A stretch of DNA of 45,797 bases from an uncultured Clostridia bacterium (GTDB lineage: Bacteria > Bacillota > Clostridia > Oscillospirales > Ruminococcaceae). The notes below the pieces were generated by a model. The model searched no databases. It was not told where the DNA came from and was given only the letters and a program-made list of their open reading frames with translations. Where the stretch lies: NCBI GenBank assembly GCA_947627875.1, contig CANQXS010000021.1, positions 1 to 45,797 on the forward strand, written 5' to 3'. Within the stretch, counting starts at the first letter, position 1. Every line of letters begins with the position of its first letter. Positions 1 through 45,797 of the stretch are shown here, piece after piece. Both the position numbers and the translations under genes were made by a program.

Positions 1-2
1 TG

Positions 3-272
3 AGTGCAGCTGCCAAAAGGCTTGAGGACGGGATTGAGGAAACGCTTACATATATGGATTTCCCGTCGCAGCATTGGCTGAAGATCCGCACGAACAATGT
101 AATTGAGCGGCTAAACCGCGAGATTCGCCGCAGGACGAGAGTGGTCGGAGCGTTTCCTGACGGGAACTCGGCGCTGATGCTTGTTTGTGCGAGACTGCGC
201 TATGTCGCCGGCAAGGATTGGGGGTGCAAGAGATATTTGTGCATGAAATATCTTGATGAGGCTGCGGAATAA
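3..272 (+). CDS. IS256-family (mutator-type) transposase, 3' end only
   Basis: The reading frame is open from the left edge and ends at a stop, so only about the last 89 residues are visible. The segment NNVIERLNREIRRRTRVVG followed by FPDGNSALML is the conserved C-terminal signature of IS256/mutator DDE transposases, including the last catalytic Glu in the IERLNRE stretch. The rest of the gene lies outside the window, so I cannot say whether the element is intact. It borders an AT-rich accessory patch. The right end of the element is probably within about 120 bases after the stop, where the sequence becomes AT-rich with a GTTGACAGAACC-like end, but I could not pair it with the left end. Confidence 0.88.
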   Translation, partial: SAAAKRLEDGIEETLTYMDFPSQHWLKIRTNNVIERLNREIRRRTRVVGAFPDGNSALMLVCARLRYVAGKDWGCKRYLCMKYLDEAAE

Positions 273-440
273 TTTCACGGTATCGCTTCAAAGCGCTAAA
301 CTGCCCCTCGGCATGCCGAGGGTGATAATCCAAAAATATTACTTCATTCTATATGAATTTGCGAAAAAGGGTTGACAGAACCCACCGTTAGCTTTTGCAT
401 GGGTATTAGTCTGAGAACTTATGCTCAAAGCGCCTGTGAG

Positions 441-499
441 CGACGGTACGAGATCTGAACATTTTTATTGGAATGTCCGGATTTTGTACCGTCGTTTTT
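441..499 (+). terminator. Large hairpin with T-run, terminator-like
   Basis: CGACGGTAC at 441-449 pairs with GTACCGTCG at 486-494. The arms continue to pair, with wobble and mismatches, for about 23 positions, and five T follow the stem. It may terminate transcription entering from the IS256 element, or it may be the end structure of a mobile element. Confidence 0.5.
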
Positions 500-628
500 G
501 CGTGTAAAAGCCTTATTTATGCGATTTTACAGGTTCGTGAGTTTTCATAAGAAGCGCATTTGTAATTGCACTAACATTTCAAAATCAGCCCACAAAGACG
601 AGAATTATCAACTTTTGAACTATTATGT

Positions 629-721
629 CTATTTTTTATCTTTGAGTTTTCTTTCATAAAACGCCGATTCATAGGCGTTTGGCGTTTTGTATTTGATGAC
701 GGAATGTGGACGTTCATCATT
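629..721 (-). pseudogene. IS3-family transposase (OrfB) C-terminal remnant
   Basis: Read on the minus strand this encodes NDERPHSVIKYKTPNAYE and then about 12 lysine-rich residues before a stop. The N-x-E-R-P-H-S-x-I pattern is the conserved C-terminal signature of IS3/IS150-type integrases, just after the catalytic Glu region. The frame is closed by a TAA immediately upstream and nothing recognisable precedes it, so only about 30 codons survive. This is a fossil of an insertion sequence and is not functional. Confidence 0.65.
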
Positions 722-1059
722 TTATATATACACTATACTGCCCAAGTAGTTATTCTAAAGTATACAGCTTGTCCTGCAAAGGGGACGATACAATACAGTT
801 TACGGCTTTACGCACTTTGATTATATCATATTGTTTATCTAATAGTCTTTTTTGTAACAATAATTCTTGAGTCTACGTCAAGTGTAGTCCTCCTTGATAT
901 ATAATACAATAAGGAACATATCATATAAAGCCCTTGAACTATAATCTAAAGTATGATATAATAAAACAAATCATATAAGTATATTTGCGCTTGTGCAGCT
1001 AAATATGATGAGTTATGGATTGTTTAGTATGATATCAGTATTGTAAGGAGATGAATTAT

Positions 1060-3071
1060 ATGATAATGTCCCTTAGTGTTAAAAATCAGAGTATCGAAAC
1101 ATCCGGCATTACCAAAGACTATAAAGAGGCTATATGTGAGTATATTTGGAATGGATTTGAGGCTAATGCTACTGAAGTAAGAGTATCGTATACATGTTCT
1201 GAGTTGCAGGGAATTGATACTATTTCAATAACTGATAATGGTGATGGCATTAACTATGATAGCCTTTCTGAGACTTTCGGAGCTTTCTTGGCATCGCAAA
1301 AAAGTTCCTTATCGCTAAAGCTCAAAGCCAAAGCCAATAAAGGTAAGGGAAGGTTTTCGTTTAGTGCTTTTTCTTCTATCGCTAAATGGATTACAAAGTA
1401 TGATGATAATGGTGTAATTAAATCATATAGTATTACCCTTACTAATGAAAACAAAGAGACCTATGAGTATGATGAGCCTCAAGAAGTTAAAGATGATACC
1501 GTTTCCGGAACGACAGTAGTGTTCTATAACATATACGGAATATTGCCGGAGGATCTTGATATAAATTCGTTGGAAGATTTTCTTCTATATGAGTTTTCTT
1601 GGTATTTGTATTTGAACAGAGATAAAGGATATAAAATATATTTAAATGACACGGAGCTTGATTACTCAAAGCATATTAACACAAAATATAGTGATACAAC
1701 GATTGAGACTATAGGCAATAATCAATTTGAGATAAGTGTCATTGTTTGGAATGAGAAAATAAGTGAAAAATTTCGTATGTATTACTTTGATTCTAATAAT
1801 GTCATTAAAGGAATTGATACCACCACATATAATCGTAATACCGTAGATTTCAATCATAGCGTTTTTATTCATTCGCGCTTTTTTTACATGTGGCAGGAAG
1901 AACGCACATTTGATATTCCCGATCAAACCAGTCTGTTTACATATGAAGAGTCACAAAGAACGTTGAAAACTCTCAAAAAAGTTGTTCAGGCTTTTCTCGC
2001 GCAAAAAATTGGCTTATATATGTCCGGAAAGGCCGATGAAGAAATAAAAAAGATGATTGAGGTAAGAAAAACATTCCCTTCGTTTTCTGATGATGACTAT
2101 GGAAATCTGCGGAAACGAGTTTAATAAGGGTAACAAGGGAAATATACAGCCTCGAGCCCCGTATTTTTTACAAATTAAAAGAAATACAAGAAAAATCGTT
2201 ATTGGCCTTTCTAAACTTGCTTTTAAGCTCGGAAGAGAGGGAAAGTGTTTTAACTGTAATAGATGAAATAGTACAGTTGACGACTGACCAGAGGAAGAAA
2301 TTTTCAGATATTTTAAAAAAGACGCATCTTGAAAACATAATTGATACGATTGCGTTTGTTGAAAACCGATATAGAATTATTGAGACACTTAAAGAGATAG
2401 TATACGATCTCGGAAAGTTTGCAAACGAGAGAGATCACATTCAAAAAATAGTCGAACAGAATTACTGGATTTTCGGTGAACAATATCATTTGGCCAGTGC
2501 TGATAAAACTATGCAGCGTGCTTTGGAACAATACATACATATTCTATACGGAGCCAATGAGGAAATAGACGCATTACCTTTAGATGTTGAAAATCAACGG
2601 CGTATGGATATTTTCCTCTGTGGTGCAAGAAATGTCGAAACATCTTTCGGCAGCTATATAGAAGAAAACATGGTGATAGAACTGAAAGCGCCTAATGTTT
2701 CGCTAAATAAAACGGTTTAAAGACAAGTTGAGGATTACATGGATTATATACGCAGAAAACAACAATTTAATAGTCTTCAACGGCGCTGGAAGTTCATAGC
2801 TGTTTGTAAGTCTGTAGAAGAGAGCGTAAAAGATTTATATAAGGCGTTTGAAGGCTTCGGAAAGCCCGGTCTTGTATTTCAAAGTGAAAAGTATGAAATA
2901 TATGCATTTACATGGGATGATGTGTTTACAGGCTTTAATCTCAGGCATTCGTTTATGTTGGATAAGCTTAAATATAATCGAAATATTATTATGGATGAAT
3001 TAAAATCAGCTAACGATAAACGAGGTCGTGAAGCGGTAAATGAATTGACAGAAATGGCTATTGCCGAATAA
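1060..3071 (+). pseudogene. GHKL ATPase fused to Shedu-like PD-(D/E)XK nuclease, broken
   Basis: The N-terminal half is a GHKL (gyrase/Hsp90/MutL-type) ATPase: an N-box E-Y-I-W-N-G-F-E-A, a DNGDGI ATP-lid motif and a GKGRFSF glycine motif. The C-terminal half has a helical lead (QNYWIFGEQY) and a PD-(D/E)XK core, MDIFLCG then VIELKAP, followed by RQVEDY, as in Shedu/DUF4263 nucleases. Two lesions break it. Near 2119 the first frame runs into a stop at 2122, while the second frame continues without a gap; adding one base restores ..RKRDLIRVTREIYSLEPRIF. At 2718 a TAA interrupts KTV/RQVEDYMDYI in the same frame. Repaired, it would encode about 670 residues. The start is ATG 1060, nine bases after AAGGAG; ATG 1051 touches the ribosome site. 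The gene is AT-rich and lies beside transposase remnants, which suggests horizontal transfer. A defence role is inferred from the domain pairing. Confidence 0.8.
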
Positions 3072-3126
3072 TAGACTAACTATATTGCAAGTTTAAATTT
3101 TCTGATGCACTTTTGTTGAGAATAGA

Positions 3127-3175
3127 ATCACCTATCGTCATTCAACCCCATTTGGGTTAGATGTCAATAGGTGAT
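3127..3175 (+). terminator. Hairpin after the broken ATPase-nuclease gene
   Basis: ATCACCTAT at 3127-3135 pairs with ATAGGTGAT at 3167-3175. A second inner stem AACCC/GGGTT gives a two-step hairpin, followed by TTATT. It lies 56 bases after the last stop and is probably the native terminator of that gene. Confidence 0.5.
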
Positions 3176-3330
3176 TTATTGTATAAAGCGGGTTGTGCGT
3201 ATTAGATGTCACATTCCAATTTGGACAGATAATTTGAAAAACACGAAATCAAAAAACGAAAAGTATAATATGACGGTAATAACATCGATAGTTTTTTACG
3301 CTTACGCTATACGCAATTATTTCTCCGCAA

Positions 3331-3380
3331 GCACGAGCGGGACGCACGGGATTTTGCCCAAGATAGCGTCCTGCTCGCAC
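3331..3380. terminator. Imperfect inverted repeat 3' of the sigma-factor gene
   Basis: GCACGAGCGGGACGC at 3331-3345 pairs almost fully with GCGTCCTGCTCGCAC at 3366-3380 across a 20-base loop. The T-rich tail is on the plus-strand side. It lies just beyond the stop of the minus-strand sigma gene. The rest of 3176-3388 is AT-rich and shows nothing else. Confidence 0.4.
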
Positions 3381-3388
3381 TTTTACTT

Positions 3389-5008
3389 TTAAACCAGTAT
3401 CCAACTCGTTCCCTTGTAACGGTCGGGACCTATGAGCGGCTTTAGAGTGCGGCGCTCGGCGAGCTCCTCAAGGATTATATCGCCGAAGCGGTCGGTCATT
3501 TCGGCTGTCAGCTCTATCTGACCGGCTATAACGGGGGAGCTGTCCTCCCGAAGGATCTTTACGAGCTCTTCCCGAACCTTTTTGCAAAGCTGTCTGAGCT
3601 CTTCAAAATCGGGGTGGGATTTAAAGATGTCCGCGCAGACCTGCGGCGTGCAGTCGGAAGAAATTTTTCCCTCGAATACGAGTATGTCCGGCGTAACGCT
3701 GCCGTCGGGCTCGGTGTGGGCATACACTCCCTCGACGTTTTTCCAGAGGAGCTTTTCGCTCTCCGAGAGCTCCGTAACCTTTCTGCCGTTTTTTATGACG
3801 TCGGCAAGAAGGGTTATCGAGCCCGCAGCAAACTCGACGTCGGGGTTGTCCTCGCTTCCGCCGAAGCCGCAGACGGTCTGCCGCGCAAACGCCATATTAT
3901 CGGTTGCGGTGCTTCGGTTGTCAATCCCTCCGTAGGCGGGGTGGTCGTATTCCTCGAAGCCCACGAGCAGCCATTTTTCGCCGTTTTCGCGGACAGCCGG
4001 CGAGAGCGGGAGGCATTTTGCGCTGCGAAGGACTCCGTCGGCGATATACCAGAGGAGTTCATTGTCGGTTATCCTGCCGTTTCTTATACAACCGAGCGCC
4101 TTTATCTTCGGAAGGGAGTATTCCGCTACGCTTTGCAGCAGGTCGGCACCCTCGTTGGAGCTGCCGATCTGAACGTCATAGAGCTTTTTCTGGATATCGC
4201 GGGAGAGAATGGGGATATTTGTGATATACTTGCCGCCGACCTTTTTGAGCAGAGTCGTGCGGAGGAGCCCTTCTATTTCGTCCTCCATATAGGGCATCGC
4301 GACGCCGAGCGCTATTGCGAGTTCCTCGGCGGTCTCGGGATTGTTGGAGGCTTCGAGGAGAATGTTTTTGGGTATCTTCTTTTTAACCTCGTCAAAGGGC
4401 GAATTGTTTGCGGGGAACCACCCGCTGCCGTTGAAGATCACTTCCTCGGGCTTATAGCTTTTCGGTCCGAATTCTCTTGCCATATTTATTCCTTCTTTCA
4501 GTATTTTTCTTGCACGGAAAAGCCTCGACTTAACCGTGTTTTCGGGGAGATTCAAAGAGCGCGAGATGTCCTTTAAAGAGAGGTCGTCGATATAAAACGC
4601 CGTGAGGATATCGCGGTAATCAGAGGATATAAACGCCAGCTCGCGCCTTATGAGCTTCAGTTCTTCCTCTCTTATCAGCCTGTCCTCGAAGTGTTCCGAG
4701 CCGTCTTCAAGCTCATATTCCGAAATGTCTTCGCCTGCCGAGCGTTCGCGGGTTTTCCTTCGGCTCTCGGCATAGTCGGCATGGCGGTTGCGCGCCACCT
4801 GCCACACCCACGCCGCAAAGTTTTCGGGGCGGACGCCCTTTCGAAGCGCCGCTATGACCGCGAGCGAAATGTCGGAGCAAAGCTCCTCCGCCGCTTGGGT
4901 GCTGCCAGTCTTTCTGAGGCAGAAATAAAAGACCTTCTCCATAAAATCGCGGCAGTATTCGTGAACGAGCCCGTCGGAAGGCGGGAAATCGACCTTTTTG
5001 TCTCTCAC
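3389..5008 (-). CDS. ECF-type sigma-70 factor with winged-helix and large C-terminal domain (copy A)
   Basis: A sigma factor of about 539 residues, far longer than the roughly 170-200 of a plain ECF sigma. Region 2 (HEYCRDFMEKVFYFCLRKTG onward) and region 4 (RRELAFISSDYRDILTAFY, then NLPENTVKSRLFRARKIL) are clear. They are followed by the linker AREFGPKSYKPE, a helix-turn-helix-like segment (NPETAEELAIALGVAMPYME with a KKVGGKYITN wing) and about 280 residues I do not recognise. The start is taken as GTG 5008, nine bases after AAAGGAG; the in-frame ATG at 5017 directly touches the ribosome site and the ATG at 5044 lies upstream of it. There is no anti-sigma gene beside it. It is a tandem paralogue of the next gene and a relative of the one at 27.2 kb. 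The C-terminal part probably acts as a built-in sensor or regulator. Confidence 0.85.
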   Translation of the reverse strand: MRDKKVDFPPSDGLVHEYCRDFMEKVFYFCLRKTGSTQAAEELCSDISLAVIAALRKGVRPENFAAWVWQVARNRHADYAESRRKTRERSAGEDISEYELEDGSEHFEDRLIREEELKLIRRELAFISSDYRDILTAFYIDDLSLKDISRSLNLPENTVKSRLFRARKILKEGINMAREFGPKSYKPEEVIFNGSGWFPANNSPFDEVKKKIPKNILLEASNNPETAEELAIALGVAMPYMEDEIEGLLRTTLLKKVGGKYITNIPILSRDIQKKLYDVQIGSSNEGADLLQSVAEYSLPKIKALGCIRNGRITDNELLWYIADGVLRSAKCLPLSPAVRENGEKWLLVGFEEYDHPAYGGIDNRSTATDNMAFARQTVCGFGGSEDNPDVEFAAGSITLLADVIKNGRKVTELSESEKLLWKNVEGVYAHTEPDGSVTPDILVFEGKISSDCTPQVCADIFKSHPDFEELRQLCKKVREELVKILREDSSPVIAGQIELTAEMTDRFGDIILEELAERRTLKPLIGPDRYKGTSWILV

Positions 5009-5029
5009 GCTTTTCATCTCCTTTCGATA

Positions 5030-5060
5030 ATATAGTCGGTACACGAAAGAAAAGGTTGCA
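5030..5060 (-). promoter_or_regulatory. Shared ECF-like promoter, copy A
   Basis: On the minus strand TGCAACC (5054-5060) and CTATAT (5030-5035) are separated by exactly 18 bases. The same two-part motif precedes the other sigma copies. The predicted transcript begins almost at the ribosome site. Confidence 0.6.
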
Positions 5061-5101
5061 GAAAATTCGGGGAAATTTTTGCTGACAGTTTTGCATAAAC
5101 C

Positions 5102-5130
5102 GCTCCGCCCTCCTTCTCGGAGGGCGGAGC
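5102..5130 (-). terminator. Terminator after sigma copy B
   Basis: A 12-base perfect stem GCTCCGCCCTCC/GGAGGGCGGAGC with a five-base loop lies between sigma copy B and copy A. The T-run on the minus side is weak. Confidence 0.6.
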
Positions 5131-5147
5131 AGTGTGGAGAATTTATG

Positions 5148-6764
5148 TCAGTCCGCTGCGCCGCAGTAGAACGCCAGCGTGCAGACCGAGTTGTAAGCGT
5201 CCTCGGGGACTTTGAGCCGCCCCGCGTTCACCTCTTCGCGGACGGTAAGCCCGCGCATATGCGAAAGGGTACCGGCAACGCCGTTGAGCTGCTCCTTAAC
5301 GAGCGAGTTGCTTTCGGCGCGGACCGTCTCAAGAAGCCTGTTATAAAGCTCGCCGTCGAGCTCCAAAAGCTCCTTGAAGAGCGGGTGAGACTTGAAAAGC
5401 TTGGAGCATACGCTGTCGCCGCCATCTGTCCAACGCAAGTCGGGGATCCAAAGCACATCTGGGACTACCTTGCCGTCTTCGCCGACGTGGACCAGCATTT
5501 TCAGCTCATCGACAAACTTCTTTTCCGTCTCGGAAAGGCTGCCGTAGGTTTTGCCGCTTTTGATTATCCCGATGACCGACGGGATAGCGTCTGAATGTGT
5601 GCCAAGTTTGTTCCAATATGCCGCAACGTTGTATTCGTGAGGGACAAAGGCTGAAAGACATCTGCCTGATGCATCGCTCACGAAGTCGTTGCGGCTCACG
5701 AACGGGTCGTAGAAGTCGGTGTCTTCAAAGCCGTAAAAGGTCCAGCTCTCGCCGTTTTCGCGGACGGTCTCGGTCTGTCCTTCGTGAGCCGTTTCCGCGA
5801 CGGTCGAACATTCGCAGACCGCCCACCACTTGATATCTTCGTCGGTTATCCTGTCGGAGCGCACGAAATGCCTGCGTATCTCGGGGATAAGGTCTTCGGC
5901 GATTTTGTCGATGAGCTCCGCGCGCTTCGGCGAGACCTCAAGCTTTATGTCAAAAGCTTTTTTATGGGTCTCGGCGGAGACTATCGGGAAGTTGGTAACG
6001 TATTTGCTGCCTATCTTTTTGAGGAGGGTAGCCGCAACGAGGCGTTCCGCTTCCTCCTCCATATAGGGCGAGGCGATGCCGAGGGCGATGGAGAGCTCCT
6101 CTAAGGTCGCGGGGTTGTCCGAAGCCTCCAAAAGGACGTTCCTTGCAAACATCGTCTGAACCGCCGACCAGGGCAGCCCCGACGGCTGAGAGCCGCTTGC
6201 AACGAAGTTGATGTTCTCGGGCTTATAGCTTTTAGGTCCGAATTCTCTTGCCATATTTATACCTTCTTTCAATAATTTTCTGGCGCGGAAGAGCTTTGTC
6301 TTCACCGTGCCTTCGGGGAGGTCGAGCGATCGCGCTATATCCTTTACGCTTCTGTCGTCTATGTAGAAGGCTATGAGTATATTGCGGTAGTCGCTCGAGA
6401 TAAACGCCAGCTCGCGCCTCAGAAGCTTAATGTCCTCGCCGAGTATCAGTCCGTCTTCAACGCCTCGAGTATCGTCGGGAACGGAGTCGGTCTCGGCGTC
6501 GGGGTCAAAAAGCTCCGAAGCTCTGTGCTTTGCTATCGCCCAGAGGCGGTATCGGTTTTTGGCTATCCTGAATATCCACGCCGAAAAGTTCTCGGGAACG
6601 GTCCCTTTTTTGAGCGCCGTGATTATCTGAAGCGAAATGTCGGAGCTGAGGTCTTCGGCTTCGGTCGGACTGCCCGTCTTTTTAAGGCAGAAGTAAAACA
6701 GCTTCGAGAGGTAATCGCCGCAGTATTCGTGTATCAGGATATCCGCCGTGCTGGCTGCGTTCAT
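5148..6764 (-). CDS. ECF-type sigma-70 factor with winged-helix and large C-terminal domain (copy B)
   Basis: A 538-residue paralogue of the previous gene. Region 2 is at about residues 12-75 and region 4 at about 110-166 (RRELAFISSDYRNILIAFY; LPEGTVKTKLFRARKLL). The linker AREFGPKSYKPE is identical to copy A, and a winged-helix segment follows at about 205-262 (NPATLEELSIALGIASPYME). The remaining 275 residues share short blocks with copy A (RENGE-W---GFE; LFKSHP-F-EL). The start ATG follows AAAGGAGGAG by five to six bases. The C-terminal domain is unassigned. No anti-sigma factor or membrane partner is adjacent, so the fused domain is the likely control element. It is part of a tandem array with copy A and a truncated third copy. 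Confidence 0.87.
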   Translation of the reverse strand: MNAASTADILIHEYCGDYLSKLFYFCLKKTGSPTEAEDLSSDISLQIITALKKGTVPENFSAWIFRIAKNRYRLWAIAKHRASELFDPDAETDSVPDDTRGVEDGLILGEDIKLLRRELAFISSDYRNILIAFYIDDRSVKDIARSLDLPEGTVKTKLFRARKLLKEGINMAREFGPKSYKPENINFVASGSQPSGLPWSAVQTMFARNVLLEASDNPATLEELSIALGIASPYMEEEAERLVAATLLKKIGSKYVTNFPIVSAETHKKAFDIKLEVSPKRAELIDKIAEDLIPEIRRHFVRSDRITDEDIKWWAVCECSTVAETAHEGQTETVRENGESWTFYGFEDTDFYDPFVSRNDFVSDASGRCLSAFVPHEYNVAAYWNKLGTHSDAIPSVIGIIKSGKTYGSLSETEKKFVDELKMLVHVGEDGKVVPDVLWIPDLRWTDGGDSVCSKLFKSHPLFKELLELDGELYNRLLETVRAESNSLVKEQLNGVAGTLSHMRGLTVREEVNAGRLKVPEDAYNSVCTLAFYCGAAD

Positions 6765-6784
6765 CTTATCTCCTCCTTTCGTCT

Positions 6785-6815
6785 ATACAGTGTGAGGAAT
6801 TTGAATTCGGTTTCA
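6785..6815 (-). promoter_or_regulatory. Shared ECF-like promoter, copy B
   Basis: TGAAACC (6809-6815) and CTGTAT (6785-6790) on the minus strand are separated by 18 bases, with the start codon 20 bases after the -10-like box. TGAAAC is a typical ECF -35 element. Confidence 0.65.
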
Positions 6816-7046
6816 AAAAACTTTAAAAATTTTTCTGAACGCCGATTCTGAGCTCGTATTTGCCGCCCCGAAAACGTTTGCTGAGAAGCTTCCGTGAGGC
6901 TTTTTCTCGGTCGAAGCGGCAGTGAGCCTCGGGGAAACGTGAAGGTTCGATTCTTCGCAGGGTTGTCCGTCCGAGAATAAATAGCTTGAGAGATAATCGC
7001 AGCAGCGCTCGTTTAAATGCATTTTGGATGTGTAAGAAGATTTCAT
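6813..7046 (-). pseudogene. Truncated 5' end of a third tandem sigma-factor copy
   Basis: The first 25 or so codons (NERCCDYLSSYLF) match the start of copy B (IHEYCGDYLSKLF), and the DNA agreement runs on for about 50 bases. The promoter and the AAAGGAGGAG ribosome site upstream are also conserved. After that, sigma homology fades and region 2 is never completed; the remaining 45 codons look like random read-through into the promoter of copy B. I read it as a duplicated gene that lost nearly all of its coding sequence. A 77-residue product could still be made from an intact promoter and start, but its function is unlikely. Confidence 0.6.
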
Positions 7047-7066
7047 ATCATCTCCTCCTTTCGCCT

Positions 7067-7097
7067 ATACAGTGTGCGAAAAGGGGAGCGGGTTTCA
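7067..7097 (-). promoter_or_regulatory. Shared ECF-like promoter, truncated copy
   Basis: TGAAACC (7091-7097) and CTGTAT (7067-7072) on the minus strand are separated by 18 bases. The boxes and the 20-base leader are nearly the same as in copy B, while the spacer differs. Confidence 0.62.
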
Positions 7098-7111
7098 AAA
7101 TTTATGAAAAA

Positions 7112-7150
7112 TTTACCGGTCGGATCATACCGCAAGACCCGACCGGTAAA
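7112..7150 (-). terminator. Terminator of the response-regulator/HtrA operon
   Basis: TTTACCGGTCGG at 7112-7123 pairs perfectly with CCGACCGGTAAA at 7139-7150. On the minus strand the stem is followed by TTTTT, just after the DUF2442 gene. Confidence 0.75.
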
Positions 7151-7165
7151 AGCTGTTTATGATTT

Positions 7166-7447
7166 TTAAGCGGGAGTGCCGTTTTCGTAAAGCTCCTCCG
7201 GCGCTATATCTATTTCGCCGTCCTGCCAAACCGGCACGCCGTAGTCGATATATACGTCTTTAAAAACCGTTTCGTTTTTCAGAGGCGCAAAGGCAGGTCT
7301 TTCGAGAAGGTGCGAAAAGTCGTATATCTTTGCCTCGCCGTTGTTGAATCTTACCCAGAGGCGGTGACCGTCGAGGGGTCTGACCCCGCATATTCTTATC
7401 TCGGGAGAAGTATTCCCCGCATAAACTATGCCGTCTTTAATATACAT
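7166..7447 (-). CDS. DUF2442 domain protein
   Basis: A 93-residue protein of the DUF2442 type, recognised by the layout I-x-G-V-x-P-L-x-x-x-x-L-x-V-x-F-x-N-G-E, then Y-D-F-S-x-L and a closing VDIGVPVWQDG-like block, here DYGVPVWQDGEIDIAPEELYENG. In many bacteria this family is encoded directly after a DUF4160 gene, as here with a nine-base gap. The pair is sometimes discussed as toxin-antitoxin-like, but no activity can be read from the sequence. It is the last gene of the minus-strand operon and ends at a strong terminator. Confidence 0.85.
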   Translation of the reverse strand: MYIKDGIVYAGNTSPEIRICGVRPLDGHRLWVRFNNGEAKIYDFSHLLERPAFAPLKNETVFKDVYIDYGVPVWQDGEIDIAPEELYENGTPA

Positions 7448-7456
7448 ATCCGCTCC

Positions 7457-7723
7457 TTATCTCAGGGGTTCGATTTTTCCGAAAGGAACGCCCTGCACCG
7501 CTTTGTTCCAAGCCTGATAAAGCTCGTCTTCGTGTATGGCAGCCCAAGCCTGCACCAGCTTATACTGCTTTACCGGAAGCTGACCGGCAAGCAATTCGCC
7601 GTCGATGCCAACGGAAGCCTCGTATTCCGCATAATAAACGTGAAAATGGGGCTTGTGATGTTGGCTGTTGTCGTTATATATCATCTTTATTACAATGTTG
7701 TAAAATCTGCATAATTCAGGCAT
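7457..7723 (-). CDS. DUF4160 domain protein
   Basis: An 88-residue protein with the DUF4160 core: F-x-x-I-V-I-K-M-I-Y-N-D then HHKPHFHVYY, the histidine-rich signature, and GELLAGQLPVKQYKLVQAW at the end. The ATG follows GGAGG by six bases, and that ribosome site sits only about ten bases after the stop of the HtrA gene, so it is co-transcribed with it. The cellular role of the family is not known. The histidine cluster suggests metal or nucleic-acid contact, but that is inference. Confidence 0.87.
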   Translation of the reverse strand: MPELCRFYNIVIKMIYNDNSQHHKPHFHVYYAEYEASVGIDGELLAGQLPVKQYKLVQAWAAIHEDELYQAWNKAVQGVPFGKIEPLR

Positions 7724-7744
7724 TGTTATCCCTCCGAAAGCCTA

Positions 7745-9127
7745 TTATTCGCTTTCCTCAATCTCGGGTATCGGTTCTTCCTCCGGCAGCTCTTCCGGCT
7801 CTTCCGTCTCGTCCTCGCTCACGAATTCGCCGTCGTCCTCCATAAGCTTAAAGGTGATGTCGAACTCGACGATGTCGTATTGCTCGGTCCTGCCTATCTG
7901 CACGAGCCTTATGACGTGAGCGGTTATCTCGTCGCCGGGATTCATCTTGAGGATTATTTCGTAAACGTCGTCGGCGGAGCGGACCTTTACGCCGTTCATC
8001 TCGGTGATGTAGTCGCCGACCTCGAGGTCGGTATTCGCGATGTCGCAGTCGGGGGATATCTCCGCTATTTCAAGCCCCGCGGGCGTTCCGTATATATCTG
8101 CGAGGGCGTCGGAGATCTCGTAGAAGGAAATTCCTACCTTCGGTCTGCCGAGGACGCGCCCGTTTTCGATGAGCTGCTCGATTATCGGCTGAGCCGCAGA
8201 CATCTCTATCGCGAAGCCGATGTTGTCGTATTCAACGGCGTCGAGCTTCGAAGAGGTTATCCCGACCACCTGACCCCACATATTTATAAGAGCGCCGCCC
8301 GAGTTGCCGGGGTTTATCGCGGCGTCTATCTGAATGCAGGACATGCTTATGTTGGTCGTTTCGACCCTTATCATTCTGTCCACGCCCGAGACGATGCCGG
8401 TAGTAACGCTTCCTTCAAGCCCCGCGGGGGTGCCTATCGCGATAACCTGCTCGCCGATATTAACTGCGTCGGAATCGCCGAACTGCGCCGCCTGCAAGCC
8501 TTTAGCGTCTATCTTAATAACGGCTATGTCGCCCTTTACGTCGCTGCCTACCACCGTGGCGCTGTATTCGGTGCCGTCATAAAGTCGGACCTTTATCGCG
8601 AGCGTTGCGTCCTCGATGACGTGGGCGTTGGTGATGATATATCCGTCGGACGACATTATTATTCCGCTGCCCTGACCGTAGGGCGCGAGCGCCGAGGCTT
8701 CGGTGAACGACTCTATCGTAACTATCGAGGGGGAGACCGCGCGGTTTACGCCCTCAACTGTGAACCTTCCGTCGGGCTGATAAAATCTGTCCTCTAAAAC
8801 GGGTATCTCGGCTATCGGGAGAGTGAAATGCGCTCCGGGCTCTTTTCCCTCGAGCATATTTTTCAGCCAGCCCTTTCCGAAGACGGCTCTGCCCGCGGCT
8901 CCGAAGAGAATGATAAACAGGGCGAGCATCGGAATGAATATCTTAAGGAAAAGGTGGTCGCGGCTCCTTCTGAGCTTTCGCGGAGGTTTAGGCAGGTAGT
9001 CCCATTGCTCTGCCTCTGCTTCGGCGAGCTCCCGCAGCTCGTCAAGAGCCTCCTCGGAAGGCTTCTCGGGCTCAGGAGAGGGGACGGGCTCTGCCTGCGG
9101 CTCGAAGGCGTTAGTATCTAAATCCAT
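7745..9127 (-). CDS. Membrane-anchored HtrA/DegP-type serine protease with PDZ domain
   Basis: A 460-residue envelope protease. It has an acidic cytoplasmic N-terminus (1-55), one membrane segment at about 57-82, and a trypsin-like domain with the triad His169 (TNAHVIED), Asp200 (GDIAVIKI) and Ser276 (NPGNSGGAL). A PDZ domain covers about 330-425 (GLEIAEISPDCDIANTDLEVGD), and a Glu-rich C-terminal tail (EETEEPEELPEEEP) follows. The family degrades or refolds damaged exported proteins. It lies third in an operon behind a response regulator and an acidic protein, so its expression is probably stress-linked. It lacks a second PDZ domain, as is usual for Gram-positive HtrA. Confidence 0.94.
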   Translation of the reverse strand: MDLDTNAFEPQAEPVPSPEPEKPSEEALDELRELAEAEAEQWDYLPKPPRKLRRSRDHLFLKIFIPMLALFIILFGAAGRAVFGKGWLKNMLEGKEPGAHFTLPIAEIPVLEDRFYQPDGRFTVEGVNRAVSPSIVTIESFTEASALAPYGQGSGIIMSSDGYIITNAHVIEDATLAIKVRLYDGTEYSATVVGSDVKGDIAVIKIDAKGLQAAQFGDSDAVNIGEQVIAIGTPAGLEGSVTTGIVSGVDRMIRVETTNISMSCIQIDAAINPGNSGGALINMWGQVVGITSSKLDAVEYDNIGFAIEMSAAQPIIEQLIENGRVLGRPKVGISFYEISDALADIYGTPAGLEIAEISPDCDIANTDLEVGDYITEMNGVKVRSADDVYEIILKMNPGDEITAHVIRLVQIGRTEQYDIVEFDITFKLMEDDGEFVSEDETEEPEELPEEEPIPEIEESE

Positions 9128-9158
9128 ATTATCACGGTATCCTTTCAGGCGCTTAGGG

Positions 9159-10022
9159 TTATTTCTTCTTTCCGCCGCTTAAGAGCTTTACCGCGACTGC
9201 GGCTGCGGCTATTGCGGCTCCGGCTTTAAGGAGCGAGCCCATATCGACCGCCGGCTCCTTTGTCTGAGGCTTTTTAGCGGCGGGGCGGGTCTCCTTAGGC
9301 TTATAAAGCTCGGGGTGACGGTATGCCGGAGTTTCGTCCTCGGCGAAATATCTCTCGTCGTATTCATAGCTGAAGCCATCGGCGATATCTCCGTCCTCCA
9401 TTCCGTCGACGGCGCGCTCCATACTGTCGAGCTTCTCTCCGAGGCTTTTCAGCTCCTCGTGGAGATGCGCCTCCATCTCGTCGAACGAGGCGAGCCTCTC
9501 TGCCATCTCGGCCTCGGGGGCGGGCTCGGGAACTTTTTCCTCTGGAGCGGCTTCGTCGGCTTTTTCTTCGGTCTCTTCTGCTTCTTCTCGGACTTCCTCC
9601 GCTTTTTCGGCGGCTTCTTCTGTGACCTCTTCCGCGGCTTCTTCCGCGGCTTTTTCCGGAATTTCTTTCTCGGGCTCTGTTTCCTCGGCTGCGTCGGCGT
9701 CTTCGGCGGGGGAGTCATCGCTGTAGGAATCTTCCTCGGGCTCGCTCTCCTCCTCGACGTAGTCCTCATAGCCGTCGTCGGGGTCGATTTCCGCGCCGAT
9801 GTCTATTTCGTCGATAACTATGTCGGAAAGGTCGATGCTCGGCTCCTCTATAGCGACTTCTGTTGCCTCTGCGGGGTTCTCCTGCGGGGCATCTTCTGCG
9901 GGCGCGGCTTCGGCGGGGCTTTCGCCCTCATTCTCATCGGCTTTTTCCTCTTCGAGGCGCCTGCGGTATTCTTCTTCCTGCTTTTTGCTCAAAGGGAAGT
10001 CTTCATCGAAAAAATCAAACAT
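9159..10022 (-). CDS. Highly acidic, low-complexity protein of unknown function
   Basis: A 287-residue protein dominated by Glu, Ala, Asp and Pro, with a long Glu/Ala/Lys run at about 110-170 that should form charged helices. A short heptad-like segment (EMEAHLHEELKSLGEKLDSM) follows, and the C-terminus is a small hydrophobic stretch (SLLKAGAAIAAAAVAVKLL) ending in lysines. No signal peptide is present. The C-terminal stretch could be a weak tail anchor. The gene overlaps the end of the response-regulator gene by eight bases and is followed 31 bases later by htrA, so the three are translated together. I do not recognise a family. A scaffold or sensor role beside the membrane protease is only a guess. 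Confidence 0.75.
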   Translation of the reverse strand: MFDFFDEDFPLSKKQEEEYRRRLEEEKADENEGESPAEAAPAEDAPQENPAEATEVAIEEPSIDLSDIVIDEIDIGAEIDPDDGYEDYVEEESEPEEDSYSDDSPAEDADAAEETEPEKEIPEKAAEEAAEEVTEEAAEKAEEVREEAEETEEKADEAAPEEKVPEPAPEAEMAERLASFDEMEAHLHEELKSLGEKLDSMERAVDGMEDGDIADGFSYEYDERYFAEDETPAYRHPELYKPKETRPAAKKPQTKEPAVDMGSLLKAGAAIAAAAVAVKLLSGGKKK

Positions 10023-10737
10023 TGTTATCCTCCTTTTTCTCGGCGCTCTCGCTCAACGCAAACTTATATCCTACGCTCCAGACCGTTTCTATCGACCATT
10101 CGCCCGAAACGCCGTTGAGCTTTTCGCGCAGCCTTTTTATATGGACGTCTATCGTCCTTGTGCCGCCGTAGTATTCAAATCCCCAGACCTCGTCCAAAAG
10201 CTGATCGCGGTTAAAGACGGTGTTCGGATGGCTCGCAAGGTAAAACAGCAGCTCGAGCTCTCTCGGCGGAGTGTCGAGGACCCTTCCGCGGACCTTAAGC
10301 TCGTATCTTGTGATGTCTATGTCCAACCCGTCGTAATGTATCTCGCTCGCGGCTTTATCCTGGTCTCGGGTGTTTACCCGCCGGAATATCGCCTTTATCC
10401 TCGCGATGACCTCTTTTCCGTCAAAGGGCTTAACGATATAGTCGTCGGCTCCGAGCTCGAGCCCGAGCACCCTGTCGAACACCTCGGTCTTTGAGGTCAC
10501 AAAGACAAGCGGAACCGAGGATTTCTTCCGTATCTCGCGGCAGACCTGCCAGCCGTCGATAACGGGAAGAACGGCGTCAAGAAGGATTATATCCGGCTTG
10601 ACCGAATAGACCTTCGCGAGCCCGTCGGACCCGTCGGCAGCGCAGGCGACGGTGTATCCCTCTTTTTCGAGACAGAGGCGCAGCAGCTCAGCCGAGCCCG
10701 CGTCGGCGTCGATGACCAAAACCTTTAATGCCTGCAT
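10015..10737 (-). CDS. OmpR/PhoB-type response regulator
   Basis: A 240-residue two-domain regulator. The receiver domain (1-120) has the acidic pair Asp10/Asp12, phospho-acceptor Asp54 in LLDAVLP, the FVTSK switch and the DYIVKPF lysine. The winged-helix DNA-binding domain (about 140-230) has the usual PPRELELLFYLASHPN and TRTIDVHIKRLREKL motifs. The start is the ATG at 10737, behind a GGCGGGCG ribosome site; a longer frame upstream lacks one. No sensor kinase gene is next to it, so it is an orphan here. It heads the operon with the acidic protein, HtrA and DUF4160/DUF2442, which makes envelope stress a plausible signal. Confidence 0.93.
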   Translation of the reverse strand: MQALKVLVIDADAGSAELLRLCLEKEGYTVACAADGSDGLAKVYSVKPDIILLDAVLPVIDGWQVCREIRKKSSVPLVFVTSKTEVFDRVLGLELGADDYIVKPFDGKEVIARIKAIFRRVNTRDQDKAASEIHYDGLDIDITRYELKVRGRVLDTPPRELELLFYLASHPNTVFNRDQLLDEVWGFEYYGGTRTIDVHIKRLREKLNGVSGEWSIETVWSVGYKFALSESAEKKEDNNV

Positions 10738-10777
10738 AAAAAACGCCCGCCTTTCGTTTTGCTCCGTATTTACTATT

Positions 10778-10806
10778 ATTATAAGGCAAACCGAAGGATA
10801 ATGCAA
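10778..10806 (-). promoter_or_regulatory. SigA-type promoter for the response-regulator operon
   Basis: On the minus strand TTGCAT (10801-10806), 17 bases, TATAAT (10778-10783). It lies 41 bases before the start codon. Confidence 0.75.
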
Positions 10807-10981
10807 GAGCTTTTTGCGGATTTTGTTGCAAAAAGGTTAATAAACTGTTAAATGAGCGCCGGCAATTCATTGTTTCGTAATAATTTTCAGCTTAACGCAT
10901 AAATTCGAGGCGAAAAACAGTGGCGTAAATGGGCAAATTCAACAAATTATACAAAAATTTCATTTCACCGACATCAACCGC

Positions 10982-11009
10982 TTGATTTTTTGAAAAATGT
11001 CGTTATAAT
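10982..11009 (+). promoter_or_regulatory. SigA-type promoter of groESL
   Basis: TTGATT (10982-10987), 16 bases, TATAAT (11004-11009). The CIRCE operator begins six bases later, over the expected transcription start. Confidence 0.75.
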
Positions 11010-11014
11010 ATATT

Positions 11015-11378
<364 letters not shown>

Positions 11379-11406
11379 ACCGAATTTTACGGAAAGGAAC
11401 GAATGA

Positions 11407-13041
<1,635 letters not shown>

Positions 13042-13065
13042 TATAAAGGTATAAAAGCAAATATC

Positions 13066-13095
13066 AAAGGGCGGAGTTTCGGCTCCGCCCTTTTT
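13066..13095 (+). terminator. groESL terminator
   Basis: AAAGGGCGGAG at 13066-13076 pairs with CTCCGCCCTTT, followed by TTT. It lies 25 bases after the groEL stop. Confidence 0.88.
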
Positions 13096-13236
13096 CGTGC
13101 AAGTGGCGCAATATTTCGCTTTGAAGCGCTGACATAAACGTCGTTTATGTGAAATCTTCACTATTTTTTGAGGAATTTTAAAATTTGTTTTGTCAATATG
13201 TGCAAAAACAGGCGCAACTTTTGTTAAATGTGCTGA

Positions 13237-13265
13237 TTGAAATAGTCAAAACAAAATGATATAAT
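13237..13265 (+). promoter_or_regulatory. SigA-type promoter of the surface-protein gene
   Basis: TTGAAA (13237-13242), 17 bases, TATAAT (13260-13265), 34 bases before the start codon. Strong consensus fits the high-expression codon use of the gene. Confidence 0.75.
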
Positions 13266-13299
13266 AAGTATACCAAATTTTATCGGAGGTAAAAACCTT

Positions 13300-15036
13300 A
13301 TGAAAAGATTATTAGCAATAGTTATCTCATTGGCGATGGCGCTTTCGCTCCTGCCGATGACGCTCAATGCGATTACTGCCGATACCGTTATCCAGGCAGG
13401 ATCCGGAACCGCCGTTATAGACGGCGTTAAAGACGAGGCGTACGACACCGCCACTCCTCTGGATTTCGTCCAGAAGGGCAAGACCAACGGCGGCGGCGAA
13501 GTTCTTGACGAACCCATCGGTCAGGCTTGGGTCATCAACGACGATACCAACGTTTACGTCTTCTTCAGCGTTATCGACTCTGAGCTCGATTCCACTTCCG
13601 ACAACAACTACGAGACCGACTCCGTCGATGTCTTCTGGATGAACGAAAACGCAAAGCAGCAGTGGAGAATCTATTATGAGAATCCCGCCACTGCCGATTC
13701 CGGCGTCCTTCCCGACGGATACTACTCTACCGTCATCACCGACAAGGGCTACGACGTTGAGTGCTACTTCCCGATCACCGATGTTCTCAACAACTCCATC
13801 GAGATGTGCCTCCAGATCAACGCCTGCTCCGGCGGTAAGCGCGACTACACCTGCTATATCCTCGACAACGAGGAAGCCGACGACGCTTATCAGAGAAGCA
13901 CCCGTCAGTCTGAATACGACGTTTGGTGGACTCTTGCCCTCACCGGCGAGCACGCCGACAACCGCGTAGATCCCGAGCCCGTAGCCGAAGAGATCACCAT
14001 TAAGAACTACGAGAGCATTCAGTCACGCGCTATTTCCACCAGCTTCTTCATTCAGGATAACGTCGCCTGGGCGCTCTGGCATGTAGTCGGCAACGGCGAG
14101 TCCATTCCTCTCGGCGGAACCGTTGAGCAGACCGTTACCGCTACTCCTCTCGGCATGACCACCAACGATGCCGGCGAAGAGGTCGGCGAGATCAACGCCT
14201 CCAACACCAACGACTGGACCGTTCTCCCGAAGTTCAACCTCCAGATGATCGACAGCGCGATGGTCGAAGGCGACAAGGGCGAATACAACGTCACCGTAAG
14301 CAACATCACCGTCTCCGCCGAAGGCTATGACGACGTAGTCTTCACCGGCGAAGAGCTCGGATATGTCGATAAGGATTACAAGCTCGAATGCACTATGGCA
14401 GACTGGGGCAGCCTCACCGGCAACGCCAGAGAGATAGCCCTCAGCGAGCTCATCGTAAACAAGCTCGGCATCACCAACGAGGAATACTGCACCAAGTACC
14501 TCACCGCGCTCAAGTCCATCACCTACTCCATCACCTACAACTCCTACAACCACAACACCAAGGAAGCCGTAGACGCTTTCGTTGAAGGTCTTGTTGCTCT
14601 TGAGCAGTCCTTCATCGACAACGACCTCAAGGAATACACCGACAGAGTCAATGCCGCCCTTGAATCCGCCAACGGCGCCAACGGCGACCTCGATGTCCTC
14701 AACGACGCTCTCGACGAAGCCACCAAGGCTACCAACAGAGCCCGCACCGAGTGCAACAACACCGGCTATACCAACGCCGCTCTTACCTATGTCGAAGAGA
14801 CCCTTGCCGGAATAGTAAATCAGATTCAGGCTATGGTCGACGAAGCCGCGGCAGCTCAGCCCGCTGAGCCCGAGGTAACCGAAGCTCCCGCCGAAGAAGC
14901 TCCCGCCGAAGATTCCGCTCCGAGCAGCTCCGAAAGCAGCGGCTCCAACACCGGTCTTATAGTCGGTATCGTAGTAGTTGCGGTTATAGTTGTCGTCGTG
15001 GTTGTTGCTATCGTTCTCGGCAAAAAGAAGAAATAA
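13300..15036 (+). CDS. Secreted, membrane-anchored protein with CBM9-like domain
   Basis: A 578-residue exported protein. It has a signal peptide (about 1-27, MKRLLAIVISLAMALSLL), a CBM9/DOMON-like beta-sandwich at about 30-210 (IDGVKDEAYD; AWVINDDTNVYVFFSVID; DSVDVFW) and a middle part I do not recognise. An alpha-helical region follows at about 440-520, then a Pro/Glu/Ala-rich spacer, a Gly/Ser stretch and a C-terminal membrane helix (553-574) ending in four lysines. CBM9 modules bind sugars, so it may hold polysaccharide at the cell surface, but no catalytic domain is seen. It is a single-gene unit with its own promoter and terminator. Codons are as C-rich as those of groEL, suggesting very high expression. 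Confidence 0.82.
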   Translation: MKRLLAIVISLAMALSLLPMTLNAITADTVIQAGSGTAVIDGVKDEAYDTATPLDFVQKGKTNGGGEVLDEPIGQAWVINDDTNVYVFFSVIDSELDSTSDNNYETDSVDVFWMNENAKQQWRIYYENPATADSGVLPDGYYSTVITDKGYDVECYFPITDVLNNSIEMCLQINACSGGKRDYTCYILDNEEADDAYQRSTRQSEYDVWWTLALTGEHADNRVDPEPVAEEITIKNYESIQSRAISTSFFIQDNVAWALWHVVGNGESIPLGGTVEQTVTATPLGMTTNDAGEEVGEINASNTNDWTVLPKFNLQMIDSAMVEGDKGEYNVTVSNITVSAEGYDDVVFTGEELGYVDKDYKLECTMADWGSLTGNAREIALSELIVNKLGITNEEYCTKYLTALKSITYSITYNSYNHNTKEAVDAFVEGLVALEQSFIDNDLKEYTDRVNAALESANGANGDLDVLNDALDEATKATNRARTECNNTGYTNAALTYVEETLAGIVNQIQAMVDEAAAAQPAEPEVTEAPAEEAPAEDSAPSSSESSGSNTGLIVGIVVVAVIVVVVVVAIVLGKKKK

Positions 15037-15072
15037 TTGATATCAAGCTGTTTACATACCAATACTCTCTTA

Positions 15073-15107
15073 AAAACAAAGCCCCGCTCCGGCGGGGTTT
15101 TGTTTTG
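15073..15107 (+). terminator. Terminator of the surface-protein gene
   Basis: AAAACAAAGCCCCGC pairs with GCGGGGTTTTGTTTT around TCCG. The A-rich left side could let it act in both directions. Confidence 0.88.
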
Positions 15108-15112
15108 CATAT

Positions 15113-15153
15113 AAAAGAAAAGCCGCGCCGAAAATACGACGCGGCTTCTTTTA
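15113..15153 (-). terminator. rpoD operon terminator
   Basis: On the minus strand AAAAGAAGCCGCG pairs with CGCGGCTTTTCTTTT just after the rpoD stop. Confidence 0.8.
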
Positions 15154-15155
15154 AA

Positions 15156-16265
15156 TCAGTCGATGAAATCCTTGACCTTGTTCGAGCGGTTGGGGTGCCT
15201 CAGCTTTCTGAGCGCCTTTGCCTCTATCTGGCGGATTCTTTCGCGGGTAACGTTGAACATCTGCCCGACCTCCTCGAGGGTGCGGCTCCTGCCGTCTTCA
15301 AGACCGAATCTCAGGCGAAGGACCTTTTCCTCGCGGTCGGTAAGCGTTGAGAGGACCTGATTTATCTGCTCCTTGAGCAAAACGAGCGAAGCGGCTTCGG
15401 TGGGCTCGGGGGCGTTTTCGTCGGGAATGAAGTCGCCGAGGTGGCTGTCCTCCTCCTCGCCGATAGGCGTTTCGAGCGAAACAGGGTCCTGAGCTATTCT
15501 GAGTATCTCTCTTACGCGCTCAACCGGCATATCGAGCTCGCGGGCTATTTCGTCGGGGGAGGGGTCGCGCCCGTTCTGGTGCAAAAGCTGCGACGAGGTC
15601 TTTTTGACCTTAGTTATCGTCTCGACCATATGGACGGGTATGCGTATCGTGCGCGCCTGATCGGCGATAGCACGGGTTATCGACTGGCGAATCCACCAGG
15701 TAGCGTAGGTCGAGAACTTGAAGCCCTTGGTATAGTCAAACTTCTCAACGGCTTTTATAAGTCCGAGGTTGCCCTCCTGAATAAGGTCCAAGAAGTGCAT
15801 TCCTCTGCCGCCGTAGCGCTTCGCTATCGAAACGACGAGCCTGAGGTTTGCCTCGGCAAGGCGCTTTTTGGCTTCCTTGTCGCCTTCCTTCATTCTCTGG
15901 GCGAGCTCTATTTCCTCCTCGGGAGTTAAAAGCGGGACCCTGCCTATCTCTTTAAGATAGATCTTGACCGGGTCGTCTATCGCTATCGAGTCGGACATGC
16001 TCGAATCGATGTCTTCGTCGAATTCGCTGTCGCTGTCAAGGATCGGCTCGTCGAGCTCGATAAGCTCGTCGAGGTTTTCGGTCTCCATAACGATGTCGTC
16101 GATAATCTCGATGCCGTTGGCGGCGCAGGCGTCGTAAAAGCTGTCTATCTGCTCTACGTCGTAGTCCATCTCCTCGAGAGCCTCGGTTATTTCCTTTGTT
16201 GTGAGCTTGCCCGATGCCTTGCCGGCTTCAAGCAGACTGTCGATGCTAACTTTCTTTTCGCTCAT
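15156..16265 (-). CDS. rpoD: Primary sigma factor RpoD/SigA
   Basis: A 369-residue housekeeping sigma factor. It has a short acidic region 1.1 (1-95), region 1.2 at 98-130 ([16 protein letters not shown]) and region 2 at about 135-205 ([39 protein letters not shown]). Region 3 follows, then region 4 at about 300-365 ([35 protein letters not shown]). The length and the lack of a large region 1 insert fit Firmicutes SigA. It follows dnaG by about 23 bases in the classical dgt-dnaG-rpoD operon order. Confidence 0.98.
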
Positions 16266-16288
16266 AAATTGCCTCCGTTAATATTATG

Positions 16289-18052
16289 TCAATTCCTTTT
16301 GGATTTGCGTATCTGCTCTATATATTTTTCAAAATCGTCGTCCGACATTTCGCCGTCGTCGGTTCTGACGACTCCTTTTTTGACGACTGAGATGTAATCC
16401 TCGAGCGCTTCGCGGTCGGCTGTGACCTCTCTTGAACGGGCAAGAATACTTGATATTCTGCCCATCTCATCGGCTGAAAATTCGCCGCCCAATGAGCCGA
16501 GACCGAAATCTCCGCTGTCTCTTAAGTTGTTTTCGAGCGAAGCGTAGACCCTTTTGTTGAATTCGGTGACGAATTCGTCGGGCGAGAGCCTCGAAAAAAC
16601 GCTTTCGGCGCTGTCGGGGTGCGAGAAGAGATAGGCAATCACGCCCTCTTCGGCGCGGGCCTGCTTCGGATATTTCGCGGCTTCGGGGTTGATGTCGTCA
16701 CGCCGCGAGCCCGATGATATCTGCCGCCACTCCTTTTTGCGCTGCTGACCCCGCTTTTTCTTTATCAGCGAGGCGACTTCGGCGCTCACGATGTCCTTCG
16801 GAATGCCCTGCTCCGAGGCTACGCGGGATATATAAACCTCCCGCTCGATGCTTCCCTCTATCCCCGCGAGAACCTCGACCGCCCGCTTTAGGTATTCGAC
16901 CTTGCCGAGGTCGCCGTCGAGGTCGAGCCCCGATTTCGCGTTGGCAAGCTCGTAGTCGGTCGCTCCCTCCGAGCCGTTGAGCAGCAGCTTGAACCGCTCC
17001 GAGCCGTATCGCCTGATGTAGTCGTCGACGTCCTTAACTCCGTCGCCCGATACCCTTACGACCTTTGCGTTGAGCCCCGCCGACGAGAGTATCGAAATTG
17101 CGGCTTTTGTGGCTTTTAAGCCGGCTTCGTCGGCGTCGTAGCATATGTAAACGCTGTCGCAGTATTGCGACATCAGCCTCGCGTGCTCGTCGGTGATGGC
17201 GGTCCCGCAGGTCGCGACGGCTTCGGTGAAGCCCGCCTGATGAAGCGTTATAACGTCGACGTTTCCCTCACAGAGTATCAGCCTCTTTGACTTTACCGAC
17301 TCGTTTTTCGCAAAATTCAGCGCAAAGAGCGTTCGGCTCTTTTTATATAGCGGGGTCTCTCGGGAGTTCAGGTATTTTCCGCCTTGCGGGTTGGCTTCAA
17401 GCGTTCGTCCCGAGAAGGCGATTACGTTTCCGCGAAGGTCGAATATCGGGAAGATAACGCGGTTCACGAAGAAATCGAAGGTCCTGCCGTTTTTTTCGCT
17501 CAGAAGGCTCGCGGCGATAAGCTCCTTTTCGGTAAAGCCGTTCGCGAGCATATGGTTTTTCAGGCTTGTCCAGTGGTTTGGCGCAACGCCGAGCCCGAAT
17601 TTTTTTATCGTATCGGGCGAGAGGCGGCGCTTTTCAATGAGATAGCGCAAGCCCTCCTTGCCGTCGGGGGTGCGCAGGTTTTGGTAGAAAAATCTCGCCG
17701 CGGCTTTGTTTATCTCGGCAAGACGGCGCTTTTCCCGCCCTGCGCGGTCGTCGTAGCCGTCCTCCGGCATCGGCAGCCCCGCGCGCTGTGCCAAAAATCT
17801 CACCGCCTCGATGTAATCGAGGTTTTCTATCTTCATAATGAAGGTGATGACGTCGCCGCCCGCCCCGCAGCCGAAGCAGTAAAAGCTTCCGTTGTCGGTG
17901 TAAACGGTGCAGGAAGGGGTCTTTTCGGAGTGGAACGGGCAGAGGCATTTGAGATTATGCCCCGCGTGCTTCAGCGTAACATAGCTGCGCATAACGTCTT
18001 CGATGCGGTTCCGGTCTTTCAGACGGTCGAGAAAATCTATCGGCAGAGGCAT
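16289..18052 (-). CDS. dnaG: DNA primase DnaG
   Basis: A 587-residue primase that makes RNA primers at the replication fork. It has an N-terminal CHC2 zinc finger with Cys38, His41, Cys59 and Cys62 (CPFH ... CFGC), the RNA-polymerase core (RRLSPDTIKKFGLG) and a Toprim domain (LILCEGNVDVITL; YICYDADEAG). A C-terminal helicase-contacting part follows. The start at 18052 was chosen because AAAGGCGGTG lies just upstream; the longer frame has no ribosome site and runs into dgt. It sits between dgt and rpoD in one operon. Confidence 0.97.
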   Translation of the reverse strand: MPLPIDFLDRLKDRNRIEDVMRSYVTLKHAGHNLKCLCPFHSEKTPSCTVYTDNGSFYCFGCGAGGDVITFIMKIENLDYIEAVRFLAQRAGLPMPEDGYDDRAGREKRRLAEINKAAARFFYQNLRTPDGKEGLRYLIEKRRLSPDTIKKFGLGVAPNHWTSLKNHMLANGFTEKELIAASLLSEKNGRTFDFFVNRVIFPIFDLRGNVIAFSGRTLEANPQGGKYLNSRETPLYKKSRTLFALNFAKNESVKSKRLILCEGNVDVITLHQAGFTEAVATCGTAITDEHARLMSQYCDSVYICYDADEAGLKATKAAISILSSAGLNAKVVRVSGDGVKDVDDYIRRYGSERFKLLLNGSEGATDYELANAKSGLDLDGDLGKVEYLKRAVEVLAGIEGSIEREVYISRVASEQGIPKDIVSAEVASLIKKKRGQQRKKEWRQISSGSRRDDINPEAAKYPKQARAEEGVIAYLFSHPDSAESVFSRLSPDEFVTEFNKRVYASLENNLRDSGDFGLGSLGGEFSADEMGRISSILARSREVTADREALEDYISVVKKGVVRTDDGEMSDDDFEKYIEQIRKSKRN

Positions 18053-18081
18053 AAAATCACCGCCTTTCGGGTCGCGGAAGT

Positions 18082-19083
18082 TTATACGGGGTAGGTTCCC
18101 CAGCCTTTCGGCACGAATATATCCAAAAACAGGTTGGTGCAGTAGCCGTCGGTCATTCCGGCTATGTAGTCGCATACCGCGGTGTCTTTATCGAAGCGGT
18201 CGGCGAGCCTTAGATAGTCCTCGGGGAGCTTTTCGGGGTTCTCGGAGAAATAGCGGTAGAGCTTTTCAATCATCAGCTTCGCCTTTGATTCCTCCGACTT
18301 GCAGACGGGGTTGCGGTAGACGTTGGCGAACATAAACTCCGAGAGTTCGTTTTTCGCCCTTTCGATCTCTTCGGAATAGCAGAGCTTTTCGGCGCCGCTC
18401 TCGACGAGCGACTGAACGAGCGAAGTTATCCGCTGCGACTTTCTCTGCCCCAAAACCTCGACCGCGCTCTTAGGCAGGTCTTCGTTCGAGATCACGCCGG
18501 CTCTTACGGCGTCCTCGATGTCGTGGTTTATATAGGCGATAACGTCGGCGAGCCTTACAACATAGCCCTCTTTTGTGGAGGCGATTTGGTCGGTATGCTT
18601 GAGTATGCCGTCCCTGACCTCGGCGGTGAGGTTGAGCCCCTTGCCGTCCTTTTCGATGCAGTCAACAACTCTGAGGCTCTGCTCGTAATGCTTGAAGCCC
18701 TTGGGCGAGAGGCTGTTGAGGATGGCTTCGCCCGCGTGACCGAAGGGGGTGTGTCCGAGGTCATGCCCGAGGGCGATGGCTTCGGTGAGGTCTTCGTTGA
18801 GCCTTAAAGCCCGCGAGACCGTCCGCGCTATCTGGCTCACCTCAAGGGTGTGGGTCAGGCGGGTGCGGTAGTGGTCGCCCGTCGGGTTGAGGAACACCTG
18901 CGTCTTCTGCTTGAGCCGCGCGAAGGCGTTGCAATGGATAATTCTGTCGCGGTCGCGCTGAAAATCGGTGCGAAGCGGGCATTTTTCCTCGCTCACCCGC
19001 CTTCCGGCGCTGTTTGCGCTTAAAAAGGCGTAAGGCGACAGCACCGACTTCTCGATTTGTTCGGTGTATTCTCTCGGCGTCAT
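18082..19083 (-). CDS. dgt: dNTP triphosphohydrolase (dGTPase-like)
   Basis: A 333-residue HD-domain enzyme that hydrolyses dGTP or related dNTPs to the nucleoside and triphosphate. Metal ligands are in RTRLTHTLEVSQIAR and in GHDLGHTPFGHAGE, with later support in DVIAYINHDIEDA. The start is the ATG at 19083 (MTPREY), five bases after GGGGTG. It is the first gene of the dgt-dnaG-rpoD operon, with a 29-base gap to dnaG. In this position the gene is widespread in clostridia. Confidence 0.93.
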   Translation of the reverse strand: MTPREYTEQIEKSVLSPYAFLSANSAGRRVSEEKCPLRTDFQRDRDRIIHCNAFARLKQKTQVFLNPTGDHYRTRLTHTLEVSQIARTVSRALRLNEDLTEAIALGHDLGHTPFGHAGEAILNSLSPKGFKHYEQSLRVVDCIEKDGKGLNLTAEVRDGILKHTDQIASTKEGYVVRLADVIAYINHDIEDAVRAGVISNEDLPKSAVEVLGQRKSQRITSLVQSLVESGAEKLCYSEEIERAKNELSEFMFANVYRNPVCKSEESKAKLMIEKLYRYFSENPEKLPEDYLRLADRFDKDTAVCDYIAGMTDGYCTNLFLDIFVPKGWGTYPV

Positions 19084-19227
19084 AATTTCACCCCGCTCGA
19101 ACAAACTTTTTCTTTACTCACAAATTTATACTATAAAAACAAAAAATCTCCTTTAAAAAATTCTTGACAGGAGATAATTTTTGTATATATGCACAATTTT
19201 GTGCCTGTAATTTTGTGCAGTTAGCCG

Positions 19228-19848
19228 TCAGGCGAAGTCGGCGTAATGGATATCCGAGAGCGTAAGCTCGGCCTGACCGCTCGTCAGGTCGGCGAGCTTT
19301 TTCGAGAATGGCTCGCAAAATTCAGCTTTTATAAGAAGCTCAAGGACAATGCTGTCGGCAAAATCCTGATTCAGGGTTTTTATCTCAAATTCGGGAATAA
19401 GCCGCAAAACCTTTTCGTATTGCGGATATCCGAGCTTTACCGAGGCAGTCCTCGACTCGCACATCAGCATTATATCGGCAGACGCAGCCGCCTTTGCCGC
19501 CGCCGAGGAATAAGCCCTCGTGAGCCCGCCCTTGCCCAAAAGTATGCCCCCGAAGTAGCGGGTGACGACGATGCATACGTCGGTCAGACCGTTTTTCTGT
19601 ATAACGTCGAGGATAGGCGGTCCTGCCATTCCCTGGGGCTCGCCGTCGTCCGAAAAGCGGGTCTCGAAGCCCTCGCGGAGCGAATATGCATAGCAGTTGT
19701 GCCGCGCGCGGCGGTGCTCGGCTCTTACCGAGTCGATAAATGCGGCTGCCTCCTCTGCCGAGGATACCGGAGCTATTTTCGCGATAAACTCGCTCTTTTC
19801 TATAACTATGCTCTCCTGCGCTGCGGCGCGAAGGGTTTTATAGGGCAT
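19228..19848 (-). CDS. YigZ/IMPACT-family protein
   Basis: A 206-residue protein of the YigZ (UPF0029/IMPACT) family. The N-terminal domain carries KSEFIA, RHNCYAY, SDDGEPQGMAG and VTRYFGGILLGKGGLTRAYS, all family hallmarks. The C-terminal about 60 residues resemble the DUF1949 ferredoxin-like fold. The molecular role is uncertain; relatives have been linked to ribosome or translation control. AAAGGAGG lies seven bases before the ATG. The 120 bases between it and dgt hold AT-rich promoter-like DNA and two copies of AATTTTGTGC. Confidence 0.92.
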   Translation of the reverse strand: MPYKTLRAAAQESIVIEKSEFIAKIAPVSSAEEAAAFIDSVRAEHRRARHNCYAYSLREGFETRFSDDGEPQGMAGPPILDVIQKNGLTDVCIVVTRYFGGILLGKGGLTRAYSSAAAKAAASADIMLMCESRTASVKLGYPQYEKVLRLIPEFEIKTLNQDFADSIVLELLIKAEFCEPFSKKLADLTSGQAELTLSDIHYADFA

Positions 19849-19866
19849 ATAAGCCTCCTTTAACGC

Positions 19867-19893
19867 AAAAAGAGGGCGTTGACCCTCTTTTTT
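19867..19893 (-). terminator. rpmE terminator
   Basis: AAAAAGAGGG/CCCTCTTTTT hairpin directly after the rpmE stop and just before the ribosome site of the YigZ-family gene. On the minus strand it ends in a T-run. Confidence 0.8.
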
Positions 19894-19902
19894 GTGCTTG
19901 AA

Positions 19903-20112
19903 TTACTTCTTGTCAAGACCGTAACGCCTGTTGAAGCGGTCTACGCGTCCGCCGGTATCGACGAGCTTCTGCTTGCCGGTGAAGAACGGGTGGCACTTCG
20001 AGCAGATTTCAACCTTGATGTTCTTCTTGGTCGAGCGGGTCTCGATAACGTTGCCGCAGGCGCAGGTGATGGTGGTAGGCTCGTAGTTGGGGTGAATTCC
20101 TTCCTTTGCCAT
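19903..20112 (-). CDS. rpmE: Ribosomal protein L31, zinc-binding form
   Basis: A 69-residue large-subunit protein, [17 protein letters not shown] onward, with zinc ligands Cys17, Cys19, Cys37 and Cys40 (C-A-C, C-S-K-C). It is the C+ type that stores zinc, as opposed to the cysteine-free YtiA/L31B form. Two ATG codons are in frame; the second (20112) is preferred because it stands eight bases from AAAGGAG, while the first is two bases away. It ends at a strong terminator. Confidence 0.97.
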
Positions 20113-20273
20113 TGTCATAACTCCTTTCCGAATCGGTTTTATTGTACCAATAGCAGCCCATCATTCCGATTCAGACAGTAGTGCTATATGGCGGTATCGA
20201 AAATAAGCGCCGAAATTTCGGCAACAGCCATTATATCATACATCTTATAAAAATGCAAGTGTTTTTTGAATTT

Positions 20274-21293
20274 TTATTCTATCGAGAGGAAAACGGTGTC
20301 GAGAGCGACTCCTTCGAGGTCGCTGCGCTCGATTGCGGTGAGTATAAGGCTGCGGGTTTTAGAGGCGGTTTCGTCGGTGTTGCCGCCGGTATCTATCGTC
20401 ATATATATCTGAAGGTTATTTACAAACAGATCGCTTACCTGGGGCTCGAAATCCTCTGAGCAGGGGACCATCGTCGCTATAAGGATATAGCGGTCGCAGA
20501 TCTGCCAGTTGTAGAGGGTCCCGACGTATTCGCTGAAGCTGCTGTCGAGGTCGTAATATTCCCTGTAGGTCTCGAGGAAGGCTACAAGGTCGTCGTAGCC
20601 GTCGATGGTGTCAACGGTAACGCCCGCATCGTCGGTAAGCGCGTCGGCGCGGTAGCAGTAGGGCCAGTATTCGGGGCGGTACATTCTGTAAACCTCGGCG
20701 TCGAATGCGGTGTTGTTTTCGGCGTCGACTACTTCGTCGATGCTGAGGTTCAGCTGCTTAGAGTCTGCCCCCGCAAACGAGCCTTTCGGCGCGGTGAATA
20801 TAAGGTGATACTGCGTGCTCTTCATCGGGGCGTTTTCCTGAATGTGCCGCGTGAGCGAGATTTTTACCTCGTCCTTCGTTATTTCAATGGGCGCGGCGGT
20901 ATGGCTCACATAAGAACTCGGCTCGTCGATCGCGAGGATAAGAACGTCGTTTTCCGCCAAAAAGGCGTCGTCGAAGGAATAAAGCGCAAGGGTAAAGCGC
21001 TTGCCGTAGAAATAGCTGTCGGCGGTGGAGTTATAGTAGTTCTCGATGTCGCTGTAGCTTTGCGGAACGATAATATAGGGCATAGGCGGCAGGGCGGAAT
21101 TATAGCTGTAGCGCATCGTGAAATAGCTTCCGTAGAGCTCGCCTACGGTGCGGGTCTCAGAGGAGTCGGGGCTTAAGAGCCCGTGATCATCGGGCGCGGT
21201 GCTCGAAATAGGCTCTCCGAAGCCCGAAAACGAGCAGCCCGACAAAAGGCAGAGCGCCGCGGTTATTAACGCAGCCAAGCGGAATTTAAACAT
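20274..21293 (-). CDS. Predicted lipoprotein of unknown function
   Basis: A 339-residue protein with a lipoprotein signal: MFKFRLAALITAALCLLSGC, the Cys at residue 20 being the acylation site. The mature part begins with a Ser/Pro-rich linker and then a globular region (GELYGSYFTMRYSYNSALPP; VLILAIDEPSSYVSHTA). I do not recognise a family. The start at 21293 is supported by AAAGGGGG upstream. Its promoter region faces that of the next gene, so it is divergently transcribed from the secreted esterase, but a common role is not shown. Confidence 0.75.
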   Translation of the reverse strand: MFKFRLAALITAALCLLSGCSFSGFGEPISSTAPDDHGLLSPDSSETRTVGELYGSYFTMRYSYNSALPPMPYIIVPQSYSDIENYYNSTADSYFYGKRFTLALYSFDDAFLAENDVLILAIDEPSSYVSHTAAPIEITKDEVKISLTRHIQENAPMKSTQYHLIFTAPKGSFAGADSKQLNLSIDEVVDAENNTAFDAEVYRMYRPEYWPYCYRADALTDDAGVTVDTIDGYDDLVAFLETYREYYDLDSSFSEYVGTLYNWQICDRYILIATMVPCSEDFEPQVSDLFVNNLQIYMTIDTGGNTDETASKTRSLILTAIERSDLEGVALDTVFLSIE

Positions 21294-21415
21294 ATCGGCG
21301 CCCCCTTTACGGCAGTATCTGCAAAATTTCAAATATTTATTATACCACATTCGATATTTTTTTGCAAGATATATAGGGCGGTTTGCGCGGACTGAAACGT
21401 ATCCTGTTTTTTGTC

Positions 21416-21444
21416 TTGCAAAATCAGAATATATGTGTTATAAT
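21416..21444 (+). promoter_or_regulatory. SigA-type promoter of the esterase gene
   Basis: TTGCAA (21416-21421), 17 bases, TATAAT (21439-21444), 56 bases before the start codon. Confidence 0.72.
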
Positions 21445-21500
21445 ATAAATTACATTTACAAACGGAATATTGCGCCAAGCGCGAAAATCAGGAGGAATTT

Positions 21501-22490
21501 ATGAAAAAACTGTTCACACTGTTTCTGTCGGCGGTATTGCTGTCGACCGGCATCACCGCCTGCGGGGCTGTCGAAACGCCGAGAAAGTCTGTCTTTCCGG
21601 ACAACGCCTTTAAAGAGATACCCGCAGAGTATCTGAAGGTATGCGATCAGGGAGGAAAGCTCTTAAGCGTTACCTATCAGACAAAGAACTATTCCGGCAA
21701 CAAGGAGGAATTCGAGAAGAAAGCCTTCGTTTACGTTCCTTACGGCTACGACGCGACCGACACCGAAACGAAATACGACGTTATGTATATGATGCATGGC
21801 GGCGGCGGAAGCGAAAAAGAGCTGTTCGGCGGTCTCCTTGAAGAAAACAACGCAAAGATGATGCTCGACAATATGATCGCCAACGGCGACCTCGAGCCCT
21901 GCCTCGTCGTCACTCCCTCTTATAACAACCCCTATAACGGCGACGCCACTCAATGCTGCAAATTCTTCTGGGAGGAGCTCGTAAACGACCTCATCCCCGC
22001 CGTTGAAACGAAATTCAACACCTATCTCGAAAAAACCTCGAAGAGCGGGATAAAGGCAACAAGGCTCCACCGCGGCTTCGGCGGATTCTCTATGGGCGCC
22101 GCCTGCACCTGGTGGGTGTTCGAGAACGCCCTCGACTACGTCGGATACTTCCTCCCCGTCGCCGGAGACAGCTGGGCTTTGGGTCAGGGCGCCGGCGGCT
22201 ATAACCCCGACGGCACTGTTGAATACCTCGCCAACGTCGTCCGCGACTACGGCTACGATTGGGAGGACTTCTATATCTACTGCGGCGTAGGCTCTAACGA
22301 CGATATGGCGGGTCCGAATATGAAACCGATGCTGAACTCGATGAAAAAGGACGACTACAGTGACGTCTTCAAATTCGCCGAGAATTTTGCCGACGGCAAC
22401 TGCTACTTCATAATCCGCGAGGGCGGCTGGCACGACCAGAACACCGTCCACAGGGTAATGTTCAACGGTCTGCCGAAATTCTTCGGATAA
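21501..22490 (+). CDS. Secreted CE1/esterase-D-like hydrolase
   Basis: A 329-residue exported alpha/beta hydrolase. The signal peptide ends in a lipobox-like GITAC (Cys21), so it is probably a lipoprotein. The fold is recognisable from FVYVPYGYD, YDVMYMMHGGGGSE (oxyanion region), the nucleophile elbow GFSMGAA, and the closing GGWHDQNT with the likely catalytic His. This is the layout of feruloyl/acetyl-xylan esterases of family CE1. Removing acyl groups from plant cell-wall xylan outside the cell is likely but not proven. It is a single-gene unit with its own promoter and terminator. Confidence 0.86.
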   Translation: MKKLFTLFLSAVLLSTGITACGAVETPRKSVFPDNAFKEIPAEYLKVCDQGGKLLSVTYQTKNYSGNKEEFEKKAFVYVPYGYDATDTETKYDVMYMMHGGGGSEKELFGGLLEENNAKMMLDNMIANGDLEPCLVVTPSYNNPYNGDATQCCKFFWEELVNDLIPAVETKFNTYLEKTSKSGIKATRLHRGFGGFSMGAACTWWVFENALDYVGYFLPVAGDSWALGQGAGGYNPDGTVEYLANVVRDYGYDWEDFYIYCGVGSNDDMAGPNMKPMLNSMKKDDYSDVFKFAENFADGNCYFIIREGGWHDQNTVHRVMFNGLPKFFG

Positions 22491-22497
22491 TTACGAC

Positions 22498-22533
22498 AAA
22501 AAAGCTCTCCGTTTAAAAGCGGAGAGCTTTTTG
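22498..22533. terminator. Bidirectional terminator between esterase and pepF
   Basis: AAAAAGCTCTCCG pairs with CGGAGAGCTTTTT around a short loop. It serves the converging esterase and pepF genes. Confidence 0.88.
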
Positions 22534-22546
22534 TATTTCGGTTCGG

Positions 22547-24346
22547 TTATCCCATAAGCTCGTCGAGCTCGTCGATAAGCTCGCCGAAGAGCTTAAGGGC
22601 GTTTTCGATTGGCTCGGGCGAGTTCATATCGACTCCCGCTATCTTGAGGAGCGATATCGGGTCGGTAGAGCAGCCGCCCGAAAGGAACCTGAGGTAATCC
22701 TTGACTGCGGGCTCGCCCTCTTTTAATATCCTCGTTGAAAGGGCGATAGCCGCGCTGAAGCCGGTTGCATACTGGAATACATAGTAGTTATAGTAGAAGT
22801 GGGGAATGCGCTCCCATTCAAAGAATATCTCGGGGTCGTTCACAACGCCGTCGCCGTAATATTCGGCGTTGAGCTTTCCGTAAAGCGCGCTGAGGGATTC
22901 GGCGGTAAGGCTTTCGCCGCGCTCCGCCATCTCGCCGGTGAGCATCTCAAACTCGGCAAACATCGTCTGGCGGTAGAGGGTGGTGCGGAACTGCTCTAAG
23001 AAGTAGTTTATAAGATAGGCGCGCTCTGCCTTGTCGGTAGTTTTTGAGAGAAGGTGCTGCATAAGCAGGGCTTCGTTGCAGGTCGAGGCGACCTCGGCTA
23101 CGAATATCACATAGTCGCTGTATACAACAGGCTGGTTCTTCATCGAAAGATAGGAATGGAGCGCGTGACCCATTTCGTGGACGAGGGTGAACTCGCTGTC
23201 GAGCGTGTCCTTGTGGTTCAGAAGAACATAGGGGTGGGGTCTCATTCCCGAGGAATACGCCCCCGAGCGCTTGCCGACATTTTCGTAAACGTCTATCCAG
23301 CGGTTCTCGAAGCCCTCTTTAAGCATAGCGACATAGTCGTCTCCGAGGACCTGAAGCGCTTCAAGAGCGGTCTTTTTGGCCTCCTCGAAGCTGACCTTTT
23401 TATCGGCGGAGGGGACGAGCGAGGTATAAAGGTCGTACATATGCATTTCGTCGAGCCCCATTATCTTTTTGCGGAGCCTGACGTATTTATGCATATAGCC
23501 CATATTCCTGTGAACGGTGTCGATGAGGTTCTTATAGACGGAGACCGGCACCTCGTTGCGGCTCAAGGAAGCTTCGAGGATAGAGGGATATTTGCGGGCG
23601 CGGGCGCTGAATATCCTGCCCTTTACCTCGGAATCGTAGAGCGAGGCGAGGGTGTTTCTGAACTGCTCGTAGGTATGGTAGAGCGACTCGAAGGCGTTTT
23701 TGCGCAGGACCCTGTCGGCGCTCTGAACGCAGGGGATATATGTCCCGTTGGTGAGCTCGTGCTCCCTGCCCTCAGAATCCTTTGCGGCGGGGAACTTTAT
23801 ATCGGCTCCCTCAAACAGGGAATAGGTGTTTGAAGCGGCGCTTCTGAGCGGAGAAGCCGCCGCGAGCAGGAGCTCCTCGCTTTCGCCGAGGGTGTGCTCG
23901 CGCTCGCGCCTTATGCGGTCGAGCGAAAGGCGGTAAAGCCCGAGGTTGGGCTCTTCTTTATAGAATTTCTCCATCGTTTCGTCGCCGATCGAGATTATCT
24001 CGGGACCCACATAAGCCATCGCCGAGGAATAGCGTACAAAATAGTTGCGCATTCTCGAAACAAAGTCCTGATATTTCGGGTTGGCGGTATCTTCGTCGCC
24101 CCTTCTTGAGGCATAGCCGAATAAAGCCGAAAGCTCGAGCCCTGCTTCGTCGTCATAGCGCATAAAATCGAGCAGCGACTTTGCGCTCTCAGAGAGCCTT
24201 CCGCGGAACGAAGCGCCCTTTTCTATAAGCCTTTCGGCGTTTTTGAGGGCTTCCTCCCAAGCCTCGTCGGTCGGGAAGATATCCTCAAGCTTCCACTTGA
24301 ATTCCTCCGCGATCTCGTCGCGCTTTAAAACCTTTACGTCTGCCAT
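22547..24346 (-). CDS. pepF: Oligoendopeptidase F (M3 family)
   Basis: A 599-residue cytoplasmic zinc peptidase that cuts short peptides. The HExxH site is in FTLVHEMGHALHSYLS, with the third ligand region in CNEALLMQHLL downstream. The N-terminal helical cap (WKLEDIFPTDEAWEEAL) and the closing FSGGSS-like FLSGGCSTDPISLLKIAGVD are typical of PepF/M3B. The start at 24346 is eight bases from AAAGGA. A longer frame upstream has no ribosome site and runs into the repeat element. Confidence 0.95.
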   Translation of the reverse strand: MADVKVLKRDEIAEEFKWKLEDIFPTDEAWEEALKNAERLIEKGASFRGRLSESAKSLLDFMRYDDEAGLELSALFGYASRRGDEDTANPKYQDFVSRMRNYFVRYSSAMAYVGPEIISIGDETMEKFYKEEPNLGLYRLSLDRIRREREHTLGESEELLLAAASPLRSAASNTYSLFEGADIKFPAAKDSEGREHELTNGTYIPCVQSADRVLRKNAFESLYHTYEQFRNTLASLYDSEVKGRIFSARARKYPSILEASLSRNEVPVSVYKNLIDTVHRNMGYMHKYVRLRKKIMGLDEMHMYDLYTSLVPSADKKVSFEEAKKTALEALQVLGDDYVAMLKEGFENRWIDVYENVGKRSGAYSSGMRPHPYVLLNHKDTLDSEFTLVHEMGHALHSYLSMKNQPVVYSDYVIFVAEVASTCNEALLMQHLLSKTTDKAERAYLINYFLEQFRTTLYRQTMFAEFEMLTGEMAERGESLTAESLSALYGKLNAEYYGDGVVNDPEIFFEWERIPHFYYNYYVFQYATGFSAAIALSTRILKEGEPAVKDYLRFLSGGCSTDPISLLKIAGVDMNSPEPIENALKLFGELIDELDELMG

Positions 24347-24438
24347 TGTTACCATCCTTTCGTAATAAACGGGTTTATTATATCCTGTGAATTTAAAACG
24401 GAGTAAAGCTAATGCGCCAATTTGCCGCGCACAAAGCA

Positions 24439-24609
24439 TAAAAGTTTTCGGTCGAGCCTTTTTCAAAAGGCTCGCGAGGGTTAAGGGGCGAGAAGCCCCT
24501 TACCGCGCCCGCAGGCGCGGAATCTATTGCCAAACAAAAATCAGGAGGGTAGCCCGAATCCGTCCTGTGGACGGTTCGGGCGTAGGGGACCCTATTAAGG
24601 GGTCCCCTG
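24439..24609 (-). repeat. Five-hairpin dispersed element, copy 1
   Basis: Read on the minus strand this gap contains, in order, a GGGGACC/GGTCCCC hairpin, a CCCGAACCGTCC/GGACGGATTCGGG hairpin, then stems with loops TGCG, TTCTC and GA, ending in CCGAAAACTTTTA. The first 69 bases (24541-24609) match 42231-42299 inverted at 67 positions. The last three stems differ from copy 2 by paired changes. No open frame fits it. It lies between pepF and the aldo/keto reductase gene. Confidence 0.8.
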
Positions 24610-24644
24610 AAACGCCGGCGGATTGTTCGCTTTAAGTTGCTCTA

Positions 24645-25823
24645 TCAGTACGTCCTGAACAGCTTTACCGCCTTGTGCGCGACCTTATATATCGGTCCTT
24701 CGAGCTTCGCGCTGACGTTTTTGAGCTCGGCGGGAATATCTATCCCCTGAGGGCAGTGCCGCTTGCATTTTCCGCAGGCGACGCAGTTTGAAGCCGCGGT
24801 CGAGGTCTGCCGCAGAGCGGTACACATAAAATACTCCTTTTCCGAGGTGAACCAGCCGTCTGAGAAGCGGCGGTTATATGCCGCGAAGCAGCCGGGGATA
24901 TCCACGCCCTTCGGGCAGGGGGTGCAGTAGCCGCAGCCGGTGCAGCCTACCTTCATCTTCGCGTTTATCTCGGCGACGACGCTTTTTAACATCTCGGCGT
25001 CTTCGGCGGTCAGCTCCCCCGCATAAGATTCCGAAGCGGTCGCTACGTTTTCGGCGACGGCCTCCTCCGAGTTCATTCCCGAGAGAACGCAGGTCACCTC
25101 GGGCTGATTCCAGAGCCATTTAAACGACCATTGCGCGGGGGTATACTGCTTTTTATAAGACGAAAAGAGTTTTTTCGCCCCGTCGGGGAGACCGTTTACG
25201 AGCCGCCCGCCCCTTAAGGGCTCCATTATCATCACCGGCAGACCCTTCGAGTTTGCGTATTGAAGCCCGCGCCTGCCCGCCTGAGAGTTTTCGTCCATAT
25301 AGTTATACTGTATCATGCAGAAATCCCAATCGTAGGCGTCGACAAGGCGGCAGAACATCTCGGAATTGCCGTGATAAGAAAACCCTACCTGCTTGACCTC
25401 GCCGGTCCGCTTTTTTTCGGCGAGCCATTCCTCAACGCCGAGCTTTTTTAAGCGCTCCCAGGTGTCGATATCGGTGAGCATATGCATAAGGTAGTAGTCT
25501 ATGCGGTCGGTGCGAAGGCGGGAAAGCTGCTCTTTAAAGTATTTTTCGGCGTCGTTCTCGGTCTTTATAAGATAATGCGGGAGCTTAGTCGCGATATTGA
25601 TCTTATCGCGAAGAGCGTTGCGCTCGACTATCTCCCCGAGAGCCGCTTCGCTGCCCGGGTAGATATAGGCGGTGTCGAAGTAATTCACTCCGCCGTTATA
25701 GGCAGCCAAAATCTCGCGCTCGGCCTTTTCGAGATCTATTTTCCCGCCCGAGCGCTTGAATCTCATACAGCCGTAGCCGAGGATAGAGAGCTTATTTCCG
25801 TATTTGTCGCTGCGATAGTTCAT
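24645..25823 (-). CDS. Aldo/keto reductase with C-terminal ferredoxin-type iron-sulphur domain
   Basis: A 392-residue oxidoreductase. The N-terminal TIM barrel (about 1-280) has the catalytic FDTAYIYPGSEAALG tyrosine region, KLPHYL and YYLMHML. The C-terminal part has cysteine clusters CTGCGYCTPCPKG and CVACGKCKRHCPQG, enough for two 4Fe-4S clusters, though one cysteine per site is displaced. This combination is common in clostridia, with substrates unknown. It stands alone on the minus strand with the next gene divergent. Confidence 0.92.
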   Translation of the reverse strand: MNYRSDKYGNKLSILGYGCMRFKRSGGKIDLEKAEREILAAYNGGVNYFDTAYIYPGSEAALGEIVERNALRDKINIATKLPHYLIKTENDAEKYFKEQLSRLRTDRIDYYLMHMLTDIDTWERLKKLGVEEWLAEKKRTGEVKQVGFSYHGNSEMFCRLVDAYDWDFCMIQYNYMDENSQAGRRGLQYANSKGLPVMIMEPLRGGRLVNGLPDGAKKLFSSYKKQYTPAQWSFKWLWNQPEVTCVLSGMNSEEAVAENVATASESYAGELTAEDAEMLKSVVAEINAKMKVGCTGCGYCTPCPKGVDIPGCFAAYNRRFSDGWFTSEKEYFMCTALRQTSTAASNCVACGKCKRHCPQGIDIPAELKNVSAKLEGPIYKVAHKAVKLFRTY

Positions 25824-25977
25824 ATTCCGCCTCCGAGGTGCAGAAAAATATAATATAGAGTTATTTTATCACAATGCTTCGGGGATTTCAAGGGGTAAAC
25901 AGCCGAAAAAGCATAATTAAAGGCTCTCGGCTTTAAAAAATAAAGCGCCGCTTTAGCAGAAATCAACAAACGCTGTC

Positions 25978-26006
25978 TTCACAAGCCGCCTCGCAGATGT
26001 TATAAT
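25978..26006 (+). promoter_or_regulatory. SigA-type promoter of the HTH/TPR regulator
   Basis: TTCACA (25978-25983), 17 bases, TATAAT (26001-26006), 46 bases before the start codon. Confidence 0.6.
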
Positions 26007-26052
26007 ACAGATAACAAAAGCGCTTTTGAATATTTTTAAAGGAGTTTTCACT

Positions 26053-27114
26053 ATGACAATAGGGACAACTATCAAAGCACTGCGCCGAGAGCGCGACATA
26101 ACCCAGGAGCAGCTTGCCGAGTATCTCAACGTATCCGCGCAGGCGGTGAGCCAGTGGGAGACCGACAGGACCGCGCCGGATATCTCACAGCTTCCCGTCC
26201 TTGCGAACATATTCGGGGTTACCACCGACCGCCTTCTGGGAGTAGACATCACAAAGGCAAACGAGAAGATAAAAGCGATAGCGGACGAATCGAAGGCATT
26301 TTATGCGCAGTCAAAGTTTGAAGAGGCGGTATCGGTGCTCAGAAAGGGGCTCGGGGAGTTCCCGCGCTCTTATGAGATAATGTATCTGCTCGCGGAAAAC
26401 CTCGGCTGCCTCGGAAAATATCAGGAAGCCATAGAGCTTTGCAAAAAGCTACTCTCGGAGTGCACCGATTTTGAGCTTCGCTGCAAAGCAACTCAGACGC
26501 TTATCTATGCCTACCGTAACTCGGGAAACCGTCAATGCGCCGTTGAAACGGCAAAGACCTGCCCGCCGTCGTGGTTCTCAAAGGAGGATATGCTGATGTT
26601 CCTGCTCGAAAAGACCGACGCCGATTTCAAGCCGAATTTGCAGGAATATATGCTGTTCTGCCTCGGGCGCTTGGAGATGGGGCTCAGAATGCTCGGAAAC
26701 GACGAAGCTTCCTACTCCGCCGATGACAGGCTCACGCTTTTGAAGCAGTGCGTCGGGGTATGCGAAACGGTTTTCTGCGACGGCGATACTGCTTTCCAAT
26801 CTTACTCTTTAGCCGGAGCTTTTGACGATATGTCGGTTATATACGCCAACCGCAAAGACGCCGAAAACACTCTTTTGTGCCTCGAAAAAGAAGCGGAGCA
26901 TGCCGCAAGGTTCCTCGGCTATGACTTTAACTCGCACTACACCTCCCCCGCTTTCAGAGGCAAAGAAGTGATGGATTGGATGCCGGACCCCGACGGCAAA
27001 AATCTCGCCGACGACCTTTTGGAGGGGCTTAATTGCCCTGTTTACGACTTCGTTCGCGATACCGAAAGGTTCAAAGTGGTGATCGGCAGGCTCAAAAAGC
27101 TCTCCGCAAAATAA
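26053..27114 (+). CDS. XRE-family regulator with TPR-like C-terminal domain
   Basis: A 353-residue protein. Residues 1-65 form a Cro/CI helix-turn-helix (IKALRRERDITQEQLAEYL; SAQAVSQWETDRTAPDI). The rest is helical, with TPR-like repeats at about 80-150 (AVSVLRKGLGEFPRSYEIMYLLAENLG; YQEAIELCKKLL). This layout is that of peptide- or ligand-sensing regulators of the RRNPP kind and of many uncharacterised clostridial regulators. The start is the ATG at 26053, eight bases after AAAGGAG. The extended sigma gene C begins 95 bases downstream with its own promoter, so the two may be functionally linked. Confidence 0.9.
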   Translation: MTIGTTIKALRRERDITQEQLAEYLNVSAQAVSQWETDRTAPDISQLPVLANIFGVTTDRLLGVDITKANEKIKAIADESKAFYAQSKFEEAVSVLRKGLGEFPRSYEIMYLLAENLGCLGKYQEAIELCKKLLSECTDFELRCKATQTLIYAYRNSGNRQCAVETAKTCPPSWFSKEDMLMFLLEKTDADFKPNLQEYMLFCLGRLEMGLRMLGNDEASYSADDRLTLLKQCVGVCETVFCDGDTAFQSYSLAGAFDDMSVIYANRKDAENTLLCLEKEAEHAARFLGYDFNSHYTSPAFRGKEVMDWMPDPDGKNLADDLLEGLNCPVYDFVRDTERFKVVIGRLKKLSAK

Positions 27115-27127
27115 TTTTAAAAAATCT

Positions 27128-27158
27128 TCTAACCTTAGCGGGCTTTCGGTCACTATAT
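27128..27158 (+). promoter_or_regulatory. Shared ECF-like promoter, copy C
   Basis: TCTAACC (27128-27134) and CTATAT (27153-27158) are separated by 18 bases, the same AACC-N18-CTATAT form as the motifs upstream of the sigma copies at 5-7 kb. The -35-like box is weaker in its first half. Confidence 0.55.
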
Positions 27159-27209
27159 GGGTGAAAGCTTTCAGAGCAACGACATCATAAGAAATACAGG
27201 TGAATAAAA

Positions 27210-28661
27210 ATGACGACAAAAAAAGCAGGAGAACTCATCTCGGAAAACATGCGCACACTCTATTTATGGTCGCTTCATAAGACCTCCGACCCCTACAAGG
27301 CAGAGGACCTCTGCTCGGATATAATCCTTGCGGTTTTAAAGAGCGCGCCGAATTTAAAATGCGACGACGCATTCTTCGGCTTCGTCTGGAAGGTTGCTGC
27401 CAACACATATAAGCACTACCTCCGCAAAAACTCGGGGCATATCTCAGCCGAGCTCGACGAGGATATCCCCGACGGCTCCGATTTTGAAGACGACCTCTGT
27501 GAAAAAGAGCAGGAAAACATCCTGAGACGCGAGCTCGCTTTTCTGTCGGAAAAATACCGCCTCTGCACGGTAGCCTATTATTACGAGGGAATGCCGATAA
27601 AGGACATCGCCGAAAAATACGGGCTTACGGTTCAGACGGTAAAGTTCAACCTGTTTCAATCGAGAAAAATTTTGAAGGAAGGCATCGCTATGGAAAGACA
27701 GTTCGGAGAAAAAAGCTTCAACCCCCAGCCCTTTAAGTTTATGGCTATATCAATGGGCGACAACAACGACGAATTTATCAACCTGTTTCAGAGAAAAATA
27801 CCCGGGCAGATACTGCTTTCGGCTTATCAGGAGCCCCAGACGATAGAGCAGCTCTCTGTCGAGCTCGGCGTCGCGAGCGTATATCTTGAAGACGAGGTCA
27901 GAACGCTCGAAAAATACGGCTTCATCGTTAAAAGAGGCGAGAAAAAGTATCAGACCAACCTGCTGATATTCTCGAAGGAATACTTCGACGAGATGTTCGG
28001 TATGCTCAACAAAAAATATTCCGCCGAGCTCAGGAGGATTTTAGACAGCGTAAGAGCAAAGCTCCCCGAGCTCAGAAGGATAGGCTTTGCGGGCTGCGAC
28101 CTTTCCGACGACCTCCTTCTCTGGGACTTTATGACCCCGCTCATCATTGTCGGTTTAAGCCTTAACGACAAGGGCGGAAACTTTACCGGCATCGGCAGGA
28201 ATTTCGCAGCGGCCTGCTATGCGCTGGGCTGCGATGACAGCGACAAGAAGTATAACTATTACTCCTACAGCGGCTCCTACGCTACCGTAAACGGTCACAA
28301 CGGAACAAAGATAAACTACAAAGGGCATCGCGCTCACGAATGGGCGTTCTTTGAGACCGACGACGCAGTGAGCGGAAAATACTTCCCCGCGCTTACCGAG
28401 GAGGAGTCGGACAAGGTAGTCGAGCTTCTTGCAAAGGAGTCGGAGGACTTCAACGAGATGATAAAGGGCATAGCCGCCGACCAGATCGCCGTATTAAAGG
28501 ACCACACCCCCGAGGCGCTCCTCGACCTCGTAGACGCCTACTGCCCTCACATCACGCTCTGGGATTCGATTGGCTGGTTCGGCGCGGCGGCGGTAAATAC
28601 CGGAGCTCTCGAAATGCCGTCTAAGGACGAATTCACGGGAATTATAGCCTATAAAAAGTAA
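27210..28661 (+). CDS. ECF-type sigma-70 factor with winged-helix and large C-terminal domain (copy C)
   Basis: A 483-residue relative of the two sigma genes at 3.4-6.8 kb. Region 2 (SLHKTSDPYKAEDLCSDIIL; FFGFVWKVAANTYKHYLRK) and region 4 (RRELAFLSEKYRLCTVAYYYEG; YGLTVQTVKFNLFQSRKIL) are clear. The linker MERQFGEKSFNPQ matches AREFGPKSYKPE in the others, and the winged-helix (EPQTIEQLSVELGVASVYLED) is conserved. The last 250 residues are unassigned and shorter than in copies A and B. AGGTG stands eight bases from the ATG. The neighbour upstream is the XRE/TPR regulator. There is no anti-sigma gene. Confidence 0.87.
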   Translation: MTTKKAGELISENMRTLYLWSLHKTSDPYKAEDLCSDIILAVLKSAPNLKCDDAFFGFVWKVAANTYKHYLRKNSGHISAELDEDIPDGSDFEDDLCEKEQENILRRELAFLSEKYRLCTVAYYYEGMPIKDIAEKYGLTVQTVKFNLFQSRKILKEGIAMERQFGEKSFNPQPFKFMAISMGDNNDEFINLFQRKIPGQILLSAYQEPQTIEQLSVELGVASVYLEDEVRTLEKYGFIVKRGEKKYQTNLLIFSKEYFDEMFGMLNKKYSAELRRILDSVRAKLPELRRIGFAGCDLSDDLLLWDFMTPLIIVGLSLNDKGGNFTGIGRNFAAACYALGCDDSDKKYNYYSYSGSYATVNGHNGTKINYKGHRAHEWAFFETDDAVSGKYFPALTEEESDKVVELLAKESEDFNEMIKGIAADQIAVLKDHTPEALLDLVDAYCPHITLWDSIGWFGAAAVNTGALEMPSKDEFTGIIAYKK

Positions 28662-28678
28662 TATTTGATTCATTGCAT

Positions 28679-28713
28679 CGCGGGCGGAGCTTCGGCACTG
28701 CCCGCGGTTTTTA
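28679..28713 (+). terminator. Terminator of sigma copy C
   Basis: CGCGGGC at 28679-28685 pairs with GCCCGCG at 28700-28706, followed by GTTTTT. Confidence 0.75.
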
Positions 28714-28755
28714 TGCAAAAAATCAGATTTTAACCCGAATTTTTGATTTTTGCTA

Positions 28756-28784
28756 TTGACATCTGCCATATGCGGTGATATACT
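28756..28784 (+). promoter_or_regulatory. SigA-type promoter of the pyrR operon
   Basis: TTGACA (28756-28761), 17 bases, TATACT (28779-28784): a near-perfect consensus. The PyrR leader begins about 20 bases later. Confidence 0.85.
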
Positions 28785-28802
28785 TTACAAAGAATCTTAA
28801 AT

Positions 28803-28879
28803 GCGGTACAGTGATGCCGCAAGATACGGTAATATTGATATCAAGCCCTATCGTACCTTGCGGCGCGACAGGGTTTTTT
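28803..28879 (+). promoter_or_regulatory. PyrR-dependent transcription attenuator
   Basis: Three mutually exclusive structures can be drawn. A small anti-antiterminator GCGG/CCGC (28803-28820) carries a CAGTGA loop, resembling the PyrR-binding C-N-G-N-G-A pattern. A long antiterminator pairs 28816-28831 (GCCGCAAGATACGGTA) with 28848-28864. A terminator CCCTATCG/CGACAGGG (28846-28873) is followed by six T. PyrR bound with UMP should hold the first structure and favour termination. The pyrR start follows the T-run by 17 bases. Confidence 0.82.
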
Positions 28880-28895
28880 CTGTAAAGGAGGAGCT

Positions 28896-29438
28896 ATGGC
28901 TGTAAAGGCTGTGCTTATGGAGGAGAGCGCCGTTATCCGCGCTATGACGAGGATATCACACGAAATACTCGAAAAAAACCGCGGGACCGAGGGTATCTGC
29001 CTTGTTGGGATAAGGCGCCGCGGAGCCGCTCTCGCCGAAATGATTGCCGACAATATCCTGAAATTCGAGGGAGTGCGCGTTCCCTGCGGCGATATCGACA
29101 TAAGCTATTACCGCGACGATATCTCAACGCTCTCGGATATGCCGGTCCTCAAAAAAACCGAGCTGCCCTTTTCGATTGCCGGCAAAAAGGTGATACTCGT
29201 CGACGACGTGCTCTACACCGGAAGGACCGTAAGGGCGGCGATAGAAGCCGTGTTCTCGGTCGGAAGACCGGCGTCTATCCAGCTTGCGATCCTGATAGAC
29301 AGGGGGCATAGGGAACTCCCGATAAGAGCCGATTTTGTCGGGAAAAATATCCCGACCTCGCGAAGCGAGCTCATTTGCGTGCATATTCCGCCTTTCGACG
29401 GTGAAACGGCGGTTACGCTAACGGACAACGAAGGCTGA
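28896..29438 (+). CDS. pyrR: Bifunctional PyrR: pyrimidine operon regulator and uracil phosphoribosyltransferase
   Basis: A 180-residue PRTase-fold protein. The PRPP-binding loop is VILVDDVLYTGRTVRAA; GICLVGIRRRGAALAEMI and DISYYRDD are typical PyrR blocks. It senses UMP/UTP and binds the leader RNA to stop transcription, and it also has weak uracil phosphoribosyltransferase activity in known members. AAAGGAGG precedes the ATG. It is followed after 38 bases by the uracil permease, a common pyrR-pyrP arrangement; the biosynthetic pyr genes are not in the window. Confidence 0.96.
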   Translation: MAVKAVLMEESAVIRAMTRISHEILEKNRGTEGICLVGIRRRGAALAEMIADNILKFEGVRVPCGDIDISYYRDDISTLSDMPVLKKTELPFSIAGKKVILVDDVLYTGRTVRAAIEAVFSVGRPASIQLAILIDRGHRELPIRADFVGKNIPTSRSELICVHIPPFDGETAVTLTDNEG

Positions 29439-29476
29439 AGCCCCGTTTCCGACAACTATATAGGAGGAATGTCAAA

Positions 29477-30841
29477 ATGAAATTAGTCTACGGCATCAAG
29501 GACAAGCCGAAGTTCGGTCAGATGATCGTCTTCGCTATCCAGCAGCTTCTCGCCATTATGGCGGCCACCCTCGCGGTACCGATCATAACCGGCAACGGAA
29601 TGAGCCCAGCGGCGGCACTCTTCGGCGCGGGAGCGGGAACTTTGATCTACGTTCTCTTCACCAAGGCAAACAGCCCCGTCTTCCTCGGCTCGTCGTTTGC
29701 CTTCCTCGGCTCTATGGCGGCTGCCTTCGCCGGAGCTGCGACTGTTGAGGTGGGATACCTCGGGCTCATAATCGGCGCGATACTCGCGGGCCTTGTTTAT
29801 GTAGTCATCGCGGTGCTCGTCAAGTTCGTCGGAGTAGGCTGGCTCAACAAGCTTATGCCCACCGTCGTTATCGGTCCTACCGTTGCGATAATCGGACTTT
29901 CGCTCGCCGGTAACGCAATCGGCGACCTTCAGACCGGCGGCGTAAAGGATTCCGTCGGCTCGGCTGTCGCGCACCCGCTCATCTGCGTGCTCGTCGGCAT
30001 AATCACCCTTATCGTCACCACCGTCTGCTCCACCTACGGCAAAAAGATGACCAAGCTCATTCCTTTCATCATCGGCATACTCGCGGGCTACGCTGTCGGC
30101 GTTGTATTCACGGTAATAGGCAACGCCGCGGGGATCGACGCGCTTAAGGTAATAAGTTTCGGCTCTTTTGCAAACCTCGTTGAGGGCGGCGTAGGTCTTA
30201 AGACCTTCGTTCAGCTCCCCGAATTCACCTTCATCAGGGCTCTCGGCGGCTTCAGCGGTATCAGCGGGCAGTATATCGGCACTATAGCCACCGCTTACGT
30301 TCCCGTTGCGCTCGTCGTATTTGCCGAGCACATTGCCGACCATAAAAACATCTCCTCCATTATCGAGAAGGACCTCCTTGAAGACCCCGGTCTTTCGAGA
30401 ACTCTTCTCGGCGACGGCGTGGGCTCGATGGTGGGTGCCTTCTTTGGCGGCTGCCCCAACACCACCTACGGCGAATCCGTAGCCTGCGTAGCCATCACCG
30501 GCAACGCCTCCGTCGCGACCATAATCACAACCGCCGTCCTCGCGATAATCGTTTCCTTCTTCGCGCCCTTCGTTGCGTTCGTCAACTCTATTCCGAGCTG
30601 CGTAATGGGCGGCGTATGCATCGCGCTCTACGGCTTCATCGCCGTATCGGGTCTTAAGATGGTCCAGAAGGTCGACCTCGAGGAGAACAGAAACCTCTTC
30701 GTCGTCTCGACTATACTCATCTGCGGCATCGGCGGTCTTGCGCTCAACTTCGGCGCAGTAACGATAACCTCTATCGCCACCGCGCTTATCCTCGGCATCA
30801 TCGTAAACCAGATACTCGGTCATAAAAAGTCGGAGAAATAA
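29477..30841 (+). CDS. uraA: Uracil permease, NCS2 family
   Basis: A 454-residue membrane transporter with about a dozen or more hydrophobic segments. It begins with the UraA-like QMIVFAIQQLLAIMAATLAVP and has GSSFAFLGSMAA, the NCS2 signature region around GDGVGSMVGAFFGGCPNTTYGE, and PSCVMGGVCIALYGFIA. The QQLLAIMAATLAVP and NTTYGE features are typical of uracil rather than xanthine carriers. It imports uracil with protons and is co-regulated with pyrR through the upstream attenuator. AGGAGG lies eight bases before the ATG. Confidence 0.94.
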   Translation: MKLVYGIKDKPKFGQMIVFAIQQLLAIMAATLAVPIITGNGMSPAAALFGAGAGTLIYVLFTKANSPVFLGSSFAFLGSMAAAFAGAATVEVGYLGLIIGAILAGLVYVVIAVLVKFVGVGWLNKLMPTVVIGPTVAIIGLSLAGNAIGDLQTGGVKDSVGSAVAHPLICVLVGIITLIVTTVCSTYGKKMTKLIPFIIGILAGYAVGVVFTVIGNAAGIDALKVISFGSFANLVEGGVGLKTFVQLPEFTFIRALGGFSGISGQYIGTIATAYVPVALVVFAEHIADHKNISSIIEKDLLEDPGLSRTLLGDGVGSMVGAFFGGCPNTTYGESVACVAITGNASVATIITTAVLAIIVSFFAPFVAFVNSIPSCVMGGVCIALYGFIAVSGLKMVQKVDLEENRNLFVVSTILICGIGGLALNFGAVTITSIATALILGIIVNQILGHKKSEK

Positions 30842-30856
30842 TATCGCTTTAAAATT

Positions 30857-30892
30857 ATCGGGGAGCCCGAGCTCGGGTTCCCCGATTTTTTG
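30857..30892 (+). terminator. pyrR-uraA terminator
   Basis: ATCGGGGAGCCCGA pairs with TCGGGTTCCCCGAT, followed by TTTTT. Confidence 0.88.
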
Positions 30893-30932
30893 TTTTGATT
30901 CAAATATTGTCGCTCGCTCGGGCGCTCTCTTA

Positions 30933-32111
30933 TCAGTCGCGCTCCTTGTCCGACTTGAGTATCTCGCCGGTCGAGGCGTCTATCTCGTAGTCGTATTCAT
31001 AGCCGTTCGCGTCGAAGCTTACGTCGTAAACGACCTTCGTGCGCTCGCTGTCGAGCTCGGCTTCGAGCCTCGAAACGCCGTCGGCGGTAAGACCTGCGTG
31101 TTCAAGGGCAATCTCCTTTGCGCGGTCATAGCCGATATAGCCGTTTGCGTCGGCTGCCGAGGGGCTGACGTTGGTGCTGTCGCGCTCCTTTTCGTGCTTG
31201 ACTATCTCGCCGGTCGAGGCGTTGATCTCATAGTCGTAGTCGTAGCCCTCGGTCTCGAAGCTTATGTCGTAAACCATAACGCCGTCTTCGCGCTCGAGCC
31301 GGCATTTGAGCTCCCAAACGTCGGCTTCGCTAAGCCCCGCGTGGTCGAAAGCGGCTTTTTTGGCGGCTTCCTCGCCGATATATCCGTCGGCGGCTGTAGT
31401 CGCGGCTGGAGCTGCGGGGGCGGCAGTCGTCGCGGCGGGGGCGGCTTGCTGAGCGGGGACGTTGTTGCGGTCGCGCTCTTTATCTGCGCGGACTATCTCG
31501 CCGGTGACGGCGTTTATATCATAGTCATAGTCGTATTCTTCGGTCTCAAAGCTGACGTCGTAAACCTCGACTCCGCGCTCAACGTCGCGCTCGGCTTCGA
31601 GGTCCCATACCTCCGACTCCGAAAGCCCCGCGTGCTCTAAGGCTATGCGCTTGGCTTCGTCTGCTCCGATAAGCGACGCAGGTATAATTGTTCCTTCGGA
31701 AACGGTCTCCGCTGCGGCTGTAGTGACCTCCTCCGGCGCTTCGGCGGGGGATTCTGGCGCAGTTGTTGCTTTGGGAGCCGTTGTGACATCGGGGACAGAG
31801 TCGAAGTTTGCGGGCGGAAGGCTGTCGAGCTCTCTATGGTTCCTTACTATTTCTCCCGACACCGCGTCGATGTCGTATTCGTATTCATATCCTTCAAAAT
31901 CAAAGCTGACTTCGTAAACTGCGTTCGCGATTTCGCGGTCGAGCTCAACGTCGAGGTCCTTTACCGACGTTTCGGAAGTTACTCCCGCGTTTTCAAACGC
32001 TATAGACTTTGCACTGTCGACTCCGATGTAATTTGCCGGATTTTCGGCGCAGGCAGACAGCAGTGAAAGCGAAAGGATAATTGCCGATGCGATTGCGAAT
32101 AATTTTTTCAT
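30933..32111 (-). CDS. Lipoprotein with four PepSY repeats
   Basis: A 392-residue exported lipoprotein: signal MKKLFAIASAIILSLSLLSAC with the acylated Cys21. Four PepSY units lie at about 27-94, 147-214, 243-311 and 324-392. Each has the form YIG-AK-IALEHAGL followed by VYDVSFE-GYDYDYDI-A-TGEIV. Units are separated by Thr/Ala/Pro-rich linkers. PepSY domains are known as protease inhibitors or chaperone-like parts in propeptides and sensor proteins; the role here is unknown. The linkers and high acidic content suggest an extended cell-surface protein. It has its own promoter. Confidence 0.92.
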   Translation of the reverse strand: MKKLFAIASAIILSLSLLSACAENPANYIGVDSAKSIAFENAGVTSETSVKDLDVELDREIANAVYEVSFDFEGYEYEYDIDAVSGEIVRNHRELDSLPPANFDSVPDVTTAPKATTAPESPAEAPEEVTTAAAETVSEGTIIPASLIGADEAKRIALEHAGLSESEVWDLEAERDVERGVEVYDVSFETEEYDYDYDINAVTGEIVRADKERDRNNVPAQQAAPAATTAAPAAPAATTAADGYIGEEAAKKAAFDHAGLSEADVWELKCRLEREDGVMVYDISFETEGYDYDYEINASTGEIVKHEKERDSTNVSPSAADANGYIGYDRAKEIALEHAGLTADGVSRLEAELDSERTKVVYDVSFDANGYEYDYEIDASTGEILKSDKERD

Positions 32112-32145
32112 GTCGTACCTCCGAAAATATAATTCAGTAATTTCT

Positions 32146-32173
32146 ATTATACCTATTATTCACAAAAAGTCAA
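32146..32173 (-). promoter_or_regulatory. SigA-type promoter of the PepSY lipoprotein gene
   Basis: On the minus strand TTGACT (32168-32173), 16 bases, TATAAT (32146-32151). Confidence 0.7.
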
Positions 32174-32218
32174 TGAATTAGCGGTGAAAGGTATGTGTAA
32201 GCCTTCGCCATTTCCTTC

Positions 32219-32248
32219 TTGACCGAGCCGCGTTAATGTGATAGAATA
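32219..32248 (+). promoter_or_regulatory. Possible promoter of the GNAT-YifB cluster
   Basis: TTGACC (32219-32224), 18 bases, TAGAAT (32243-32248), 24 bases before the start codon. Confidence 0.55.
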
Positions 32249-32271
32249 AAGAAAAAGCGCGGAGGTGCGAA

Positions 32272-32712
32272 ATGGTAACGCTCAAAGAAGTTGACCTCGG
32301 GAATTTTTCCGAAATAGTCAGCCTGCAAAGGGAGAGTATTTTATATGTAGGAAGCCCCGAATACGTCCTTGCCGAGGCTTATGTCTACCGCAGCGACTGC
32401 ACCGCCTACGGAATATATTCCGACGGTACCGCCGTCGGGCTCGTTATACTCTGCGACCGCCCCGCCGAGGGCAAGCCATATGCGTTCACCGGAATTTTCA
32501 TCGCCGACAATTACCAGCGCCGCGGCTACGGTCGGGCGGCGGTAGAAGCGATAATGCAAAAATTTAGGAGCGAGCGCCTGCGCGACGAGGTCGTTATACA
32601 GGTCCACGAGGAAAACGCCCCCGCGCTCAAAATTTATCGGCGCTGCGGGTTCGAAGAAGTAAAGCGCGCCGAGTGGAACCCGAAATTTCTTGTTATGAGA
32701 GCGAAGCTTTAA
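32272..32712 (+). CDS. GNAT-family N-acetyltransferase
   Basis: A 146-residue enzyme with the acetyl-CoA binding motif A (GIFIADNYQRRGYGRAAVEAIM, Q-R-R-G-Y-G-R-A loop) and motif B near the end (VHEENAPALKIYRRCGFEE). The N-terminus resembles spermine/spermidine acetyltransferases (LQRESILYVGSPEYVLAEAY), but the substrate cannot be read from the sequence. It begins a plus-strand cluster with the zinc-ribbon membrane protein and YifB. Confidence 0.9.
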   Translation: MVTLKEVDLGNFSEIVSLQRESILYVGSPEYVLAEAYVYRSDCTAYGIYSDGTAVGLVILCDRPAEGKPYAFTGIFIADNYQRRGYGRAAVEAIMQKFRSERLRDEVVIQVHEENAPALKIYRRCGFEEVKRAEWNPKFLVMRAKL

Positions 32713-32726
32713 AGGGAGGAATAAAT

Positions 32727-33095
32727 TTGAAAAGCGTAAAGCGGGGCAGAGGTCCTTCGTTTATGGAGGGGATCATGTCGGTGATAATGGCGCTCTTCGG
32801 CGTCGGGTGGATGGTCTTTGCCTTCTATATCGGAGCCGGAGCCTTCGCGCTGTTCGGGCTTGTGTTTATTGCGATAGCCGTCGCTCAGGCGGTCTACAGC
32901 TTTCACAATGCCTCCTCCGAAAACCGCTTTTCCGAGTTCGATATAACCGACGGCGGCGAAGAGCCCGACCCGCTGAATAAGATTTCCGGCAAAAATGAGC
33001 AGCCCGCCCCGACGGACGGCGGCTACTGCCCCTATTGCGGAGCAAAAGCCGAGAGCGGATATTCGTTCTGCCGGCGCTGCGGGCGAAAGCTTTGA
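32727..33095 (+). CDS. Small membrane protein with C-terminal zinc ribbon
   Basis: A protein of about 122 residues starting with TTG behind AGGGAGG. Two hydrophobic segments (about 13-55, IMSVIMALFGVGWMVFAFYI and the following stretch) are followed by a polar linker and a zinc ribbon CPYCGAKAESGYSFCRRCG (CxxC, 11 residues, CxxC). Such proteins are common in Firmicutes, and no function is established. It lies 14 bases after the GNAT gene and 15 before yifB. Confidence 0.82.
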   Translation: MKSVKRGRGPSFMEGIMSVIMALFGVGWMVFAFYIGAGAFALFGLVFIAIAVAQAVYSFHNASSENRFSEFDITDGGEEPDPLNKISGKNEQPAPTDGGYCPYCGAKAESGYSFCRRCGRKL

Positions 33096-33110
33096 ACGGA
33101 GTGTGACTTT

Positions 33111-34640
33111 ATGTTTTGCAGAGTAAAAAGCGTCGGGCTTGCGGGAATGAACGCCTACCCCGTCGACGTTGAAATAGAGCTTAGCCGCGGAATAGAGCGG
33201 TTCGACATCGTCGGAATGGCCGACCTTGCCGTAAGGGAATCCCGCGAGAGGATAAAATCGGCGTTCCGCTCGTCGGGGATAAAGTTCCCGAGCGCGTCTA
33301 TAGTTGTGAATCTCGCTCCTGCCGACATCAAAAAAGCCGGCTCGGTCCATGACCTTGCCGTTGCGGTAGCCGTTCTCGACGCTATGGGCGAGGTCCCCGA
33401 GGACATAGGCGAAGCGGTGTTTATCGGCGAGCTTTCGCTCGGCGGCGAGGTAAGAGGCGTAAACGGCGTCCTGCCGATGACCATTTCCGCCCAAAAAAGG
33501 GGAGTTAAAAGGATATTCGTCCCCAAGGACAACGCCTTTGAAGCCTCTGTGGTCGACGGGATAGAGGTTTACGGCGTTTCGAGCCTTCGCGAAATTTGGG
33601 AATTTCTCAACGGAGCCGCCGTGATAGCTCCTACCCCTCGTTATATTCCGGAATACGGCGCTTTCGACGAACGCCTCGACTTCTGCGACGTAAGAGGGCA
33701 GGCTTTTGCGAAAAAGGCGCTCGAGGTCGCCGCCTGCGGGGGTCACAACGTTCTGATGATAGGTCCTCCCGGGTCGGGAAAGAGTATGCTCGCAAAAAGG
33801 CTTCCCTCTATCCTCCCCGAAATGACCTTTGAGGAGTCGATAGAGACCACCAACGTGTATTCGATAGCGGGTTTGATCGATAAGGAGCACCCGCTCGTCA
33901 CCCGCAGACCCTTCCGCTCCCCTCATCACACCGTTTCCACTGCCGGTCTGACCGGCGGCGGAGGTATCCCCCGCCCGGGCGAGATATCGCTCGCGCATAA
34001 CGGTCTGCTGTTTTTGGACGAGCTTGCAGAGTTCCCGAGGATAACCCTCGAGACCCTTAGGCAGCCTATTGAGGACCGCAAGGTCTCGATAAGCCGCGCT
34101 TCCGGCACGGTCACATATCCTTGCAGCGTTATGCTCGTCGCCGCGATGAACCCCTGCCCCTGCGGCTATTACGGACATCCGACAAAAAAGTGTATATGCA
34201 CCCACAAGCAGGTCTCGCAGTATCTTTCGAGGATATCCGGTCCGCTCCTCGACCGCTTCGACCTTCATATCGAGGTCGCGCCGGTTGAATACGAGAGCCT
34301 CGCGGGGACGGTAAAAGAGGAGCCGAGCTCGGCGATAAGAAGCCGCGTCCAGCGCGCCCGCGAGATTCAGAACAAGCGCTTTGCGGGGACCGACATAACC
34401 TGCAACGCCCGCATTACGCCGGATATTCTGCGCGACGTCTGCGTTCTCACCGACTCCGCGAATTCTTTGCTGAAAGACGTTTTCGACCGCCTCGGGCTCT
34501 CGGCAAGGGCTTACGACAAGATTTTAAAGGTCGCGCGGACCGTCGCCGACATCGACGGAAGCGACAGGATAGACAGGGTGCATATCTCTCAGGCTGTTAG
34601 ATACCGCACTTTAGACAGAAAATTCTGGGCAAACGAATAA
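33111..34640 (+). CDS. YifB/ComM-family Mg-chelatase-like AAA ATPase
   Basis: A 509-residue protein. The N-terminal domain resembles the Lon C-terminal/ChlI fold (YPVDVEIELSRGIERFDIVGM). The AAA core has Walker A GPPGSGKSMLA, Walker B LLFLDELAEF, and the cysteine block NPCPCGYYGHPTKKC. The C-terminal part (GLSARAYDKILKVARTVADI) is typical of ComM. In naturally competent bacteria ComM is a helicase that aids branch migration during transformation; here the role is inferred from the family. Confidence 0.95.
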   Translation: MFCRVKSVGLAGMNAYPVDVEIELSRGIERFDIVGMADLAVRESRERIKSAFRSSGIKFPSASIVVNLAPADIKKAGSVHDLAVAVAVLDAMGEVPEDIGEAVFIGELSLGGEVRGVNGVLPMTISAQKRGVKRIFVPKDNAFEASVVDGIEVYGVSSLREIWEFLNGAAVIAPTPRYIPEYGAFDERLDFCDVRGQAFAKKALEVAACGGHNVLMIGPPGSGKSMLAKRLPSILPEMTFEESIETTNVYSIAGLIDKEHPLVTRRPFRSPHHTVSTAGLTGGGGIPRPGEISLAHNGLLFLDELAEFPRITLETLRQPIEDRKVSISRASGTVTYPCSVMLVAAMNPCPCGYYGHPTKKCICTHKQVSQYLSRISGPLLDRFDLHIEVAPVEYESLAGTVKEEPSSAIRSRVQRAREIQNKRFAGTDITCNARITPDILRDVCVLTDSANSLLKDVFDRLGLSARAYDKILKVARTVADIDGSDRIDRVHISQAVRYRTLDRKFWANE

Positions 34641-34697
34641 ACATACTTCGGGCTATCCTTCGGGAGCCCCGAAAAGCAAATATTAAGGAGGATTTTT

Positions 34698-35927
34698 ATG
34701 ACAGTCAGAAAAATCAGGCAGATACTTAAAGACACCGCCTATTCCCGCACCGGCGGCAGCGCCGAAGAGCTTAAATGCGCGGAGTATCTCGTTTCAAAGT
34801 GCGCCGAAATGGGACTTGAGGCGAGGCTGTTCCCCTTTAAGGTGGATATGTCCGATATGCACGGCGCTTCGCTTACCGTCGACGGCAAAGAGGTTGCCTG
34901 CCGCGGGTATCTTTGCAGCGGCTCGGGAGAAATAGAGGGAGAGCTCTATTATCTTCGCAACACCGACCCGCACTCGCTTTCGCAGTGCCGCGGGAAGATA
35001 GTTATGATCGACGGCTATCTCGGCTACTGGATGTATCACGACCTGCTCGAAAACGGCGCCGCGGGATTTGTCACCTACGACGGCGACGCGAATTATTCCG
35101 ACCGCGACATCGACCGCCGCGAGCTCAGAAGCTATGTGAGCGAGGGCAACAAAATTTTGGGCGTGAACATAAACGCCAAAGACGCCATAGCGCTCATTCA
35201 GTCGGGCGCGGCAAGGGCTAAGATAGCGATAGATCAGGAGGAATACGAGGGCGAGAGCCGCGACGTTATCCTCGATATGCCGGGCGATATCCCCGAGACG
35301 GTAGTTTTTACCGCGCATTACGATTCGACCTTCCTCTCGCAGGGAGCCTACGACAATATGTCGGGCAGCATCGGTCTTCTCGGCATCGCGGAGTATTTCA
35401 CCAAGCACCCCCACCGCCACAGCCTCAGATTTATCTGGTGCGGCTCGGAGGAGCGCGGGCTTCTGGGCTCGAAGGCTTACGCCGCTTCGCTCTCCGAAGA
35501 GGAGCTGAAAACGCTTGTATTGAACGTCAACCTCGATATGATAGGCTCGATAATGGGCAGGTTCATCGCCTGCTGTACCTCGGAGGACAAGCTCGTCCAC
35601 TATATCCAGTATTTCGCTCAGGAGCTCGGCTTCGGGATAGCCGTTAATCAGGACGTTTATTCGAGCGACTCCACTCCTTTCGCCGATAAGGGAGTGCCTG
35701 CCGTGAGCTTTGCCCGCCTCGCTCCCCACAACACCGCAACTATTCACAATTCCTACGACACCGCGAAGGTCATGAGCGCCCCTCAGACCGCGAAGGACAT
35801 CGACTTTATCTGCGCGTTTTCCGACAGAATGGCGAACGCCGCAAGGTGCCCCGTAGACAGGGAGATACCCGAGAATATAAAGAAAAAGCTCGACTACTAC
35901 CTTTGCAGAGAGAGGGAGAAGAAATAA
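34698..35927 (+). CDS. M28-family zinc aminopeptidase with PA-like domain
   Basis: A 409-residue peptidase. A PA-like insertion at about 80-180 (GKIVMIDGYLGYWMYHDLLENGAAG) precedes the two-zinc catalytic core: His207 (AHYDS), Asp219 (GAYDNMSG), Glu251-Glu252 (GSEERG), Asp280 (NLDMIG) and a final His in TIHNSYDT. No signal peptide is visible, so it is probably cytoplasmic. GGAGG precedes the ATG. It follows yifB by 57 bases and may share its transcript. Confidence 0.93.
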   Translation: MTVRKIRQILKDTAYSRTGGSAEELKCAEYLVSKCAEMGLEARLFPFKVDMSDMHGASLTVDGKEVACRGYLCSGSGEIEGELYYLRNTDPHSLSQCRGKIVMIDGYLGYWMYHDLLENGAAGFVTYDGDANYSDRDIDRRELRSYVSEGNKILGVNINAKDAIALIQSGAARAKIAIDQEEYEGESRDVILDMPGDIPETVVFTAHYDSTFLSQGAYDNMSGSIGLLGIAEYFTKHPHRHSLRFIWCGSEERGLLGSKAYAASLSEEELKTLVLNVNLDMIGSIMGRFIACCTSEDKLVHYIQYFAQELGFGIAVNQDVYSSDSTPFADKGVPAVSFARLAPHNTATIHNSYDTAKVMSAPQTAKDIDFICAFSDRMANAARCPVDREIPENIKKKLDYYLCREREKK

Positions 35928-35929
35928 GG

Positions 35930-36113
35930 CGAGGGCGGCTGAATTCGGCTGCCGTCAGTGCGGCGCAGGGGTTTGAGCAAGCTTTTTGCTGACCGAGCGC
36001 CGCATTTTCCTGCCCTCGAGGGGCGAAGCCCTGCCCGCCCTTCGGGCGGGCGTGCGCGCCGCAAAGCGGCGCGCCTTGCAGCCGGCTCCGCCGGCTGCAA
36101 AGGGCTTCGCCCC
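35930..36113. repeat. Two nested multi-branch palindromic structures
   Basis: The second half is the striking one. GGGGCGAAGCCCT (36020-36032) pairs perfectly with AGGGCTTCGCCCC (36101-36113) and encloses three perfect hairpins: 36033-36051 (loop TTCGG-type), 36054-36074 (loop AAA) and 36078-36098 (loop TCC). That is a four-stem cloverleaf. The first half has an outer stem CGAGGGC/GCCCTCG (35930-35936 and 36012-36018) with TGCGGCGC/GCGCCGCA and AGCA/TGCT inside. It may terminate the M28 gene, but it is far larger than a terminator needs to be. Confidence 0.75.
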
Positions 36114-36143
36114 GCATAATGCGCAAAATTTCGCTTTTTGCTA

Positions 36144-36172
36144 TTGAATTCCTCGGAAGAATGATGTATACT
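36144..36172 (+). promoter_or_regulatory. SigA-type promoter of the phosphohexomutase gene
   Basis: TTGAAT (36144-36149), 17 bases, TATACT (36167-36172), 40 bases before the start codon. Confidence 0.72.
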
Positions 36173-36212
36173 AATATCAGCGTATATTCATTTACCGAAA
36201 GGAGCAAAAATC

Positions 36213-37931
36213 ATGAAAGAAATGGAACTTTATAAGCTTTGGCTTGAAAATGCCACCGAAGACCCCGACCTCATCGAAGAGCTGAAATCGATCGAGGGCA
36301 ACGAAGAGGAGATAAAAGACCGCTTCTACCGCGATATGGAATTCGGCACGGCGGGGCTTCGCGGCGTTATAGGCGCGGGAACCTTCCGCCTCAATATCTA
36401 CACGATCCGTCAGGCCACGCAGGGTCTTTCCGACTATGTAAACGGCGCATTCAAGAACGCCGCCGTCGCCATCGCCTACGATTCGAGAATAAAGTCCGAC
36501 GTCTTCGCCAAGGAAGCCGCGCGCGTCCTTGCGGGCAACGGCATTAAGGCTTATATTTACTCCGAGCTTATGCCCACCCCGATGCTCTCTTGGGCGGTAA
36601 GAAAGCTCGGCTGCAAGGCGGGAATAGTCGTCACCGCCTCGCATAACCCCTCTAAATACAACGGCTATAAGGCTTACGGCGCCGACGGCTGCCAGATGAC
36701 CACCGAGTCGGCAGACATCGTTTACGCCGCAATTCAGAAGACCCCGATGTTCGGCGGAGCCAAGCTCGCCGACTTCGACGATGCCCTCAAGAGCGGAATG
36801 ATAGAATATATCGGTCAGGACGTTATCGACGCCTACCTCGACGAGGTCCAAAAACAGCAGGTCCACCCCGAGATCACCCCCGTAAGCGGCTTAAAGGTCG
36901 TCTACACCCCCCTCAACGGCACCGGAAACAAGCCAGTCCGCGAAATTCTCCGCAGAGTGGGCATAAGCGACGTGACCGTCGTTCCCGAGCAGGAGAACCC
37001 CGACGGCAACTTCCCGACCTGCCCCTTCCCGAACCCCGAGATAAAAGAAGCCCTCGCAAAGGGGCTTGAGCTCTGCAAGACCGTTAAGCCCGACCTTCTT
37101 CTCGCCACCGACCCCGACTGCGACCGCGTCGGCATAGCCGTCCCCGATCCCGACGGAAATTACGTTCTGTTCAGCGGAAACGAAGTAGGAGCTCTGCTCC
37201 TTGAATACATCTGCAAGGAGCGAATCGCCCTCGGCACTATGCCCGAGCGTCCAGTCGCCGTAAAGTCGATAGTCACTACCGAAATTGCCTCGGCTATCGC
37301 CCGCGAATACGGCGTCGAGCTCAGAAACGTCCTCACCGGCTTTAAATTCATCGGCGAGCAGATAGGCTATCTCGAAGCCGCCGGAGAAGACAGCCGCTAC
37401 ATATTCGGTTTTGAAGAGAGCTACGGCTACCTCGCCGGCTCTTATGTCAGAGATAAAGACGCCGTAGTCGGTTCGATGATGATATGCGATATGGCGGCGT
37501 TCTACCGCTCTAAGGGCATTTCGCTCCTCGAAGCGCGCGAGGCTCTCTATAAGAAATACGGCAACTACTGCCACAGCGTAGGCAACTTCGTCTGCGAGGG
37601 CGCCGCGGGAATGGCGGAAATGGCTCAGCTTATGCATAAGGTCCATTCCGAGCCCTTCAAGGAGATAGCGGGCTTCAAGGTCGTCGGTCTTGCCGACTAC
37701 GAAAAGAGAGTCGACACCGACCTCAAAACCGGTGCCGAGACCCCGATAAACCTTCCGAAGTCCGACGTTTTGCAGTTCAGGCTTGAAAACGGTTCGTCGG
37801 TCATAATCCGCCCCTCCGGCACCGAGCCGAAGATAAAGGGCTACTACACCGCTATCGCGCCCACTCACGACGAGGCGCAAGCGCTCTGCAACAGGCTTGC
37901 GGCCGACTTCAAGGCAAAACTCGGGTTCTGA
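36213..37931 (+). CDS. Phosphoglucomutase/phosphomannomutase
   Basis: A 572-residue alpha-D-phosphohexomutase that interconverts sugar 1- and 6-phosphates. The phosphorylated Ser143 is in TASHNPSKYNGYK, the magnesium loop is DPDCDRVG (Asp300, Asp302, Asp304), the sugar loop is EESYGYL at about 401, and the phosphate-binding loop is RPSGTEPKIKGY near 530. Length and the early GTAGLRG block match the Firmicutes PgcA type. It supplies precursors for cell-wall glucans or glycogen. It has its own promoter and terminator. Confidence 0.95.
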   Translation: MKEMELYKLWLENATEDPDLIEELKSIEGNEEEIKDRFYRDMEFGTAGLRGVIGAGTFRLNIYTIRQATQGLSDYVNGAFKNAAVAIAYDSRIKSDVFAKEAARVLAGNGIKAYIYSELMPTPMLSWAVRKLGCKAGIVVTASHNPSKYNGYKAYGADGCQMTTESADIVYAAIQKTPMFGGAKLADFDDALKSGMIEYIGQDVIDAYLDEVQKQQVHPEITPVSGLKVVYTPLNGTGNKPVREILRRVGISDVTVVPEQENPDGNFPTCPFPNPEIKEALAKGLELCKTVKPDLLLATDPDCDRVGIAVPDPDGNYVLFSGNEVGALLLEYICKERIALGTMPERPVAVKSIVTTEIASAIAREYGVELRNVLTGFKFIGEQIGYLEAAGEDSRYIFGFEESYGYLAGSYVRDKDAVVGSMMICDMAAFYRSKGISLLEAREALYKKYGNYCHSVGNFVCEGAAGMAEMAQLMHKVHSEPFKEIAGFKVVGLADYEKRVDTDLKTGAETPINLPKSDVLQFRLENGSSVIIRPSGTEPKIKGYYTAIAPTHDEAQALCNRLAADFKAKLGF

Positions 37932-37945
37932 TTAAAATAGCGCGT

Positions 37946-37976
37946 CCTCCCTGCCAAATCGGCGGGGAGGCTTTTT
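37946..37976 (+). terminator. Terminator of the phosphohexomutase gene
   Basis: CCTCCCTGCC pairs with GGCGGGGAGG (one mismatch) and CTTTTT follows. Confidence 0.8.
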
Positions 37977-37983
37977 ATGCGCC

Positions 37984-38050
37984 TATTTTCAAGGAACTTA
38001 AAACATTTTCCGCTTAGCGGAGGGCCGTGCCGTTCGCCTAACGGTGAACG
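37984..38050. repeat. Diverged copy of the GTTCGCC-AACGGTGAAC repeat
   Basis: TATTTTCAAGGA, then a hairpin (CCGC/GCGG), then GTTCGCCTAACGGTGAAC. The same order with the same end blocks is found at 45255-45325 and, in part, at 41954-42020. The central hairpin differs in sequence. Confidence 0.55.
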
Positions 38051-38140
38051 GGGAAGCTTAGGAGTGCGGAAGAAAAAAGCTCCGCCTGCCTTTAGTCAAA
38101 ATCTCCAAAACGGCCGAAAGTTTTCTGTCATATAAAAGCC

Positions 38141-38170
38141 TTGCAAGCCGGTGCCGAATGGTGTTATAAT
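38141..38170 (+). promoter_or_regulatory. SigA-type promoter of the DUF1846 gene
   Basis: TTGCAA (38141-38146), 18 bases, TATAAT (38165-38170), 28 bases before the start codon. Confidence 0.68.
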
Positions 38171-38198
38171 TTTAATAATAATGTAATTCGGAGGGAAT

Positions 38199-39683
38199 AT
38201 GAATAAAATCGGTTTTGACAACGACAAATACCTCAGCCTTCAGTCGCGCTGCATAAAGGAGCGCATCGAAAGCTTCGGCGGCAAGCTTTATCTCGAATTC
38301 GGCGGCAAGCTCTTCGACGACTACCACGCCTCACGCGTCCTGCCCGGCTTCAAGCCCGATTCCAAGCTCCAGATGCTCCTTCAACTCCGCGACCAGGCGG
38401 AGATAGTGGTGGTAATAAGCTCCGAGGATATAGTCCAGAATAAGGTCCGCGCCGACATCGGCATCACCTACGATACCGACGTCCTCAGGCTTATAGACAG
38501 CTTCCGCAGCTACGGCTTATACGTCGGCAGCGTAGTCCTGACCCGCTACGGAGGTCAGCCCGCGGCAGAGGCTTTCGCGGAGCGATTAAAAGGTCTCGGC
38601 ATAACCGTTTACCGCCATTACCCGATAGAGGGCTACCCCGCAAACCTCAGCAAGGTAATAAGCGACGAGGGCTACGGCAAGAACGATTACATAGAGACCT
38701 CGCGCGAGCTTGTTGTGATTACCGCCCCCGGTCCGGGCAGCGGAAAGATGGCGACCTGCCTTTCGCAGCTCTACCACGAGCACAAGAGGGGAGTAAAGGC
38801 GGGCTACGCCAAGTTCGAGACCTTCCCGATATGGTCGATACCGCTCAACCACCCCGTAAACCTCGCCTATGAAGCCGCGACCGCCGATCTGAGCGACGTC
38901 AATATGATCGACCCCTACCACCTCGAAGCCTACGGGAAGTTAGCCGTAAATTACAACCGCGATATTGAGGTCTTCCCTGTCCTCAACGCGATGTTCAATA
39001 TGATACTCGGCGAATCTCCCTATAAGTCACCGACGGATATGGGCGTTAATATGGCGGGATTCTGCATCGTCGACGACGACGCCTGTTCCGAGGCTTCAAA
39101 GCAGGAGATACTCAGAAGATACTACAAGACCCTCTGCCAAAAGGTCACCGGCGGGGCGAAGGAAGAAGAGGTCTTGAGGATAGAGCTCCTTATGAAGAAG
39201 GCGGGGATAACAACTGCCGACCGCAAGCCGGTCGTTCCCGCGCTCGAAAAAGCCGAGCTCACCGGAGACCCCGCCGCCGCGATAGAGCTCTGTGACGGCA
39301 GGATCATCACGGGAAAGACCTCCGAGCTCCTCGGCGCTTCTTCGGCGCTGCTCCTTAACTCTCTGAAAGCCTTGGCGGGGATACCCGACGGCGAGCTTCT
39401 GATCTCGCCGAAGGTGATTGAACCGATACAGCGGCTAAAGGTCAACCACCTCGGCAACGAGAACCCGCGGCTCCATACCGACGAGGTGCTCATCGCGCTC
39501 TGTATCTGCGCCTCGGAGAACCCGACGGCTCAGCTCGCCCTCGACCGGTTAAAAAAGCTCTCGGGCGCGGAAATGCATTCGAGCGTTATCCTCTCGTCGG
39601 TCGATATAAAGACCTTCGGAAAGCTCGGGGTAAACGTCACCTGCGAGCCGGTCTACCAAAAGCAAAGGCTTTACCACAAATAA
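38199..39683 (+). CDS. DUF1846 family protein
   Basis: A 494-residue cytoplasmic protein of the DUF1846 family, recognised from the start (IGFDNDKYLSLQSRCIKERI and YLEFGGKLFDDYHASRVLPGF) and from APGPGSGKMATCLSQLYHEH, a loop that looks nucleotide-binding. The family is widespread in Firmicutes; structures exist for members but a function is not settled. A conserved P-loop-like GPGSGK argues for a phosphate ligand. Length is normal. It is a one-gene unit between a promoter and a strong terminator. Confidence 0.95.
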   Translation: MNKIGFDNDKYLSLQSRCIKERIESFGGKLYLEFGGKLFDDYHASRVLPGFKPDSKLQMLLQLRDQAEIVVVISSEDIVQNKVRADIGITYDTDVLRLIDSFRSYGLYVGSVVLTRYGGQPAAEAFAERLKGLGITVYRHYPIEGYPANLSKVISDEGYGKNDYIETSRELVVITAPGPGSGKMATCLSQLYHEHKRGVKAGYAKFETFPIWSIPLNHPVNLAYEAATADLSDVNMIDPYHLEAYGKLAVNYNRDIEVFPVLNAMFNMILGESPYKSPTDMGVNMAGFCIVDDDACSEASKQEILRRYYKTLCQKVTGGAKEEEVLRIELLMKKAGITTADRKPVVPALEKAELTGDPAAAIELCDGRIITGKTSELLGASSALLLNSLKALAGIPDGELLISPKVIEPIQRLKVNHLGNENPRLHTDEVLIALCICASENPTAQLALDRLKKLSGAEMHSSVILSSVDIKTFGKLGVNVTCEPVYQKQRLYHK

Positions 39684-39687
39684 AAAA

Positions 39688-39726
39688 GCGCCTCGGCTCC
39701 GGAAAGCTGCCGGAGCCGAGGCTTTA
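39688..39726. terminator. Terminator after DUF1846 gene
   Basis: CCTCGGCTCCGG at 39691-39702 pairs perfectly with CCGGAGCCGAGG at 39710-39721. A-run on the left and TTTA on the right allow action in both directions, also for the converging gene at 39743. Confidence 0.85.
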
Positions 39727-39742
39727 GTGGGTTTGAAATTTC

Positions 39743-40240
39743 TCACCGGACGATGTCTAAGTAAATGACGTATTTTTCCTTTGCGCTGACTACTTTATAC
39801 CGCGGCTTTTTTGAAAAAGGCAGGCGGTATTTTTTTCTTCTCAGGAATTTTCGCGCCTCAGGTCTTACGGTAAAGACTGTTAAGCCGAGAGCTTCGAGAG
39901 CCGAAGAAATTCTTGAACAGACAGCCATTGCGCAGTCGGGTTCTTCGCCGAAGGATTCTATCATATAGTATTCCGCTCTGCCGTCGGGTCGAAAAAGAAC
40001 CTCGCCGTCGGGAAATTCCTCAATGGCGGTAACGCTGCCGCTGCCGCGCTGCATTTTGCAGATATATCCCGATATCCGCCGCCTGCCGTTTTCTGAGGAG
40101 CTCAGGCTTGCGCCTTTTATCAGCGCGACTACTTCGTCGGAATATCTTTTCGCGGTCTTTTCGATCAGCCTCAGCCTTTCCTGCTCTGACCTGTATGCGC
40201 GCTCTTCGGCGGAATTTTTCTCAAAATCGTTGTAGTCCAT
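39743..40240 (-). CDS. Protein of unknown function, divergent from an HTH regulator
   Basis: A 165-residue soluble protein with a charged helical N-terminus (EERAYRSEQERLRLIEKTAKRYSDE), a beta-rich middle (ISGYICKMQRGSGSVTAIEEFPDGEVLF) and a basic C-terminus (FLRRKKYRLPFSKKPRYKVV). I do not recognise a family. Its promoter is a perfect SigA consensus whose spacer is filled by a palindromic operator, so it should be strong and tightly repressed. No clear AGGAGG is seen; GAGGGCG stands about ten bases from the ATG. The divergent gene encodes a small Cro/CI-like protein, the likely repressor. Confidence 0.7.
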   Translation of the reverse strand: MDYNDFEKNSAEERAYRSEQERLRLIEKTAKRYSDEVVALIKGASLSSSENGRRRISGYICKMQRGSGSVTAIEEFPDGEVLFRPDGRAEYYMIESFGEEPDCAMAVCSRISSALEALGLTVFTVRPEARKFLRRKKYRLPFSKKPRYKVVSAKEKYVIYLDIVR

Positions 40241-40269
40241 TTAATAAATCGCCCTCGTTTTCACTGTAT

Positions 40270-40320
40270 ATTATAGTCACAATTATGACTATTGTCAAGT
40301 ATATAACAACAATTTATTCT
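40270..40320. promoter_or_regulatory. Divergent promoters sharing a palindromic operator
   Basis: Minus strand: TTGACA (40293-40298), 17 bases, TATAAT (40270-40275), perfect consensus. Plus strand: TTGTCA (40292-40297), 17 bases, TATTCT (40315-40320). The inverted repeat ATAGTCA-N6-TGACTAT (40273-40292) fills the spacer of the minus promoter and touches both -35 boxes. One bound dimer could block both promoters. Confidence 0.78.
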
Positions 40321-40346
40321 AAAAATAGGATAAAGGAGTGATATAC

Positions 40347-40556
40347 TTGATAAGCTATGCTCCGTTTTGGCGGACTTTAAAGGAACGCGGGGTATCGACG
40401 TATGCTCTGATAAACAAACACGGGATAAGCAGCGCGACCATAGCGAGAATGAAAAAAGGCGGCGGCATAAGCACCCTTAAAATAGACGATTTCTGCCGGA
40501 TACTTGACTGCAAGGTAGAGGACATAATAGAATATAAAGAAAGCGAGCAAAAATGA
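40347..40556 (+). CDS. Small Cro/CI-type helix-turn-helix regulator
   Basis: A 69-residue protein that is almost entirely a Cro/CI-like DNA-binding domain: FWRTLKERGVSTYALINKHG, then SSATIARMKKGGGIST for the recognition helix, and FCRILDCKVEDIIEY at the end. This is the YozG-like short XRE type. The start is taken as TTG 40347, eight bases after AAAGGAG; the upstream GTG is inside the ribosome site. It is divergent from the gene at 39743, with the shared operator between them, and is probably autorepressed. A terminator follows directly. Confidence 0.86.
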   Translation: MISYAPFWRTLKERGVSTYALINKHGISSATIARMKKGGGISTLKIDDFCRILDCKVEDIIEYKESEQK

Positions 40557-40593
40557 ACCGACGGCGCCGATAAGCGGTGCCGCCGGTTTTGTA
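40557..40593 (+). terminator. Terminator of the HTH regulator gene
   Basis: ACCGACGGCGCC-like left arm pairs with GGTGCCGCCGGT, followed by TTTG. It also faces the converging araD gene. Confidence 0.75.
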
Positions 40594-40604
40594 TGTATCG
40601 CCGT

Positions 40605-41303
40605 TTATTTTTTGACCTGCCCGTAATAGGCGTTGGCGCCGTGCTTTCTCAGGTAGTGCTTGTCCAAAAGCTCCTGCTGCATCGTTTCAACGTCGCCGCC
40701 GTTGATTATCTTTGCATACATCGCCATCTTTGCGCATTCCTCGAGTATGACCGAGTGGTGGACGGAATCAACTGCATCCTTGCCCCAGGTGAACGGGCCG
40801 TGTGAATGAACGAGAACGCAGGGTATAGCGTCGGGGTCGAGGTCCTTAAAGGTCTCGATGATGACGAGTCCGGTGTTCTTCTCGTATTCTCCGGCAATCT
40901 CCTCGGGGGTCATCTTGCGGGTGCAGGGAACCGCTCCGTAGAAGTAGTCGCCGTGGGTGGTGCCGAGGGCGGGAATGGGCTTGCCCGCCTGAGCGAACGA
41001 GGTGGCGAAGGTGGAATGGGTGTGGGTCACTCCGCCGATGTTCGGGAAAGCCTTGTAGAATTCGATGTGAGTCGGCGTATCGGAGGAGGGTCTTAAGTCG
41101 CCCTCTACGACCTTTCCGTTAAGGTCGACGACCACCATATCCTCGGGCTTCATTTCGTCATATTCAACGCCCGACGGTTTGATGACAATAAGCCCCTTTT
41201 CGCGGTCGATACCCGAGACGTTTCCCCAGGTGAAGGTGATGAGTCCGTAGCGCGGCAGCATCATATTCGCCTCGTAGACTTCTTTTTTCAGTTTTTCCAG
41301 CAT
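40605..41303 (-). CDS. araD: L-ribulose-5-phosphate 4-epimerase
   Basis: A 232-residue class II aldolase-fold enzyme that turns L-ribulose 5-phosphate into D-xylulose 5-phosphate. Marks are [36 protein letters not shown], the zinc histidines in [16 protein letters not shown] and [10 protein letters not shown], and the C-terminal [17 protein letters not shown] with the catalytic tyrosine region. The last motif favours AraD over fuculose aldolase. The start at 41303 has AAAGG upstream. No araA or araB lies next to it. Confidence 0.94.
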
Positions 41304-41371
41304 TTTTAACTCAACCTTTCTTTTTTGCGGGTAACTTTTTCCCGCTTTATTCATATACTGTTATAGCAGAG

Positions 41372-41854
41372 CTATTCCAAGTCGGCGTGTGTGCAGAGGA
41401 TACCTGCGGGAATGATGTCGATAGCGGCGTAAGAGGGCGCGAGCCCGTCTCTCGGGAGCCCGAGGCTTCCGGGGTTGATGTAGTAAACGCCGTCTTTGTA
41501 TTCGCACCTCCTGACGTGGGTATGACCGTAGAGAACGAGGTCGGCGCCGTTATCCTTTGCGAGCTTTTTGAGACCCATAAGCCCGAAGTTTACATGCTGC
41601 AAATGCCCGTGGCAGTAGATTATCTTCTTGCCCTCGACCTCGACCGTCCCAACGAACGGCTCCATAGAGCCGCGGTCGCAGTTGCCGGCGGCGCAAAGAA
41701 TCCTCTTGTCGGGGTAGAGCGAAGGGATATCGTCGAGATCGCCCTCGGCGTCTCCGAGAAATATGTAGAGGTCGGTTGTGAGAGCGGTCTGCTCAAAGAG
41801 CTTGCGCACGTTTTGGTAATGCCTGTGAGAGTCTGAAAAAGCGATTATTCTCAT
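41372..41854 (-). CDS. YfcE/MJ0936-type metallophosphoesterase
   Basis: A 160-residue calcineurin-like phosphodiesterase with all metal motifs: SDSHRH, LGDAEGD, AGNCDRG, CHGHLQH and YGHTHVR. Members cleave phosphodiesters in vitro, and the natural substrate is unknown. AAAGGAG lies six bases before the ATG. It is followed on the same strand by araD with a gap of about 68 bases. Confidence 0.94.
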   Translation of the reverse strand: MRIIAFSDSHRHYQNVRKLFEQTALTTDLYIFLGDAEGDLDDIPSLYPDKRILCAAGNCDRGSMEPFVGTVEVEGKKIIYCHGHLQHVNFGLMGLKKLAKDNGADLVLYGHTHVRRCEYKDGVYYINPGSLGLPRDGLAPSYAAIDIIPAGILCTHADLE

Positions 41855-41965
41855 AAAAAACTCCTTTCAGCGGTTTACCCGTATATGTTACCACACCCGC
41901 GCGGATTTTTCAACCCCGAAGAGGAGATTTTTGATAACGGGAGAACAATTTTTAAGGGAAGCCAA

Positions 41966-42020
41966 AATACCCCTCCCCTCGAGGGGAGGGGTCGGTTGTT
42001 CGCCGAACGGTGAACGACCG
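41966..42020 (+). repeat. Dispersed repeat with CCCCTCCCCTC palindrome, copy 1
   Basis: A 55-base unit that matches 45271-45325 at 54 of 55 positions. It has a perfect CCCCTC/GAGGGG palindrome followed by a GTTCGCC-GAACGGTGAAC hairpin. A diverged third copy is at 37984. Confidence 0.85.
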
Positions 42021-42230
42021 TACACGAAATTCCGGTCGAGAGCGAAGCGAACGACATAGCGACGCCGATTATATTTTCCTTTACAACAAGGTTATGGCGT
42101 CGCTTGTCCCCCTCGCCCTCCGCGAGGGAGAGGGGGCAGGGGGTATGGAAGCAAAAAGCTTCGGCGCCTGCCGAGGTTTTCCCCGCCGATAGGCGGCAAG
42201 CTTTCTATTTGCCTCGCCTTGCTCGGCAAA

Positions 42231-42404
42231 CAGGGGACCCCTTAATAGGGTCCCCTGCGCCCGAACCGTCCACCGGACGGATTCGGGCTACCCTCCTGAT
42301 TTTTAGTCGTATAAGTATTTCGCGCTCTGCGGAGCGCGACCAGAGGCTTCTCGCCTCTGGACTCGTCGCCACCCTTTTGAAAAAGGGTGGATCGAAAACT
42401 TTTA
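42231..42404 (+). repeat. Five-hairpin dispersed element, copy 2
   Basis: In order: CAGGGGACC/GGTCCCCTG (42231-42257), CCCGAACCGTCC/GGACGGATTCGGG (about 42260-42286), CGCGCTC-TGCG-GAGCGCG (42321-42338), CCAGAGGC-TTCTC-GCCTCTGG (42340-42360), CCACCCTTTT-GA-AAAAGGGTGG (42369-42390), then ATCGAAAACTTTTA. It pairs stem for stem with copy 1 at 24439-24609. Stem sequences differ by compensating changes and the loops are the same. Confidence 0.8.
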
Positions 42405-42446
42405 AGTTTTTCTGCTATAAACTCATTTCATTTCGGAGGAATCGTT

Positions 42447-42698
42447 ATGAACCTAAGCAAAAACCAGCTCGACTCGCTTGTTGCGATGACGTCGAAAAAG
42501 CTCGGAGTATCCGAAAATCAGCTCCGAACCGAGCTCCAAAAGGGGACCTTCGACAGGCTCCTCGCCACTCTGCCTAAAAACGACGCCGCAAAGCTCACGG
42601 CGGCGCTCTCGAACCCCGCAACGGCTCAGGCGGTGCTCTCGAGCCCGCAGGCAAGGGAGCTTATGAACAAGCTCTTCGGCGATAAAAAGAACAACTGA
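42447..42698 (+). CDS. Small protein of unknown function, first of three
   Basis: An 83-residue helical protein: NLSKNQLDSLVAMTSKKLGV, ENQLRTELQKGTFDRLLATL and SSPQARELMNKLFGDKK. No signal peptide or membrane segment. CGGAGGAATC precedes the ATG, and the frame upstream of it runs through repeat DNA, so this start is preferred. Three small genes follow each other closely here (this one, 42719 and 43068), which suggests a translationally coupled unit. I do not recognise the family; similar small genes are seen near sporulation or envelope genes in related bacteria, but nothing here proves that. Confidence 0.72.
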   Translation: MNLSKNQLDSLVAMTSKKLGVSENQLRTELQKGTFDRLLATLPKNDAAKLTAALSNPATAQAVLSSPQARELMNKLFGDKKNN

Positions 42699-42718
42699 CG
42701 TTTTTGGGAGGCGGCGGA

Positions 42719-43081
42719 ATGGAAGACATTGCCGAAAAGATATCGCAGATACTCTCTGACGAGGAATCCGTGAAGCAGCTCGGCGAAATAGCGCAGATGC
42801 TCGGATTTTCTCCCGAGCAGGCGCCCGCTCCGCCTGCCCGGCCGAACGGCGGGAGCGGCGAAATGCCGGATATCGGCGCGATAATGGCTCTCGCCGCCAA
42901 GCTCAAAGACGCCGATGCCGACGACGACAACGTGAATTTTTTAAAGGCGCTCCGCCCGCTTTTAAGCGAGGAAAAGCGCCCGAGGATAGACCGCGCGGTA
43001 AAAATACTCAGGCTGATAAATCTTCTTCCCGCGCTTAAGGACAGCGGGATTTTGGGAGGCGACCTGCTTGGCATCTTATAA
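42719..43081 (+). CDS. Small acidic protein of unknown function, second of three
   Basis: A 120-residue protein starting at the ATG after GGGAGG. It has an N-terminal helix (EDIAEKISQILSDEESVKQL), a Pro-rich hinge (QAPAPPARPNGGSGEMPD) and a helical C-terminus (LKDADADDDNVNFLKALRPL; IDRAVKILRLINLLP). It shares the general size and helical nature of the first gene. It overlaps the start of the third gene by 14 bases, so they are translated together. Function unknown. Confidence 0.75.
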   Translation: MEDIAEKISQILSDEESVKQLGEIAQMLGFSPEQAPAPPARPNGGSGEMPDIGAIMALAAKLKDADADDDNVNFLKALRPLLSEEKRPRIDRAVKILRLINLLPALKDSGILGGDLLGIL

Positions 43082-43370
43082 CGGCGACTTCAACCGAATG
43101 CAGGAAGAGGCTTTAAACCGCCTTCGCGAGATGCAGAGGCGCTCCCGCACCGCAGTGAACCAGCCCAAACCTCCGCAGCCCGAACCTAAGCCTCAGCCTC
43201 AGCCGCAGCCGAAGCCGCAGAGCCCGCCCCGCCCCGACGCGCTTAAAAGCCTCTTCGGAGACATAAAGATCGACTCCGAGAAGGCGCTGATACTTCTTAT
43301 GCTGTTCGTGCTCTATAAAAACAACGCCGATTTAAAGCTCCTGCTCGCGCTGGGGTATCTGCTTATTTAG
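43068..43370 (+). CDS. Small Pro/Gln-rich protein with hydrophobic end, third of three
   Basis: A 100-residue protein with a TTG start (43068) behind GGGAGG. The N-terminal helix is basic (NRMQEEALNRLREMQRRSR). A proline/glutamine spacer (PQPEPKPQPQPQPKPQ) follows, then about 45 residues with a short DIKIDSEK segment and a hydrophobic C-terminus (LILLMLFVLYKN; LLLALGYLLI). The last part could be a membrane hairpin, making it the anchor of the three-gene set. I do not recognise it. Confidence 0.7.
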   Translation: MASYNGDFNRMQEEALNRLREMQRRSRTAVNQPKPPQPEPKPQPQPQPKPQSPPRPDALKSLFGDIKIDSEKALILLMLFVLYKNNADLKLLLALGYLLI

Positions 43371-43426
43371 GGGAGGGGAGGCGCGCTTTCCAGCCTTTCT
43401 CTCCTCTTTTTCTTCGGTGAGAAAAG

Positions 43427-43456
43427 GGAGCAAAAAGCTCAACCGAAAACCTTTTA
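43427..43456 (+). repeat. Solo end-module of the hairpin element
   Basis: GAGCAAAAAGCTC hairpin followed by AACCGAAAACCTTTTA, the same hairpin-then-CCGAAAACTTTTA ending as in the full elements. It lies between the third small gene and the CmpB-like gene, and may serve as their terminator. Confidence 0.5.
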
Positions 43457-43550
43457 AGTATCCGCCCGGACACTTTTCGGAAAAATACGGGTATCTTTTT
43501 TGAAAATCTGCCCATAATATCTCCGAAATAAATTACGGGGAGAGATTATT

Positions 43551-44000
43551 ATGAGGGTGCTCAAGGCGCTTTCGGTTTTCACGTTCGGCGGGCTGAGCTA
43601 CGGTCTGCTCGAAATTCTTTACCGCGGACAGACCCATATTTCGATGTTCGCCGTCGGCGGGCTCTGTTTTCTTCTTATTACCGCGCTCGACTGCCTGCCG
43701 TTCTTCGGCGGAGGGCTGCTGTTAGAGGCTCCGCTCTGCGCGGCGGTGATAACTGCGGTGGAGTTCGCCTCGGGGGTGTTGATAAACATCCGCCTCGGGC
43801 TCGGGGTCTGGGATTATTCCGCGCTGCCGCTCAATTTAATGGGGCAGATATGCCTGCCGTTCTCGGCAATATGGCTGGGGCTCTCGGTTCCGGCGATATT
43901 CGCCTCGCGGCTTCTGCGGCGCTTCGTGTTTGAGGAGGAGCTCCCGCGAATCCGCCTTTTACCGGCAAGGGCAAAGCCTGCCGAGGAAAACGCCGCCTGA
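43551..44000 (+). CDS. CmpB-like putative ABC-transporter permease (PF06541 type)
   Basis: A 149-residue membrane protein with four or so hydrophobic segments: FGGLSYGLLEILYRGQTHISMF, GLCFLLITALDCL, LCAAVITAVEFASGVLINI, LGVWDYSALPLNLMGQICLPF. The pattern E-x-x-x-R-x-x-T-H, then E-F-x-x-G-x-x-x-N, then W-D-Y-S is typical of the CmpB-type family annotated as putative ABC transporter permease. The transported substrate and an ATPase partner are unknown. GGGAGAG precedes the ATG. Confidence 0.87.
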   Translation: MRVLKALSVFTFGGLSYGLLEILYRGQTHISMFAVGGLCFLLITALDCLPFFGGGLLLEAPLCAAVITAVEFASGVLINIRLGLGVWDYSALPLNLMGQICLPFSAIWLGLSVPAIFASRLLRRFVFEEELPRIRLLPARAKPAEENAA

Positions 44001-44017
44001 ACTTATGCACTAAAAGA

Positions 44018-44048
44018 ACACCGAGGGCAAAACTCCTCGGTGTTTTTG
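44018..44048. terminator. Terminator between CmpB-like gene and prfB
   Basis: ACACCGAGG pairs with CCTCGGTGT, followed by TTTTT on the plus side and preceded by A-rich DNA that would serve prfB. Confidence 0.85.
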
Positions 44049-44049
44049 T

Positions 44050-45168
44050 TTATCTTTCTATTTCCCCGTTCGAGAGCGCCTTTAAATAGGCGTTGATGAA
44101 TCCGTCGAGGTCGCCGTCCATAACCGCGTGGACGTTGCCGTTTTCGTAGCCCGTGCGGTGGTCCTTTACGAGAGTGTAGGGCATAAACACATAGGAGCGT
44201 ATCTGCGAGCCCCAGGCTATCTCCTTCTGAACGCCCTTTATGTCCTCGATTTTGGCGAGGTGCTCGCGCTCCTTTATCTCCACGAGCTTCGCTATAAGCA
44301 TTTTCATAGCGTAGTCGCGGTTCTGAGCCTGAGAGCGCTGGGTCTGGCAGGAGGTGACTATCCCCGTCGGGAGGTGGGTCAGCCTTACCGCCGACGACGT
44401 TTTATTGATATGCTGACCGCCCGCGCCCGACGAGCGGAAAACGTCCATTTTAATGTCTTCGGGGCGGATCTGAACGCTCATATCGTCGTTTATTTCGGGC
44501 ATTACTTCGACTGCCGAGAAAGATGTGTGCCGCGAGCCAGACGCGTCGAACGGAGATATCCTCACAAGGCGGTGGATACCCGATTCGCTCTTTAAATAGC
44601 CGTAGGCGTTTTCGCCCTCGATTATCATAGACGCGCTTTTTATGCCGGCGTCGGTGCCGTCGAGAGTGTCGAGTACCGAGACCTTATAGCCGTGGTTCTC
44701 GCCCCAGCGGATATACATTCTCAGGAGCATCTCGGTCCAGTCCTGAGCCTCGGTCCCGCCCGCTCCGGCGTGGAAGTTCAGTATCGCGTTCGAGCTGTCG
44801 TATTCGCCCTTTAAAAGCGTTCTGAGGGTAAGGCTGTCGATCTTCTCCGAAAGCGCGTCGAGCTCCTGCTTTATCTCTTCGAGCATCGAATCGTCGGGCT
44901 CCTCGTTATACATCTCTATAAGCGTCTGGATATCCTCCGCTTGGCGATGGAGCTTTCTGTCGTCCTCGACGGTGTTTTCGAGCGACTTTGTGCGCTGCAA
45001 TATCTTCTGCGACTTCTCGGCGTCGTCCCAGAAATTCGGCTCAGAAGCCTTAAGGTGGAGCTGCTCTATCTCCTCCTTGGCGGCGTCGATGTTAAGAACC
45101 GAGTGGAGCTCCTTCAGCTTGGGGGCATATTCGGCGAGCCGCTGCTTAAGTTCGTCTATCAGTAACAT
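44050..45168 (-). CDS. prfB: Peptide chain release factor 2
   Basis: A 372-residue class I release factor that reads UAA and UGA stops. Domain marks are AGAGGTEAQDWTEMLLRMY, the stop-codon-reading SPF in ISPFDASGSRHTSF, and the peptidyl-hydrolysis GGQ in SGAGGQHINKTSSAVRL. The gene is one uninterrupted frame from ATG, so the programmed +1 frameshift found in many prfB genes is absent: at the usual place (around codon 25) CTT is followed by AAC, not TGAC. GGAGG precedes the ATG by five to six bases. Confidence 0.96.
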   Translation of the reverse strand: MLLIDELKQRLAEYAPKLKELHSVLNIDAAKEEIEQLHLKASEPNFWDDAEKSQKILQRTKSLENTVEDDRKLHRQAEDIQTLIEMYNEEPDDSMLEEIKQELDALSEKIDSLTLRTLLKGEYDSSNAILNFHAGAGGTEAQDWTEMLLRMYIRWGENHGYKVSVLDTLDGTDAGIKSASMIIEGENAYGYLKSESGIHRLVRISPFDASGSRHTSFSAVEVMPEINDDMSVQIRPEDIKMDVFRSSGAGGQHINKTSSAVRLTHLPTGIVTSCQTQRSQAQNRDYAMKMLIAKLVEIKEREHLAKIEDIKGVQKEIAWGSQIRSYVFMPYTLVKDHRTGYENGNVHAVMDGDLDGFINAYLKALSNGEIER

Positions 45169-45270
45169 AATTCCTCCGAAAATCTTTATTCGCTACGATT
45201 TTACCATATCGGCGGGGAAAATGCAAGAGGGGCAGACCTCGGACCGCCGTACTTATTTTCAAGGAGCCCA

Positions 45271-45325
45271 AATACCCCTCCCCTCGAGGGGAGGGGTCGG
45301 TCGTTCGCCGAACGGTGAACGACCG
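45271..45325 (+). repeat. Dispersed repeat with CCCCTCCCCTC palindrome, copy 2
   Basis: Matches 41966-42020 at 54 of 55 positions. It is followed by different hairpins and then by the same GGAAGC-AAAA--TCGGCGCC block. Confidence 0.85.
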
Positions 45326-45465
45326 GGTGACGGGGTGAAGCCCCTGCTCCTCCTTGAGGGCAATCTGATTGCTCCGCAATCAGATGCGTGGTTTGGGGTG
45401 GGGAAGCGAAAAACCTCGGCGCCCGCCGAAATTCCCCCGCCGTCAGGCGGAGAGCTTTTTGGTGT

Positions 45466-45505
45466 CTTGCCACTTTTTAAAAAAGGCTTGACCGAAAACT
45501 TTTAC
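45466..45505 (+). repeat. End-module of the hairpin element, third place
   Basis: A T/A-rich stem (GCCACTTTTT with AAAAAAGGC) followed by TTGACCGAAAACTTTTA, the same ending as the full copies at 24.4 and 42.4 kb. Confidence 0.6.
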
Positions 45506-45528
45506 AGCTTGCTGCCGCTCGCCTGCGC

Positions 45529-45795
45529 TTATTTTATTATCCTCGCGCTCTTTTCGTATTCCGTTGCGCCCTCTGTCGCCTGCCCGCAAAGGCTTTGCAG
45601 CCTATCTTCAACGGTCTCATAAAATTCCGGCTTCGTATTGACAATAAATACTCGGCATGTCATAATAAATAAGCAACTTATGCGAACATAAAATTCGCCG
45701 GCAGGAGGAAAGCGCTTTATCCGAAAGTCTAATGGTGTGATGTCAATAGTGCGATGATAAGAAATTTTCAACAATGGACATCTAAAATCGGGCAA
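45529..45795 (-). CDS. Doubtful open frame at the right edge
   Basis: An 88-codon minus-strand frame that could be the 3' end of a gene reaching in from outside. The middle (MTCRVFIVNTKPEFYETVED) and end (GATEYEKSARIIK) show no family I know. The product has no obvious domain, and the region also carries a plus-strand promoter-like site. It may be chance. Confidence 0.2.
   Translation of the reverse strand: MPDFRCPLLKISYHRTIDITPLDFRIKRFPPAGEFYVRISCLFIMTCRVFIVNTKPEFYETVEDRLQSLCGQATEGATEYEKSARIIK
45638..45666 (+). promoter_or_regulatory. Promoter-like site pointing out of the window
   Basis: TTGACA (45638-45643), 17 bases, CATAAT (45661-45666). AGGAGG occurs about 40 bases later, but no start codon with a lasting frame follows within the window. 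Confidence 0.35.
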
Positions 45796-45797
45796 AG

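What the first reader, a model, noticed from the sequence alone, without database searches (positions are those of the whole stretch)
24439..24609. Dispersed five-hairpin element with compensatory stem changes (also at 42231-42404)
The minus strand of 24439-24609 and the plus strand of 42231-42404 fold into the same five hairpins in the same order. The first 69 bases match at 67 positions. In the other three stems the sequence differs but pairing is kept: CCGCGCC/GGCGCGG versus CGCGCTC/GAGCGCG, AAGGGGC/GCCCCTT versus CAGAGGC/GCCTCTG, CGAGCC/GGCTCG versus CCACCC/GGGTGG. The loops TGCG, TTCTC and GA are identical, and both end in CGAAAACTTTTA. Covariation with fixed loops is the mark of selected secondary structure, so this may be an unnamed structured RNA or a structured mobile DNA unit (REP/BIME-like). 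It overlaps no gene.
Basis: seen in the sequence. Interest (0 to 1): 0.8.

Follow-up and report, generated by a model that had tools for sequence, protein, structure and literature searches.

The report
Modular multi-hairpin repeat in gut Clostridia
The two matching stretches belong to a family of short, non-coding DNA repeats, each built from a chain of interchangeable hairpins, that is scattered through the spaces between genes of many Clostridia; they look like old mobile DNA rather than a hidden RNA gene, and the enzyme that spread them was not identified.

Summary
Both copies fold into the same five hairpins, and the same genome holds 43 matches. A model of the last three hairpins finds it in several copies in 10 of 196 genomes sampled across the class, own included. 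Covariation is strong: 27 of 46 pairs change on both sides, 0 of 500 shuffles do as well. But the RNA reading is weakened. In 27 own copies the changes come from mixing three versions of hairpin 3 and three of hairpin 5, and G·T mispairs do not exceed A·C (15 vs 20), while terminator hairpins in the same DNA show 128 vs 82. The element lies between genes in every orientation and is often absent at matching sites of related species. Close pairs of ends point outward (16 divergent, 4 tandem, 0 convergent), as in REPIN doublets. A Y1 (RAYT-type) transposase is absent here but present in 11 of 24 element-bearing genomes, against 1 of 12 element-free ones in the genus, so that link stays open. Best reading: a new REP/BIME/BOX-like modular, non-autonomous repeat. 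Rfam has no match.

The parts
24439..24609 (-). Copy 1, five-hairpin unit (hp1 24584-24608, hp2 24553-24580, hp3 24503-24520, hp4 24482-24502, hp5 24453-24474, tail ACCGAAAACTTTTA 24439-24452)
42231..42404 (+). Copy 2, five-hairpin unit (hp1 42232-42256, hp2 42260-42287, hp3 42320-42339, hp4 42340-42360, hp5 42369-42390, tail 42391-42404)
42208..42230 (+). Extra 5' hairpin TTTGCC...GGCAAA directly upstream of copy 2; seen in front of many complete copies of the genus, absent from copy 1
41960..42020 (+). Upstream repeat unit 'D5' (two palindromes); second copy at 45265-45325 and some 25 more matches in the genome
42108..42200 (+). Further upstream palindromic modules between D5 and copy 2 (42108-42136 and about 42184-42197)
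45475..45504 (+). Solo 3' end (second half of hp5 plus CGAAAACTTTTA) behind another D5 unit
45265..45325 (+). Second D5 unit, upstream of the solo 3' end

Best explanation
The element is a modular, non-coding, non-autonomous DNA repeat, a relative in kind of REP/BIME and BOX elements. SHOWN: it is a chain of near-perfect palindromes with one fixed end (hairpin 5 plus CGAAAACTTTTA); it sits in intergenic DNA without orientation preference; it is often absent at matching sites of related species; and in this genome its hairpins 3 and 5 come as a few stock versions that are mixed between copies. In relatives, when two ends lie close together they nearly always point outward. INFERRED: it was spread as a single-stranded, hairpin-bearing DNA intermediate by an enzyme acting in trans that recognises the hp5/CGAAAACTTTTA end, possibly as an inverted pair, single copies being halves or remnants. 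Recombination or template switching between copies swaps whole hairpins and keeps each palindrome near perfect, which gives covariation without selection on an RNA. In this genome spreading is not recent.
For: 43 matches in the own genome; 45 three-prime ends vs 1 for the reversed-pattern control; 13 of 25 genomes of the genus, own included. Neighbour-gene orientation ++24, --24, -+19, +-17 among the 84 of 94 ends with both neighbours called; none inside a called gene. No neighbouring gene family recurs as a mobiliser (521 proteins round 215 ends). Of 28 ends with both flanks matched in another locus, the strict end pattern finds no end in the partner for 18 (see against). Own genome: 27 of 40 ends could be typed: 3 hp3 versions, 3 hp5 versions plus one mixed hp5 form, 8 of 9 combinations. 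Stems: 248 distinct from 213 copies, 193 perfect, G.T 15 vs A.C 20; terminator control 128 vs 82, p=0.002. Close pairs: 16 divergent, 4 tandem, 0 convergent (p=4e-7 against one in four). Patchy class-wide spread in several copies each: 10 of 196 genomes, nine families.
Against: No enzyme was identified. Reverse transcriptase is absent from 9 of 14 element-bearing genomes tested; TnpB passes its cut-off in 1 of 30. No clean insertion border or target-site duplication could be read. Of the 28 matched sites 10 carry an end in the partner too, and at least two of the 18 'absent' ones hold a related or decayed end (copy 2/L243; L049/L020, whose element overlaps the aligned stretch). No recent burst: nearest own copies at most 94.8% alike, median 89.9% (24 copies). 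No outward pair among the own genome's 45 ends (positions); the 16 pairs come from a limited set of related MAGs, so they are not independent. Ends in pairs are not more alike than single ends (27 and 77 ends, 0.799 vs 0.788; 162 of 500 permutations as high), against the REPIN prediction. The mispair ratios of element and terminators differ only at p=0.06. Within well-paired helices of the alignment A.C exceeds G.T (24 vs 10 helix variants, 36 vs 10 cells), which would fit an RNA read from the minus strand. hp5 also shows single-pair compensatory changes with three pair types, as an RNA would.
Confidence: 0.57

Rival explanations
1. It is a conserved structured RNA (small RNA or mRNA element, of either strand) that happens to be multi-copy; the covariation reflects selection on the folded transcript.
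For: Very strong covariation: 27 of 46 pairs on A1 and 14 of 25 on A2 change on both sides, 0 of 500 shuffles for either, slid controls far lower. Loop TGCG closed by C-G in hp3 is nearly invariant. In several distant hosts the hp4-hp5 core lies just behind a stop codon. A.C exceeds G.T in well-paired helices of the alignment (24 vs 10 variants), i.e. G.U on the minus strand.
Against: No G.U excess on the plus strand, and the alignment-free count shows no strand bias (15 vs 20, p=0.5) although terminators in the same DNA do; no gene orientation preference; versions reassort between copies; absent from 12 of 25 genomes of the same genus; no promoter-like site found round copy 1; no Rfam match.
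Confidence: 0.15
2. It is a true REP/REPIN-type element mobilised by a RAYT (HUH Y1 transposase) that has been lost from this genome.
For: Y1 genes: 7 of 13 element-bearing but 1 of 12 element-free genomes of the genus (p=0.03); with the wider hosts 11 of 24 element-bearing. Two of 16 Y1 loci have an element within 1.5 kb (L145, L150). Outward pairs resemble REPIN doublets, and REPIN hairpins also show compensatory changes (PMC3116915, passages). GTAG stands at the foot of hp2 on the minus strand in 28 of 57 aligned copies.
Against: GTAG missing in 29 of 57. Y1 absent from 13 of 24 element-bearing genomes, among them G000, G009, G022, G053 and the three g18 hosts with many copies. 14 of 16 Y1 loci have no element nearby. 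The genus association follows clades and is not corrected for kinship. Paired ends not more conserved than single ends. Units are 171 nt with five hairpins, not 20-40 bp.
Confidence: 0.17
3. The units are not mobile: an old palindrome family has been spread and homogenised only by recombination, local duplication and replication template switching.
For: No recent burst, no identified mobiliser, no clean borders, strong mosaicism with nested modules at varying points.
Against: Dispersal to dozens of unrelated intergenic sites with one fixed 3' end, patchy spread over nine families and frequent site-by-site absence are hard to reach without transposition.
Confidence: 0.11

Closest known systems
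BOX elements of Streptococcus pneumoniae (PMC3049150, passages read)
   Same: Modular intergenic repeat of variable length (67-637 bp there) with tight predicted hairpins, many copies, modules gained and lost, regarded as sharing features of non-autonomous mobile DNA.
   Different: BOX is reported to have terminal inverted repeats and target-site duplications; neither was established here. The sequences were not compared by a tool. Here the unit has five different hairpins, often more upstream, and one fixed end.
REP / BIME and REPIN (PMC3733652, PMC3116915, passages read)
   Same: Extragenic palindromes, inverted close pairs, compensatory changes, many copies.
   Different: Unit is 171 nt with five hairpins; GTAG tag not constant (28 of 57); no Y1 gene in this genome and in 13 of 24 element-bearing genomes. 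The main text of PMC3733652 holds no word beginning Clostrid- or Firmicutes.
Neisserial intergenic mosaic elements (mentioned in PMC3049150)
   Same: Composite intergenic elements built of blocks.
   Different: Known to me only from that mention and from recall; no direct comparison was made.

Membership tests
GTAG REP / RAYT system | GTAG (or CGTC) tetranucleotide at the foot of the palindrome in essentially all members | tested here: not met
   GTAG: 28 of 57 aligned copies, 15 of 22 own rows, looked for at hp2 only; CGTC not counted
GTAG REP / RAYT system | RAYT (Y1 HUH transposase) in the host genome | tested here: inconclusive
   PF01797: 0 in G000; 11 of 24 element-bearing genomes have one, 1 of 12 element-free in the genus; 2 of 16 Y1 loci have an element within 1.5 kb. 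Whether these Y1 genes are RAYTs or IS200 transposases was not tested
REPIN | Two units as an inverted pair | tested here: inconclusive
   16 of 20 close pairs divergent, 0 convergent, but most ends are single and none of the own genome's 45 ends is in such a pair
REPIN | Paired units more conserved than single ones | tested here: not met
   0.799 vs 0.788 over 46 nt, 27 and 77 ends; 162 of 500 permutations as high
MITE (DDE transposase derived) | Terminal inverted repeats and target-site duplication | tested here: inconclusive
   Inverted copy of the tail within 700 nt upstream for 23 ends and downstream for 1, of 209 ends (fewer tested on each side, denominators not equal); no duplication readable; flanks not mutually complementary beyond chance (63 copies)
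BOX-type modular repeat | Ordered hairpin modules present, absent or exchanged between copies | tested here: met
Structured RNA family | Covariation beyond shuffled controls | tested here: met
   (the control does not correct for kinship)
Structured RNA family | G.U tolerated over A.C on the transcribed strand | tested here: inconclusive
   alignment-free 15 vs 20, terminator control 128 vs 82; alignment: 51 vs 52 cells, but 10 vs 24 variants in well-paired helices, which would favour the minus strand
Structured RNA family | Discrete transcript | not testable with these tools
   no expression data

The most novel reading that the evidence does not exclude
A class-wide family of hairpin-chain elements in Clostridia that moves, or moved, as outward-facing inverted pairs through a single-strand transposition route that uses neither a RAYT nor a reverse transcriptase, i.e. 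an unrecognised mobiliser that acts on the hp5/CGAAAACTTTTA end.
Probability: 0.18. Interest if true: 0.75.

Novelty: new variant of a known kind. Interest (0 to 1): 0.45.

Why it matters
Some Clostridia MAGs carry this repeat in tens of copies per genome, yet Rfam has no match and my literature searches (listings only, plus passages of four papers) showed no description. It is a caution for covariation-based RNA discovery: reassorted DNA hairpins can give high covariation scores without an RNA. If a mobiliser exists, the outward paired ends and the fixed 3' end give a direct substrate with which to find it.

Tried and rejected
Copy-specific inverted flanks: one copy (L095) looked striking, but over 63 copies own-pair scores equal permuted pairs (p=0.58). 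Rejected.

Phage or plasmid carriage: 0 exact 3'-end matches in viral contigs, no match of copy 1 in phage or plasmid records.

Mobiliser next door: no recurrent gene near the ends. Reverse transcriptase and TnpB do not track the element. Other transposase families were not tested.

Retroposon-like 5' truncation: six own 3' ends inspected stand without the hp3-hp4 block (L103, L104, L109, L120, L122, L123), some further ends were not inspected, and one unit lacks its 3' end (L027). That suggests a fixed end, but nine of 14 element-bearing genomes lack a reverse transcriptase match, and the short copies also fit deletion or module loss. Not adopted.

Empty-site reading at copy 1: synteny is broken in the relatives seen. 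Ten other pairs were inspected, chosen for large gap differences, so they are not a fair sample: nine lack the end on one side, none has two clean borders, and at copy 2 the relative L243 is not empty: it shares the D5 unit and a 3' end but has a different middle. The unselected count is (10 of 28 shared, 18 not found by the strict pattern).

hp4 versions were mis-extracted by my script and are not used. In one search, 13 of 40 own and 8 of 54 relative ends were dropped before typing. A1 misaligns shorter hp4 and some hp2 versions, so its cell counts understate pairing.

Full report
Observation. The two stretches are as described. They agree at 67 of the first 69 bases, fold into the same five hairpins and end alike. 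Copy 1 lies between two genes read in its own direction, copy 2 between divergent genes. The window holds a third fragment, a solo 3' end at 45475-45504, and copy 2 is preceded by more palindromes back to about 41960.

Copies and spread. The own genome (2.57 Mb, 50 contigs) has 43 matches. A pattern for the last hairpin and tail gives 45 hits with up to 2 mismatches against 1 for the reversed pattern. Among 41 genomes, own included, 14 match: 13 of 25 of the genus and one weak match in another family. The exact tail occurs in 7 of 295 genomes sampled from the order: two genera of the same family and one stray hit. A covariance model of hp3-hp5 (R1) matches 10 of 196 genomes over the class, own included, in 10 genera and nine families, with 2 to at least 21 matches each; the five weakest genomes reach only 32-41 bits, so their kinship is less sure. 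Equal contig lengths tie G010 and G015 to two of these MAGs. No match in viral contigs, phages or plasmids. No Rfam match at the gathering threshold in the window; the best sub-threshold match over copy 1 was 24.5 bits against a cut-off of 70.

Structure. On 57 copies, 46 pairs are 92.2% paired, 27 show changes on both sides, no shuffle of 500 does as well, and slid pairings reach 34-59%. On 36 copies from wider hosts hp5 is paired in every cell, with two positions that each show three pair types. So pairing is kept far beyond chance.

RNA or DNA. Two results speak for DNA. First, an alignment-free search of 213 copies gave 248 distinct stems, 193 of them perfect; among mismatches G·T is 15 and A·C 20 (p=0.5). 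Terminator-like hairpins in the same loci, found with a similar but not identical rule, gave 128 and 82 (p=0.002). The direct contrast is p=0.06. On alignment A1 the cells are 51 and 52, but in helices that otherwise pair well A·C exceeds G·T (36 vs 10 cells, 24 vs 10 helix variants); that would favour a minus-strand RNA, so the test is suggestive, not final. Second, of 40 own ends 27 could be typed, and they use three hp3 versions and three hp5 versions (plus one mixed hp5) in 8 of 9 combinations. The 'compensatory changes' between the two window copies in hp3 and hp5 are exchanges among these versions. Single-pair changes also exist (hp5), so pairing is renewed or selected pair by pair over longer times.

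Context. Of 94 distinct ends (40 own, 54 from relatives), 84 have both neighbours called: ++24, --24, -+19, +-17; none lies in a called gene. No neighbour family recurs as a candidate mobiliser. Of 28 ends with both flanks matched in another locus, 10 have an end in the partner too and 18 do not by the strict pattern; at least two of these 18 hold a related end (copy 2/L243; L049/L020). Clear absences include L213/L198, L167/L177, L196/L214 and L243 against this window. Borders are rough because other repeats change too; no duplication of the target was established.

Anatomy of the family. The 3' end is sharp in the genus. In a second genus similarity runs on for some 25-45 nt. The 5' side is variable: a TTTGCC/GGCAAA hairpin, the D5 unit, and a nested AATGCGGCG...CGCCGCAT module that enters at different points. 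Of 20 close pairs of ends, 16 point outward, 4 are tandem, none convergent (p=4e-7 against one in four); they come from a limited number of related MAGs, and the own genome has none. Arms of such pairs are 50-74% alike over 190 nt, 73-93% over the outer 45. Ends in pairs are not more conserved than single ends.

Mobiliser. Y1 transposase: none in G000. In the genus 7 of 13 element-bearing and 1 of 12 element-free genomes have a match (p=0.03 without correction for kinship); two of these eight matches are weak. With wider hosts it is 11 of 24 element-bearing genomes; G053, G474 and the three g18 hosts have none. Of 16 Y1 loci, 2 have an element within 1.5 kb. So a RAYT-like agent is neither shown nor excluded. 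Reverse transcriptase: 3 matches in G000 but none in 9 of 14 element-bearing genomes. TnpB: over the cut-off in 1 of 30. Copies in G000 are not recent (nearest pair 94.8%, median of nearest 89.9%, 24 copies).

Judgement. It works like a modular REP/BIME or BOX element. It cannot be filed as a GTAG REP (the tag is not constant, the transposase test is inconclusive), nor as a MITE (duplication not shown). I file it as a new variant of modular interspersed repeats, patchy but class-wide in Clostridia. Literature seen: search listings and passages of PMC3049150, PMC3733652, PMC12306157 and PMC3116915; subscription journals are mostly not held, so absence of a description is not proof.

Noticed in passing
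41960-42020 and 45265-45325: A second repeat unit (D5, two palindromes) with about 25 further matches in the genome, at least ten of them a few hundred bases upstream of a five-hairpin unit or its 3' end in the same direction.
   Followed up: partly
L011, L016, L030, L101, L111 near the element: A palindromic module of about 46 nt, AATGCGGCG...CGCCGCAT, nested at different points of the element, as if itself inserted or swapped in.
   Followed up: partly
3389-5008 and 5148-6764 (-): Two neighbouring paralogous genes with sigma-70 region 2 and 4 domains at the N end and long C-terminal parts.
   Followed up: no
30933-32111 (-): PepSY-repeat protein with four matched stretches; internal DNA repeats of 186 nt.
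   Followed up: no
L171, L177, L217, L258, L268: Ends in a second group of hosts continue as CTTTTAGTTTCTTGACAAGACTTAAAACTTTTGCG, with a -35-like TTGACA pointing outward; possible promoter or palindrome TTTCTTGACAAGAAA.
   Followed up: no
L145:2480-2570 and L150:2071-2165: Elements within 1.5 kb of a Y1 transposase gene (G018) and of a Y1 remnant (G010).
   Followed up: no
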